Positions 1 to 64,000 of a stretch of 64,000 nt of DNA are shown in pieces. This DNA is from Morchella semilibera (Eukaryota; Ascomycota; Pezizomycetes; Pezizales; Morchellaceae), in NCBI GenBank assembly GCA_009192285.1, contig WBVU01000012.1:1488001-1552000 (forward strand). The letters run 5' to 3'. The translations under genes and the position numbers were made by a program. The notes under the pieces are model-generated. The model worked only from the letters and a program-made list of their open reading frames with translations. It ran no database searches and had not been told where the DNA came from. Numbering within the stretch: the first letter of the stretch is position 1; each line of letters begins with the position of its first letter.

Positions 1-1270
1 TCCCATTTGGCATAGATCGCGGCTCGTGGGCGGGAAGCATCGACCGTGACTGTTCCTGTGGGGGTTGATAGGCAGGATGGTATATTGGCTCTGGTTGGGG
101 GTACAATGAGAAAATGTTGCTATCCTGTGGGATGGCAGGTTCCTGCAGCGGTTGGAATGTTGCCGTCTCAGAGAGTTGTTGTTGGAAAGGCATCGTGCAT
201 AACTGCATATGCGGATGGGTCGGCATTTGTTGCTGAAGATGCTGATGCTGCAATGGGGGAAATGATTGTTGCTGCAGAAATTGCTGGTGATGATGCTGGT
301 GGTGGTGCTGTTGCTGCTGCTGCTGATGTAACAGTTGCTGATGCTCGTACGGTATGTCAACAATCTCGGTTCTGTATCCACTGTGGGAATTTCGTAGTGG
401 CAGTGGTAGCTGACGCTCTGGTGGAGGCTCCAGCGGATGCTGTATATCACCAATATCACTTGAACCGCTATCGTATACACTGACTTCCATGTCCTGCATT
501 CCGTCCTTATCGTCATCGTACAGTGGCTGCCCGTCCTTATCGTACCTTCCAGAAACATCAATGTGATGTTTATATCTGGGGTTCATGTCGGCCACGGCTC
601 TCACATCAAGATCCCTGAGGTATGGGAAGGCTTCCTCAGGTCGCCTCAGTGTCTTATTTAAGACATCCGATATCTTGAAATAGGCCACGATGTGATACTT
701 ATTCTGATCGATGGTGACCGCCAAAGTCTTCTTGCATAAGCCATCCTCCTTGAAGAGGTAGGAGTCATGAAGTGACCCCACCACAGCCTTCCTCTCCTCA
801 GGGCGGAGAGCCTGGAGCAGTGGATCCAGCGTTGGCAAATCCTGGCCCATTTCCTGCGGAGACGCAGAGCCGTCAAGATGGCCATCGCCCTGATCATGAC
901 CATGAGAAGACGGTCGACCTGACGGATATGGTTGCATTCGTGGATTTCTAGCATTCGGCCTGATAACCCTTCTTCCACCAGGTTTGAACTTGTCAAACAC
1001 CTCACGATAGACCAGAAGGTTTGTCATGGCCCTACTAGGGCTCCACCGAATGCTGTCCGTCCATCTCTTTATCCGGGATTCGTTCTCCTCGTAGACAAAC
1101 ACATTTCCAGACTTGATCAGGTCTGCGCGTTCGTTGTCCAGCGGGCGGCGCAGTACGCACTGGAAAATGCGCTTTTCACATGCTTTGACGATCTTGAGAG
1201 CGTCCGCCGTTGATTCAATGGTGATTCCTGAGACGGTAGGACACACAGGCTGATTTACGTGTGAGGACAT
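1..1270 (-). CDS. WOPR-domain (Gti1/Pac2 family) transcription regulator, partial
   Basis: One uninterrupted reading frame runs from ATG at 1270 to the window edge (423 codons, no stop), so the C-terminus is missing. Residues about 20-100 match the first half of the WOPR DNA-binding box of Wor1/Ryp1/Sge1/Pac2 proteins: TADALKIVKACEKR, then LIKSGNVFVYEENES and IKRWTDSIRWSPSR. The second WOPR half is visible at about 180-225 (GLCKKTLAVTIDQNKYHIVAYF followed by a TLRRP motif). Family members are nuclear regulators of morphology, conidiation or effector expression; the target here is unknown. After the WOPR box comes a Gln/His-rich stretch encoded by CAG/CAT repeats near 200-330. The usual GYxRT start of the box is replaced by a divergent sequence. 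No intron is needed. Family assignment is firm; the specific orthologue (Pac2 versus Ryp1 type) is not. Confidence 0.88.
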   Translation of the reverse strand, partial: MSSHVNQPVCPTVSGITIESTADALKIVKACEKRIFQCVLRRPLDNERADLIKSGNVFVYEENESRIKRWTDSIRWSPSRAMTNLLVYREVFDKFKPGGRRVIRPNARNPRMQPYPSGRPSSHGHDQGDGHLDGSASPQEMGQDLPTLDPLLQALRPEERKAVVGSLHDSYLFKEDGLCKKTLAVTIDQNKYHIVAYFKISDVLNKTLRRPEEAFPYLRDLDVRAVADMNPRYKHHIDVSGRYDKDGQPLYDDDKDGMQDMEVSVYDSGSSDIGDIQHPLEPPPERQLPLPLRNSHSGYRTEIVDIPYEHQQLLHQQQQQQHHHQHHHQQFLQQQSFPPLQHQHLQQQMPTHPHMQLCTMPFQQQLSETATFQPLQEPAIPQDSNIFSLYPQPEPIYHPAYQPPQEQSRSMLPAHEPRSMPNG

Positions 1271-4200
1271 TTTTGATGACGAGACGAGGGGTGGGTGGGT
1301 GGGGTGAGTAAATAAAGTCCGACTGAGGAGAAGGGGAGAAAAGGTTGTGAGGGATAGAGGTTGGTGTCAGGTGAGAGAGTGTGAGAGAGGTTGTAGCAGA
1401 AGAAGGAAGAGGAGGAGTAATAGCAGGGGAGCTAAGATATCCTTATTTTTTTGACAGTAAGACAGGTGTGGGGTGTGAACACGGCCAAAGACGGCTCAAA
1501 ATTGATTCACCCCGATGAACCAGCAGAGGTGAAAATCGGAGGAACTGGGGGGGCAGACAGACAGACAGACAGCTGGCTAAGCTAGGTGTGGTGAGACTAA
1601 ACAAGCAGATCGGAATTGCAACACCTCAACTCAACCCGAAGAAATCTCAAGATAGGTGAGGGTGAAATTTATGGAAAACGAGAGAAAGAGAAAGGGAGTG
1701 AGTGAGGAGGATAGGGGCGAGGTGATAGAAAGATGAGAAAGTGGGAGACTTAGAGGGAGTGAGGGAGTATGAGGGAGAGGGTGATGTGGGTGAGGGTGAG
1801 GGTAAGGCTGGAAAGAGGAAGATTGCAAGCCGTAATAAGAGGGCAACAAGGCAGCTAGACGAACTTGTTGATTGGGCAAGTAAATGGCGGACTCTACGCT
1901 GGAAACAAGAAGAGTACTGTGAGAGAAATCCGCTTCCACTCTGTCCGTCTCCCGCCCTTTTCCGCTTCCACTCGTCCTATTCAATTCCTGCGTTCTATCA
2001 AAAAAAAGAATCAGTTAATAAATAAACAAAATTGAACCTGTCACTTTCATCCTCCATCGATCCGCTTCCTCCTCCAGCTCAAGGTGTACAAAACAGCAAT
2101 CTACACGCAATCCCGTGCTAGCTGTCGTCGTCGTCGACATCTCTACCAATTTGAGACTGAAATTTGAACGGGATGCAGCATACGGGGAAAGTGACAGGAT
2201 ACTGCATACCTAAGTAAGAGTAAATCTCAATGATGTCAATTGGTCCCTGTGAAGGTTCCTAACCTTTGGCTAAAACCACTACCCTAAAAAATTACCTCGC
2301 AGCTGTACTTGTTCAGTGCCGAACGTCAGTCAAGTCGTAATTCCACCCCCGGTACCTTATCGAAAAAAACAAAGTTTTTTTAAGCCTTACACTGAAATGG
2401 CCCGAGCCCGGGATCAACAAAGCTTATAGCTTAGAGGTTTTTTTGCTGGAGATACCCGTAAGGCTAAACAGACGTTCTTTAAAGGTAAAGATGGGGGTAG
2501 AGACTTTGGGTTATTGGTGGTTGGGCGATTTGGCTGTGCCGCTAGCTGGCTGGGTGTAGGAGTACTAGCTGATGTAGTAGCGTGGGAAAACCGAATAAAG
2601 GTGACGGACCAAACACCTCCTTCCAGAAGGCAATAATATGCAAGAAAAGAAAAGAAAAAAAAAACACAAAGTGTAGATAAAAAAGCAAATAATTAAGATA
2701 TTGCTGTAGATCTTAGCGAAAACTTTCAAAATTTAAATGATGATAAAACGAAAGAAGAAACAGTTTGTTAAACGGGCGTATGAAATTGCTAATGCAAATA
2801 ATGGGGCAGGTATCACCGGTACTCTTCTTTCACAGGACCGAAGTGCTGCCAAACCTCTTGTTCAAGAAGAGATGGAACGCAAGCCAGAGCAAAGCCCCCA
2901 AAACAGGTCAAAGCAAGCTACCGATATCAATGCTGGCCCTCTCAAGAAACGATTTGGAAAACGTCCGGATCAGGACTTTTGGTGTGAACAGCAACTAGTA
3001 CTTGCTAAGAAGGAAAACCGAGCTCTTGACAATATATACTGGTACATTCTGCATGCAGCTCGCTGGACGTACACTGGGTTACTTATGCGACCATCAAGAT
3101 TGACGTCTCTAGTTTGAAGCTGACCTGCACGAGGGCTTTCGTGTGCACTAAACGGATAGGGTAGTTGTGTCAGTTTGTGGAATATCGATATCAAATATCG
3201 GGGGTGGGGGGGCGTGCTCGGGAGGGGGTGGTAGAAAGGGTAAAAGATACTAGTGAGAGATCCCGAACAGGGGGGGGGGGTCCGGTAGGTGATCTATTGC
3301 ATGGGGGACGTGGGGAACTCAGTAGACCGAGTTTCGCGAATGCTAGCCAGGGAGCACACACTTTTTTTTTTCATTGATAAATAAATCACACGCTGGCCTG
3401 ACAACTGCTTAGCGCAGATACCCAGCTACATGTAGTTAGCTGGGTACTACATTGCACTCAGAATTCCGATGTGGGCTGTCTGACACCAGGCTGTGAAGTA
3501 AGGGCCGGTCTTTCCCACCCCCCACCCCCCCCCTCCTCCTCCCCCCCCCCCACCAGTACATTATCATAATCCTTCATTCAAAACGGAAACAGAATTTATC
3601 TCCCCCTAAAGAAAAAAAACCATTTCTTTCACGACTTGTCCCATCACGATAATGGCTTCACGCAATGGTCCTCGGCTGACCAGAATCAGAATGATTTGTG
3701 TGTTGAACTGACTTGTTGGGTGTGCATGCAGCGTGTGTGGGTGTAAGTTGGTGTGTGTGTGGTGGAGAAGGGGGAAACTGAAAACACTCATCTTGGAGAG
3801 TTCTAAGTAGTTTGCGCAACGAAAATACGTCTCGTACGTACATTCGTTTTTTTTTCTGCGACACTACCTAGGCTATGTAGAGTGCTTGTAGCCGTCTCAA
3901 TTGGGTAGGGTATTCGTACTGGATGGCTATAGGGGGGGGGGGGGGGTGACAAGAAACCCACCTCTCACCTAGTCGTCTTACCCAAGTGATCATGATATTG
4001 CTCCGGGGGGGTTCCAATCGGTGTGAAGAAGAAGGGGAAAAAAAGTACTTTAGTTCTATTCCCGACGAATTGGGACATGGGTGTTCGTGCAACCTTCACA
4101 TGCTGCTAGACGTTGAGATCTAGCAGCAGAATGCTGGTCGCAGATCATTTTAACGCCACCAACAACGCTCGATGCTTCTCGCTAGAATAAGAATAAGAAA

Positions 4201-7200
4201 TTTAAGAAAAGCAACTTAGAAGATGAGCAGCAGCAGCATACTTAATAGAGCTTGTCAGGTCGCTTCTTTAGACTACAGTCTATATTAACTTAACGCTACT
4301 GCAGCACATAAAAAAAAATTACAACACACATCATTTACTACTACTACAGCTCTTGACGTTGGTACCTGACATGGGAACTTTGGGTGCGTGACCCTGGATC
4401 TCGCTAGCTGCTCGGCCATGCATGGGTTTCTCTCCAGCTCTCACGTCCCTGGTCATCTCAGCCGCCGTTTTTTTTTTTTTTTACTTATTTAGCACAAAAT
4501 ATTAGAAGAACCAGGCACCAGAGCACATCTCGATATATATTAACAGCTACCATATTCGCCGTCGACGTCAGGGACTCATCTCACCCCGGACGAACCATGA
4601 CTGTACCGGCCAACCAGATCAGCTTTGAGAGCACTCCCACTACCATCACCAAACACCCCGTACAGCCACGCAACAAGAAAAAACAATATTGAAACCGACG
4701 AACCACCAGTCGGTGTGGCAAACAATATTTCGCATCCGTAAAAAGCAGGTACAATTCACGCACACACACAACACACACACACAACAGTACTAACGACTCA
4801 CCATCTCTCTCTTTTTCTTTTTTTTTAATCCCCCTCTCCCCCCCCCTTCTTTCGGCTCCTTGTTTGTTTCCGTAGGTGGATGGGTGGATGGCTTGATGTT
4901 ATCGGGAGACCTAAGACGAATCCGGGAAAGCTCGATCGTTCCCGTAGTTTTGGCGAGGTAGGGGGCCCCAACTGCGGGATGACGAACCAGACCCGTTTAC
5001 TGTCTGCTTAAGAGAGACAGCATCTTTCTGCATGCCAATGTTATGTCAACCTCCCCCCCCCCCCATGACCAGCCGTACGTGCGTATATGTAGGTACATGT
5101 CGAAAGAGGTGTATAATTCTTCCGTCTTGAAGGGACGTGCAGCTTAATGACTCTCCGAAACCTATTGATACTTCATGTTTTTACGCCCATTTTATCTCTT
5201 TAGAGTACATATGGACGGCGAGGTTCTTTTTTTTTCTCTTTTCTTTTTTTTCCCTTGCATCCTTCCCGCAGCACAGCGGGTACCTAGTTGACGTCGGCAG
5301 GCCGGGTCTTGGTCCTGATGTTCCCGTCGAGTCAATCATCTATCTGATCTGATCATTCCAGCCCCCTACAAGCATATAACACCCATGCACTATTGCCATA
5401 TACGATCAAGTGCTCGGTAAAAAACTAATAAATACATACATGTAATACATGTAACAACGCCCCATTGATTTCAAATATCCTAATAATTAAAATAAAAAAT
5501 AATAGAAATAAAAATAAAAATAAAAATAAGCACTCCTTTCCTTTCCCTTCCTCCGGACTGGCTAGCTAACTTATGTACTTGCATACATGTAGGCAAGCTC
5601 AAAACAAATCATTTGATACCGTCAGCTAGAGATCGTACGTTATCCTCCCGCGGTCTGGTTGGTGGTGATGAGTCGAGCACTTGCAATGTCAAGCTAGCTG
5701 GTCCGCACGCCCAACACCACCATCGCCATCACCACCACCATAACTGATCCTCTAGCCCGGGTAGGCGTTTCCAAGCCCCCCTCCCCCAGTCGCCATCATC
5801 ATCCGACGTTCCGAGCTAGAATCTATGCCCCCCCCCCCCCTCTTCTCCCAGCACGAATCCGGTATTCGGGCTCCATCGCATCTTATTTCCTAGACGAGCC
5901 GGACAAGACAAGACAGAATCCGGGTCCTACGCTGCCTGTGTGTGTGGGTGCGCACGAGGGCGGGTTCTTTTTTTATTTTTATTTTTTTGTTTTCTTTTTT
6001 TGTTTTCTTGCTTCGGAAATGTTGGTGCTGTTGTGGTTGCGCGAGATGGGACGTCGTTGGCCTACATGTAGGTAGGTACTCCTACAGCTAGCTTCCTGAG
6101 ATGAAGAAGAATGAGTGCTGGAACATGAATGTGCATGAATGACCATATATGCATATATATACGTATACTAGAAGAATCTCTAGAACTGCTGGTTGTTGTA
6201 GAATAGGAATAGAAACTCTCCATCTGCTGCTGCTGCTACTACTACATCTTCACTATGGCAGCCTCGCTGGGTGCCTACGTTCTTGCTCCATGAGGACTCG
6301 CTCATCTCGAGGTACTTGCTTCATTCATGTACCTTCTAGTTCCTCCGTCTCCAGATGCGGCAGGAACTCCCATCGAACAAACCAATCATCCTCCTACCCC
6401 CCAACACATGTAGGACGCGAAATGGGGGGTTCTATTTTCCTCACATCTCTCTCTTTGTTTTGTGGGGTACAGTTACTGTACCAAGATAACGACATTTGCA
6501 GTTATATACCGCAACCTGCTTTTTGCTCGCTCTGGCTAGCTTTTTGAAACATCACCGGCGCCACGACCCACCCACCACCTGCTGGACCGAGCTTTGACAA
6601 CTTTCTCCCGCTTCCCAGAGTGGGCCCTATAACAATAAATCCCCTATTGGCTACCTAAGCCGAAGCCCCAATTACGCATCTTAAACAACATCATCCCCGG
6701 GTTCTTCATCGGTTGGTCGGTTAGAATCGCCTTTGCTACTAAAGCTGTAGCAGATCAAGCAGAGACAAAGAAAGAAAGCAAAAACCCGCACTAGTAGCTA
6801 GTAATTAGTACTACTAGTACGTTCAGTCACACCATGGCCAATCAGTCGCTGGTGCGGCTATGCGCACGCAAGTTAAAAGGGGAGAACAGAACCAACCAAA
6901 ACATGCCAGATGTGTCAGTGCTTGGTCAATTAGTAACCCAGCTCGAGCGTGGATTGGTAGCCCACTGGCGACGTCATATCATTCGCCAGACCGTCACCGC
7001 GCATGGGTCGTTCTAGAGCACTAGCAATATTATTTGGAACATTGCGGTTTTTTTCAAATGCAAATGACGGGCTAGCTTGGTGGGTCCATTCCGAGGAATG
7101 TGAGCGTTGGGTGTTGGATCTGTCAGATCAGTTGCAACCCCAAGGCAGAGAGGTACTAGGTATACCTAGGCAGGCAGGCAGGCAGCCCCGTCATAGATTG

Positions 7201-10158
7201 ACTCGGTCAACGTGCGATGCAACCAGGCCAGAATACTTACATGCCAAGTACTGGCGGAATGAATGACTACCAGTACGGCACTGTTATCATCAAGTGAGTG
7301 GGTCCGCTGGTACGTTGACTCGTTTGTTGACCGGCTGCCTTGGGATCGTTGGCTAATGCCTATGGTATGGCCGGCCGGGCTCGATTAGGGAAGAGCATTC
7401 TGCTGGGTATTGACTGTTGGTATGGGTGCGTTAGGGAGATTGGGCCCGAGATAAGGGTAGCAGTAACAGTCCCTTGGGACCCGAAAAGCGGTCAATGTAT
7501 CAATATACTGGATTATGCGGCTGGTAGATATAGTGCGGTTGGAAACCACAACGCACTGGGAAACGCACTTTTCTTTGTGTTGGGTTTGTTAACTTTTTAT
7601 CAGTAGGTTTATGAGGCCTCGTTATATCGAGAGATGAAACTGTGATTTTGGGGAACCGAAAGAATCAGTATACTGATGTTATAATTACAATAGGATGGTT
7701 ACATGGTACGCACCTAAAGAAGAGAAGTCTAGAAGGAGTATACGTTGCGCCCCCAGGTGTACTAGACAGAGCAGGTAGCCATTGCCAGAGCAAGGTCTTA
7801 TTACTATGGGCTTTTAATTATTAGAAGATGCGATTACCCTTACCTATATATATCTGCAGGCGAAAACCATGTATAGTACAATTAGAATTTATATAATGCG
7901 CACTTTGCTAATCAACTACACAGGCTTTTCCGCGGGCCTGTGCACAACAAATCGCAGTCTAAAAGTAGAGGCATTGGGATGAACATTTATAACCGTTTCT
8001 TGCATTTTTTGCATATGATAATGGGAAAATATCTCTCTCAACAGTAAGCAGGATTAAACCGCTGCTGCGTTGGCCCTTCCCTTAAGTTGAGAGGTTATGT
8101 TTGCTACCTCTGAAGCATTGACAACGGTTTTGAGTGATGTGCTTACCTCTTGGCGTTTGTTACCAGTATATCGCTGGCCCCAATCATGCCATAGTCAACG
8201 GACAGCTTTCGGATTCATCTCTGTTATGGTGCTGAATTATGTAGCTATGCTATCTCCCCGCCCTCCAGGCAGCCGCATATGAGAAGCTGTATCATAAGAT
8301 GACTCCATGGGCAGCCAATGGCAGTTCGGGCGGTGAAGTTATATTACCAGTTACTACTACTGACTGCTAGTACTGCAGTAGATACAAGTCTATATAGCTA
8401 TATCACAGTCGTATTATACGTATATTACCTGCACCCCCAATTGAAAGCCCTCCAGCAGGTCCCTTTATGGCTCTCTCTCCCAAATTAGTAACCGGCAACA
8501 ATAATCCGGCAAAGCAGAACAGATTTTAGAATACACCAACTGGTACCCCTTTCCCCCACCCTTGGGGGGGTAGATGCATGATTGGTACACTATAGTACAC
8601 GGTACATGGCCAGCCCCATCCGTTCAGCCAGCCAGCCAGCCAGCCGGGCAATTGCAAGCTGATCTCCAAACAGTGCAGCGCCGCTTATCAGCGGGCCCTA
8701 GCTGCTGCCCCCTCCCGTGGGGTTCATGCAGGGCGCTGTAATTTATGTATACATTACCATCTTGATCAGTATAACGTTACCGGAGACGTGTATCGGTAAA
8801 TGGGCCCCTCTTCTTCTTTCCTCTCGCCGTGCGCACCGTACCGGTGCTCCCAGGAGGAGAGGGGGGGGGGATGTTTTTACTTGATTTAATTTTTTCCTTT
8901 CTTTTTTGTTGTTTCTTGTTTAGGGAGGGTGCGGCTACCCACACCTGTCAAAAAGCGGGAAAGGGGAGAAGAGGGAAGGTATAGTGGATGGTGGAGCGGG
9001 ATTGGAGGAAGGGAGAAGGGGGGGGGGGTGGGAGTCCGGAGAAGAGGTAGCGGGTATGTGGTGTATGATAACTACTATGTATTATGGGGGGGGGGGGGGG
9101 GTATAGATAAGGGGATAGGGATGTGGTGGGCCTAAGTCATGGGAGAGATGGCCAATTGGGGGTTGGGATTCCGGGGGGTTCTTGAGGGTGTGTTCGTTGT
9201 TGGGAGGTGGGTATTGTTGAGGATGATGGTTCGTGTATCGTGTGTTGAGGGCAGATGCAAGATGTTTTAGGGTCGGGAGTCTAGATGGCGGCGGTGATAA
9301 TATATCTACTGGCCTCTAATATAGTAGGGATCGATCTCATATCCTATCCGCGGGGGGAGGGGAAGGGGGTATAAAACAACCCCATGAGATAAAAGGGGGG
9401 GGATCCATCAAAACCAACAATTGAATTCTAGATCCACTTAAAAAATTCAGTCCAAATAGCCTTTTGTGTAAGGAGAGTATGGGGAAAAAAATAAAAAAAA
9501 AAAGCCCCCCTTTCGAGAGAGGGTGAGATAAGACCAAGTTTGCGTCATCGGAAGTCACTCGGTCCACATTACGCGATGTTTTGGGCCTGACTGACAAGAC
9601 ATGATCGACAGGTATGATATGGTGCTACATGCATGTACTTCTAATATCCTACAAACATAGAGTACAGTGCCATCCCTGCCTGGGGACCTGACCTGGTTCT
9701 GGCCTGTCAAAGCTGCACCGACGATCTCCAGAGATGAGATCTTTGGCCCCCCTCCACACCCACCCACCCACCCCTCCTTGACTGCTGATGCTGTAATCAG
9801 AACCTTCTTCATCGTTAATTTGATGATGATTAAATAGTGAGTATCTGTATTTACCCACCTCTACATACATAATGATAATAACGGGCCAAGACACAAAAGT
9901 AACAGACGTCAAACCACGTGACACAGAGGGTAATTGTGTACGACTTCACTACCGTAGCAACCATCATGAGGACTCACGTAAATACGCGTCGTCAACGTCT
10001 AATTTAGAATTAAGGAGGGGATCGAGCTCACCATCGCCAATATCACCATCACCATCAACATCAACATCACCACAACCAGTGCCACTGGTTACTGCTGTCT
10101 ATAGACAGACAGACAAATTTAACCCCCCCCCCCCCTCTCTCACCTAGCTAGCTAATCC
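1271..10158. other. Long intergenic region, no supported gene
   Basis: About 8.9 kb without a coding region I can support. ORFs here are short, of low complexity, and lack recognisable domains. The sequence holds purine-rich tracts (1300-1830), many mononucleotide G or C runs of 9-17 bases (for example near 3271, 3931, 5050, 9020, 9087), CA and A/T simple repeats, and five copies of the palindrome TACATGTA (3427, 5437, 5446, 5584, 6063). The part next to 1270 presumably carries the promoter and leader of the WOPR gene; long leaders are known for that family. No tRNA or rRNA was recognised. Confidence 0.6.
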
Positions 10159-11750
10159 ATGGCCCCCCGTATCGTCCGTCGGGCACCCTTCTCAGAGAGG
10201 TTGTGTGCAGCCCTGAACCCCCTCGATATCCTCCTCAACATCTCCACCTTGGTCTCTTCCTACGATTGGGACGGTCTGCAATCGAGTTTCGGTACCCCCA
10301 TAGGTCTCACGCTCAATATTCTCTGCCTCTTTACCCGCTCCAACTCGGACAGCACCTCGTACAGACGTGGCGTCGAGGACGTTATCCTTCGTGGAGCGGG
10401 CAGCTCCAGCGGCGGCTGGAGCAACGCAATGGCTTATTCCGTATGTGTTTCCTCACCAGACGACGGTGGCTCCGTCATGGCCTGCCATCCCCTCCTCAGT
10501 CCCTTTGACAATGTATACTCATCGTGGGAACTGCTTCCGCCGCGACAGTGTTATATCATCTCGTGGGCGCTTGCAGCCTTTAGTATTGGCAATACGATGT
10601 ACTGCGCATTCAAGACGCGGCCATATAGGTTGTTTGAAAGCAACATTGAGGTCAGTATTTCCCCTGTTTTCTCTAGCTCTTTCGGGAGATATCTTTGCTA
10701 ACTGTTCTATGGCCGTCTTAGATCCAACCACAGACCCCCTCTGCCCGTCGTGTCCGCGTCGATTCGTCGCCCACCACCTCCCCCATGAAATTCCTCACCA
10801 CCCTCCTGGAACCCTTTCTCGAATCCCCCTCCTCCCGACAGCACCCCAGCGCCACGCAGGACGTCTGGGAACTCAGAATCTGGGACCCCAGCCCTCTTTC
10901 CCTCCAACTCCTAGGCCTCTTCTCCCCCGCTCACGTCGCCGTCTACTTCCTCTCCTTCCCCATCGCGCAGCACCTGTCCTTCAACAGCGCCGCCGGCAGT
11001 TACGTATACCAGCCCGCCGCCAACACCTACAGCGTTCTCGCCACCGTGCTCGTCACCCAGATACTCCTCAGCGTGCAGATCCTCCTCCTGCAGAGATTCT
11101 TTCTCCAGCAGGAGAAGGACAAAGCCCTCCTCTCCCGCCAGCTCATGCACGAGTACGACACAAAGTTCGTCCAGCCCCGCATCACCATCGCCCACCGCGA
11201 CGTGGCTGTCCAGACAGCGGACCCGCGCACAGGCAGCCTCGGCGAGGTCGACACATACGCACCAATGTTCTCCCGCAAGGGTTTTAGGACCACCGCAAAC
11301 CCAAACTATGCCCCACTCACCACCACGAGCGCTACACAGCTCCCGCCGCCTAAGCGGGACCAAGACAGCTACGGGTACTCGCCGCTGGCCACCATGCGTC
11401 AGCCGCATTTTGGTGGAGGCTCAGCAGTGACGAGAAGGGCGGCGGCGGTGGGGGGGAGCAGTCTGGCGGAGCCGGCGAGGAGGTTGCCGAGGGTGAAGAG
11501 GGAGGAGAGTGATAGGGAGGAGGGACAGGAGAATGAGAGGCCAACGAGGTACTGGCAGAGGCAGGCAACGACGGCGGGAGGGACAGGGCCAGAGGCGCAT
11601 CTCATGGGCTCGAATGTGGGGATGCATGGGCTGGTGAACATGAGCCTGCATAATAGTCGGAGTCTCAGCCCGAGTAAGATGACGAGCCCGTTCAAGAGGG
11701 TTTCGTCTGCGAGGGGGAGTAGTATCTCTGGTGTGCCGCCGAGGCGGTAG
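10159..11750 (+). CDS. NUR1: Nuclear rim protein 1 (Nur1 family)
   Basis: Two exons, 10159..10650 and 10722..11750, with a 71-nt intron (GTCAGT...TTAG), encode 506 aa. Splicing joins the motif RLFESNIE to IQPQTPSARRVRV, which is continuous in Nur1 proteins. The N-terminus has the family's basic start followed by a NPLDILL motif. Hydrophobic segments near residues 45-60, 125-140 and about 215-230 fit the two or more membrane spans of this inner nuclear membrane protein. Family hallmarks include SWALAAFSIGNTMY, DVWELRIWDP, LQLLGLFSPAHV and MHEYDTKFVQPRI. Nur1 partners LEM-domain proteins (Heh1/Src1) to tether rDNA and silent chromatin at the nuclear periphery. The C-terminal 180 residues are polar and disordered. 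A stretch at about 95-115 is less conserved but stays in frame. Start chosen as the first ATG matching the family start. Confidence 0.9.
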
Positions 11751-12914
11751 TGTATGGTAGTATCTGTGTGGCTCGTTGGGCGTTTGGTTTTTTTTTTTTT
11801 AAAATTGACATGAGTACATGTAGTTTGGCCGCTATTTTCTTATCTTTACTCTATTTTCCGGCTGCATTTTTCTCTATTCTCCCACACACACACACATACG
11901 GCGGCATTGTTTTATCATAGCACCAATCGGAACGGCTTTTATTAAATGAATACGCAGTCAATTGAAGAGGGGGTGGGTTTAAATACACTCTACCTACACA
12001 ATACACCTTCTTGCCAACTCCCCCCATCCCCACCATGTACAACGTAGGTTTCTCGATACCTCTATCCAAGAATATCAAGCCCAAGAGAGTATCCACCACC
12101 ACTCGGACAAGATTTACATCATGTCATATCACTCGCTCACGTGACCGGGCGAGGAGAGGAGGCCCCGCGCACAACAGAACCTGAGAGCGATGAGTGTAGA
12201 CCTAAGTATGGTCTAGCTAGGCGTACCGATAGCCGAGGCTGTAGAGATAGGGAGGGGGGGGTCAATCATGGGCTGGATATACAGACCAGTACATACAGTG
12301 GCCTGGTTCATCGGCAAAGCTACAGCTACATGTACCTGCTCTGACGATGTGGGCTGTTCTGATGATAGGTCACGTAGGTACATACATATATGTATCGTAT
12401 GGCTGGTTGGCTACATGTAGTTACATGTATTCTTACTTCGTAGGTGGGGGCTTTCTAGCTGTAGATTTTATAAACTGGTCTATACATCTACAGCTACTAC
12501 ATCTAGCGCTCAAAGATGCACGCTGCTGGTCTTTTCTTGCCGTGATTGGGGGTTCTGGCGTTCTCAGATTGGAATGGTTGCTATATGTGCCTATTTAGGG
12601 CTGGGTGTGTCCCCGCTTGTCCATCGGGCTACGGGAGAGGGGGAGGGAGAGAAAGTTCTCTCATCGTCTTTAGTCTTGTGCCGTAAGGAGAGTCTATGGG
12701 GGAAACACAGGAGGAGCACTCGTCTAACTACTTACATGGAGATATAGGAATCCAACGGAACTACATGTAGACCCACAAATGAGCCAGTAAGAAACTCGCG
12801 GGAGGCTACAGCTGGCTCGGACCACAAAGAAGACGGCCGCAGTAAAAACAGCCTCGTAAGAGACCCACGGGGAAAGGGAAGCACGAGACGGCGAGCGGGA
12901 AAGGATGCAGAAAA
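11751..12914. other. Intergenic region
   Basis: No gene recognised. Holds a poly-T/A stretch just after NUR1 (probably part of its 3' region), a CA repeat near 11884, and TACATGTA copies at 11815, 12327, 12412, 12422 and 12762. Confidence 0.55.
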
Positions 12915-13412
12915 AACCACCACAGAAAGCCCACAAGGAGAAGCCCTACAGGAGGTCCGCAAAAAGAGAAGAAGGAAAGAGAGGAGCCAGCAGAAAAAAG
13001 GAGCCCACACAAGCAAGCCCACAAGCACAAGCCCACAGAGAAAAAAAAAACCCAAAAGAAGCCCACAGAAAAGAAGCCCACGAAAAAAACCCAAAAGTCC
13101 ACAGGAAAAAAAAACCCAAAAGGAGCCCACAGAGAAAAAAACCCAAGCCCACAGAAAAAAAAAACCCCAAAAGAAGCCCACGAGAAAAAAACCCAAAAGA
13201 ATTAAGCCCACAGAAAAAAAAAACCAAAAGCCCACAGGAAAAAAAACCCAAAAGAAGCCCACGAGAAAAAAACCCAAAAGAAGCCCACGAAAAAAACCCA
13301 AAAGAAGCCCACAGAAAAAAAAACCAAAAAGGAGCCCACAGAAAAAAAAAAACCCAAAAGCCCACAGAAAAAAAAAAGCCCACAGAAAAAATAACCCACA
13401 AAAAAAAGAAAT
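12915..13412. repeat. Purine-rich satellite array next to the U2 gene
   Basis: About 500 bp of an irregular tandem repeat of roughly 20-27 bp built from GCCCACAGAAAAAA and ACCCAAAAGAAG blocks. The variable A-run lengths create long low-complexity ORFs in several frames on both strands (Lys/Pro-rich on plus, Phe/Gly/Leu-rich on minus); these are artefacts of the repeat. The array starts about 60 bp beyond the 3' end of the U2 snRNA gene. The 12-mer ACCCAAAAGAAG of the repeat also occurs once inside the U2 gene itself, next to its putative Sm site. Confidence 0.85.
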
Positions 13413-13600
13413 CTTCCATCCCCTCGCTAGAAGCCAGAGGACAGCAGAAAACGAAGAGAAAAGATTTTTCTTCGCATCAACCGGCGGCAGTGTAATGCCG
13501 GTGACACATTGGGACAGAGGATGTGCAAGCACAGAGCCAATGCCCCTAGACCCAAAAGAAGAATAATCAACAAGGTCCGTAGACCGTTTCAGTGATTAGA

Positions 13601-13683
13601 CTTCGGTTGCAAAGTTAGCAAAAGTGTACAAAAATTAAGAGGGAGAAAAAAGAATCAAAGGAGAGGGGGAGAGAGAGACTTAC
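13601..13683 (-). other. Spliceosomal intron 2 of U2 snRNA gene
   Basis: 83 nt on the minus strand. It begins GTAAGT, is followed by a pyrimidine-rich tract, has a GCTAAC branch site (13619..13614) and ends CGAAG. It lies directly after TTCTTTTCAG of U2, splitting the 5' strand of stem IIa. The acceptor is chosen because it alone regenerates a fully paired stem IIa. Confidence 0.88.
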
Positions 13684-13718
13684 CTGAAAAGAACAGATAC
13701 TACACTTGATCTAAGCCA

Positions 13719-13767
13719 CTGTTTGAAAGTTAGCGATGATCAAGTCGAAAGGTGGGGGGTGACTTAC
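13719..13767 (-). other. Spliceosomal intron 1 of U2 snRNA gene
   Basis: 49 nt on the minus strand. It begins GTAAGT, has a consensus GCTAAC branch site (13734..13729) 9 nt before the end, and ends in ACAG. It splits stem I of U2 between GCCTTT and TGGCTTAG. Length and signals are the same as in protein-gene introns of this window. Confidence 0.9.
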
Positions 13768-13814
13768 AAAGGCAAAGAGAGCTGGGGAGAGAAGAAGGGA
13801 GTGGGGGAAACGGG

Positions 13815-13822
13815 TTTAAATA
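13815..13822 (-). promoter_or_regulatory. TATA-like box of the U2 gene
   Basis: TATTTAAA on the minus strand, about 32-39 nt upstream of the inferred U2 5' end, the spacing expected of a core promoter element. The region between is pyrimidine-rich on the transcribed sense. Confidence 0.6.
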
Positions 13823-15935
13823 GCTGGAGGGCGGACGTGCCAAGGATGTATTTTGGCCGCACTTAGCTAGGGATACGTGGGAATTTGGCCGCTGCGTAAT
13901 CGTGTGGAGAAATTCTTACGGCCCGATCATGATTGATCGATTGACATCGCCGCCAACATTTATAATTACCAGTATCCCGGATATCCATCCACTAGCACCA
14001 ATTCCCAATTCTCAACTGAGCTCTTCTCTACGCCCCAAACCCTCTTATCGCCTAAAATGCCCTCTTGAGAACCGATACGAGTGCTTTAGCTCACCGAGTG
14101 ACAATTCATGAGCCAAGACCGAATCTCAACTCTCTCCCGTGGCTAACATACTGCGCATCAACCACAGCCCTTTGCACCGATGCACGCGCATCGAACATCC
14201 GTACGACAGTTATTTGGCGGCCCAGAAAGCCCGGGGAGGGGGGTTCACGGCCAGTAGTGGGGCAAATTTCAGGCGTTTGTATATGTATCATCAGATCGAT
14301 GCACTGGAGCCTCTAGGCGAACTGCTGCTGGACGCATTCATTCCAATTCGTGTGGTACGGCCCATTAACTATTTAGTTTTACCTACATACTACTACTAGT
14401 ATTTCTACGTCAAAGGGGCGAGAACAAGAAGAGATAAGTCAAGCCCATAAATCACGGCATTACTGCAGGGAGGGTAATGGAGGGAAAATCCGGGGCCAAA
14501 AGAAACGAAACCTTTTCTTCCGTAAGGTAACTCAATTCTACTCTCATCCCCGGGATTAGGCCTAAGGCCTCTTGACCCTGGGTATTATTGAGGGGGCATG
14601 AGCGACCAAGTTATCTCAGTATTGATTTCATCGTCTATATGGATGATTTGGATTATTCCTTGATGACTTGATGATCTAATCAAGTCCAGGTGAAAAAGGT
14701 ATTTTTCAAAGCTTTCTGGGCCTTCTGCGATTTGTAATCGCTTCTTGGCGTATTAGAGACAACAAGACGAGATACAAAGCATGATACGTGCTAGAAATTA
14801 TTCTCTAGTCCAGCACGGTTGTCCAAATTTCAACCCGCAAACCCAAGGATGCTACCAAACCTAAATTTGTACCCATCAGTAATAACTCTTACCTCGCCCT
14901 TTATCCCCCTCTATAACACTTATAGAAATTTGCTATGGTTCTTGGAGTAAGACTAGTTATTATGAAAGAGAAACCTTTCAATTGACACGATAGCTCCCCT
15001 CTCCAGATCCTCAGCAGCAATAATACGGATCACCCCGAAGTGAAGAAACTAGCCCGAGTGCGCGGGAAATTGGAGAGGTTAGACTCGAACAACATGGCAG
15101 ATGATCAACTCTCGAAAACACTCATACAGCTGTAGCAATCCCAGGGCTATATATAGGGGCCCAGTGATATGCTCCCCCAACTATCTTGGTGCCATATCCA
15201 CGACACATATCCCAACATAACTTAAGGGTGCTAGGCACTAGGTCATGGCTTACACACACGGTTGGCAGGACTCTAAGTTCTATTCGTTAGTGTTGAAAGC
15301 ATGGCGGTATATCTAGCAGATATTGATATGTTACTGACTGGGAGTTCTTCTAGAGTCTGGACTATAACACTTACGCCTGTTTGAATTGTGTAGCAGTTAC
15401 ATGTAGGCAGGAACGCCTCCCGGACCCTTCTGCCGCCCAAACTCGCATTGAAAAGAACCAGCCCGTGAAGAAATATTAGCGCGATATATCCACTCAGCGA
15501 GTACGCTAGGGCGTCTGAGAATGGTATTTCTCCTGCCTTGCCCCCAGATACTCTATCCAGAACGGTAGCACCCTATAGACCAAGTGCACCTGGCCGAGCA
15601 TGTACTTACCTGTGCCGAGCATCTTATCTCTATAAGGATCTAGTTCAAATGATGGTAGATTAGCGCATCATTGTAGGGCAAAAATTGACCGCGGGTCCCG
15701 CACTGGCGCTAGTAATTTATGTATGTATGTATGTGTAATCAAAATGCTCTCATTGATTACACTATGTATGTACTTGCATGTATGTTTGGAAATAAGAAGC
15801 TCTTAGCTCTGGCGGGTTTGACTGGTTTTAATTCCACTATAAAACACCACACATTGTTTCCTGGTCAGCACCTGATAAAACTACATGTAGGTCCACCAAG
15901 GGATCATCATAAATCAGAATTAAAAAAAAAAATTT
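13823..15935. other. Intergenic region
   Basis: No gene recognised in about 2.1 kb. Short ORFs overlap in several frames near 13900-14400 without domain signatures. TACATGTA occurs at 15398 and 15882, and a TATG repeat at about 15719-15732. Confidence 0.5.
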
Positions 15936-16028
15936 GCCACAGTTGGGATTTGAACCCAAGATCTCCCTCACAGCTCTTTCTTCTACGTGCTGAGTTTCTG
16001 GGTATGTTAACCACTACACTACCGCGGC
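15936..16028 (-). tRNA. tRNA-like Pol III gene, isotype not assignable
   Basis: On the minus strand the ends form a complete 7-bp acceptor stem (GCCGCGG with CTGTGGC, two G-U pairs). The D-arm holds a consensus A box (TAGTGTAGTGG), the T-arm is TTGGG/CCCAA with a perfect B box (GGTTCAAATCC), and a run of ten T follows as a Pol III terminator. The middle is abnormal: only CCC/GGG pairs at the expected anticodon stem, and about 30 nt lie between, with no clear U33-anticodon. It could be an intron-containing tRNA, a decayed tRNA, or the head of a tRNA-derived SINE. A-box and B-box spacing is longer than in a simple 73-nt tRNA. Confidence 0.5.
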
Positions 16029-16378
16029 TTGTTTACAGCAGCAGAGTAGGGAATTTTAGCCCTAAAGTATGTACTGTAGTTATACTTTCTGCCAAGACCC
16101 CACTATAAAGGTGGATCTTATCAGATAACTATTGATCTTTCATTCCGTTTGAGGATAATGATGATCATCATTGACTCCCTCAGTCAAACTTCCCAATCTA
16201 CTTACCTACAGACCTTCGTGAAGTTCACTGACCACTCATTTTTTTCCTAAATAGAAAGAAGGGGGGGATAAAAAAGAAAAATCTGAAACCTAAAACCTAA
16301 AACCATAAAAGAAAAACAAAGGGATAAAGAAATTTAAATACACACACAAAAAAAAAGAGGCAAAAACACCATATATCA

Positions 16379-17071
16379 TCAATTAGGCGGATCAAACTCC
16401 CCGCACATCCAACACGCCGCCCTATCGCAGTGGGGCATGTATTCCCTTACTACTGGCATCAATAACCCCCGCACATCGGGCGTCATCACCCCTGCCGGCA
16501 TAGTGGGATCTTGTATCTCCGGCAGCAAAGGCAATATAATTCTTAGCAATCTTACCTGCCGATCCCTCATCGTCTTGATCAACATGTTCATCTTCCTCGA
16601 GAGCACACACACCCTATCCATCTTCTTCTCATGTTCCGAATGCAGATGCAACAGCATCCTCGGCATCAGTGTCCGCGCCGCCCCTCCCGGTTCCAGCCGT
16701 CTAAAGAATTGTCCCGGGATTTCCGGTGTCAGGTTGTCGATGGTCATCCCAATCGGGCGCAGGAGTGCGTCGTGGATATCTTTACGTTCACGCCACAAAA
16801 CGACCTCGACTTGCTCGTGGAACGCATTGTAGTACCCGACCGGATCGGTGGGGATGATATAGGGGCAGACGGGGCCAAAGGGGACGCTGGGGACGCCTTC
16901 TGCGGGAGGAGGGCGGTAGTAATCGTCGACTGCCAATAGTCCCAGGAAAGCATTTAGGGGGGCGGGGGGAACAAGAGGGACGGGGGGGACAGGGGGGACA
17001 GGGGGGACAGGGGGAACAGGAGGGACGGGGGGGACAGGGGGGACAGGGGGAACAGGAGGGACAGCTGCCAT
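16379..17071 (-). CDS. Hypothetical protein with N-terminal Pro-Pro-Val repeats
   Basis: Single uninterrupted frame of 230 aa. Residues 1-35 are a tandem PPV repeat encoded by a G-rich minisatellite on the plus strand. The rest is of normal composition and not repetitive: an aromatic/proline segment (DDYYRPPPAEG), a helix-forming middle (residues about 85-125) and a Leu/Met/Arg-rich C-terminal half with HLHSEHEKKMDRVCVL, ending in a CWMC-containing tail. I do not recognise a family. Open reading over 230 codons, with balanced composition after the repeat, supports a real gene. The ATG at 17071 precedes the repeats directly. No intron signals are required. The remaining 300 bp to the tRNA-like gene holds nothing recognised. 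Confidence 0.55.
   Translation of the reverse strand: MAAVPPVPPVPPVPPVPPVPPVPPVPPVPPVPLVPPAPLNAFLGLLAVDDYYRPPPAEGVPSVPFGPVCPYIIPTDPVGYYNAFHEQVEVVLWRERKDIHDALLRPIGMTIDNLTPEIPGQFFRRLEPGGAARTLMPRMLLHLHSEHEKKMDRVCVLSRKMNMLIKTMRDRQVRLLRIILPLLPEIQDPTMPAGVMTPDVRGLLMPVVREYMPHCDRAACWMCGEFDPPN
16976..17062. repeat. G-rich minisatellite coding for PPV repeats
   Basis: Tandem 9-bp-like units (GGGGGGACA and variants GGGGGAACA, GGAGGGACG) inside the hypothetical gene at 16379-17071. Units are multiples of three, so length changes would keep the frame. Confidence 0.85.
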
Positions 17072-17288
17072 TGTCTTCTTCTTTTCTTTTCTCTTTCCTT
17101 TTTATTGCGGGAGTATGAAGTAGGGGAATTTCGAAGCTTGATGATTCAATTACTCTATTCCCCCCATCACAGACAAACAGGCCAATATATGAGTCCTCTA
17201 GAACAAAGAGCCACCAAACAAAGAAGAAGGGAGAAGAAAAAAAAACATCATTGTAAAAAGCTACAAGACAGCCACAACCAACCGCATT

Positions 17289-18230
17289 CTAACACAACCC
17301 CTCCCCCTCCCCCTCCCCCTTCCCCTCCTCCTGCTCTTTCAGGCACCTCGCCAGCCACTCCGCCTCCTCCTTCATAACAGCCTCACTCCGTGGCTTTCTC
17401 TCACCGTCATTGACAGTGGGAAACTTAGGCCTGCATCTACCGCCACCACCTCTCCCAACCTGCGCATCGCCTATTACCGACTTCGTGTCCTCAAGTGTGC
17501 TCGGGTGCCGTGACTCAAGATAGTTGCGCAGCAGGTCGCCGTCGTCCGACTCCAGCATTTTGTAGATCTGGTCCTCCTCTAGGTCCTGAAACTGCCGCGG
17601 TATGATGTGCGTGTGCACATGTGGCACGCTATCTCAATCAGCCACATCCTCATTATACAATCAGCTCTGGGTCGGGGGGGGTGTCAATGATCGTTCCCGC
17701 GGGTCAATGATTGCCCGCGCCACAATCGGCTCGGCTAAGCGCCGCATCCCCAGACCCTAACCCTGTCCTGCACCCAAGAGAGAAACTCACGACTGCCCAG
17801 CAGCGGTGCCGTCTTGCATTGCGATGTTGAGTGCATCGGCCTTGTAGAGGCGCTCGACAGCCTTTCCTATCTTCTGCACGGTGAGGAAGAGATCGGTTAC
17901 CTGTGCGCAGCATCAGCACCACCGTACGTACACCTTGCTAGTAGCTCCCGAGGGGGGGGGGGGGGGAGGTGTAGGAAGGATACCTCCTCGGTACTGAGGT
18001 CCTTTAAGCGCGGCACTACGCGGTTCGGGCAGACAAGCACGTGCCCGGGGAGTAGCGGCTTGAGGTTTACGACTGCGAAGGAGTACGCAGTGCGGTAGAA
18101 GACCTGTGTGGTATGTATGTTAGCTATAGGTGTTCCATGGAGGTAGTGGAGGAAGGGGGGGAAGAGAGGCGGAGGAGACCTGTGAGGTCACAAGAAATGC
18201 GCCGAAGTAGACTGGTTTTGCGGCGGCCAT
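17289..18230 (-). CDS. HNT2: Fhit/HNT2-type bis(5'-nucleosyl) polyphosphate hydrolase (HIT family)
   Basis: Four exons (18180..18230, 17984..18103, 17791..17900, 17289..17628) give 206 aa in one frame. Introns of 76, 83 and 162 nt all follow GT-AG. The protein begins KPVYFGAFLVTSQVFYR and continues VNLKPLLPGHVLV, as in yeast Hnt2 and human Fhit. The HIT motif HVHTH is at residues 97-101, with the middle histidine (99) expected to be the nucleophile, preceded by NIAMQDGTAAGQSVP. Fhit-type enzymes cleave Ap3A and Ap4A to AMP plus ADP or ATP. The C-terminal 90 residues, charged and ending in a Gly/Glu-rich tail, match the extended tail of fungal members; total length is near Hnt2 (about 217). 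Intron 1 has the weak donor GTCTCC and is flanked by a 9-bp direct repeat. Junctions were chosen because all four exons sum to an intact frame matching the family. Confidence 0.92.
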
Positions 18231-18389
18231 TGTTGATGTCTGGAGGAGATGGGTATATAATGTAGGTAGAAGTAGGTAGAGGTGGTGGTGGGGGTTAACT
18301 TGTATACTACAATTCGTAGGTGGGGTTTGGTGCTGCCAAGACTTGAGTGTGTTTGTTTGTACTAATTGTGATGTTAATGATGATGATGG

Positions 18390-18424
<35 letters not shown>

Positions 18425-19348
18425 CTAACGACCAATTGATGTTTTAGTGGGTAGTAGAAGATTTGGAAGTGGTTGCCTGGGTTGTATGTACTTGATTACT
18501 GAACATCTGAAGGCATCAATATCATCATTGTAAATTACATATGCACTGGTAGCGTTTGGGCTCCCCAGATTATTGCATCACATATACCATCCAAGTACAA
18601 CTCTATATACATACTTATATAGTATAAGAATACGCCCCCTCCAATATATATATACATGTTTATATACAAAGTGCCATCCCCCAGAACGAGTACATACTTC
18701 CCATTCCCAAGTCCTAGGTACATGTAGGTACATATCTACATTTATTACCAACGCCCCCCTCTCCACATGTACATACCAATAGCCACTACATCCGTCTGTC
18801 ACCAAGTACTTAAAAATCGAAACGCCGGGTCTTTTACCAACCTCACCCACCCCCCCCCCCTTTCCCCCACCCCAGTCCCCCAGTCCCCCAGTCACTGCCG
18901 TATGTGATCCGTTGATCTTCTGGTATGTACTCTACTCATTTTTAAAAGGGACAAAAAAAAAACCTACTATGCTACATAAATAAACACTACATAAACCTCA
19001 GCCATACGATATGACTCGCTGTCTTTCTCGCACCGCTCCGTCCCGCATAGACAATGCACGTTAAATCCAAGCCGTCTCCGCTCTGCCCGCATATATAGTT
19101 TCAAAGGGCCCAGTGACCGAAAGCCCATAAAATCCACGTCAACAAAAGTCCATAGAAAAAAATTGCGGGGAAATAAACGAAAAAAGAAAAAAGAAAGAAA
19201 GAACAGCAAAATAGCAAAAAATAAAAAACCGAGAAAACCCTCTTCCCAAATTACCCCCATTTTTTTTTCCCTCTTCTCTTTAGAGAAAAAGAGAGGAAAA
19301 AAGAAACCCACGCACACATATAAGCCTACAGTCATGAAAAAGGAGGAA
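18231..19348. other. Intergenic region between HNT2 and cystathionine beta-lyase
   Basis: Upstream region of HNT2 and 3' flank of the beta-lyase gene. Contains a GAT/ATG trinucleotide repeat, AT/TA microsatellite patches near 18640-18660, a TACATGTA copy (18719), a C-run near 18846, and an A/T-rich purine tract near 19160-19310. No gene recognised. Confidence 0.55.
18370..18424. repeat. (TGA)n trinucleotide microsatellite
   Basis: About 55 bp of near-perfect TGA/GAT repeats with one or two interruptions, upstream of HNT2. Confidence 0.9.
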
Positions 19349-20865
19349 CTATTCCAACCCCAGGACAAGGCCATCAGAAGGCTTTCCCGCACGAATGCCG
19401 TCAACTTTGACGGTGACGGCGCCGGCCTGGACGAGTGCGGTGCGGAGGTCGTCGATTAGGTCGTCAACGCTGTTTGGGTTATTAGTATTGGGTTAATTGG
19501 GGGTATGTGGGAGGGGCGTAATTGGGAATTGGGGGTAAAGAAGGGAGGAATCAGATATAGACTTACTCTTCGATACCAACACAGAGGCGGATGATATCCT
19601 CAGGCATGTTGCGTTCTGCCCTCGTCTTCGCATCGATACTAGCATGGGACATACGGCTGCCACCCTCATTAGCAAAATCACCCACCACCACCGCCGCCGC
19701 CGGCCAAACTAACAAAAGCATACATCTCCAGGGGAAAAAAAAGGAGGGTTACTCACCATGGCATACTAATCAAACTATTAACACACCCAAAGCTCACGCT
19801 AATCGCCCACAATCTTGTCGCCTCCACGACCCTCTCACTCACGCTAACATCCCCCGTTTCAAAGCTAAGCACGGCTCCGGCGCCCCTCGCCATACTCCAG
19901 TGGAGATCATACTGCGGATGACTCTTCAGCCCTGGATACCGCACCTTGAACCCCAAGTTCTCCAAGAACGCCGCGATCGCCATCGCATTCGCCTGCTGGC
20001 GCTCCATACGCACGCCCAACGTTTTTACGCCGCGCAGAAGCAGCCAGGAGTCGAACGGCGAGAGCCCGCAGCCCGACGCATTGATCGTGAAGTACAGACG
20101 CTCCCCAAGACTCAGGTCGTTGACGGCAATGACGCCGGCCATGAGGTCGTGGTGGCCAGAAAGATACTTTGTCCCGGATTCATAGACGATATCCGCGCCG
20201 AGCTCCAGAGGGTTGAGAAGCCACGGGCTCATCATCGTATTATCGACACACACCACCGCCTTTGGTGCCACTCCATGAGCCGCCGCCGCCACGGCCGAAA
20301 TATCCACAATTTTAATGAGCGGATTGGTTGGGGACTCCAGTAGGACCATAGCGGTCTTCTCGCTGAGCACCGTCTTCACCGCCTCCACATCCGTCGTATC
20401 AACATGGTGCACGACGATACCCCCATGATTTGACAGATATGTAAGAAGCCTATTTGTACCACCGTAGAGGTCGTCGCCAGTGACGACCTCATCGCCAGGA
20501 CGGAGGAGGCGAGTAATGACGTCGAGGGCACCCATGCCAGAAGAGACGACGAGGGCGCGGGCAGCGGCCATTATCTTTGCGAGGTGGCGCTCGAGGTGTG
20601 AGCGTGTGGGATTGCCGGAACGCGTGTAGTCGTACTCGAGGCCGCCGGAGTTTGAGGTCTGCTTGAAGGTTGCAGTCTGGTAGATTGGCATTGATGAGGA
20701 GTTATATTGGTCCGAGTGCTCGGTGTAGACGAGTTCAGTTGCGAGGGCATATTTGCGACCGTTTGTGGGTGTTGAGGGGGCGGGGGTGGGGGGGAGGTCA
20801 TGGCCGGAGAGGTCAAGCTTTTGGAGGGAGGCACCTAGGGTGGCGGGCTTATTTGGTTGCGACAT
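19349..20865 (-). CDS. STR3: Cystathionine beta-lyase
   Basis: Three exons (19757..20865, 19567..19656, 19349..19469), introns of 100 and 97 nt with GTGAGT/GTAAGT donors, give 439 aa in frame. This is a PLP-dependent Cys/Met-metabolism enzyme (fold type I): MPIYQTATF near residue 60, YDYTRSGNPTR at about 78-88, the phosphate-binding SSGMGALD at about 108, VCVDNTMMSPW with Asp208, and the Schiff-base lysine at 233 in ESGTKYLSGH. The C-terminal exons add RMSHASIDAKTRAER and DIIRLCVGIED, the usual end of fungal beta-lyases (Met-2/Str3) rather than gamma-synthases. It cleaves cystathionine to homocysteine, pyruvate and ammonia in methionine synthesis. The N-terminal 40 residues are Pro/Thr-rich with no obvious targeting signal. 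Beta-lyase rather than gamma-lyase is inferred from overall resemblance. Confidence 0.9.
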
Positions 20866-23270
20866 TATGTTGGGGGGGTGGGGGGTGGAAGTGCAGTCTG
20901 TTGAAGAAGTGTGAGTATAATGTGATAATGGAGGTGAATATAGATGCGATGCGAGTATAGATAGATATGAGTATAGATGAGTGAATGCAAATGTGAATGT
21001 GAGATGGGAATGGGAATGGGAATAGACGATAGAACAAGCTTGGATATCACATACAGAACAGAATGAGTAGAAGTGTAAGAGCAGTCAATATTGAGCGGGC
21101 AGGCGGGCAGAGATGATATGTAATTAGTCATACTCACAGGTTACCAAATCTCGGGAGCAAATGATGTGATGCGATGTGGTTAAATTCGAGGGGCCAAATC
21201 AGATCAGATCAGATCAAGTCAGGTCAAGTCAGATCCAGACCAGAGTCCCAGGGAGTCCAGTCAGTTCAGATTTTGGTTTTTGGTTTTTGTTTGTTGGAAT
21301 GGTGTTGTTGGGATGGTGTGGGTGTGGTGTGGGGGTGTGTGTGGAGAAGTTGAATTGTCGGTTGATGAGGTTGACCGTTTTTCCCTTCCTCTTTTCCCCC
21401 TCCTCTTCCTCTTCTCCATCTTTCTACGCTAAGCACGCAATTGCTAAACCCTGGACATGGCTAGTACAACTACGGTAGGAGATCTGCGCGCCGTTGACTT
21501 TACATAGAGAGAATAAGAGTTTGGTGTCTGCTACATGTGTCTAAGTGAGGCACGAAACCACCAACCGCCAACTGCAGCCCCACGTCACCGACGATAGCTA
21601 CAGCTCTCTGCCCTGCTAAGCTGCTTATTGCATACACAGAAAAACCCCGTCATGGCTAACTTTTTGTATGGCATGCAATACCTATAGCTACAGCTCAATA
21701 AGCTACCCCAGCCACACCCATCACATCGCAACCAGAAAAGAAAGTAAGAATAAGCACCGGCCTAGCTAATCCAGATCTCCGAGGCCGCCTTGTCCTGTGT
21801 AACAACGATGAGGAAGGAGTTCGTGGGTTTGCCCCCGGGGGGGGGGGGGCGAGGCCTAGGGCGTCAATGATTTGCCGGTAGGATTCGCAATTGCGACGAC
21901 TACATAAAAATCCCCGCCACGGGATCACTGTGTCCATTGATGCGTTATATCGCCCACGACAGCAGAGTAAAGAGGTATTACCAGCGTCCGATAGCCCTAG
22001 TCAATTAGGTAAAGACACCCTTCTCAAAACGTACCCCAAGCCCAACCTCCCACCCTATGCAAAAAAAAGAAAGAAAATCCAACCCGATACCTCTACCAAC
22101 GATATGGGGCGCAAAAAATTGGACCATGTATATATATATATATATGCACATTCTTTAAAGGTGCCCATGGAAATTCCCACCCCCCCCCCACCCCCCGTTT
22201 ATGTGAATGCACGAACGCACTCCGGAGGCGTCGACTATATATTGGCGCATTGATGCTGGCAGGGGTGAAATTTGGCGATAGTACGACCTCGAGAGAACTA
22301 GTGAGAGTAGAATAAAAACCTATACCCGTCCGTACAGTTCACATCACCTATCTCCAGGTATCTGCCCGTCTAATTCATACCCTGATTGCGTTCCCCCACG
22401 TTCCCGCCCAGACAACCACTTTCCAGGGCCTGTGCTATCAGTGTCTTGAGAAGTCCGAATAACGGCCGACCTCTAAAAGATTAGAGTGAGATCAGTAGCC
22501 GACATGATTAACCCGTAGACTGGAGTATCCATGGCCAATATAACCGTAGATCGTATATTAGGATAAGGTGGCGGGCGGTATATATATATACGCACATGTA
22601 TATATGGCCATGGTAGGGTTAGTGTGGTTTGGGGGGGGGGGGGTTTGTGTGTGTGTGTGTGCTACTAGAAGGTACCGATATAGGAGAGATTAATATCACC
22701 ATGGAATGGGGTTTGGGGTTGTCCCCGGATGAACTGTTTAAAAGTGGCGAGACCTTCAAGTTAAATCAACAAAAGGGGGAGGAGTCCCAGTTTGTGAATC
22801 TTGACAGATATAAACACAGGGCTGGGGTTCATTGATACATCAGCGCCTGTTCGAGTTCAGAACTGTCGAACATAAGTTAGCGTTGTTGCAGGGTGGGTTA
22901 GTGAAGCCAAACGAGTGATAATCCATGATTTACCAGTGGCTCAACTTCCTGCAAGGCGAAAACAATTTGTAGGAGCAGGACCTTTTAGGAACACTAAAAT
23001 AGTAAAAATAGATGGACTATTAAACTCTGGTGATATCATCTATGCTCTTTGGGAGTTATCGGCCGGAACCCGTAGAGTGATATCTCATGACCCATGCACA
23101 AACTCTTTATTTGCGGTGTATCCCGCCCGCACTCCAGTCCATCTAAAGCGCCAACCTGAAAGACACTACATAAAATCGACGGCACGTACACACACAGTAC
23201 ACATAGTACACACAGTACACATAGTACACACAGTACACATAGTATATACAAATGTTCGTTCGCCTAGTCT
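20866..23270. other. Intergenic region
   Basis: No supported gene. Holds pyrimidine/purine strand-biased tracts near 20890-21030, a short direct repeat of AGATC/AGTCA elements at 21198-21240, G/C homopolymers near 21837, 22183 and 22629, AT dinucleotide repeats at 22132-22144 and 22581-22590, and a GTACACA-type repeat ending close to the aldo-keto reductase stop codon. Confidence 0.5.
23190..23252. repeat. Short tandem repeat of CACAGTACACATAGTA units
   Basis: About four copies of a 16-18 bp unit alternating CACAGTACACA and TAGTACACA, lying about 20 bp beyond the stop codon of the aldo-keto reductase. The copies are contiguous without spacers, so it is a simple tandem repeat. Confidence 0.85.
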
Positions 23271-24574
23271 CTAGGTGAATCTTCTGGGCTCGGAAGGAGG
23301 TTTGTTCTTGACCGCCGCCTCAATCCTCTCCATGACCTCTGGCGTGAGCTTACAGACGTGCTTGAGCGCCTCGACGTTCTCCGTGATCTGCTCCGGCTTA
23401 CTCGCGCCAATGATCGCGCTCGAGAGTCTGGGGTTCTTGATGACCCATGCGAGAGCAAGCTGTCCTTGAGTGATTCCAAGTTCATCGGCAATTGGCTAGG
23501 TGGGCAGGTTGTCAGTAACGCCGTTATGAAGTAAGAGGTGGGAGGATGGGGTCGGATGGAGCAGAGGTTATATGGAAGGATAGATGGATGGGATGGACGG
23601 AACATACCTTCAGGTCCCGTGTGGCCTGGATGTTCCTCTTCATCTCCTCATCGCTATCGAACTTTGCGCGAACAGAGGTGGTGAAAGGGTCGGTGGCAGT
23701 AGCAAGACGAGAGCCATCAGGGATCTTGAACTCGTTGTACTTTCCGGTGAGAACGCCGTACTTTAGGGGTGAGAAGCATGTAATTCCCAGTCCGTGCTTT
23801 TCGTACAGAGGCGCAAACTGATTCTCGACCTTGTCGCGGACGAGGAGGTTGTACTGGGGTTGTTCGACCTATGGGAAATCGCACGTGTTAATTGGTTTGG
23901 TGCATGTTTCACGGTAGGTGGACGTAGCTAGCTTCCTGACAGGGCGGAAACCTACCACTGGCCCAATCAGGTTGAGCTTATCCGCAACCCTCCACGCATC
24001 CGCGATCTCCTCTGCCGTCCACTCGCTTGTTCCCCAGTAGAACGCCCAGCCCCGTTCGATAACATGGTTGAAGCCTCTAACGACCTCCTCCATAGGGGTG
24101 TCCCGGTCAGGACGGTGGGCATACACAACATCGACATACTCGAGCTGCAATCGCTCCAATGAAGCCTTCAATCCCTCAACAACGTGCTTCCGTGATAGAC
24201 CGACGGAATTCTGTGCTTTCTCAGGGCTTGAGGCGTTGTGGCTACCCCAATTGATCTTCGTGGAGATGACGAGTTCGCAGCGGGGCCATTTAAATTTCTT
24301 GATCACTTCGCCCATGATACGCTCGGAATCACCGCGGGCGTAGGCCTCGGCGGTGTCGAAGAAGTTGATGCCGGCATCGTAGGCGGTCTTCAGGCAGTTC
24401 TCAGTGAGCTCTATTAGATCTCATGTTAGCAACTGGAGTTGTATCGGGTAGATAGTATGTAGATATGGGAGCTGGGAACAAACCATTGCCGACATGCCCA
24501 CCGTAGGTGACCCAGCCCCCCAAACCGATGACAGAGACCTTAAGGCCGGTACGTCCGAGAAATCTGTATTCCAT
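23271..24574 (-). CDS. Aldo-keto reductase, voltage-gated K+ channel beta-subunit-like
   Basis: Four exons (24484..24574, 23956..24410, 23608..23868, 23271..23495) with introns of 73, 87 and 112 nt join into 343 aa. The start [21 protein letters not shown] is that of AKR6/Kv-beta-like fungal reductases. The catalytic tetrad is visible: Asp49 and Tyr54 in FFDTAEAYA, Lys82 in STKINWG, His129 in YAHRPD. Later motifs WGTSEW, VVEQPQYN and [19 protein letters not shown] text, and a C-terminal [19 protein letters not shown] (NADP-binding), complete the TIM barrel. It should reduce carbonyl substrates with NADPH in the cytosol; the substrate cannot be told. The third junction joins PVV to EQPQY, giving an unbroken match. 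Gene start is followed upstream by a pyrimidine-rich C/T tract (24574-24650 region). Confidence 0.9.
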
Positions 24575-25929
24575 TTTTTTTTCCCTTTCCCTTTCCTTTC
24601 CTTTCCTTCTTTCTTTCTTTCTTCCCTTCTTTTCTTTTTTTCTTTTTTTTCTTTGTGATATTCCGAGTGCGTTTGTGAGATGCGAGGATGAACACAATGG
24701 TACATGTATGTTCTGGGGGGACAGGAAATATGGCGCTTTATATAAACATCTCGGATATAGCGAGGGTCAATTACATATATCCAGAGGAGGCCCAAACCAT
24801 TCCCCCGCAGGCCGATTGCAAGAAGACATGCGCCTATGACGTGCCCCACCAACCCCTCCTCATCCCATCTCACTCTTGCAGTAGAAAAAAGCAGGTAGCA
24901 CATGTAAAGTACCGATAGCAATGTATACTATCTACCTATTAAAAACGTTGATAGTCGTAACTCTACAGCCAATTGTAATCCTCGAAATCACTCAGTTGGG
25001 TTGGGGTTGGTCATGAACCCCGGAAGAATCCTATGGCTTTATGTAGCACGCACATGCTATGTATGTACATACATGTACTCGCTATCAACCATAAGAACCT
25101 GACCGAAAATGCAAATGACAAAGACAGGGATAATTTTGTATGGAGAATCGTCTTGGCCATACAAATATTGGCACCTGCATTTTCGGGTTCTTATGGTGCT
25201 CTACATACATACAAATATATGTATGTATCTGAATTGTATGAGGGGCTTTAATTGAGGAGGGTATGTATAAATGGCTGGTAAAACTGGGCTTCTTTTATCT
25301 ATTTTATTTCTTGGAAAGCCGCAAGGAGAGGAGGTGTGGGCCCGCATTGTATGCACTCCAAATGCTGAACAAGCTTCAATGCTCGGCCCGGTACCAAGGG
25401 CAGGGGCGGATGGGATGTAGGTCTAAGATTTTCTAATACTGCCGGAGTCGGGCCTACTGGGTTTTGCAGTTTCGCCAACATCTTCGAAGGTCACCGTAAG
25501 CGAATGAATAGGGAAATTATTGGCTCAGGTGAATTGGTGCATGCAGTAAAGCACTTTTTGCGGATGGCTGCATTTCATTCGGGGATGGTTTGTGGGACTG
25601 CTTGATTATTGTACCTGCAAATGCCCGAATTTTGAGTAACGATAGACGTTCCTCCGTCATATATCAGGAGGGGAGAATTCTATTACTAACTGTCGTGGAA
25701 TTAGTACTAATTCCGATGGATATAAGCCTACTGTTTTTAATATATTTGGTAGAGAGCCGGTTAAAATCCGTTCCCATCGAGGAGCCTCTTGGTACTAGAA
25801 CGGATGAAGGGTGAGGGGTAGTTGTGATGGGGAAGCCTTTGCATGTGCTGGCGAGATGAGAGTACCGAGAGTTTAATGTTGTTGTAGCTGTTGTTGTTGT
25901 TATCGCACTAGTAAGTTATAATTTAAATG
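24575..25929. other. Intergenic region with a MITE-like hairpin
   Basis: C/T-rich tract upstream of the aldo-keto reductase, TACATGTA at 24701 and 25070, and an inverted-repeat hairpin described separately. No coding region recognised. Confidence 0.5.
25088..25197. repeat. Inverted-repeat hairpin, MITE-like
   Basis: Arms at about 25088-25114 and 25173-25197 share ACCATAAGAACC and CGAAAATGCA in inverted orientation, differing by a 3-nt indel. The inside also has complementary TTTTGTATGG and CCATACAAA. No transposase and no certain target duplication. Confidence 0.55.
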
Positions 25930-25931
25930 TA

Positions 25932-27269
25932 CACCCGCAGGAAAAAAGTGAGGAAACAACAAGAGTGCAACGGTCCAAACCTCAACAAAAAAGTTAAATT
26001 GAAAATGAATAGAAGCAATATAACTACACAGTGAGATACATGGTAGATACTATGGCCTCTAAACTACATTTACCATTTTGTATGACCTCCCTTGTTCTTT
26101 ACTACTGCCGCAAGTCTCCTTGGCATGCTGTCAATGATTTTATATACCCTTTTCCAGTCTAGCTTTTCCCATTCCTCCTTGGCATGCTGTGCAAGCTCTA
26201 CTTCATTGTGGGCGCGTTTTTCAGGGTCCCTCATTCTTCTTCTAAGACGGGCTTTGAGCATAGACCAACAGTTCTCAATTATATTGAGATCTGGGGAGCT
26301 AGGTGGCCAGTCAGATTTTCTGATGCCATGACTCCTACGCCAATCTACTGCCATTTGGGATGTATGGGCTTTGTGACCATCCTCAATTGTTTCATAGGTG
26401 CTAATATCTTCGGGTAGACTCTGCATAAATGGGAGAAGATGGGAGTTGAGAACTTCATCTCTATACTGTAGAGAATTCATGCCCAACTTGTCATTTTTCC
26501 GGGTTTTTTCTGCTTCGGTTCGACGGCGTATAAGGATTAATGGAGAATGGAAACCATAGGTAATGGCGGCCCATAGTTGTACAGAAAAGCGTCCAGAGCG
26601 AAATGTTGGTTGTAGATACCGGTCTTGATATGCATTCTCGATCCCAGGCTTTCTTCGAACCATTTTGGATCTTCCACCACCACCAATTTCCACCGTACAC
26701 TCATCTGTGAATATGCGTGTATGCCAAACATTCGTAGGCCAGTTTAAACGTTCCAAACACCATCGTCTCCGTTTCGCCTTTTGTTTCACCTTCAACCAGG
26801 GTTTTTTCTTTGCAATATAAACATAGTAGTTCTCGGAGCGAAGATAATTGGAAATAGTTCGTTCTGAGACATTTAGTCGTGAATCTGCCGTTATATCTGC
26901 AAGAGTTGCTTCTGGATTGGCCTCTACTAAACGGTTTAGATGTCTTTTATCGCGATCTGAGAGGACTTTGGGTCGGCCACATCGTTGTTGGTTGTTCACA
27001 GTCTCGTTTGTTTTCCATCGCTTGTGTATTTTGAAGGCTTGAGATCGTGACAAATGGAGTTTCTCGGCAATGTTGCTAAAGCTTTTGCCCTGGGCACGGC
27101 CTTCAATAACTTTTATTTTCTCATTCAGAGTAACCTCTCTTCGCTTTCCAGACTTGTCAAAAGGCATGGTTGGGATTTATTTGTGGGGCTGTATTGGCTG
27201 GGTGCGGGGGATGTGATGCTGGACCGTTGTCATGTCGCTCGTTGTTTCCTCACTTTTTTCCTGCGGGTG
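25932..27269 (-). mobile_element. Complete Tc1-type DNA transposon
   Basis: A 1338-bp element flanked on both sides by the TA target dinucleotide (25930-25931 and 27270-27271). Perfect 29-bp terminal inverted repeats begin CACCCGCAGGAAAAAAGTGA at the left and are mirrored at the right; a further imperfect CAACGGTCC match lies inside. It contains one intact transposase gene on the minus strand. Removing it reconnects AAATG-TA-CATGTATCC, so it landed in a copy of the TACATGTA-like motif common in this window. Its intactness suggests recent activity. Confidence 0.93.
26070..27167 (-). CDS. Tc1/mariner-superfamily transposase (DD34E)
   Basis: Intact 365-aa ORF without intron. The N-terminus has two helix-turn-helix regions (NIAEKLHLSRSQAFKIHKRW at about 38-55 and a second at about 90-115 with RTISNYLR). 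Catalytic residues are seen as the first Asp in RIFTDECTVE, the second Asp in IEDGHKAHTS and Glu in SSPDLNIIENCW, with 34 residues between the last two, the Tc1 signature. It would cut at the flanking TIRs and insert at TA. The second Asp motif has GHKAH where EDGAPVH or DNAPCH is more usual. Lies wholly inside the TIRs at 25932-27269. Confidence 0.93.
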   Translation of the reverse strand: MPFDKSGKRREVTLNEKIKVIEGRAQGKSFSNIAEKLHLSRSQAFKIHKRWKTNETVNNQQRCGRPKVLSDRDKRHLNRLVEANPEATLADITADSRLNVSERTISNYLRSENYYVYIAKKKPWLKVKQKAKRRRWCLERLNWPTNVWHTRIFTDECTVEIGGGGRSKMVRRKPGIENAYQDRYLQPTFRSGRFSVQLWAAITYGFHSPLILIRRRTEAEKTRKNDKLGMNSLQYRDEVLNSHLLPFMQSLPEDISTYETIEDGHKAHTSQMAVDWRRSHGIRKSDWPPSSPDLNIIENCWSMLKARLRRRMRDPEKRAHNEVELAQHAKEEWEKLDWKRVYKIIDSMPRRLAAVVKNKGGHTKW

Positions 27270-27578
27270 TACATGTATCCATCTAACAATCACTAGAGTA
27301 GAGTACATAACACGACACGGCGTCGCTCCGTAGGATCTGAGGTCAACAAGGTACTCATGGGCGTCATTAGCTGCATGCATGCTCAGTTTGTTAGCATTAC
27401 CGAGCTGGGGTGCGCTCAGGGAGGGCGCCCAAGATGACGTGCTGCACGCGGCCCCTCACTTATTTCAAAACCCTGCCTTGTGCCCCTCCTTTCACCTGTT
27501 CTGCCAGTTCTGTGTGTTTCACCACACGACTTCACAAGCGCTTACTCAAAATCTAGCTTTGCAAGAATATCCATCAAG

Positions 27579-28309
27579 ATGAAGGCCTATGAATATGATA
27601 ATACTGTGGTTAGTCAATCCTATTTTCCTCATGCACATTGAAACGTTCTAACATATAGTATCTAAACATCTAGGCGGATCAGCGAGAGGATCATGATTCA
27701 GGCGTGGTAGTCTCGACGGCTGAGTTGGAGGAAATTGGCGTCATCTATCATCACTTTGATTCAGTCGACGACGTGAACTCTTTGGCGACTGAGAGAAGTT
27801 ACAAGAACCGCGATGAGATTGTCGTTTCGCCGGCTGCGATGGGTGATATGTACGAGGCAAAAATGAAGGTCTTTTTCAACGAGCATCTGCATGAGGATGA
27901 GGAGATTCGTTACGTCCTGGGTGGCAGCGGTTTCTTCGATGTTAGGTCGAAAGATGACCGCTGGGTTCGTATCAGAGTTGGGGAGGGAGACTTAATTATC
28001 TTGCCAGCGGGTATTTACCATAGGTTCACCACCGACAACCAGAATGTGCGTTTGGTATTTCGCTAGTCCATGTAGGAAATTGGGAGCGCTAACTTTTTGA
28101 GGCAGTATATCAAAGCAATGCGTTTATTTAAGGATGAGGTATGCCGTCCCTGGGATTGTGGTTTTTTTCTTTTTTCTTTCTCTTTCCTCGTGCGATTGTG
28201 CTGACAAGAGTAATAGCCCAAGTGGATTGCCTTGAATCGCGATGCCGAGCTGGACAAGAACAGCTTCAGAAAATCATACGTCCAGTCTCTGGTTGAGGCT
28301 ACAAAATAG
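27579..28309 (+). CDS. ADI1: Acireductone dioxygenase
   Basis: Four exons (27579..27608, 27674..28045, 28106..28138, 28217..28309) with introns of 65, 60 and 78 nt give 175 aa; yeast Adi1 has 179. The cupin metal ligands are His81, His83 and Glu87 in [12 protein letters not shown] and His126 in GIYHRFTT. The start [14 protein letters not shown] and the end [19 protein letters not shown] are family hallmarks, and both depend on the splice junctions given. Intron 2 has a clear GCTAAC branch site (28088-28093). The enzyme oxidises acireductone to 4-methylthio-2-oxobutyrate in the methionine salvage pathway (Fe2+ form). Exon 3 is only 33 nt. The start at 27579 is about 310 bp from the right end of the Tc1 element, so the transposon sits in its 5' region. 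Confidence 0.93.
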
Positions 28310-30817
28310 CTGCGAGCCGCACAGAATAGATATAGTGATTGGGTTGTACGATACCGATATCAATAATTCTAGAAAAATCCTTGGCTGTTTTGATACAACT
28401 GCGAGTGTAATCGAAATCGAAAAGAGTCCTTTCCCCTCGCTAAGGTGACGCTAGTTTCAGGTAGATAAGACCCTTGCTCAATGATCAGACGCGGCCATAA
28501 GCACATGATGCATGTTAGATGTTGACTCCCTCTTACTTTACTGCTGTTGCCGCTAGGTACCTTACTTAGCTATTATTAATATCCGATCTGAGCTTCAAGG
28601 TCTCTTCTTCGCGGGTGTATTGGCGCTTGAATGGGGGGGAGATATTGATTTGATTGTTGAGACTTAAAAGGGAGATCCAGCTTACTTAGATGGAAGGGGC
28701 CCTCAAGGAGTATTTGTTTGTTCCAGTGACCTTAGCGAAACCACGACCAGACATGTAAGTGGGAGAAGAAAAGGGAAAAAAAAAAGAGAGCAATCACACC
28801 CTCGCGACGACTGATTGGCTTGATTGGCCCCATCCAACCCACAATCAACACTGCCCTTTTCGTAGCGCACAGAAACTGTGGGACCACTGACTTAACTCAA
28901 AGGTGCATCCTTGCTTTGTCTCTTTTCGTCCTTGGGCCGCAAGCTCATCTGCTGGAGGAGACTCGAAGCAAGGAAGCACCCCCGCCTTACAACCTTGTTC
29001 CTTTTTTATTTTTCTGTCCGTCTCTTTATTTTTGGCCCCCCCCCCACACACACACTCACACCTACCATGTACTTACCCACCTACCCGTCTCGTTGCTAAA
29101 GGAATCCATCCATCCGGAGATAAGAAACTTGTGTGGACACAGAAGCTGCGCAGACTGGTCATCTCGGATCGTGGCCACCTTCTCATGTTCCCACCCCCCG
29201 GATGCTGTTTTTCCCTCTCACCCATCGCTCCCTTTCGTTGACAGTCAGTTGTCAGTCGCCCTTCCCCTTTCACCGACATAATCTACCTCATTCCCGCCCC
29301 GGCTTTGGTGTCTCCAAAGGTTCTTGTTAATGCTCCTCGTCTCTCCCTCTCTATTTCCTCAAGTCTCGTTTTTTTTTTTAAAGAAAAGAACAATCCTCTA
29401 TCCCACCATATCCAACCACCCAAGGATGTTCCTCCCCTGCACCCAAAGATCCTCTCCCCTCACGCACTGGTGTTGGAGGATGAGGGGGGGAGGGGGCAAG
29501 GGGATTTGAACCTTCTCGCATCCGTACATGCACATACATAAAATAGCAAAGACGGGGCATTTTTTTCTGCTGTTAACATTGCCCAAAGCGGCTAGAGGAT
29601 TGCCAATTTTGAAGCACAGGTAAGTCTTTGCCTCCACCCATCCATTGACTTGTTATCCCATCCATCACCCATCCCAACGATTCCCATCGAATCCATCCAT
29701 CCCTATTGCAGCCTAGGCTGGGCTGCCCATCCGTCTTTCCCCCTTCTGTCCACTTTCGCTGCTTGGTACTTGGTTTCTCTTAGTCTGGCTTCTGCTGGGG
29801 CTGGTTCTGCACACTGCACGGCTTCGCTCTGTCTCTCGTCTGTCTTCCTCGCTCCTCGCCGCCTGTCGCCGCTGTTGCTGTTGCTTTGCTTCTCACTCAA
29901 CCACTTCCTTCTCCCCTCCTTACTCGTCGTGTCGCTGTGTTCTCTCATTCTCTCATTCTCTCATTCTCTCACACACACACACGCACACACACCCCATTAC
30001 CACCCTCCCTTTCTCTTTCTCATTACCCCCCCCCCCCAAATACCATCTGTCCATTCAACTCCCATCTATCCATCTGTTCCACCATCCCATTCACTCGTAC
30101 TCTTCTCCTTTCCCCAAAGCGATTCCACCCAATATATCTAGGGAATCAATCTGATTGAAGAAGAAGAAGAAGGAGGAGAAGAAGCAGAAGGAGAAGAAGG
30201 AGAAGAAGCCAACGATTTTCTACCAACAACCATCTCGACCATCCTTGCCGACCCCGGGTGCTGGCGCTTCGATCATCAAAGAAAAGAAAAAAAAAACAAT
30301 AAATTTAAGCAGCCACAAGTCCTCTACGAATAGAGCCCTCTGGCCCAGCTCTATTCTCCTCAAACCCTCTCTCATCGACTCTTTCTTTGTTAATCCAAAC
30401 ATTCTCACGACCCATCAACTGCCTCGCTACGCATCAAGAGGAAGTAGAAGCCAAAGAAACACCAAAGGGGGCTACCATTCTTCCCCCTGCCGGATCCTGC
30501 CATCACTCGCTCGCTGCTTAGAAAGGTCAGCTACATCCTCGCTTTCTCGTAATCCTCCCGCCCCCCCCTTCCGGCCCTACATCCCTTTCCACCCTTTGCC
30601 ACGAGCCCCTTCCTGGATGAATCTATCATCATCCTTCGATAACGGCAAGGCTGACTTTGTCAGCAGAAAACTATCTGATCCTCCTCTGGAATTCACGATT
30701 CCTCCCCCCTCTCTGCCACCTTCAACGACATGAGTCTCATACCAGATTACTTCTGAAGACGACAAAATTCCCTCCTTCGAAGAAGAAGCCGCAGAGAGGC
30801 TGTTTCTACGAAAGATA
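28310..30817. other. Intergenic region and probable 5' leader of the PHD gene
   Basis: No supported gene. From about 28800 the plus strand is pyrimidine-rich (CT and CA repeats, TCTCATTC tandem units at 29940-29975, then CA repeats), which is typical of fungal promoters and leaders. An ORF starting with poly-Lys (30155) is AAG/GAA repeat plus leader and is not supported as a gene. Upstream ORFs could precede the PHD-finger start at 30818. Confidence 0.5.
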
Positions 30818-33361
30818 ATGACCGAGAACCCTACCATTCCTTCTCCTTCCGGTCCCCCGCAGTCCACCCTCGCAGCTTCGACCATCCCTCCCGAAGACGC
30901 CGGGAACCACCTTGGTGAAATCCAGTGTATTTGTGAGATTTCCGATGATGATGGCTTCACCATATGTTGCGACACATGTGACAGCTGGCAGCATCTTGTG
31001 TGCGTTCAGCTCACCAAGGAAAACTTGCCAACCAACTACTATTGCCCGAAATGTTCACCACGGACTCTGGATATACGAAAAGCAAAAGAGATTCAAAGGC
31101 AGCGACGCGCAGAAGAGCATGCGAAGAGAAGTCACAAAAAGAAACGACCGGTTGCGACATCACATAAGAAAAAAGAGCATTCAAACGGTACGATCGGAAC
31201 TGCCCCAAGTAAGTCCTCATCGGCAACGGACAAGACGGCGACGACACAGAGCCTGGGCAAACCACCCAGCCCTAAAGAAAACCAACAACCCTCTAGCCGA
31301 AAAAGGGGCCATAGAAGCTCGCAAAGCACCTCAAATCCACCTGTACAACCCGTTGTGGGATCATCCGCCCTTAACAATACTGTTAATGACACGATTTCTC
31401 TCGACTCACCAAGAATTGCCCCTACAGCCCACAACGGTGACACAGAAAGTGACACAGACTACGAAAACAAACGCGATTTCTCTACCGGAATTGCTGACAA
31501 ATTTGGAGAAACCTCTCAGGCCTTCACTGAGAAACCAATATCTACTACCCACTTGGTGAGAATTGATACTCCTAATAATATAGCCTGTTGGGCTGACCGA
31601 CTAATGGCAAAGATTGCGGAATGCTCATGTGCGGGAGCACATGATTGTCAAGTAAAGTGTGAACACTCTACACTCAAGCCCCCTGTCTCGAATGGAAGGC
31701 GAAAGGCTAAGAGGAACTCATCTCTGGAACCGAATGTTTCCATCATCCACAAAGAGCCTAGTTCCGATTCTGGGCCTCCAAATGATGAAGAGGATGATGA
31801 CAGTCGATCAGTTTCGGCACCTTCATCAAGAAGCAAGCCTCGTAGCCGTGATTTGACACCCTCGGCCTCGCTCGATACTGCAATAGAGAATGAGATGACT
31901 GCACGAGATGCTCGAAAGTTGAAAGAGGTATTGTCACTCATCGAAAAACAGGAACAGCCACAGCCGGTCAAACGTCGAAAACGGAACAGTACAGTTTCCA
32001 GGGACATTCCTGCAGATGCACTTGTTTTGCCGCGCCTCAAATCAGATTTAAAAGATGGGACGAAAGCGCCCGATGCAAACAAGAAGCCCAAGGTCCCCAA
32101 CGGCCAGAATGCACCATATTCTCCTCCTGTCACCACCTCTGCCTCGGTATCAGTTGAGTACTCTGTTATCGACGCAAGTGTTGGTAGAAGAGGCTCCGAT
32201 TCTCCAGTCCGTTCTGAGTCAGGGAAATCACGCCGCAGAATGTCTATCTCTCCAACTGGGCAAAATAATGGCAGCGATTCAAAACATAGGAGTAAAACTA
32301 TTACAAAACCTCAACGACTGGTGCAATTTACAGACTCTTCCATGCAAACCGATCCTATTGGGGATGAGGTACCATGGTGGCGACTAGATCCGAAAATGTC
32401 ACCGCCTAGGCCACCCCGACTTCCTCTTAGGAAACGATTGATGCGAAGCATGCTGCGAGATAGAGAGGAGGTAGGGACGGTCTCAACAGAAGATAAAAAG
32501 CGGAAGCATGACGACATAGCATCACCAAACTTGGAAAACACTCCTGCCTCTAAATCTATCAAGTTATCTTGCGGCGGAGGCATACCTGTACCAAACCCTC
32601 GCCAACCGATATCAAGCAATCTACCGGATCAGAGTCCATTGCCTTGCCATATCCAAATTCTAACACTATCAAATCGGCGGCACAGGACTCGGTCACACAA
32701 ATATTACATGTACTCGATATCCAGGATGTTAAGCCCACGCCACAATTTGGTCCTGCGCTGGCAGATATTTTTGCGGATTCTGACAGCACCACCCCCTACC
32801 ATGGCCAAGGCGCTATCACTGGAGCTAGATCACCCCCTCAGCTTTCACCAAGAGCAGCTCATATCGATCAATCCCACACCAACGGAAATCGGTCTGAGTT
32901 GCAAGTACAAACTCCCAACACCTACTACCCCCTCAACACAAAGCACATCCATGCCTGTCGCCGTTTCTCTACAATCCCCTCTACCGGTTGTTTCGCATTT
33001 AGCGAATGCCAGTTCTTCTATACTCAATAATTGTATAGCACAACCTAGCCCAACTCGAACAAAGAAAATGAGTTTAAAAGACTACGGGAAGCGAAAGCAA
33101 AAAGTTGAAATCAGTGACAAAGCCGATGAAAAGTTAGGAACGAGGTATTCAACTGAGGGACTGCCCCCAAATTCTGAAAGATCACCTTCGCATTCAAGTC
33201 CTTCGGAAGAACCTCGAAAGCTTGCTGATCATTCCCCAGAGTTGATGCAAGTTGTAACAAGTCCGTCCTCTGAAATGTCATCGCATATAATATTGGATTC
33301 TCCTAGGGTACCAACAGGGCCAAAGGAGCACAGGACAGGAAACCCTTGGCATGTGCGGTAG
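30818..33361 (+). CDS. PHD-finger protein, Set3-like finger without SET domain
   Basis: 847-codon frame. Residues about 34-82 form a complete C4HC3 PHD finger: IQCICEISDDDGFTICCD, then CDSWQHLVCV and YYCPKC, most like the fingers of Set3/MLL5, which bind methylated H3K4. Downstream are a basic helix (RKAKEIQRQRRAEEHAKRS, then KKKRP), long Ser/Pro-rich disordered regions, and a conserved-looking block SMQTDPIGDEVPWWRLDP with PPRLPLRKRLMR. No SET domain is visible, so it is not a Set3 orthologue in the strict sense. Between about 32620 and 32930 this frame turns unusual (rich in Cys, His, Trp, Leu), while another frame reads as normal Ser/Pro/Gln-rich disordered protein; this suggests two compensating indels or unrecognised splicing. 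A nuclear chromatin role is inferred from the finger only. Confidence 0.8.
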   Translation: MTENPTIPSPSGPPQSTLAASTIPPEDAGNHLGEIQCICEISDDDGFTICCDTCDSWQHLVCVQLTKENLPTNYYCPKCSPRTLDIRKAKEIQRQRRAEEHAKRSHKKKRPVATSHKKKEHSNGTIGTAPSKSSSATDKTATTQSLGKPPSPKENQQPSSRKRGHRSSQSTSNPPVQPVVGSSALNNTVNDTISLDSPRIAPTAHNGDTESDTDYENKRDFSTGIADKFGETSQAFTEKPISTTHLVRIDTPNNIACWADRLMAKIAECSCAGAHDCQVKCEHSTLKPPVSNGRRKAKRNSSLEPNVSIIHKEPSSDSGPPNDEEDDDSRSVSAPSSRSKPRSRDLTPSASLDTAIENEMTARDARKLKEVLSLIEKQEQPQPVKRRKRNSTVSRDIPADALVLPRLKSDLKDGTKAPDANKKPKVPNGQNAPYSPPVTTSASVSVEYSVIDASVGRRGSDSPVRSESGKSRRRMSISPTGQNNGSDSKHRSKTITKPQRLVQFTDSSMQTDPIGDEVPWWRLDPKMSPPRPPRLPLRKRLMRSMLRDREEVGTVSTEDKKRKHDDIASPNLENTPASKSIKLSCGGGIPVPNPRQPISSNLPDQSPLPCHIQILTLSNRRHRTRSHKYYMYSISRMLSPRHNLVLRWQIFLRILTAPPPTMAKALSLELDHPLSFHQEQLISINPTPTEIGLSCKYKLPTPTTPSTQSTSMPVAVSLQSPLPVVSHLANASSSILNNCIAQPSPTRTKKMSLKDYGKRKQKVEISDKADEKLGTRYSTEGLPPNSERSPSHSSPSEEPRKLADHSPELMQVVTSPSSEMSSHIILDSPRVPTGPKEHRTGNPWHVR

Positions 33362-34137
33362 CGTTGTTATTTTTTTTGGCTTGAGGCCCAATAATTCTTT
33401 GCGCTTTTTTCATGTTTCTTTCTTTCAGTAGGGTGGTATAGGTTGGGGTTTTTTTTCCGGTCTCTGATCTTTTATTTTATCTCATTTAACTCTTTCTGAG
33501 ACCCTCCTTTTGAGATTTGTTGTTTTTGATGTTTTGTGTTTTTAAAGCCTGGGTTAGGGATTATTATGGAGTTGTCTTTCTTCTCGGCTTCCTCCGATTG
33601 GAACTTACATGTATTTTCTACTTTTGTTTCTTACAAGAGGAGTGCTGGGAAAGTACTTCTTGATTTGGTATTTTGATTTACCTGTGGGTGTTTTTTTTTT
33701 TTTTTTTGACTGATGACATTTCGGACTCCCTCGCTGACTCGCTACCACTGTACTGTTGTATATTATATTATCTCTTGGGAAAATGGGTGGGGAGCTGTAT
33801 CGTAAATACCTTGGGTTGGAGTTAGGTACAGAAAGGGCCAAAACGATTTCAAGAGCGGAAAAGTGGTTGATATGCGTTTTTTTTGTAAATAGCTTGATCT
33901 TCTCATAAAAATGTTTGGCCCTGAGAGTATTTATTTCGGCCCTTACTACCCTGCTGTATTTCATTCATTTTGTTTAACGGGTGAGCCAAAGGTGGATTAT
34001 CCACGCTGGTGAGTCAGCAGCTCAATGTGCCAAGATTTCAATCTAGGAAATATCTGGGCAGCTTTGTCGCCATCCCCCCCCCCTCGCTGTGATTAACCTT
34101 ACACCTAAAACCCTCTTATCCCATAACCAATCCAAAC
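33362..34137. other. Intergenic region PHD gene - PRP31
   Basis: T-rich 3' flank, a T-run near 33690, and TACATGTA at 33606. The last 100 bp before 34138 are the probable PRP31 promoter/leader. No gene recognised. Confidence 0.5.
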
Positions 34138-36038
34138 ATGGCTGAATCATCCTTAGCTGCTGACCTTTTGGCCGACTTCAACGAATCTGAAAATGAGGAC
34201 GACGACTTTGGCACAGAGAACGGAGCACCTCACTCCCCTGAGCCTAACCGTATCAAGTCGCGTGACTTTCTGGAGCTTGATGGGGATGAAGAAGAGGATG
34301 GGTCCGAAGATGAAGAGATGGGGGGTGTATCTACAGGCGTAACGCGCGGAGGATCAGAGTTGGCAGACGATGACGATGAGGAGGCGAGGAAGGCAAAAGT
34401 GGAGAAAATGCAGCTAGGTGGTGTTGACGATGTCAGGAGTGTGGCCGGCCTGATGAAAATCCTTGAGCCTGTCTTAGAGGTGTGCCATCCTACCTGCAAT
34501 TTATTTTTCAATTCCGCACCCTTTCCTGTACACTTTTGAAGGTGATACTGACTTTGGATCTGGGATTGAAATAGAAAATCGAACATTACAAAGCCTTACC
34601 CCCTTCAACAGGGCCTCAGGGAAGCGTTGAGGATAATCCAGAGTACAAGCTTCTGGTTCAGTCCAATGCCCACGCCGTATCTATCGATAACGAGATCATC
34701 CTTGTACACAAGTTTATTCGTGATCACTATGCTGTTCGATTCCCAGAGCTCGAGAACCTCGTTACCAACCCGTTAGACTATGCTAGAACTGTCTCCATTA
34801 TTGGTAACGACCTGGATATCAAATCCTTGGAGGCCCGGAATGGGAATCGTCTGCGCACCTTTTTAGATGGACCTACCTTGATGATTGTCACCGTAGAAGC
34901 GACAACCACATCTGGCCGCGACTTGTCCGACAAAGAGCTTGCGGTTACAATGAGGGCTTGTGAGATGACTCAGGCTCTCGATAGTGCAAAACGAACAATC
35001 ACAGCATATGTTGAATCCCGCATGTCCATCTTTGCACCTAATACATCAGCTATCGTTGGATCTCAAACTGCTGCACAGCTCATAAACTTTGCAGGTGGGT
35101 TGAGAGGACTTGCTGCCACTCCAGCTTGCAATATTCCAGCCCTAGGTTCAAAACGACAAACCCAAGCAGGGTTGGCAACAAATATTGGGGTCCGCCAACA
35201 AGGATACCTATTCAACTCCTCAATTATCCGTAACATACCAACGGATCTGAAGAAGCAAGCAATGCGGATTGTTTCTGCAAAGCTCATCCTGGCTGCCCGC
35301 GTTGATTTTTCACACTCTTCAACTGACGGGTCTCAGGGCGAGGACCTCAAAGAACAAGTTCTTGAAAAACTAGAGAAACTTACTATACCCCCACCAAATA
35401 AGGGACCGAAGGCCTTGCCGGCACCCGATGACAAACCTGCCCGTAAACGTGGAGGAAGAAGGGCAAGAAAAGCAAAGGATGCTACTGCAATGACGGATCT
35501 CCGAAAGGCACAAAATCGGATGGCCTTTGGAAGGCAGGAGGAGGAGACTGGATATGGTACTGGCGATAGCACACGGGGCCTCGGGATGATTGGTCAGGAG
35601 CAAACCGGACGTATTCGTGCGTTGCAAGTTGACCAACGTACTCGGGCAAAACTTGGGAAATACAATCCAGGATGGGGCACTTCAAATCCCGCTACCAGTA
35701 CCCAGTCGAGAATTGGGGGTGCACAATCCATTCTTGGCTCTCGATCATCCACCGGACCAGGTCTTGCAGCTCTGGGTGGGAGAAGTACTTTTGGTGGTGC
35801 GGGCCCTAGTGGTACCGCTAGTAGTCTGGCTTTTACCCCAGTACAGGGGATTGAGTTGATTGACCCCAAGGTGGCTGCCGAAAGGAAGAGGAAGGCTGCT
35901 GCTGAAGAAGATAGATATTTTGCGGGTGGGACATTCAGTATGGTCGGCGGCGGTACAAGCACACTCCCGAGCAAGAAGCTTGACACTGGAAAGGCAAAAG
36001 GATTAATGTTGCCCCCTTCCATCCCTCGCAAGAGTTGA
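34138..36038 (+). CDS. PRP31: U4/U6 snRNP protein Prp31
   Basis: Two exons, 34138..34479 and 34575..36038 (95-nt intron), give 601 aa; the joined text LMKILEPVLE-KIEHYKALP is the expected Prp31 continuation. After an acidic N-terminus comes the NOSIC region (DNPEYKLLVQSNA, IDNEIILVHKFIRDHY, FPELENLV). The Nop domain follows at about 230-315 with PNTSAIVGSQTAAQLINFAG and GLAATPACNIPALG, which bind the 15.5K-U4 kink-turn. A basic nuclear signal RKRGGRRARKAK lies near residue 405 and is followed by the Prp31 C-terminal domain (RMAFGRQEEE). Prp31 bridges U4/U6 and U5 in the tri-snRNP. It is followed about 1.1 kb downstream, on the same strand, by CWC22, another spliceosome gene. No frame problem seen. 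Confidence 0.95.
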
Positions 36039-37171
36039 TAGATGTGGTAAGGAAACTCGACTGAATATATCGTAAGGGAATTGTTCTCCACGAATCTTAT
36101 TGATTTTTGGTTGGCTTGGTGGGGGGGTGGGGACCCCGCCGCGTGTACTTAGAAGCAACAGGAGCGCACGGGAGTGATTAAACCTTTACGTTCATGGGAT
36201 AGGCGTTTATTAAATGGTACTATTTCCTCTTCTTTTCTTTCACTTTTGTCTCTATAATCCTGTTAACAATGCTGGAATTCTTTATCGGTATCTTAGTAGG
36301 AAGTGTAATCAGTTCGGTCTGGGGTGGTGGTTCTGTCTGCAGTAGAGGTGCAGGGGTGAGGGTCTCTTTTATTATCATGGTTGCTAAAATCAAGGCTATG
36401 ATTATGGGAATACTCTTGTTCCCTGCCCAATGAGTTCCTACGTCCCCAGTGACACATTCAATCCACATAGATATCTCTTGACTGTGGATGTGGCTGCCGA
36501 CCTTTGCGTGGTGCAGGGCGGGCGCTTAGTTGGCAGTGGGTCTGGCTGTCAGTAACCAGAAATCCGCAATATGTAGTAGGGCTCTTTGTCTACATACTAG
36601 GTCCTTTGCGCAAAAGACTCCGAGTCTTTCTCCGGTAATCTGATTGGTGCCTATCCTCCCGTCAACAAATCACACAGGCAGGAAAAGGCTCTGGGGGTCT
36701 TTTGCGTAAAGGGTCTAATAGAGTATAGCCTCGACTCAATTTTTTGCTATCTTAGGAATCAATCAATGGTAAAAGCCGACTCCGCCCATAAGATCTTAAG
36801 AGCCCATCAGAGATATTTGGCTGAGTGGCGTGGGTTGGACCTGGTGACCCATGCTACGTGGCCGAGTGCCTCTAGGACTCGCTGAAGGGGGTCTACTTTA
36901 CTACATGTAGCATTGATCAGTAGTAGCGACTCTCCTCCTAAAAGTAATGATTCCCAAATAGGTTAGTACTGTAGCTGACTCAGCAAACACACGCGACGCG
37001 AAGGAAGAAGCATACTCTGAATGCTTTGACAGCCCATCCGTCAACACCACTCAAAACCGATCATCCAGCCTACCACTGCACCGATTAATACCACCCTGCT
37101 TCCCTTCACCTGTAGGTGTATATCCATCCTGCAGTTTATAATACCACTTTCTCCTGTTATTCCAAATTGCA
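36039..37171. other. Intergenic region PRP31 - CWC22
   Basis: Contains a small MITE (36600-36715), TACATGTA in the 10-mer CTACATGTAG (36901-36910), and an 82-codon minus-strand ORF (36220-36468) with one hydrophobic segment (SIPIIIALILATMII) that I cannot assign; it could be a small membrane protein or chance. Confidence 0.45.
36600..36715. mobile_element. Small TA-flanked MITE
   Basis: 116 bp between TA dinucleotides (36598-36599 and 36716-36717). Ends are inverted repeats of about 35 bp at roughly 75-80% identity. The left begins GGTCCTTTGCGCAAAAGAC and the right, read inward, GACCCTTTACGCAAAAGAC. No coding capacity. TA flanks fit mobilisation by a Tc1/mariner-type transposase, but its ends do not match the Tc1 element at 25932. 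Confidence 0.7.
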
Positions 37172-39979
37172 ATGGAGGACGTAGTTGTCCAATCCGTGGT
37201 TCGCCTCCCATCGCCTCCCCCCCAATCTACAAACAGCAAGCGCAAATGGTCACCATCCTCAACATCACCATCCCCACGTCGCTATCGCTCGCCCCCCCGG
37301 GGTCCGGCTCGTGGGGGCCCATTACTTCCTGATATCGATCCCCAACGCGCTATGGAACGCGAGCGACAACTCGCCGAGAGGATGCGTCAGCGGGAATCGG
37401 AGAAGGAGAAGGAACAGGAGAAGCCAAAACTCGATCCGAAAGCTGAATACGAGAAGCTCCTCTCTATGAGATCTGGGGGTACATATATCCCGCCAGCCCG
37501 CCTGCGCGCTTTACAGGCACAAATCACCGATAAGAACTCAAAGGAATATCAGCGCATGGCATGGGAGGCTCTGAAGAAGAGCATCAACGGACTAATCAAT
37601 AAGGTTAACGTTTCAAACATCAAACATATTGTTCCGGAGCTTTTTGGGGAAAATTTGATTCGTGGCAGGGGGCTCTACTGTAGATCGATTATGAAGGCAC
37701 AGGCTGCATCTTTGCCATTCACCGCTATTTATGCTGCCATGACCGCCATTGTCAATACGAAATTGCCTCAGGTTGGCGAACTGTTGTTGAACAGGCTTGT
37801 GGTCCAATTCCGGAAAGCATTCAAGAGAAATGACAAGGCAGTGTGTCTCAGTAGTACTACCTTTATTGCCCATCTTTGCAATCAGCAGGTTGCCAATGAG
37901 ATTTTAGCAATTGAAATTCTTATGCTTCTCTTGAATAAGCCGACTGATGATTCTGTGGAGATCGCTGTGGGTTTAATGCGGGAAGTTGGTGCTCACCTTG
38001 AAGAGATGTCACCTCCGGCAAATAACGCCGTTTACGAACAGTTCAGAAACAATTCTTCACGAGGCTAATATCGATAAGCGGATTCAGTATATGATTGAGG
38101 TCTTGTTTCAAGTCCGCAAGGATAAGTACAAAGACCACCCCATCATAAAGGAGGAGCTGGATCTAGTTGAGGAAGAGGACCAAATCACTCATAGGACCGA
38201 GCTAGATGATGACATCGATACAGCTGACGGTTTGAATGTATTCAAATTTGATCCTGACTGGGAGGAACACGAGGAGCTTTATAGAAAGACAAAGGCAGAA
38301 ATCTTGGGGGAAGGCAGCGAGGATGGAAGCGACGAGGGCGAGGACGATGATAGTAGTGATGAGGACGAGGAAAAACAAGAGGATAAAAAAATCGAAATTC
38401 AAGATCAGACTAATACAAATCTGGTCAACCTGCGAAGAACGATTTACCTTACTATAATGTCCTCGGTCGACTTTGAGGAATGTTGTCACAAGCTTATGAA
38501 GGTATATACTCACCCTGCTGTGATAAAAAGTTGAAACTGACAGCTTGGGATAGATTACGCTTCCTGCGGGGCTGGAGAAGGAACTCTGCTTGATGGTCAT
38601 TGAATGTTGTTCCCAGGAGCGCACATACAGCAAATTTTACGGGCTGATTGGCGAACGATTCGCAAAGTTGAACCGACTTTGGACCGAGTTATTTGAGGAG
38701 TGTTTTCGAACGTATTACGATACAATCCATAGATATGAAACTAACCGTTTGCGTAACATTGCGCGGTTTTTTGGGCATCAGTTATCCAGCGATGCTCTGG
38801 GTTGGCATGTTCTCTCTGTTGTTCACATAAACGAAGAGGAGACTACTTCCTCGTCACGCATTTTCGTCAAGATTCTTTTCCAGGACCTGGCGGAATGTAT
38901 GGGGATGAAGAAGTTACAAGAGCGGTTGAAGGACCCATTTCTTCAGGACGCCTACACCGGACTTTTTCCTAAGGATAACCCAAGAAATACTAGGTTTTCT
39001 ATTAATTACTTTACTAGTATCGGTATGGGCGGTGTTACTGAGGACATGAGGGAGCACCTCAAGAACAACGTTATATCTCAAGCAGCTATTGCTCCGCCTC
39101 CACCAGCCGGAGATGTATCAGATGCAAGCTCAATTAGCTCCAGGTCCAGTTATTCGTATTATACTGGAAGTTCACGCTCCAGGTCCCGATCCCGTTCCGG
39201 ATCCTATGACAGCCGGTCAAGGAGCCGGAGTAGAGGAAGGCCCTCCAAAGGGAAAGGAAAAGCACGAAGCTACACGCGATCTCTTAGTGGAAGCGACCGC
39301 AGCCGGAGTCCCAGCCGGAGTCGGAGCCGCAGTCGGAGCAAGAGTTATGATTCTTACTCAAACCGCTCAATGTCTTACTCGCGCTCTCGAAGTCGATCAT
39401 TATCGCCATATGCAAGGAAAACAAAACGGGAAAGATCTTTATCAAGGGATTCTGGGAGTTCAAGGTCCGGATCTCGATCTCGGTCCCGGTCATATACTCC
39501 AGCAAAAAAAGGAGGCCACAGAACCACGAGGGAGGCGGCGGTCTAGATCTTATTCATCCTCCATCAACGACCGATCTCGGAAAGCCATTGTTAGAGACCG
39601 TAGTTACTCATCAGCCAGCCGTAGTCCTTCACATTTTAGCAGATCGCCGACCCCCAAACGCTCCGTCAAGAGCCGAAAGGACAGCTATACCCCGCCACCA
39701 CGAAGCAGACGACGAAGCCCCACTCCTGGCGACAGTAGAAGCAGGAGCCGGAGCCCACCGCCAGCGCGTAGTCCTGACAAGGATAGGGACAGGGGTTCGG
39801 GGAGGTGGGATAGGCATGATGGAAGGAGGGATAAGGGGGATAATTATCGGGGAAGTAGTGGAAAAGACAGGGGGAACCCAAGATACGATACCAGGAGAAG
39901 GAACGAGGGGCCTGTTAATGAAACCTGCGAACAAGGTGGAAGAGGGGCAGGCAGAGTTAGAGCTGCTGACTTCTTGTGA
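37172..39979 (+). CDS. CWC22: Pre-mRNA splicing factor Cwc22, frame broken twice
   Basis: Exons 37172..38501 and 38554..39979 (52-nt intron). The N-terminus is RS/SP-rich. The MIF4G domain covers about 135-330 ([38 protein letters not shown]). The region [15 protein letters not shown] and the MA3 domain ([20 protein letters not shown], then [12 protein letters not shown]-like and [12 protein letters not shown]) follow, then a long RS domain. As sequenced the frame breaks twice: one extra A near 38051 (FRN to [10 protein letters not shown]) and one extra A in the A7 run 39504-39510, after which the RS-rich frame continues to 39979. Discounting both, coding length is an exact multiple of three (917 codons). 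Cwc22 recruits eIF4A3 to the spliceosome and is essential in yeast, so sequencing error is likelier than loss. Confidence 0.88.
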
Positions 39980-40853
39980 GGCAGAATTTATAGCTCTGGA
40001 CTGTGCCAGGGGCGCTAATCCCCACACTATCAAATTCTGCTGTGTCATTTTCTGAACTGTTTTCCTTTTTTCTTGCAATGGACTTAAAATATGGTCTTGG
40101 AAAACACGAGCAAATGGGTCTGGGTGTATTGAGTTAGATTGGGATGCTTGGTGGATAGTTTAAATTGCTCTTTTCTTTCTACAATTGCAAATATGGAATA
40201 TGGGGAGCAGCCAGGATGTGGGCCAGTTCTATAATGCGTGTCGTCTATCTTTTAAATCAAAACACATACCTTGAGAAATTTAACTGATACCCATAACGTA
40301 AAGACACTCTGCAATGTCTGGTTTTATAGTGCTAGGCAGTTATACTTATAATTAGTCAACCTACAATTCATTCCTGCGTTAGTTATCCCATAATCCATTA
40401 AAGCTGCCTATTGATTCGTGTGGCGTATTTTCAGCCGTGGCTTGTGTCTGGATCACGTACCTATTCGGCTGCTACCCCTGAGTACCAGATTACCGTATTA
40501 ACTAGAATAGAAGGCCTGTCACACAAGACGTTGAAATTCCCATATTTGGTTGTTTGTCTTGAATACACCCCCTAATCTCTCACTCTGGCTTGAAAAGGCA
40601 ACTTCGACGTCTTGTGTAACGGGCCTTCTATTGTAAGTTAATAAGCCGTGGTTCAGAACAGGGCACATGCAAGCCGGGGTCTTGGCAGAGGCTCATCTTA
40701 CTACAAGTATGTATTTATCATGCAAAGTCTGATTAGTGGTGTAAGAAAAGATTTAAAATATACATTTTTGGTTGTTTTGCATTGGTAGTATAAATACACC
40801 AGCCTTGTGATTATTATCTAGTGAACTATAAGAGTTAAGTCCTCATTATGTGC
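39980..40853. other. Intergenic region CWC22 - URB2 (convergent ends)
   Basis: 3' flanks of two convergent genes plus a MITE (40505-40633). No gene recognised. Confidence 0.55.
40505..40633. mobile_element. TA-flanked MITE
   Basis: 129 bp flanked by TA (40503-40504, 40634-40635). Inverted repeats of about 40 bp share AATAGAAGGCC, ACACAAGACGT and GAA at the two ends with few mismatches. The flanks TATTAAC and GTTAATA extend the symmetry, so the true ends could be about 10 bp further out. No ORF. Confidence 0.75.
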
Positions 40854-43800
40854 TCAGAACTTTTCATTCGTCCCTCCACCAACTCTATTGTATTCATCTC
40901 TAAACTCCTTGAGCATTGCTCTCCCCTCTCTATCCACGGTTCTGGCAAATGCCTTAACCCCCTCAGTTCCTAAAACTCCGAATATGGTATTAATGCTAAC
41001 TTTGATGTCACCATCAATCCCACCTTCTAAATTGCCTTTCAAAATGTCCCCCAATAGCCCGCCGACACAACTAGCCACCTCGCGTTTTTCGCGGTCTCTA
41101 ACGCTGTTCACAAGATTATCATCGGCCCTCCCTCGAGTCTTACCTCTCACAGAAGATGCGGATGGTTCACAAAAGGTTGTGAGCAGCCGGTTAAAGCTAT
41201 CGGCACATTTGTCCGTAATTTTAGGCATTTGCGCTGTTGTCGTCTTCGGTAGGAGCCATGGAGGATGAACAATTTTGTCAGACTTTTTGCGCTCCCCGGC
41301 TGCTTTGCGTTTGAAAATACAATGGAGTAAGGACTGAAGAGCAGCTACCACAAGGTGATAGCGGCTACCCCTAATCCTTCTTCGGTGTTGAGACAGGGTT
41401 AGCCGTAAAGTATTGCATAGCCTGAAGAAAACCTCGTCTGCAATTACTATAGTGGGGGTGAATTGGGGCCCTGATGGTGATGAGGTAATTGCCACAGATG
41501 CCATGGTTTCGTCGATGTTATATTGCATTACTGACCACGTCTATTGTCCAGTTTTGGTTAGTTATCATGTCTGTGTAAATGATTATGACGATGCTTACCT
41601 TTTCACGCAAAATGATATCCATGCAATCTATCACGGCCAAGAATTCCGTAGCGGACTTGGCTTTGGGCAAGTTCCGTGCCAATTTTGAAAATACTTTTGA
41701 AAGGCAGTCAATGATTGATTTCGATTTATGCTCATCTTCCGGAACTATACTTCACGCATTAGTTCGAGTCCAAGGTAAGGGTTATTAATTGCCGTTGCCG
41801 TTGACAATGTCGTTTTTTCCACAGCAGGGGGGGGGGGGGGGTTCACGTTTTGCTCCATTTATTAAAATCCTCAGGATTTCCCAATATGCTGGTCTTGGAG
41901 TGTCTTCTAATGAAAAACACCCTCCAATAACTGCCCCGATACAGTCTAGATAGACCTTCGGATCCATTGTCGATACCATTTCATTATAAGCAAGGGTAAT
42001 CTCTGTTTTGTAACATCTTGCGGGTACTATTGAGGTATGAGTACTAGAGCAAAGTCGAAATAGGTGGATGATCAAACATACACGAATCCAACATCGCCAC
42101 CACCAAAGCTGTTGTGTTTATGACTTCCTCACTAGTCTCACAAGAAGCGCAAAGTATCATAACGGTTTCTGCAAGGACATGAGTTGCATCCCCTGCATCA
42201 CCCTCTGCTGAATGTCTTGATACTGTTAGGACTTGTGGAAGGGTTGTCTTTACACGCTCGATAATATTTTGCGCAAATCCTAATACCTCTATCGTAGTTT
42301 TAGCATGTACTGACTCCGGAAAATCGTATGGTTAAAAAATACCCACCTTTTTTATCCCTAGGGGTTCGGTCAAGTACCCATATCCTCCGCCACGCCCTGA
42401 CCAAATACCCGTTTATCTCCCCTGTCTCTGTTAAATTCCGTAGATGCTCAAGAAGTTTCTTCCGCAATTGTTGAACTTCATTTCCCTCTCCTGCCCTCCA
42501 AAACTCTTCGATGATGATTTCACAACCCTTCACAGGTCCTGCCTTTGGCTTCCCTGAACGGAGGAATCCCCTTTCAGATAACTCCACCAAATTTGCCAGA
42601 AACTCACGACTTCTTTCTTGTTCTTTTGTAGAAAATATGCATCTGCTTTCTAATTAGCATGTCCCAAGATCACGAGTATAACATTTGGACAAGCCTTAGT
42701 ATCTTTCTTGCTGCCTCCCCTTGGCCGCCTTCTTCAATTAACCAAGCCATAAACCCTTTCACATCTCTTGCCTAATATATATAGTCAAATCTTTGGTCCC
42801 AGTATCATAAATGAAAAGTTACTCACCAGAAAGGAGCTGGCGTTTCCCAAAGCCCAGAGCCTTGCAACTAGCCCTTTCACCTCATCACTCAGGTGGACAA
42901 ACGATCTTTCTTTCTGAAGGGTAGAATTGAGCAGTACCAAAGTATCCAGTATTCTTTCTCTGGTTGCCCGTTTAATAGCCTCAAGTGGGTATTTTGAGAT
43001 ACTTTGAATCAAGAATTTGTAACATTCTGCGTCACTCTCGTTTATTGAAACACCTCTGCCCTTTTCGATACCCCCTAATAATATACTCATATCTTGAGAG
43101 ACTCCAAAGCGAGATTCCAATGTTGTTACGAGTGCGGCAAGTATGGCGTCTATGTTACCCTATAAGCAGCCGAAGAAATCAAAAATATTTCAGTGGGGGT
43201 AAGAAATATACCTTTCAATGAAGGGTATTCATATGAAATACCTCTAGCCATCATAGCCTGCCATACGTTCCTTCCAGTAAGATCACCCATCTTCTGCGCG
43301 ATGTCATTTTTGATTGCCATACTCAAAAACCCATCCACAAACCCTGTCCGAATATCTGGCTGAGCTCGCTCTAAAACTAACATCCATCTACCCACCACGC
43401 CCAAAAGAAACGCAACCCCGAGGTTTCCTAGATCGATATCCCCTATAGAACGGTCCCAACTCCTTGTGGTTCCCTTCATTGCTTTAATAAACACACCAAG
43501 CACCTCAGCTTGGCCCTCATCATCCGCACTGCCAACCAATGCTTCCCCAATAAATAAGGCCTTTCTTGCGTTATCACCTGTTCCACTCTCTATGCACTTC
43601 CTAAGCCTCTTCAACATCCCCCCTTGCTTGCCATCGGCCAATCCTTTCTCGAATTGTAGACCCCTCACCAAAGCTCTCCATCCTCTCCATCCCGGATCGC
43701 CATCGAAAACATGTTCAGAAAGCCTATTTAGCAGAGCTTTTATCTTGTTGTAGGTATCTTCTCTCCCCACACCTCTTAAAACACTGTCAATAACAACCCA

Positions 43801-45711
43801 GCTTCTTCTTTGAATGGCGGTTTTAAGGATATTCTCGATCTGCCCTGATAGTAGGGAAGTCTCCATCCGTTCTGAAAAAAGTTTCGCAACTCTATCGCTC
43901 TCCCAAATTCCATCTTGGGTCTCATTTTTTTGCAATTCTGAGATCCAAATGTTTACAAAGCCTTCGAGGTCTCGAGCCTTGACAAAACCGTCAATTAGTA
44001 GCCCTAATATCTCATAGGTAATCTCCTGACCCGCGGAATCATTTGTGAGGGCACTAAAGAGCTCCGAAGCCCGTTCTTGGTTTCCCTTTCCAAGGAATAT
44101 GTCAAAATCCAGCTTTAGAGCGAGTGTGACGATATCCCAGCGGATGGCTGAGCTTGCATTGCGGCGAGAAAGATTTGATATCCCATCTACAAGCTCAGAT
44201 ATCGTATTTGAAGAGATTGTGGTGCCAGTATCAACGAGAATTTCAAGTAGGCTCACGATTATTTCTGCGTCTGTATGATTAATGACTCTGATAGGAAATA
44301 AGGTCTGGAGAGCTGCGCTTGTAATTGATTCGAAGATCGCCTCTATGGTCGTTGGGTCCGGCTTTCTTTTCTTAGTCTGTGAGGCGATTGCAATCCTAAA
44401 GATATTAGAGACGCTGCCTTTCTTGGCCTTGAGGGGTTCTAGTAGAGGTTTTAGGTATTTCGAAGAGGGACTGGTAGTCGCTGGACCCGCAGGGAATAAA
44501 ACTTCATGAGGGAATATAAACTCAGCCAATAGCTGTTCTAGTTTGCGTCGGAGGTCATGCGTAATAGATGGCATCATTAACAGATGAGCTGCGGGAACAA
44601 GACATGAAGTTGAGAATATCATTGAAAGCTATGGTTTCTGCGGTCAGATGATGGTCTTTCAATTGTAGAAAGAATCCGCTTTGTACCTTCTTTAGTTGAG
44701 GATTTCCCCATACACAACTCCGCCAAACATTCACGACAATACTTACCCATTCTTCCTCTAACCCCACCCCTTCCCGCACCAGCACTTGACAAGCCTCTAG
44801 AAAGGACCCTAAAATCTGTGCACCAATCTCGGGGGTTCCCCTTAAAACCGCAACGACGTTTCCTTCTCCTTTTCCAGCCCCTAGGTTCTCTTGAATGTAG
44901 GACAATACGCCGCTGACACTTACCAAGAAACCACGAAGTTTTGAGGGTGTCCACCTCGCCGGTAGAAGTTGCTCTGGGGAGCTGGCGGAAGAGTCGGAGG
45001 AAACCGTTTGCTCCGGAGTACTGTAAATCTCCTCACCCTCCATGTCAGTCTCTCCATTCCTCTCACCAGCTGCCGAATCCGTCTTCTGTAACAACACCAC
45101 TTCGGAAAGTGCCTTTGAGATAAGTTGTAGGACATTATGTTTCTTTAAAAATCCACCGCTAGATGTGGAAAGTGGTAGAAGGCGTAGAAGAAATCTCCAG
45201 AACTCTGGATCGCACCGTGCCCTATTATAAGTAAGTACTGAAACAGGGAATATTTAAAGCCAAAAAGCGAGTTCTTACTCCGGTGCACCACGATCGTCTT
45301 GCCCTAATCTTTGTAACAACCACTCCAATAGCCAATCCTCCTTCTGAGGAAAGTATATATTTTTCTCCTTTTTTCCTCCAGTAGTGTCATCAAGAACTGC
45401 TAAAGCGAAGGGAAGTAGGGCTGTAATCGGAACATCGCGAGAGCGCAGATGTTTAGTAATTTCGGCTGTTTTCTGGAGCGGAATGGTCTGGACAGTCAGT
45501 AAGGAGATTTATTTGAAAGTACGAGTCGACATTTTGGTAAACCTACAGGGTCCAGAGAGGTCGACATCAGGAAATAGCTTGGCCCTAGAGATGAAGGACT
45601 TGATAAATTTTAGAGTGGCACGAGCATGGGTTAGAGAAGTCGCATTCCCAGTGTATTACTAAGCAGCCGGAATATCACTATCACGTGATACTTACTAAAC
45701 GATTCAGCCAT
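40854..45711 (-). CDS. URB2: Nucleolar pre-rRNA processing protein Urb2/Npa2
   Basis: A large multi-exon gene. The last exon (from about 41530 to 40854) encodes the Urb2/Npa2 C-terminal domain: LRLTLSQHRRRIRGSRYHLV, CADSFNRLLTTFCEPSASSV, and an end resembling FDVL..EG...AMLKEFRDEYNR. Well-defined junctions upstream are exon 45279..45487 (5' limit provisional), intron 45222..45278, exon 44687..45221, intron 44629..44686, exon 43212..44628, intron 43150..43211, exon 42827..43149, each joining in frame. Further exons lie near 42730, 42350-42600, 42090-42290, 41860-42050 and 41590-41770. Repeated helical text (NVWRSCVWGNPQLKK, EFWRFLLRLL) fits the alpha-solenoid family. The first exons (ATG proposed at 45711) do not join cleanly, so the N-terminus is uncertain. 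Urb2 acts with Urb1 in early 60S assembly. Confidence 0.82.
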
Positions 45712-46974
45712 CCGTCATATCCCATCACTCGACAAACAGGTTCATGAGGGATCACTCGGCAAAGATTTGCTCATAAAGGAGGTCATCTGTTTATTTATAC
45801 TTCATACATGCAGCCCCTAGGCTATGGCAAAGCCTTTCCTCCCACTCACCAGACTCAGGGTAAATACATGTATCCCTCATCAATAAAGAGAATAAAAATG
45901 AGGTGGGATGAGAATTTAAATGAAACCGAAAATGAAAACGTGCCGCAATCTAGATCCTTTTAGTTCCTTCCCAAGTAAATTTCTGCAAGGAGGTTGAATT
46001 AACTTTTTCAACTAGCAAACTTCAAAGCGAACATGCGTGTCCTCACAAGATAGGTACGGACTTTACCCACTCCGTATTCCTTACTTTAGGGTTCTTATAT
46101 TAGAGGCGGTAGGATATATCTATGCAGGCTGATACGGGAACCAGAAACATCTGGTACAATTGTACAAAGTTTCCTTTTCATGCTGGGCCGTCTAAGCTTT
46201 TCTGTTTTATGCTTTCGCCCTACTGGCTTAATGGAGAGTGGTAGGTGGAATGCAGAGGGAGATGGTGGTGTGGATCAGTGTTCTCCACGGGGCTGGTCGA
46301 GGCTGCGGGTTCGCAAGGACAAGGCACCTTGAGCCGGTTGGATACTTCAAAGAGTATCTTGAGGCCATCTAGGGCTCCAAATTACTACATGTTGTATGTC
46401 GGGCGGGGCCGCCCCCTGCCCCCTGTCGTGGACCTTGTTAAGCTGTTGCTAGTTGGGAATATCTCCCTTTAAATAAACTAGAGAGTAATATTTCCCTTTT
46501 GTGTGGTAAACGTGCTTTATAGGTAGCCTACGTCTTAGTGACTCGAAATTCCCCGAGCGAAGTGAAGGAGGGGGTATATCTCGCGCTCTGATTGGCTACT
46601 CGATAAGACCAGCAACCATAACCCAAAGCTATTAGAGAAGTTGAGCGTGCCAGCGATGTGGACCTTTGGTTGTCAGTAGGAGGCACTGGAAACCGATAAT
46701 CTTCTGAGTACATAAAATGCGTTACGGCTACCTCGGATATAGGAAAGAGTTGGCGGTCTAAAAGATCTCTGCACGGAGCGAACGCCTCTAATTAGTATAG
46801 GTAGGCAAGGTTCAGCTCTAGATTTAGGATCAGTGAGACTTTCTAAAAAGCAATAAAAATACAGACCCTATGTACAAGCGTCAGATTCATTCTAGTTTTA
46901 GTTAACTTCCCCACAAAAAAACTATGGTATCGCCCTATCATTAAACTAACTCATTCCACAAACAAGACATTGCT
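45712..46974. other. Intergenic region URB2 - RVB2
   Basis: No gene recognised; TACATGTA at 45865. Lies between the URB2 5' end and the RVB2 3' end. Confidence 0.5.
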
Positions 46975-48638
<1,664 letters not shown>

Positions 48639-48871
48639 TTTAGGAGTATTAAACTACTTGGAAGCGAAATATAATGTCTTTATGATAGTGGTGAGATGAA
48701 CTGGGGGAGATGAGGATGAGTTGTCTTGAATGTCGGACATAAAGAGCTTGAGTCGTTAAACAAATACAATCGCCACGTGATCCCTTGGCGTTATAAGTCT
48801 CTGGTCGGGTGTTGAAGCGCGTTCAGGTTTTTCTAACAACGCTATGGGTACCAAACTAAGCAACCAATGTA

Positions 48872-49485
48872 GACTCGCTCACGGGTATGTGGTGACCACG
48901 GGTACGTGGGGATCTTTCTGTCTCAACATGGTGAGTACCAAAATCAATTTGCAAAAATTCATAATTCAAGACCATGTATGGAGCGGTAAATGTGTCAAAA
49001 GTAATTTCACCAACGGTGGTAAATTATTTACCACCGGTGGTATAAGCACTGAATTTCAGTCCTTGTCCCAGTATAAATGCTGACTTTCAGTCTTTATGCT
49101 GCATTATCATTAATACCAACAGTTTCACACCAGTGGTAAAATACCTGCCACCGGTGGTAAAATGGCCTACCACTGGTGGTGAAATTCCCACCGGTGGACA
49201 ATGTTCATACATACTGGCATTATATAGCCCCTTTTGGCAAAAAGGTCTGTGCTAATATCCATTTTGAGGTATAAATGCTGGTATTATTTTCACCACAGGT
49301 GGTAAAATAATTTACCACCGTTGGTAAAACCACTTTTGACACGTTTACCGCACCAAAACCATGAACTACCCAAACTCATACGCTATTTTGCATTTACTTG
49401 TTTTTATAAGTTTAGTAGTCCTGTGGAAGGAAAAAAAGTAAAAATTCCCACGCACCCGTGGTCGCCACATACCCGTGAGCGACTC
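48872..49485. mobile_element. TA-flanked MITE with internal ACCACCGGTGGT palindromes
   Basis: 614 bp between TA dinucleotides (48870-48871, 49486-49487). Inverted ends of about 38 bp share CGCTCACGGGTATGTGG, GACCACGGGT and CGTGGG with four or so mismatches. The interior (about 49000-49330) holds at least seven variants of the palindrome ACCACCGGTGGT, each next to TAAA or TATAAATGCTG text. No ORF with domain features. Non-autonomous DNA transposon; TA flanks suggest Tc1/mariner-type mobilisation. Confidence 0.72.
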
Positions 49486-49539
49486 TACTCGTGCAGCCGA
49501 AAGATCTTCGGGTCACATACATCAGCAAACCTGCCGATT

Positions 49540-49870
49540 TCGCCGGGCGCTCCAGGCGCTCAGGGCGCTGAGGGCGCACCGGATAAAAACCCATTCTCCT
49601 GAGAACCTCGCCAAACCTCAGGGCGCTCCGGGCGAGGCTTTCAACGCCCTGAGAGCCCTGAATTAAATCCCAACCTCGGTTAGCGCCAGGAGTTTGGTTT
49701 TCTCTCAGGTAACGCCTGGAAGGGCACCTATATCCCTGGCGGAGATACCCTGCGCCTGGCTCCGCCTGGCTCCGCCTGGCTCCGCCTGGGCATCACGTTT
49801 CCGCCCCGATCTCCCCTGCTAATATACTTTCCATCATCCATTGCGCCTGGGGAGTCCCTGGCGCGCACAT
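49540..49870. repeat. Left subterminal GC-rich repeats of the Plavaka-like element
   Basis: Irregular repeats of GGCGCTCAGGGCGC and CGCCCTGAG from 49545 to 49650, then about four tandem 10-bp units CTCCGCCTGG at about 49757-49790, then GCGCCTGGGGAG. Related in core sequence (CGCCTGG) to the array at the right end. Confidence 0.65.
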
Positions 49871-50064
49871 CTAGCTCCTGGTGCTGGTTGGTGCTTTTCA
49901 TGTATTTATTCACCTCACGATAGCTTTCAGAGGCCTCTTCTGTTCCTCGAATGGTATGGATATATTCACTTATGGTCTCGCCACTATATAATAATTATAA
50001 TAATACATAAGGTCTTATTACTATCTCTACAGACTTCCCCATACCTCTCAGAGATCTCGTTATT

Positions 50065-52451
50065 TTAGTTAGGGTCCTCTTCTGTTGTTTCTCCACCCTC
50101 TTCCACTATTTCCTCAATCTCTTCCTCTTCTTCTTCAGGTAGGTCCGGCTCTCCATCCGTACCATATTCAAGCCCGTGTGGTGGAAGGTTAGTTTTTCCG
50201 GGTTTAGATTTCTCGCCTTGGCCTCCTCGAGCACTCCTGAGAGCTTCCAGAGCCTCCGCCAGAGCATCATCGTCCTCGCTAAGACCCTCGACTGGGATAT
50301 CCTCGACCGTGACCCCCTTCTTCTCTTGTATCTACAAATCATTAGTTTAGGTTATAACCGGTGATTAAGATCGGGTTCTTACCTTGTCTCGGAGATTGTC
50401 CTTTATCAATTTCAAGATGCCCTCTTGGTTGGAACGACTACGTGACGTCCAAGTGTTTACCATCCTCGTGAAGGTTTCTAGAGCATTCGTAACACCTCGG
50501 TTAGCACTCGCCATATCTCTAGGAGATATGAGAAATACTTACTCACTACACTATCATTTTGAGTCTGGAAATTTTGCGGCACCACATAATTCCCCGTGGA
50601 CCATGCGCGAATCCCATGCCAAATGGCGGTCGCTATCAGGCATATCAACGTATGGTTTATTCGGTCAAGGAAATCTGGTTCACGGGACCCTCGCCTCCTC
50701 GCCCCATCAAAAAAACCTATAGTATAAAACCTCGATGATCTCCGGAGCCAAGAATTTGCAGCTAGACGTCTAAGGCTTGTTAGAGCTATCGCCGTGGTCC
50801 CCAAGAATTTGGATATACCTCATAATGCGCTGGATGGCTGATGAACCGATCATTCCTCAAAAGATAGTCAACTCTCCCGGCCCTCTCCACTTGTGTGCGA
50901 ATCTTTGCAATTCCGTAAATCCTAGAGTCTGCTAGCCGTTCCTTCACTGCGCTCATCAGGTGTGAGCGCACTCGGGAGTGCAAGCTCCTAACCTGTGGGG
51001 CCTCCTCAGTTCCCTAGGAGCTATCATGGGATCTTCGGGGACACTCACCTGTTTCATAATAACCTCGTCGATTTCTGCGCTGATTCCTAAACTACGACTT
51101 GCTTGTACCCACATATTCACCACCAAAACCGAGAGTCTCGCAGGGCTTGGAAAAGGCTCCTCAAACAGTGTGTGATCACCTATCAATATACTACACTTTT
51201 TCTCAATCCTTTGGGCTTCCAAAGGAAGCACACTCGCACTTCTAGAGTTTGGAGCAGGTGTACGAGGTATCTGGCCAGAAGAGGCTTGACGAGAGCTTTC
51301 AGGGGTTTGGTAATGATACCTGTCGTCATCGTGGGGCGGAGGTAAAGAAGGTGAAGGCGACAGATAGTTAGAGTTTGCTGTATCGTTATTCCGAGGTGGT
51401 CTCCCTAGTGGGGATGGCTCCATTCTTTGAGGCATTCGAGAGCTAATCCCAAAGCCCGTAGAACCGCCCCAGGAGCTATCATCGCTTGGTGGCATGGATC
51501 CAGGATTCAATGCCATTGGTGTTGGTGACGATTCTCCAAACCTAGAAGAGGAAGGGGCGGGAAACGAAAAGATGAAGAGTAATTAAAAGCAGTCAGTCTT
51601 CTGGGGGTAGCAGTAGGAGCCATCGCTGGGTCCACAGGAGTCATCGGCGGTCTTTGTGGAGCGCTCGATGGATTTTTCGTTGGCTTCGACGATGTACGAT
51701 TTCCCATCTAAAATTTCTTTCATTTCAGTCACTTATCAAAAAGGACTGGGGTTAATTACTTCAATAACGTTAATCTCCACTGCTGACGACGCAATTGCCT
51801 CAGCAACCGCACTGGTGGGCTTTCTCCGGGCACTCGCCACACCTCTGGCAGTCGTTACCTGACTATTCGGAGGTCTCTTCCGGCGACTTGCGTACCCGGG
51901 GGTCTCTTGTCTCCGACCTGCGTTCCCGGGGGTCTCTTGTCTCCGACCTGATGCCTCAGGCTCTGGTCGCGTATTACCGGAGTGTCTAGGCAGTCATCAT
52001 CATATTCTGAAGAACTGGTTGTAAGGCGCTCTTGAACCTCTTGCTCCCCCTCCGACGTTTGTTCTTCGATGTTAAACTCCACCCGAGCACCAGATTTTTT
52101 AGATTTTTTGTTCCGTCGAGAATGGCTCCTCAGAGACGATTTGGGGACTCGCTGAGCTTTGGCCGAACGGCGCAATGGAGGATCAGGTAGATCCTCATCC
52201 GATGGGGTTTCGTTTGTGGGCCTCGAGCGTTTACGAGAAGAAGTGCTCCTTTCGGATACTGACGGCCGCTTTCCTTGAGCTTTCTTCGTGGTTGTGCTGA
52301 CTCTCGTGAGAGTGTTGGGAGCTCTCTCGAGTACAGTTTCACCCTCGTCTGGATCTTCCTGTGTAGTTTCCCCATTGTGGTCTTTAGGGTCAGGGAGCCT
52401 TGGGGTAGATTTGGTCGTTTCGGACGTTGAGGGACGCTTTGCTTGAGGCAT
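50065..52451 (-). pseudogene. DUF6532-like protein gene, frame interrupted
   Basis: Starts MPQAKRPSTSETTKS at 52451 and ends with an acidic tail (PEEEEEIEEIVEE) at 50065. N-terminal 200 residues are Ser/Lys-rich and disordered, with a tandem VGDKRPPGTQ repeat at about 51890-51950 followed by a frame break. Middle exons give MALNPGSMPPSDD to AEIDEVIMKQ. The C-terminal part reads RSHLMSAVKERLADSRIYGI, LLRNDRFI, then FLDRINHTLICLIATAIWHGIRAWSTG. I match this from memory to the DUF6532 domain, common in fungi rich in Plavaka elements (established association in general terms; no search done). Introns are likely but not all resolved, and at least one single-base break is seen. It lies inside the Plavaka-like element, opposite in strand to the transposase. 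Confidence 0.55.
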
Positions 52452-53090
52452 CTTGATGCCTGTGAGGGCCCCCCTGAGGGTTTTGAAAGCTGTCCTGATT
52501 TCTAATCAAACGAAGTGCTTGGCGTGAAAATTTTTCATGTAATCTAAGGCTAACCACATACAGACTAAAATTGGCTAATTAGATGGGCTGGGCACACCAA
52601 TTTGGGTTAAAATAGTCTCATCGGTAATCACTCGCAATAATGATGTTTTCAGGAGGCTTCGCGATAGCTTTCGAGATCACTAGTAGCATTCAAGAAGGCT
52701 TCAAAATCACTTTGATATTCGCTACCTATCAGTATCAAATAAATGCTCCCAACCTAAGAATAAATCACACTATCTAATAATACCAAGCCTCAAATCAACA
52801 CTCTCTAATAATAGTAATCACCCAAAATGCTACGTGGTTAACATGCGCGGACCAAGGAAACAACAAATAATACCTAACACAAAGCTGTTACCGACCGTTT
52901 TGAAAGCTCTTAAAGCTATCGCCAAACCTTTCGAAACCTCTGTATACCTTAATAAAAAAATAGTGGGGGAAAAAAATCTATGGGGTCGGTTAACATAGAT
53001 CAATCATGCTGAAGTGCGAATAACTCACCAGAATCTCGCAAAACCTTTCCAAACTCTCGCCAATAGGCTTAAGCACTATCACCATCACCG

Positions 53091-53972
53091 TCACCTGTCA
53101 CCACTACCTCCGGGGAGGGGAACCAAGGGAGTCTTCATCTTTCCCATTGTACGGCGGCGCGGGGCTTTGTTTCTGTCCTCCTCACGCTTCTGAGCGATCT
53201 CCGCAGCCCCCCAGACACGCCCAATTCTGAAGTTAGGGTCTGCAATACCAACACCCACAGGGGTACTTATTAAGGTACTTCTGGTTGAGGAGCTCAAGGG
53301 CTGCTTGCTGCCTATTCCGGCGTGACGAGATCTTGTGGAGGTTTACCTGGAACGATGCATCATTCTTCGGCATGATAAGCCTGGTTCCAATCGAGGTCAA
53401 TCTAACTCCGCCCTCAGATTCAGAGTCTTCAGCCGGATATTCAAAGTGTCCATAATCGTCACTGGTGGTGTACGGCTGGTATAGTCTTCTAGGAGGGGTT
53501 TCGTCGCCGCCATGGGGCTCAGTCTGGCCTTCTCTGTGAAGTATGGCCAGAACCCGGAGAGGTTTCGCCAGGCTTCCCAGCATCCAGGCTTCTACCTCCT
53601 CAGTGTCCATTATGCGGACCCAGGTTGGCTCCTCCTCCGGTTCGGCTGGTTGGTTCATCGACCATAGAATCCCTTGACACAATCGACACAGGGATAATGC
53701 TGTGATGCGCACTCTCCCAAGCTCGTTGGAATAATTCTCGAGTCATCACAGCAGCGATAACTAGGCTCATTATTTTCATGAGTCCAAGCGTACTCCCGTC
53801 TCCTAGCATCAGGATCATAGTCGTTAAACTGGTCCGGGTCGACAATGGTGACCCAGATATTAGTCCGGTCCGGGTGTGGCGATAGCTTCTGGCGCTTTGC
53901 CGAGCGCTCTGAGGACCTTTGCGGCAGATCATCGAGATCGTCAGCCGTCCAGCTCGGTCTGTGAGCCGTCAA
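53091..53972 (-). pseudogene. Unknown ORF cluster within the Plavaka-like element
   Basis: Begins MTAHRPSWTADDLDDLP at 53972 and has a Cys-containing segment (SYRCCDDSR, then HYPCVDCVKGF). The frame ends in a TGA that overlaps an ATG (ATGA, about 53656), after which a second frame runs MNQPAEPEEEPTWVRIMD to QAALELLNQKYL. A third frame continues DPNFRIGRVWGAAEIAQKREE to 53091. Read together they look like one protein of about 290 aa broken by two single-base shifts, or two overlapping cistrons. No family recognised. Composition is balanced, so it was probably coding. Confidence 0.4.
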
Positions 53973-54482
53973 TCTCCGTGAATGTCCCGGTTCCCCATCC
54001 CTTAGAGACCTTTGCCCGTCCGACTACATACTAGCCACTAGCCAGGTAGTGCTTATCCTGTACCGTGCCCATGCAGCTAGTTCCTCTGACCTCCCATAAT
54101 CGTGGCCAAAACCTACTAGCAGACCTCTTTCGAAGAAGCACATGCCACCAACTCATATATATATGTTAAGCCCAACTAGTGTCTTTAATGTGACCCATCC
54201 TGTTCTCGTCATCTCTGCCGCGACGGTCTATCCTCAACCTGTAGTACTCTTTGGCGGAGAGCGGCCAGTCCCAAAGTCACCTTGGCACGTGCTTGCGTCC
54301 ATCGAAAGCCAAACCTCCTTTGACCAACTTTGCTGAAAGCCCTTTTTGTTTTTTCGGGTCTCTGACGACTGTCCTTGTGAGGCGTGGAGAGGTTACGTCT
54401 TCGTCTTCGGTCGTCTTTCGTCTTCGTCTTCGTTTCTTCTGTCTTTCGTCTTCTTCTTCGTCTTGATTGTCTGTCATCCTCG

Positions 54483-55556
54483 TCACTCGCTCCGCCCTCG
54501 GGATGGTTGTGTCGGTCTTAGTCTCAGTCTTGATGCGCTCTTAGATACCGCGATAGCTCTGGGAGCTTTGTGGATGGCTCTCGGGGGTGTACTAGCAGGT
54601 TGGGAATTAGTAGTAGAGGATCCCCCAGACTGCAGATCTTGGCGCCGGGCAGTTGGTGCTGTTGCTCTTGGAGCTTTGGTTGTGGCTTTTGGAGTACTTG
54701 GGCCTGCGACAGCAGTCCGTGTTGCTGATGCTGAGGTGAGCTTTGGAAGGCTGCTGCTAGTTTGGAGGTATGGCGCTGGCTGTGGTTTTGGAAGTTTTTG
54801 CTGTGGTTCTGGAAGTTGTTTCTGGGGCTTTGGGAGATGTGATAGTCTCTGGGGTGCTTGGATAAGCTTTAACTAATGCGATATCTGCTGCTGCTGTTGC
54901 CTTCTTCCAAACTGGGCGGGCCTTAGGTGCTTGCGAAGCCTTGGGCGGCGCGGAAGCAGTCTTCGTGGGTGTCAGCGCCTGTTTAAGGGTGAGGTCTGGT
55001 GGTGGACCATCGTAACTCCAGGGAATTCCTACTCTATGTGAGAGGAACAATCAACTCCGAGTCTTCCTCTTCGAGCTTCGGGGATAGGCTGGTGCAGACG
55101 CATTTCGAGGGGTTGGTCGAGATCTTTCAGGGCTTTCCGGGAGTGGTGTCAGGACTATCAGGAGCCTGCAGGTTCGAGAACGATGGGGACGTGTGGCAAT
55201 CTCGTCTTCGGAATCAAGAACTTGTTGGCGCCCACGTTTTCGGGGGGTTGCGAACAATCTTTGAGAGCTTTGGGGAGGGCTATCAGGAGCCTGTGGGTTC
55301 AAATGACGGGGCCTTGTGGCAATATCGTCTTCGGATTCAGGGACTGGTTGGCGCTGACGCTTTCGAGGGGTTGGGATCTCTACTCTAGGGCTTTTGGCAG
55401 TGCTTTGTAAGGTATCGTGAGTACGATGGGAGGGGCCTCTCGACTTGCCACCGGACTGGAGGTATGTTAGGAACTAATGTATAGGGATTAGGGAACAACC
55501 ATGTGGTGTTTATATACTACCTTCCCAGGGGTACCCTTACTAGCGTTGGGAGGCAT
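54483..55556 (-). pseudogene. Disordered Lys/Pro/Ala-rich ORF within the Plavaka-like element
   Basis: Start MPPNASKGTPGK at 55556, a short intron (GTAGTA...CCAG, about 55460-55520), then SGGKSRGPSHRTHD. Two tandem copies of a TPRKRxRQ...SEDxIATRP unit (about 130 nt each) lie at 55170-55400. An in-frame TGA follows at 55051, after which the frame resumes (SHRVGIPWSYDGPP), then shifts by one base near 54757 and continues with ATTKAPRATAPTARR and AIHKAPRAIAV to 54483. No domain recognised. Basic and disordered composition could suit DNA or chromatin binding, which is speculation. Confidence 0.4.
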
Positions 55557-56356
55557 CTTTCAACTTGAAACTCTGGGAGAGGTATCAGGTTGGAGCTGTC
55601 GAAGTGGATGGTATCAAGTTGAAATGAAATTGAAAAGGCGAATGATTAACGTAATATAGGTAGAACACACCAGCTCAATGCCTGGCGAGGTTGTGAAGAG
55701 TAATGGGGATGGTGAAGAAAGGTCTCCCGAGGGTGGAAGAAGCAGTTCTTATACCTCTTCTTCCAACACTCACACGAAATCAAATTAGTCATTAAGAGCT
55801 ATGAGAGGATCTTTCGAAAGCTTCCACAGTCTTCGCCAGAACGCACAGAGCCAGAATCATTGATTGCTCGAGTGTGTTTCGATGCTTTTGGGTAAGTTAC
55901 TAAATGACGTAGATCAACATGAGTGTTGGTATTCGAGTCCACTTTGGTGTTGGCATGATAGCTTTTCTTTGAATAGTTAGCTGTTTTGATCTCGTTTTCA
56001 AGTACAGATATAGTCATTTGGGTATCAAAAGATAGGGATTTCCGGCATTGCCCACGATTTTGAGCCACGATTTCGAGGGTATTCGTGAAACCTTTTGGAG
56101 TAGTGGTGGACTCCGAGAAGGTTTGGCCGATGTGTGGGATAGATGTTGGGTTTGTTCTGAGAGCATATGTTGGGTTTGCTCTGAGAGCATATGTTGGTTA
56201 GTTTTCAACGTGAATATATGACGTTGCTAGAAGGTTTGTTTAGCAAGAGGTTATGTGCCCTCCAAGACACCCTAGCAAGTATTAGTAATCTACAGGCTTG
56301 GCAGTAGTAATTTTGAACCATCTCCGAGAGAGCCATGGGAGCTATCGCGACACCCA
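55557..56356. other. Spacer inside the Plavaka-like element
   Basis: No gene supported. Contains a direct duplication of a GAGCATATGTTGGGTTTG unit near 56150-56195 and an AGCTATCGC motif just upstream of the transposase start. Confidence 0.45.
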
Positions 56357-58655
56357 ATGAAGTCCTCCTGTCCTTTTTGCAGCAAGCGATATAGCTCCTC
56401 GGCGAACTTTGAGAAGCACCTACGGAATATCCACCCTAACGAAGCGGATGGATGGTTCAAAAATCAATGCGATCTTTTGCAAGAGAATCACAAACGACTA
56501 CAGGAGTCTCACGAGGTTTCAGAAAGCTCTGATCAGGATGATGCTAGTTGCGAGGACGGGTCATCTACATATTCTAACTTCTCTCAACGAACTGCTGGAG
56601 ATTCAGACCTAGAATCAGAGTCTTACTTTGTAGACAATAGGGAGGATTGTGAGGAGGAGTTGGGAGTTACTCGCGATGCATCCACCACGGTCTACGAAGG
56701 TGCTGGGGAGGCTCTATATCGCTCTGAGGGCTATCAGGAAAGCGCACAACGGCTTCTCGGCAACCCATGGCACCCTTTCAATTCATCTTATGAATTCCGG
56801 ATGGCGCGGTACTTTATTTTGTCCAAAGCATCACAAGGAAGTATCGATAGCTTCTTTCTACATGCCCCTGGAGACCATTGCCATAGCTCCTATAGAAATG
56901 GGCGAGGTTTTATACGAAAAATGGAGGAAATGAACGATTGCCTAGGGAGATCAACATGGAAGCATGCGGAGGTTGTTATAGGAGGGAAAAACATACCATA
57001 CTACTATCGCGACCCTATGACAATTATTCGATTCCTCCTTGGACAACGGGCATTCAAGGAATCTCTTATATTTACACCATCAATGGATTACAACGAGAAA
57101 GGAGAGAGAATTTACGGCCAAATGCATACAGGGGACTGGTGGTGGGAAACACAGGTGAGGAGAAGCTTTCCGAGATCTTTAGGAGGTTTCGTTAGAGTCA
57201 GAAAAGTCATGACTGATCTCAAAAAGAATTCTCTCCCTGAGGGTTCAACGTTAGTTCCGGTAATCTGTGCCTCGGATGGCACTCACCTGACGAACTTTAG
57301 TGGTGATAAAAAGGCATGGCCAATCTATCTCACAATTGGGAATATCAATTCCTCTGTGAGAATGAAAGTCTCTGGACACTCGTTAGTACTCCTAGCGCTA
57401 TTACCAGTGCCCCCTAAGCTCAGTTCAAATACGAGTGCGAATGCAACTTTGCGTCGGGAATCGCAGATGGCTCTGCACAACGCTCTCAAAGATATCTTCA
57501 AAAGCCTGAAAAGTAGTGGCGAGGAGGGCGAGTTGATATCCTGTGCGGATGGATATGAACGGCTATGTTTTCCTGTACTGTTTGGGTGGATCGCGGACCA
57601 ACCTGAGCACGCCTCGTTGCAAAACATCAGCAATTTCGCCTGCCCAAGATGTGAGGTGGAGTATAAGAACCTTGGAAGCTATCGGCAGAGCTCTATGCGT
57701 GATCAAGAGACCTACCAGGAGATGGTACGGCAGTTTAATGAGAACCCGACGAATACATCACCAGTAGAATACCTTGTATCGAGGTCTTTGAAGACTCTCT
57801 TCAATGCTTTATGGGATATGCCGAGATGCAAGGTGTACGACCTGAACAAACCGGACCTATTACACAACATCTACCTTGGAATGTTAAAGCATATGATGGA
57901 ATGGGTTCAAGGGTTTCTCAAGAAACACGGGCGTCTCGACGCGTTCGATATAGCATGGTCAAAGATTGGGCCTTATCCTCGGCTTGCAGTACCGAACAAG
58001 CCTTACAGGGCAACCACGCAATGGCAGGGGAAAGAGATGCGAAACCTAGGGCGTATAGTTCTGGGAGCTTTGGCGGTGGCTCTGAGAAATCCAGGGAGTT
58101 CTGTCAGAGCTGACTTCGGAAAGGCTTTGAAATGCGTTCGGGCAATGATTGACTTTCACCTGATGGCTCAATACGGGAATCATACCAAGAGTACACTTGA
58201 ATATCTAGAGAGTTATCTCAAGGACTTCCATAGGTATAAGGATATCTTTTTAGAATTTCGAGCCTACAAGCAAACTAAGAAGGGATGCAAAGAATCGAAC
58301 ACGGGCTCTCCGGCAGGAGAGCTCTCAGAGGATTCACCGTGGCTTAGAAGAGGTCCGCGAGATCCGCGAGAAATCTCATTTCAACTTCATCAAATTGCAT
58401 CAATTATCACATTACCGAGAGCATGTGGAGCGATTCGGGAATATTCCTATGTTCTCTACGGATATCAGCGAACTGGCCCACGTACACCAAATCAAAGAAG
58501 CATACGCCGCTTCAAACAAAGTTGATGCGGCGACCCAAATTCTTGATTACGGCGGAAGACGATTGGCACTAGAAATACGGATACTGAACCTCAAGGATAT
58601 CGTGGAAGCTGACGCATCTTCTAAGAACCGCAACGAGCCTATGGGAGCATCGTGA
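56357..58655 (+). pseudogene. Plavaka-type transposase, one frameshift
   Basis: Start MKSSCPFCSKRYSSSANFEK carries a C2H2 finger (Cys5, Cys8, His21, His26), usual for Plavaka transposases. Family blocks follow: YYYRDPMTIIRFLLG, a GDWWWE motif, VPVICASDGTHLTNFSG (probable catalytic Asp), VRMKVSGHSLVLLALLP, and MPRCKVYDLNKPDLLHNIYL. At 58272-58274 (CAAACT) one extra base breaks the frame. The original frame goes to a stop at 58525, while the coding continues in the next frame with REKSHFNFIKLHQLSHYREH and MFSTDISELAHVHQIKEAY to 58655, matching the family C-terminus. Without the extra base the product would be about 765 aa. Whether the break is real or a sequencing error cannot be told. Confidence 0.8.
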
Positions 58656-58776
58656 GAACTTGCGGAGAATTACTTGATATCTTTTAAGATAGAAGACCGG
58701 AAGAGAGCAACGAATGAACGGCCTATAATCGACTCAGAGTTACCCCTTAAAAAGGCTTTGCAATCGCTCTACAGGT

Positions 58777-59350
58777 TTGAAAGCTTATGCGAATATTGCA
58801 GATGGAACTTGGATGAGTAGAATAAAATTTTATCGCATGGTAAGAGAATATGCGGAGGATGCGGGATGTTCAGAGAGCTTTGGCGGAAGCCTTGAGAACC
58901 TTGGCGAGCTCCGAGTTGAACGATTTACCTGCCTCCAGGTTCCGGTTCCAATTTTTCAAAGACCAGATGCGTACGAAATTCATAACCTGCGCTGCACGGG
59001 AAATGCAGCATTTAGAAAAGATCACCGAGGAGAGATTGGACATGGGTAACGGTGGGGACTCGAGATCAATGGGGAGCGTTCGGGGGAAGGCTACCAGGAC
59101 GCCTGGAGGCTTTATTTAAGCTACGGGATAAAAGGGGACGGGCGCACCGGCTATGCGCGATCGAACTCTTGGAGGCCAAAGACCTAGGGATTGCCGATAG
59201 CTCTCATGGTCTTCTTAAAGCCTCTAGAAGGAGTAGTAACCAAATTTTGGTAGTGAATATACGGTGTATTTTAGGGATGGCACATTTATTTGAGATCGAT
59301 GAGGGAAACTGGCTTGTGAATACTAGAATAGATCTGCAAACATGGAATGA
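58777..59350 (+). other. Possible extra coding exons 3' of the transposase
   Basis: A frame from 58850 reads VQRALAEALRTLASSEL and FRFQFFKDQMRTKFITCAAREM to 59119, and another continues with KLRDKRGRAHRLCAIELLE. Composition is protein-like but no domain is recognised. Could be a C-terminal extension of the transposase or a separate small cargo gene. Confidence 0.3.
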
Positions 59351-59492
59351 ATTTAGTTAGATATATAGCCTACCTAAAGGCTTCGTAGGGATTCGCGATA
59401 GTGAAAGGAGCTATCGCCAAATCTCGTGGAACGCCAGGTGCCGTATGGGACACGGGAAATCTCCTGGCGTGAATGGAGAAGAATAAGGTGAG

Positions 59493-59720
59493 CCTGGCGC
59501 AAAATGATTCATAGGGTGGCGCCTGGCGCAGAATAATTCAGAGGATGGTGCCTGGCGCAGAATGATTCAGAGGATGGTGCCTGGCGCAGAATGATTCGGT
59601 GTATGGCGCCTGGCGCAGGATAATTCACGGGATAACGCCAGGCGCAGAGCGATTCCCAGGAGGGCGCCGGGCGCAGGGTAATTCCTAGGGTGCCACCTGG
59701 CGCAGGGTAACCACAAGGTT
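59493..59720. repeat. 29-bp subterminal tandem array, right end of the Plavaka-like element
   Basis: About eight copies of a 29-30 bp unit starting GCCTGGCGCAG and containing ATGATTC or ATAATTC, at about 59493, 59522, 59551, 59580, 59609 and on. Copies diverge towards the element end and are followed by further CGCCAGGGCG text up to the TIR. Confidence 0.85.
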
Positions 59721-59853
59721 TGCGCCAGGGCGCTCCTGGCGCTGAGGGCGCAGGGATGCGCCAGGGCGGAGGATTATGCGCCCGGAGACAACTGCAAGCT
59801 TGCTGATGATCACCATACCCTCCCCCAAGCCACTGAGTATATGAATCCGACCA

Positions 59854-60671
59854 AATTCATGACATTTGGCATGACCATTTGCAGCTTGGAAAGCCGAAGG
59901 ACAAAAGACTTAAGATACCACCGATGTTACTTTTGGAACCACAACATCTCCAATTGGATGTTACCGAGAAGCAAAGTATGATCTTTGTCGATGCCAAAAC
60001 CAAAGAGATTGTTGGCTTGGTTGCAAGGGATTGGATGGCCGAGGACAGGAAAGAAACTCTAGAATGAGTCAATGATGTTATTATCAAGGAATGTCAGATT
60101 AGGAAATCTGTCCGAGTAAGTACTATTTCCCCAATTTTACTCTTCCGAGTGCTAATTATTTCTTAGCTTGAAGATTCTGGCAAACTTTATCAGATGGGTT
60201 TCTCAGCTGGTTCCAGAAGCAAATCCAGTTTCGATTGAGTCAGAAACATCACTTCTAAGAAAAACCGACAGGAACAGTTTGAACATATGGGCAGCTATAT
60301 CTTTGCTCTTCTATGGAACATGAGTAAGGGGAGGTTGCCGAAGCCTATTATTGATGATATTACTGGTTTTTGCAATTCTACTCTCATTCCGAGAATGAAT
60401 TATGCTGCTAAGCATAAAGCTACTTCTCAAACTTTGGGGAACTATATGGTCCGAGTAGGGAATGATGATATTGAGTTTGACTGTGTTCCGATGGCACCAC
60501 CTTCTGGGTTCATAGCATATAATTATGCAAGGTAATATTCTTTCCGAGTACATATATTTTATTCTTACTAATTAATTATATATAGGGGTATTCATAATGA
60601 AAAATGCCCTCATAAGTATGCTTTGTTCTGGACTACAGCTAGGACATATGGTACCGATGAGGGGGGACATT
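59854..60671 (+). pseudogene. Decayed gene of unknown function ending at an N
   Basis: Reads HDIWHDHLQLGKPKDKR, TEKQSMIFVDAKTKEIVGLV, then a stop (TGA, 60065) followed in the same frame by VNDVIIKECQIRKSV. After a probable intron come LEDSGKLYQMGFSAGSRSK and another stop, then QFEHMGSYIFALLWNMSKG, CNSTLIPRMNYAAKHKA and MAPPSGFIAYNYAR. After a second probable intron it reads IHNEKCPHKYALFWTTARTYG. The regular alternation of conserved blocks shows an old protein-coding gene, now with at least two stops. I do not name the family. The reading ends at an ambiguous base (60672), after which similarity in composition is lost. Confidence 0.55.
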
Positions 60672-60672
60672 N
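60672..60672. other. Ambiguous base N, possible contig join
   Basis: The only non-ACGT base in the window. The coding-like sequence to its left stops here, so the two sides may not be contiguous in the genome. Confidence 0.7.
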
Positions 60673-61680
60673 GAACATAAGAGAATCCCTAACTAATCCC
60701 TCTTCCCGCAACACTACTAAACCGCGCTCCACGCCGTGATAGTCTTATTTACAATTTGACGGTGTTCTCATATAAGTTCCTAAAACTCTGCAGTCCCATA
60801 GTAATCTAATCCATCCGCATAGATATCTAATATTTTCAAAGAATATTGATAAAGTTTATATATGGATTCATTTGATACTGATATAAGAGCTGTAGGGTGT
60901 GACTCAAGTAAACTCTTAATATAGTACTGACAATTCTCTGTCCCGCCATTTGGCATCAGTTCCATTCGCTCACTAGTTGTAATGCCGTTGCGACAGATGA
61001 AGTTATGTTAAGCAAGGATTGGGTGAGAGGAGTCACGGTTGTCATCATTGGGTTTTATAGGGTTCGATCGCAGGCAGGATTGGTAATAAGAAGTGGTGAA
61101 GTAGTGAAGTAGTGAGGTATTACGGTGTAGAGCGTACTTAGCAACATTACGGGAAGAAAGAGTAGTCAGGGTTTTCTATGGTGTTCTATGAATTTCAGTT
61201 ACGGGCGTTCTATGAGTCAACAGTATGAGTGGATTTCTAATAGGAATTTTTCATTAGGCATCCATGAGTTTCTATTAGATAAGTCAGCGAAGGGATTGTG
61301 ACGGAGTAACCCGACGCAAAAAAGAAGATGACAATGATGACGCAGAAGGACCCGAGGAGCACAGCCTAAGCAACGAGGAAACCAACGAAGACAAAGGTAA
61401 CACCGGGCAGGCACAAGCACAGGCACCGGCAAAGGCAAGGCAAGGGCAAAGGCACAAGGACGCAGAGCGGGAAAAGTGAGGACCGGATGGACCTCAACGG
61501 GAACGATGAAAGGTACTAATGTATTGTACGGCGCAACTGCTCAGGACATGGAATCCGCCCAGAGGCTCGGCGCTTCATGCCAAGAACAAATCTTTTACCC
61601 CTAAGAAATTCTGAGCGGAGTACTAGTATACTAATCAACCATTTCATTTACTACTAGTAACTCTGATTTTTTCTACAATC
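60673..61680. other. Intergenic region
   Basis: No gene recognised; short ORFs only. A-rich purine tract near 61330-61470. Confidence 0.45.
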
Positions 61681-62720
61681 ATGGGCCGTTTGAAGGGTAG
61701 AGCAAAGCAGGAACGTGAAAACCATATTCAACTCGCAATAAAAGACTATTACAAAACACCAAATCCTTCAATAAGGGTTTCTGCTGAGAAGTACAGTATA
61801 CTATGGTCTACTTTACTCGACCATCTCCATGGCGCTCACAGCCGAAGAGAATGTTAAGGGATTTCCTGAAGAGACTTGGGAAATGGCTTGTGCTAAGCAA
61901 TAGTTCTGTAGCGTTTAAACTTTTAATTTGATAAACTGGATTCCGCTCACTTGCTTGAAGGATGATGATTCCAACAAGACGAGGGCAATCAAGCTTCTAT
62001 TTATACATGAGTGGCTCGAGGCCAAGACGAGTTTTCTATCTAAGATCACGCCATAATTCTTTCCATAACATTCTATCCTCACACCACCTTCCCAATTCCA
62101 TGCATCGGCGTTGCTTCCCAAACAACCCATACTATCCGCGACTGTGTAACCTTTCAAGAGCCAAGGCGTCAATACAATAGGACATTAGAGGTGCCATATA
62201 CCCTACCCCGCTTCTATGCTTTTTTAGGGAGAGTCTCCTACATGCAATAGAACGTGTAAGCCAACAAGCCCATGCTATTGCGACGCACCCCTCATGGATG
62301 GCGCAACCCCATTATATTTAACCAAGACCCTTGTTGGTTACCCGACCGACTCTCTTCACAACTCATCACTCTAATTCCACGCCCGTTACAACACTCTTAA
62401 CACAACACCCTGGATATTCTATAACAGAGAAAGCCATCAACACCAACAGCTTTTGATTGAGTATGAGGAAAAGTCTATTGTATGCTGGTGGGAACGCATG
62501 GACGATTGGGGATTTCCGTTTCGTTTAAATCTCGTGAAAGAAATGACTACACACCTTGTTTCTAAATGAACTAGTGGTCATAAACTTAGTCGACACTGGT
62601 TAACCAGATTCCTTGACCGTAATCCCGAGCTGTCATCTCGCTTTACTAGACGTCTTGAACGTCAAAGAGCATTTGCAAATAATCCCAAATTATTAAAGGA
62701 TTACTTTGACAAGATAGGCT
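61681..62720 (+). pseudogene. Fot1/pogo-type transposase remnant with a 590-bp insertion
   Basis: The start MGRLKGRAKQERENHIQLAI to LLDHLHGAHSRRE (61681-61850) is the Psq-type HTH of fungal pogo/Fot1 transposases. The matching CENP-B-type HTH resumes only at about 62440 (QLLIEYEEKSIVCWWERMDD, FPFRLNLVKEMTTHLVSK), has an in-frame TGA (62567-62569) and goes on with HWLTRFLDRNPELSSRF to KLLKDYFDKIG at 62720. The catalytic domain is missing. About 590 bp separate two parts that are adjacent in the family, so something was inserted. I see no clear TIRs on that insert. Confidence 0.7.
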
Positions 62721-62796
62721 GAATCAACTGCGATGATAATTGCAAAACTGGAATGCTAACAAAATATATAGCTGAAACATGTTATTAAATTATATA

Positions 62797-64000
62797 CAGG
62801 AGAAGCTCGCTATAAGAATACTGCGAGTAGGAATAAACACCCTATAAGAATATAAATTTGTGGTCCCATGAAGTAATGCATGGTAAAATAAGAATAATTC
62901 CTATAAGGAATATTCTTTCGCATTGAGGAAAGTTTGTTAGGGTATTCCTATAGGGTAGGAAGAGTTAGGGTTGTAAGAGAGGGGTAACTACTCAGCCTTA
63001 CCGGTACTACTCACTCCATGCTCGCTATTCACAACCGACCGATCATGGATAATACAGTACAGAGAAATGTCTTTACTGATGCCGAGCGAAAGGAAATTTG
63101 TGAGTGGGTAAATACTGAGGATGGGAAAAATGGATTTCGTCCAAAATGGCAATCTATCCAAAAATGGTTTGCCGATACACACAACAATAAAATAATTTCG
63201 CAATCCACAATTAGCAAAACCCTGAAGCGATCCCATGATTTCCTAGACCAACAGCTAACACAACCACAGCAAAAGAAACACCGACAGCCTGACTATCCAA
63301 AGTTGGATGAAGCTCTGTTTATATGGCATAAGAGTGTTCAGAAGCGGGTTCCTGTGTCAGGGTTGATTCTCAAAGAAAAGACTGCATCCTTTTTCCCCAC
63401 ACTTTATCCTGGTAAGTGTTAGACATGTGCTACAGGTACATATCTAACTGTTGCAGAGGAGAGTTTGCCGAGATTCTCAGATGGTTGGTTGGCTTGCAGT
63501 ATAGAAAACTTGGCATGAAATCAAAGAGTTTAGGTTTCACGGAGAGTCAGGGAGTGCGGAAGTAGAGATTGGACAACAAGAGATGGAGGAAACACGCTTA
63601 ATCCTATCACGATATGATCTTCAAGATACGTACAACATGGATGAAACAGGTTATTTTTTTGGTATTCAGCTAGACCGATCACTTGTTACAGAACAATTGG
63701 AAAGCACCAAAAAAGACAAGCGGCGAATTACAGTTGCTCTAACCTCAAATGGTACTGGAACTGATCGTATGTCGCCATGGATAATTGGAAAAGCGGAAAA
63801 TCCTCATTGTTTTAAACATATCAATCATTCTACTCTTGGCTGCCACTATCGGTTTAATAAAAAAACATGGATGAAGTCAGATATCATGTGTGAATATCTA
63901 TCTTGGTTTGATAGAAAAATGACTGGCCGGAAAGTGGTGCTTTGTTTGGATAATTTTTCAGCTCATGAGAAGGGTGTACGGGAGATGGGTGGGGATTTAG
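62797..64000 (+). mobile_element. Tigger/pogo-like transposon, left part, runs off the window
   Basis: Left end at the TA (62795-62796) followed by CAGGAGAAGCTCGCTATAAG, the typical CAG-start TIR of pogo/Tigger elements. Nearby TATAAGAATA repeats in both orientations (62818-62915) may be subterminal binding sites. Encodes the transposase at 63045 onward. The right end lies beyond the window. Confidence 0.7.
63045..64000 (+). pseudogene. Tigger/pogo-like DDE transposase, broken and partial
   Basis: Start MDNTVQRNVFTDAERKEI at 63045 (an upstream ATG at 63018 is in frame). An HTH follows (WQSIQKWFADTHNNK, QSTISKTLKRS), then the Tc5-type HTH (YPKLDEALFIWHKSVQKR). A 45-nt intron (63412..63456, GTAAGT...GCAG) joins FFPTLYPG to EESLPRFSDGW. 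Then a frameshift plus TAG near 63500 breaks the frame, which resumes as IKEFRFHGESGSAEVEIG. The DDE core shows the first Asp in TYNMDETGYFF and the second in VVLCLDNFSAH near the window end; the third catalytic residue is outside. CENP-B-like family. Not functional as sequenced. Confidence 0.75.

Follow-up and report, generated by a model that had tools for sequence, protein, structure and literature searches.

The spliceosomal RNAs U1 and U5 of the basidiomycete yeast Rhodotorula hasegawae contain mRNA-type introns, and U2 of the same yeast reportedly carries a single intron located just downstream of its branch-recognition domain. The U2 intron of R. hasegawae is the subject of Takahashi et al. 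1993, which is named in the reference list of PMC2586383. In PMC5832005, U3 and U6 are described as the only small structured RNAs so far known to be often interrupted by introns; its references 11–13 concern the U6 introns of fission yeast and other fungi, and U3 is stated to be intron-bearing in the vast majority of Pezizomycotina.

Within the window, the 64-kb stretch of DNA analysed here, the minus strand contains a U2 snRNA gene in three exons separated by two introns (Table 1). The first-pass annotation had read U2 in three pieces around gaps of 49 and 83 nt that begin with GTAAGT, contain GCTAAC and end in AG; these coordinates agree to the base, and all three motifs are present in intron 1 and intron 2. 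Intron 1 sits between U2 nucleotides 16 and 17, in the loop of stem I and between the helix II and helix I strands, and intron 2 sits between nucleotides 51 and 52, inside stem IIa. The U2 segment flanked by both introns lies opposite U6 and the branch site when the spliceosome is at work, and removal of the introns yields the canonical U2 sequence. Judged from its sequence, the window gene is very probably a member of a U2 family whose transcripts carry ordinary U2-type spliceosomal introns, and the annotated two-intron structure is supported by paralogs that carry introns at identical places.

Table 1 Features of the U2 gene in the window and of its flanking elements (window positions)
Feature	Position	Strand	Remarks
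Upstream element GGCCAAA, at -75	13852..13858	-	Exact in 4 of 6 scanned U2 loci and 3 of 5 U1 loci
Upstream element CTTGGCAC, at -61	13837..13844	-	Other loci carry CTTGGCRC or the inverse GGCGCCAAG
TATA box TATTTAA, at -39	13816..13822	-	TATA spacing common to U2, U1 and U4 loci
U2 exon 1	13783-13768, 16 nt	-	Most likely 5′ end, 5′ half of stem I, U2/U6 helix II strand; placed by TATA spacing, sequence and U6 pairing
Intron 1	13767-13719, 49 nt	-	GTAAGT...ACAG, branch site GCTAAC at 13734-13729; same position in L001, L002, L003 and L005
U2 exon 2	13718-13684, 35 nt	-	3′ half of stem I, helix I strand, branch-recognition GTAGTA, 5′ half of stem IIa
Intron 2	13683-13601, 83 nt	-	GTAAGT...GAAG, branch site GCTAAC at 13619-13614; same position in L005 and L006
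U2 exon 3	13600 to ~13465	-	3′ half of stem IIa (CTGAAA, 13592-13587), stems IIb, III and IV; 3′ end approximate
Poor Sm-like site TTCTTTTGG	13560-13552	-	Within exon 3
Conserved downstream element CCTCTGGCTTCTAGCGAGGGG (about CTGGCTNNTAGCGAG)	13420..13440	-	Found by eye; similar sequence after 7 of 7 U2 loci

Like the R. hasegawae gene, this U2 has an mRNA-type intron, and the reported location of the yeast intron broadly corresponds to the region of intron 2. The yeast gene reportedly has one intron, whereas here there are two, the first of them in the stem I loop. The present case also differs in that the number of introns varies from none to two among several paralogs, and in belonging to a probable ascomycete, the group named in the first-pass annotation. 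U1 and U5 of R. hasegawae are likewise spliceosomal RNAs with mRNA-type introns, but U1 and U5 here have no intron-sized gaps. U6 of fission yeast and other fungi resembles the present U2 in holding spliceosomal introns near the catalytic part of an essential spliceosomal RNA; unlike that of fission yeast, the U6 of this genome fits its model with no intron in it. U3, in contrast to U2, is not a part of the spliceosome, and the U3 loci here are unbroken in the 5′ stem. The U3 genes of fungi nevertheless share with this U2 short GT-AG introns, an RCTRAY branch site, a location in the 5′ part of the gene and a presence that varies between paralogs (PMC5832005). Among the literature matches listed, which cover only part of the relevant journals, there is no report of ascomycete U2 introns. 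The R. hasegawae U2 intron and the introns in U6 and U3 are already known; a U2 gene with two introns, the first of which occurs in all canonical copies found, appears to be new.

Models of the other RNAs match one locus for U6, one for U4, two for U5 and five for U1 (two of them over the cut-off), full length and at near-model lengths, and the alignments of U6, U4, two U1 loci and U5 contain no intron-sized gaps. Three U3 loci are unbroken through the 5′ stem, and the remaining one, L025, has the same sequence as L024. Among the U1, U2, U3, U4, U5 and U6 loci inspected, U2 alone was seen to be split. Contigs C9 and C10 each carry U5 and U3 loci, closely matched in position and with identical surroundings; a duplicate contig or two haplotypes may therefore be present in the assembly. 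Elsewhere in the window, a tRNA gene at 15935-16028 has an intron-sized insertion in its anticodon arm (32 nt against 11 in the Rfam model).

The Rfam U2 model, run against the genome of 56.76 Mb in 23 contigs, revealed seven U2 loci; a 33-nt exon-2 pattern with up to 3 mismatches, run over the whole genome, returned the identical seven and none besides. Intron 1 is complete in five of these loci, and intron 2 is present in three (the window copy, L005 and the decayed L006). L001, L002 and L003 contain an intron 1 of 86, 64 and 71 nt, respectively, and no intron 2. L005 has both introns (55 and 78 nt) and lies on the same contig as the window copy, C11, 21.5 kb apart and on the opposite strand. 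The core GATCAAGTGTAGTA is unchanged in five copies (the window copy, L001, L002, L003 and L005), all with intron 1 and two of them with both introns, and across their first 51 nt a single loop base differs, in L002. The branch-recognition GTAGTA within GATCAAGTGTAGTATCTGTTCTT is exact in the same five, while GATCAAGTGTAGTATCTGTTCTT has one change in L004 and two in L006. The latter locus retains intron 2 (66 nt) and an apparent 3′ part of intron 1; exon 1 and any visible upstream element are absent, stem III is broken and the core carries two changes, and L006 looks like a pseudogene.

An intact intronless U2, which the first-pass annotation had proposed looking for genome-wide, was found in canonical form neither by the model search nor by the exon-2 pattern in 56.76 Mb. 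The sole intronless locus, L004, is not a canonical U2: position 27 is changed from C to A, the loop of stem I is shorter by one base and stem III contains a T-T mispair. It is very unlikely that a canonical intronless gene makes the U2 and is simply absent from the assembly: the assembly, in 23 contigs, is flawed, as the identical stretches on C9 and C10 indicate, but 56.8 Mb searched in two ways gave the same seven loci, and the five canonical loci, spread over four contigs, look kept by selection. In an unrooted tree of the spliced copies, L004, L005, L006 and the window copy are separated from L001-L003 with a support of 87, and L005 pairs with the window copy with a support of only 49. 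Because the tree is unrooted, it does not decide between loss of intron 1 in L004 and its original absence.

On the unspliced window, the Rfam model RF00004, whose use the first-pass annotation had advised, matches 13733-13465 on the minus strand with 86.2 bits (E 1.3e-15), above its gathering cut-off of 46 and with gaps at both intron places. What this match takes as the 5′ end of U2 is the tail of intron 1. In the genome-wide search with RF00004, six of the seven U2 loci exceed the cut-off and the window copy, clipped there, scores 45.3 bits; in a further comparison with the model, all seven exceed it. The Rfam match seems full length (1-192) in L001, L002 and L003, yet the end of intron 1 is taken as the U2 5′ end there too, so such introns may go unnoticed in other genomes. 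Aligned globally to the Rfam U2 consensus, the spliced sequence scores 109; keeping intron 1 lowers this to 56 and keeping intron 2 to 38, and two unspliced versions reach 15 and -15. Much of the difference is gap cost, and 131-136 of the 192 consensus positions are matched in every version. Every hand-chosen pair of stems I, IIa, IIb, III and IV forms in the window copy. Energy folding forms stem I in the spliced version and not in the unspliced one, the energies themselves not being comparable across different lengths.

The introns of the U2 family share their splice signals. Across the five introns 1 and three introns 2 of the genome, the donor is GTAAGT in seven of eight and GTATGT in one, and the branch site conforms to RCTRAY in seven of eight and reads GCTAAC in six. 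Intron 1 ends in CAG or TAG, and the acceptor of intron 2 is AAG in the window copy and L005 and TAG in L006; the window copy itself combines CAG at intron 1 with AAG, not the usual YAG form, at intron 2. PMC5832005 describes AAG acceptors as rare among fungal U3 introns, and gives the fungal intron consensus as a GTRWGT donor, an RCTRAY branch site and 6-36 nt from branch to acceptor. Both window introns conform to this donor and branch consensus, with 10 and 13 nt between the branch hexamer and the intron end. Removal of the U2 introns by a U12-type spliceosome is unlikely, as their donors and branch sites are of the U2 type; a genome search for U12 gave no match, but it gave none in its controls either, so absence is not implied.

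The pattern GTAAGT-N-GCTAAC-N-AG, scanned at two spacings on both strands of the window, occurs in three distinct places, two of which are the U2 introns. Shuffled sequences give means of 0.11 and 0.20 for the two spacings; at least 5 matches of the first-spacing pattern were reached in 0 of 100 shuffles and at least 2 of the second in 5 of 100. Short consensus motifs do arise by chance in fungal DNA, but it is scarcely credible that the gaps are insertions, decay or alignment artefacts that look like introns by accident: the pattern is expected 0.1-0.2 times per window, the gaps recur at the same positions in five and three loci, and conserved splice signals accompany diverged interiors and an exact restoration of U2.

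The first-pass annotation had also likened the two gaps to local protein-gene introns, a likeness that does not extend to the donors, GTAAGT being used in none of six protein introns against seven of eight U2 introns. The six, identified manually, come from RVB2 (four), PRP31 (one) and a CWC22-like gene (one), and their donors are GTACGG, GTAGTC, GTGGGT, GTCTAT, GTGTGC and GTATAT. In five cases a single open frame spans the 120 nt of joined exon sequence; in the remaining case, intron 1 of RVB2, leader sequence precedes the ATG. The best solved relatives of RVB2 from the window are probably entries of Chaetomium thermophilum. In this small sample, the U2 donors appear stronger than the six protein donors, as if quick removal had been selected. 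Noisy counts of donor/branch combinations in 253 kb of this genome show a roughly two-fold excess for GTAAGT (18 against 9.7), GTATGT (27 against 12.8) and GTGAGT (21 against 9.1), with no excess for GTACGT or GTAAGA; over all donors in the same 253 kb, GCTAAC as a branch site is not enriched (6 seen, 5.8 expected). The splicing-factor genes PRP31 and CWC22-like, the latter named from its MIF4G and MA3 domains, occupy window positions 34575-36038 and 37142-39546, ~21-26 kb from the U2 gene. Transposase-like ORFs of the Tc1/mariner type (HTH_Tnp_Tc3_2, DDE_3) and of Plavaka are located at 26073-27176 and 56276-58522 of the window. Two U2 patterns gave 0 matches each against viral contigs, and a plasmid collection gave no match.

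Unlike the introns, the U2 exons are conserved. Over the 10 pairs among the five intact-core copies, exons 1 and 2 differ at 4 of 510 compared positions, while the intron-1 interiors differ at 58 of 322 and add 216 gapped columns. The window copy and L005 are 91.8% identical in the exons, 83.3% in intron 1 and 73.7% in intron 2; their identity is 83.5% over 110 nt upstream and 76.7% over the 100 nt immediately downstream, and in the sequence beyond these flanks it is 60.2% and 53.1% on the two sides. Together with the shuffles and the shared positions, this contrast between exon and intron divergence led us to reject a chance resemblance of the gaps to introns. We examined stem pairing in an alignment of six copies, with L006 omitted and with stem IIb and lower stem III uncounted since the alignment shifts there. 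In total, 94.9% of 156 cells are paired and three stem IV pairs are altered on both sides. The percentage paired is reached by 5 of 500 shuffles, the covariation score by 5 of 500 and the count of pairs changed on both sides by 20 of 500, and structures shifted by one to three columns pair 30-47% of cells. Further pair types are in no excess over the shuffles (453 of 500 reach the observed value), hence this measure lends no support.

Upstream sequences were scanned in six U2 loci, leaving out L006. TATA lies 38-39 nt before AGCTCTCTTTGCC in all six, and 38-41 nt before the RNA start in the U4 locus and in all five U1 loci, where the 5′ start is ATACTTACC. CTTGGCRC or its inverse GGCGCCAAG is located at -57 to -64 in every scanned U2 locus, and an element of this type or a variant at -56 to -65 in every U1 locus (5/5); the scan of the U4 locus gave no match to it. 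The window copy has GGCCAAA as well as TATA and the CTTGGCRC-type element, the latter two with the spacing seen in U1, which makes exon 1 most likely the U2 5′ end and puts intron 1 inside the transcript. A promoter of the type shared with U1 would drive the window gene. Exon 1 can form 11 pairs with U6 of its own genome, with one bulge and in the register of U2/U6 helix II (-13.9 kcal/mol); as 37 of 5000 shuffles equal this energy somewhere on U6 and at least 8 other 13-mers of the locus pair more strongly, this pairing is weak support.

Downstream of the gene, CCTCTGGCTTCTAGCGAGGGG is a possible 3′-end processing signal. Sequences loosely like CTGGCTNNTAGCGAG are also found downstream of U1 and U4 loci. 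Degenerate tandem repeats follow the U2 gene at window positions 13069-13411. The hexamer GTGGGC occurs on the strand of the U2 gene 17 times in the 1.3 kb downstream and 0 times upstream; among 18 snRNA/U3 loci scanned, it is also found downstream of L011 (26), L012 (4), L009 (1) and L005 (1), the other 13 having none.

The first-pass annotation had placed a candidate Sm site in exon 3. Read by eye, the Sm-like sequence of the window copy is a poor one, TTCTTCTTTTGG, against ATTTTTG in L001, L002, L003 and L005. The claim of a split U2 gene consequently rests more on the family, where L005 combines both introns with a good Sm site, than on the window copy. We give appreciable weight, though somewhat less than even, to the reading that the U2 family is functional and spliced while the window copy is a decaying or minor gene that makes little U2. 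It alone among the five canonical-core copies has the poor site (by eye), and it forms the longer branch of the L005/window pair (0.114 against 0.019). On the other hand, its first 51 nt are identical to those of L001, L003 and L005, its TATA and both upstream elements are in place, its listed stems are paired, and both of its introns keep the GTAAGT donor and the GCTAAC branch site. Compared with L001, L002, L003 and L005, the window copy may yield less U2.

The excision of U2-type introns is carried out by U2-containing spliceosomes. Existing spliceosomes with mature U2 would thus remove both U2 introns, and only the spliced RNA would place the U6-pairing 5′ end beside the branch-recognition segment. 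Since U2-type introns need U2-containing spliceosomes, new U2 would depend on old U2; and since the U6-pairing end joins the branch-recognition segment only after splicing, U2 production would depend on U2 already present. We infer a loop in which U2 is needed to make U2.

If it works, L004 could break this self-dependence. That L004 is the working U2 or the starter of the loop, the intron-bearing copies being surplus, seems improbable to us: it has no intron, a TATA at -39, CTTGGCGC at -62 and a downstream element, but it also has the altered position 27, the shorter stem I loop and the stem III mispair, and the five other copies preserve their exons and not their introns, which surplus genes would not do. 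Position 27 pairs with U6 in helix Ia, and the change there makes L004 doubtful as a working U2. On balance, we favour a self-dependent family in which every working U2 gene would be intron-bearing and no U2-free route would exist, active U2 being passed from cell to cell and via spores in a self-reinforcing supply.

Introns of this kind are said to have arisen by reverse splicing into snRNAs at work, and the location of both introns beside the segment facing U6 and the branch site fits that proposal. The seven loci, with none, one or two introns, form a natural series for the gain and loss of snRNA introns. Branch points are located by U2. Should every working copy require splicing, this organism's spliceosome would be self-dependent, and blocked splicing should lower mature U2 with no intronless reserve.
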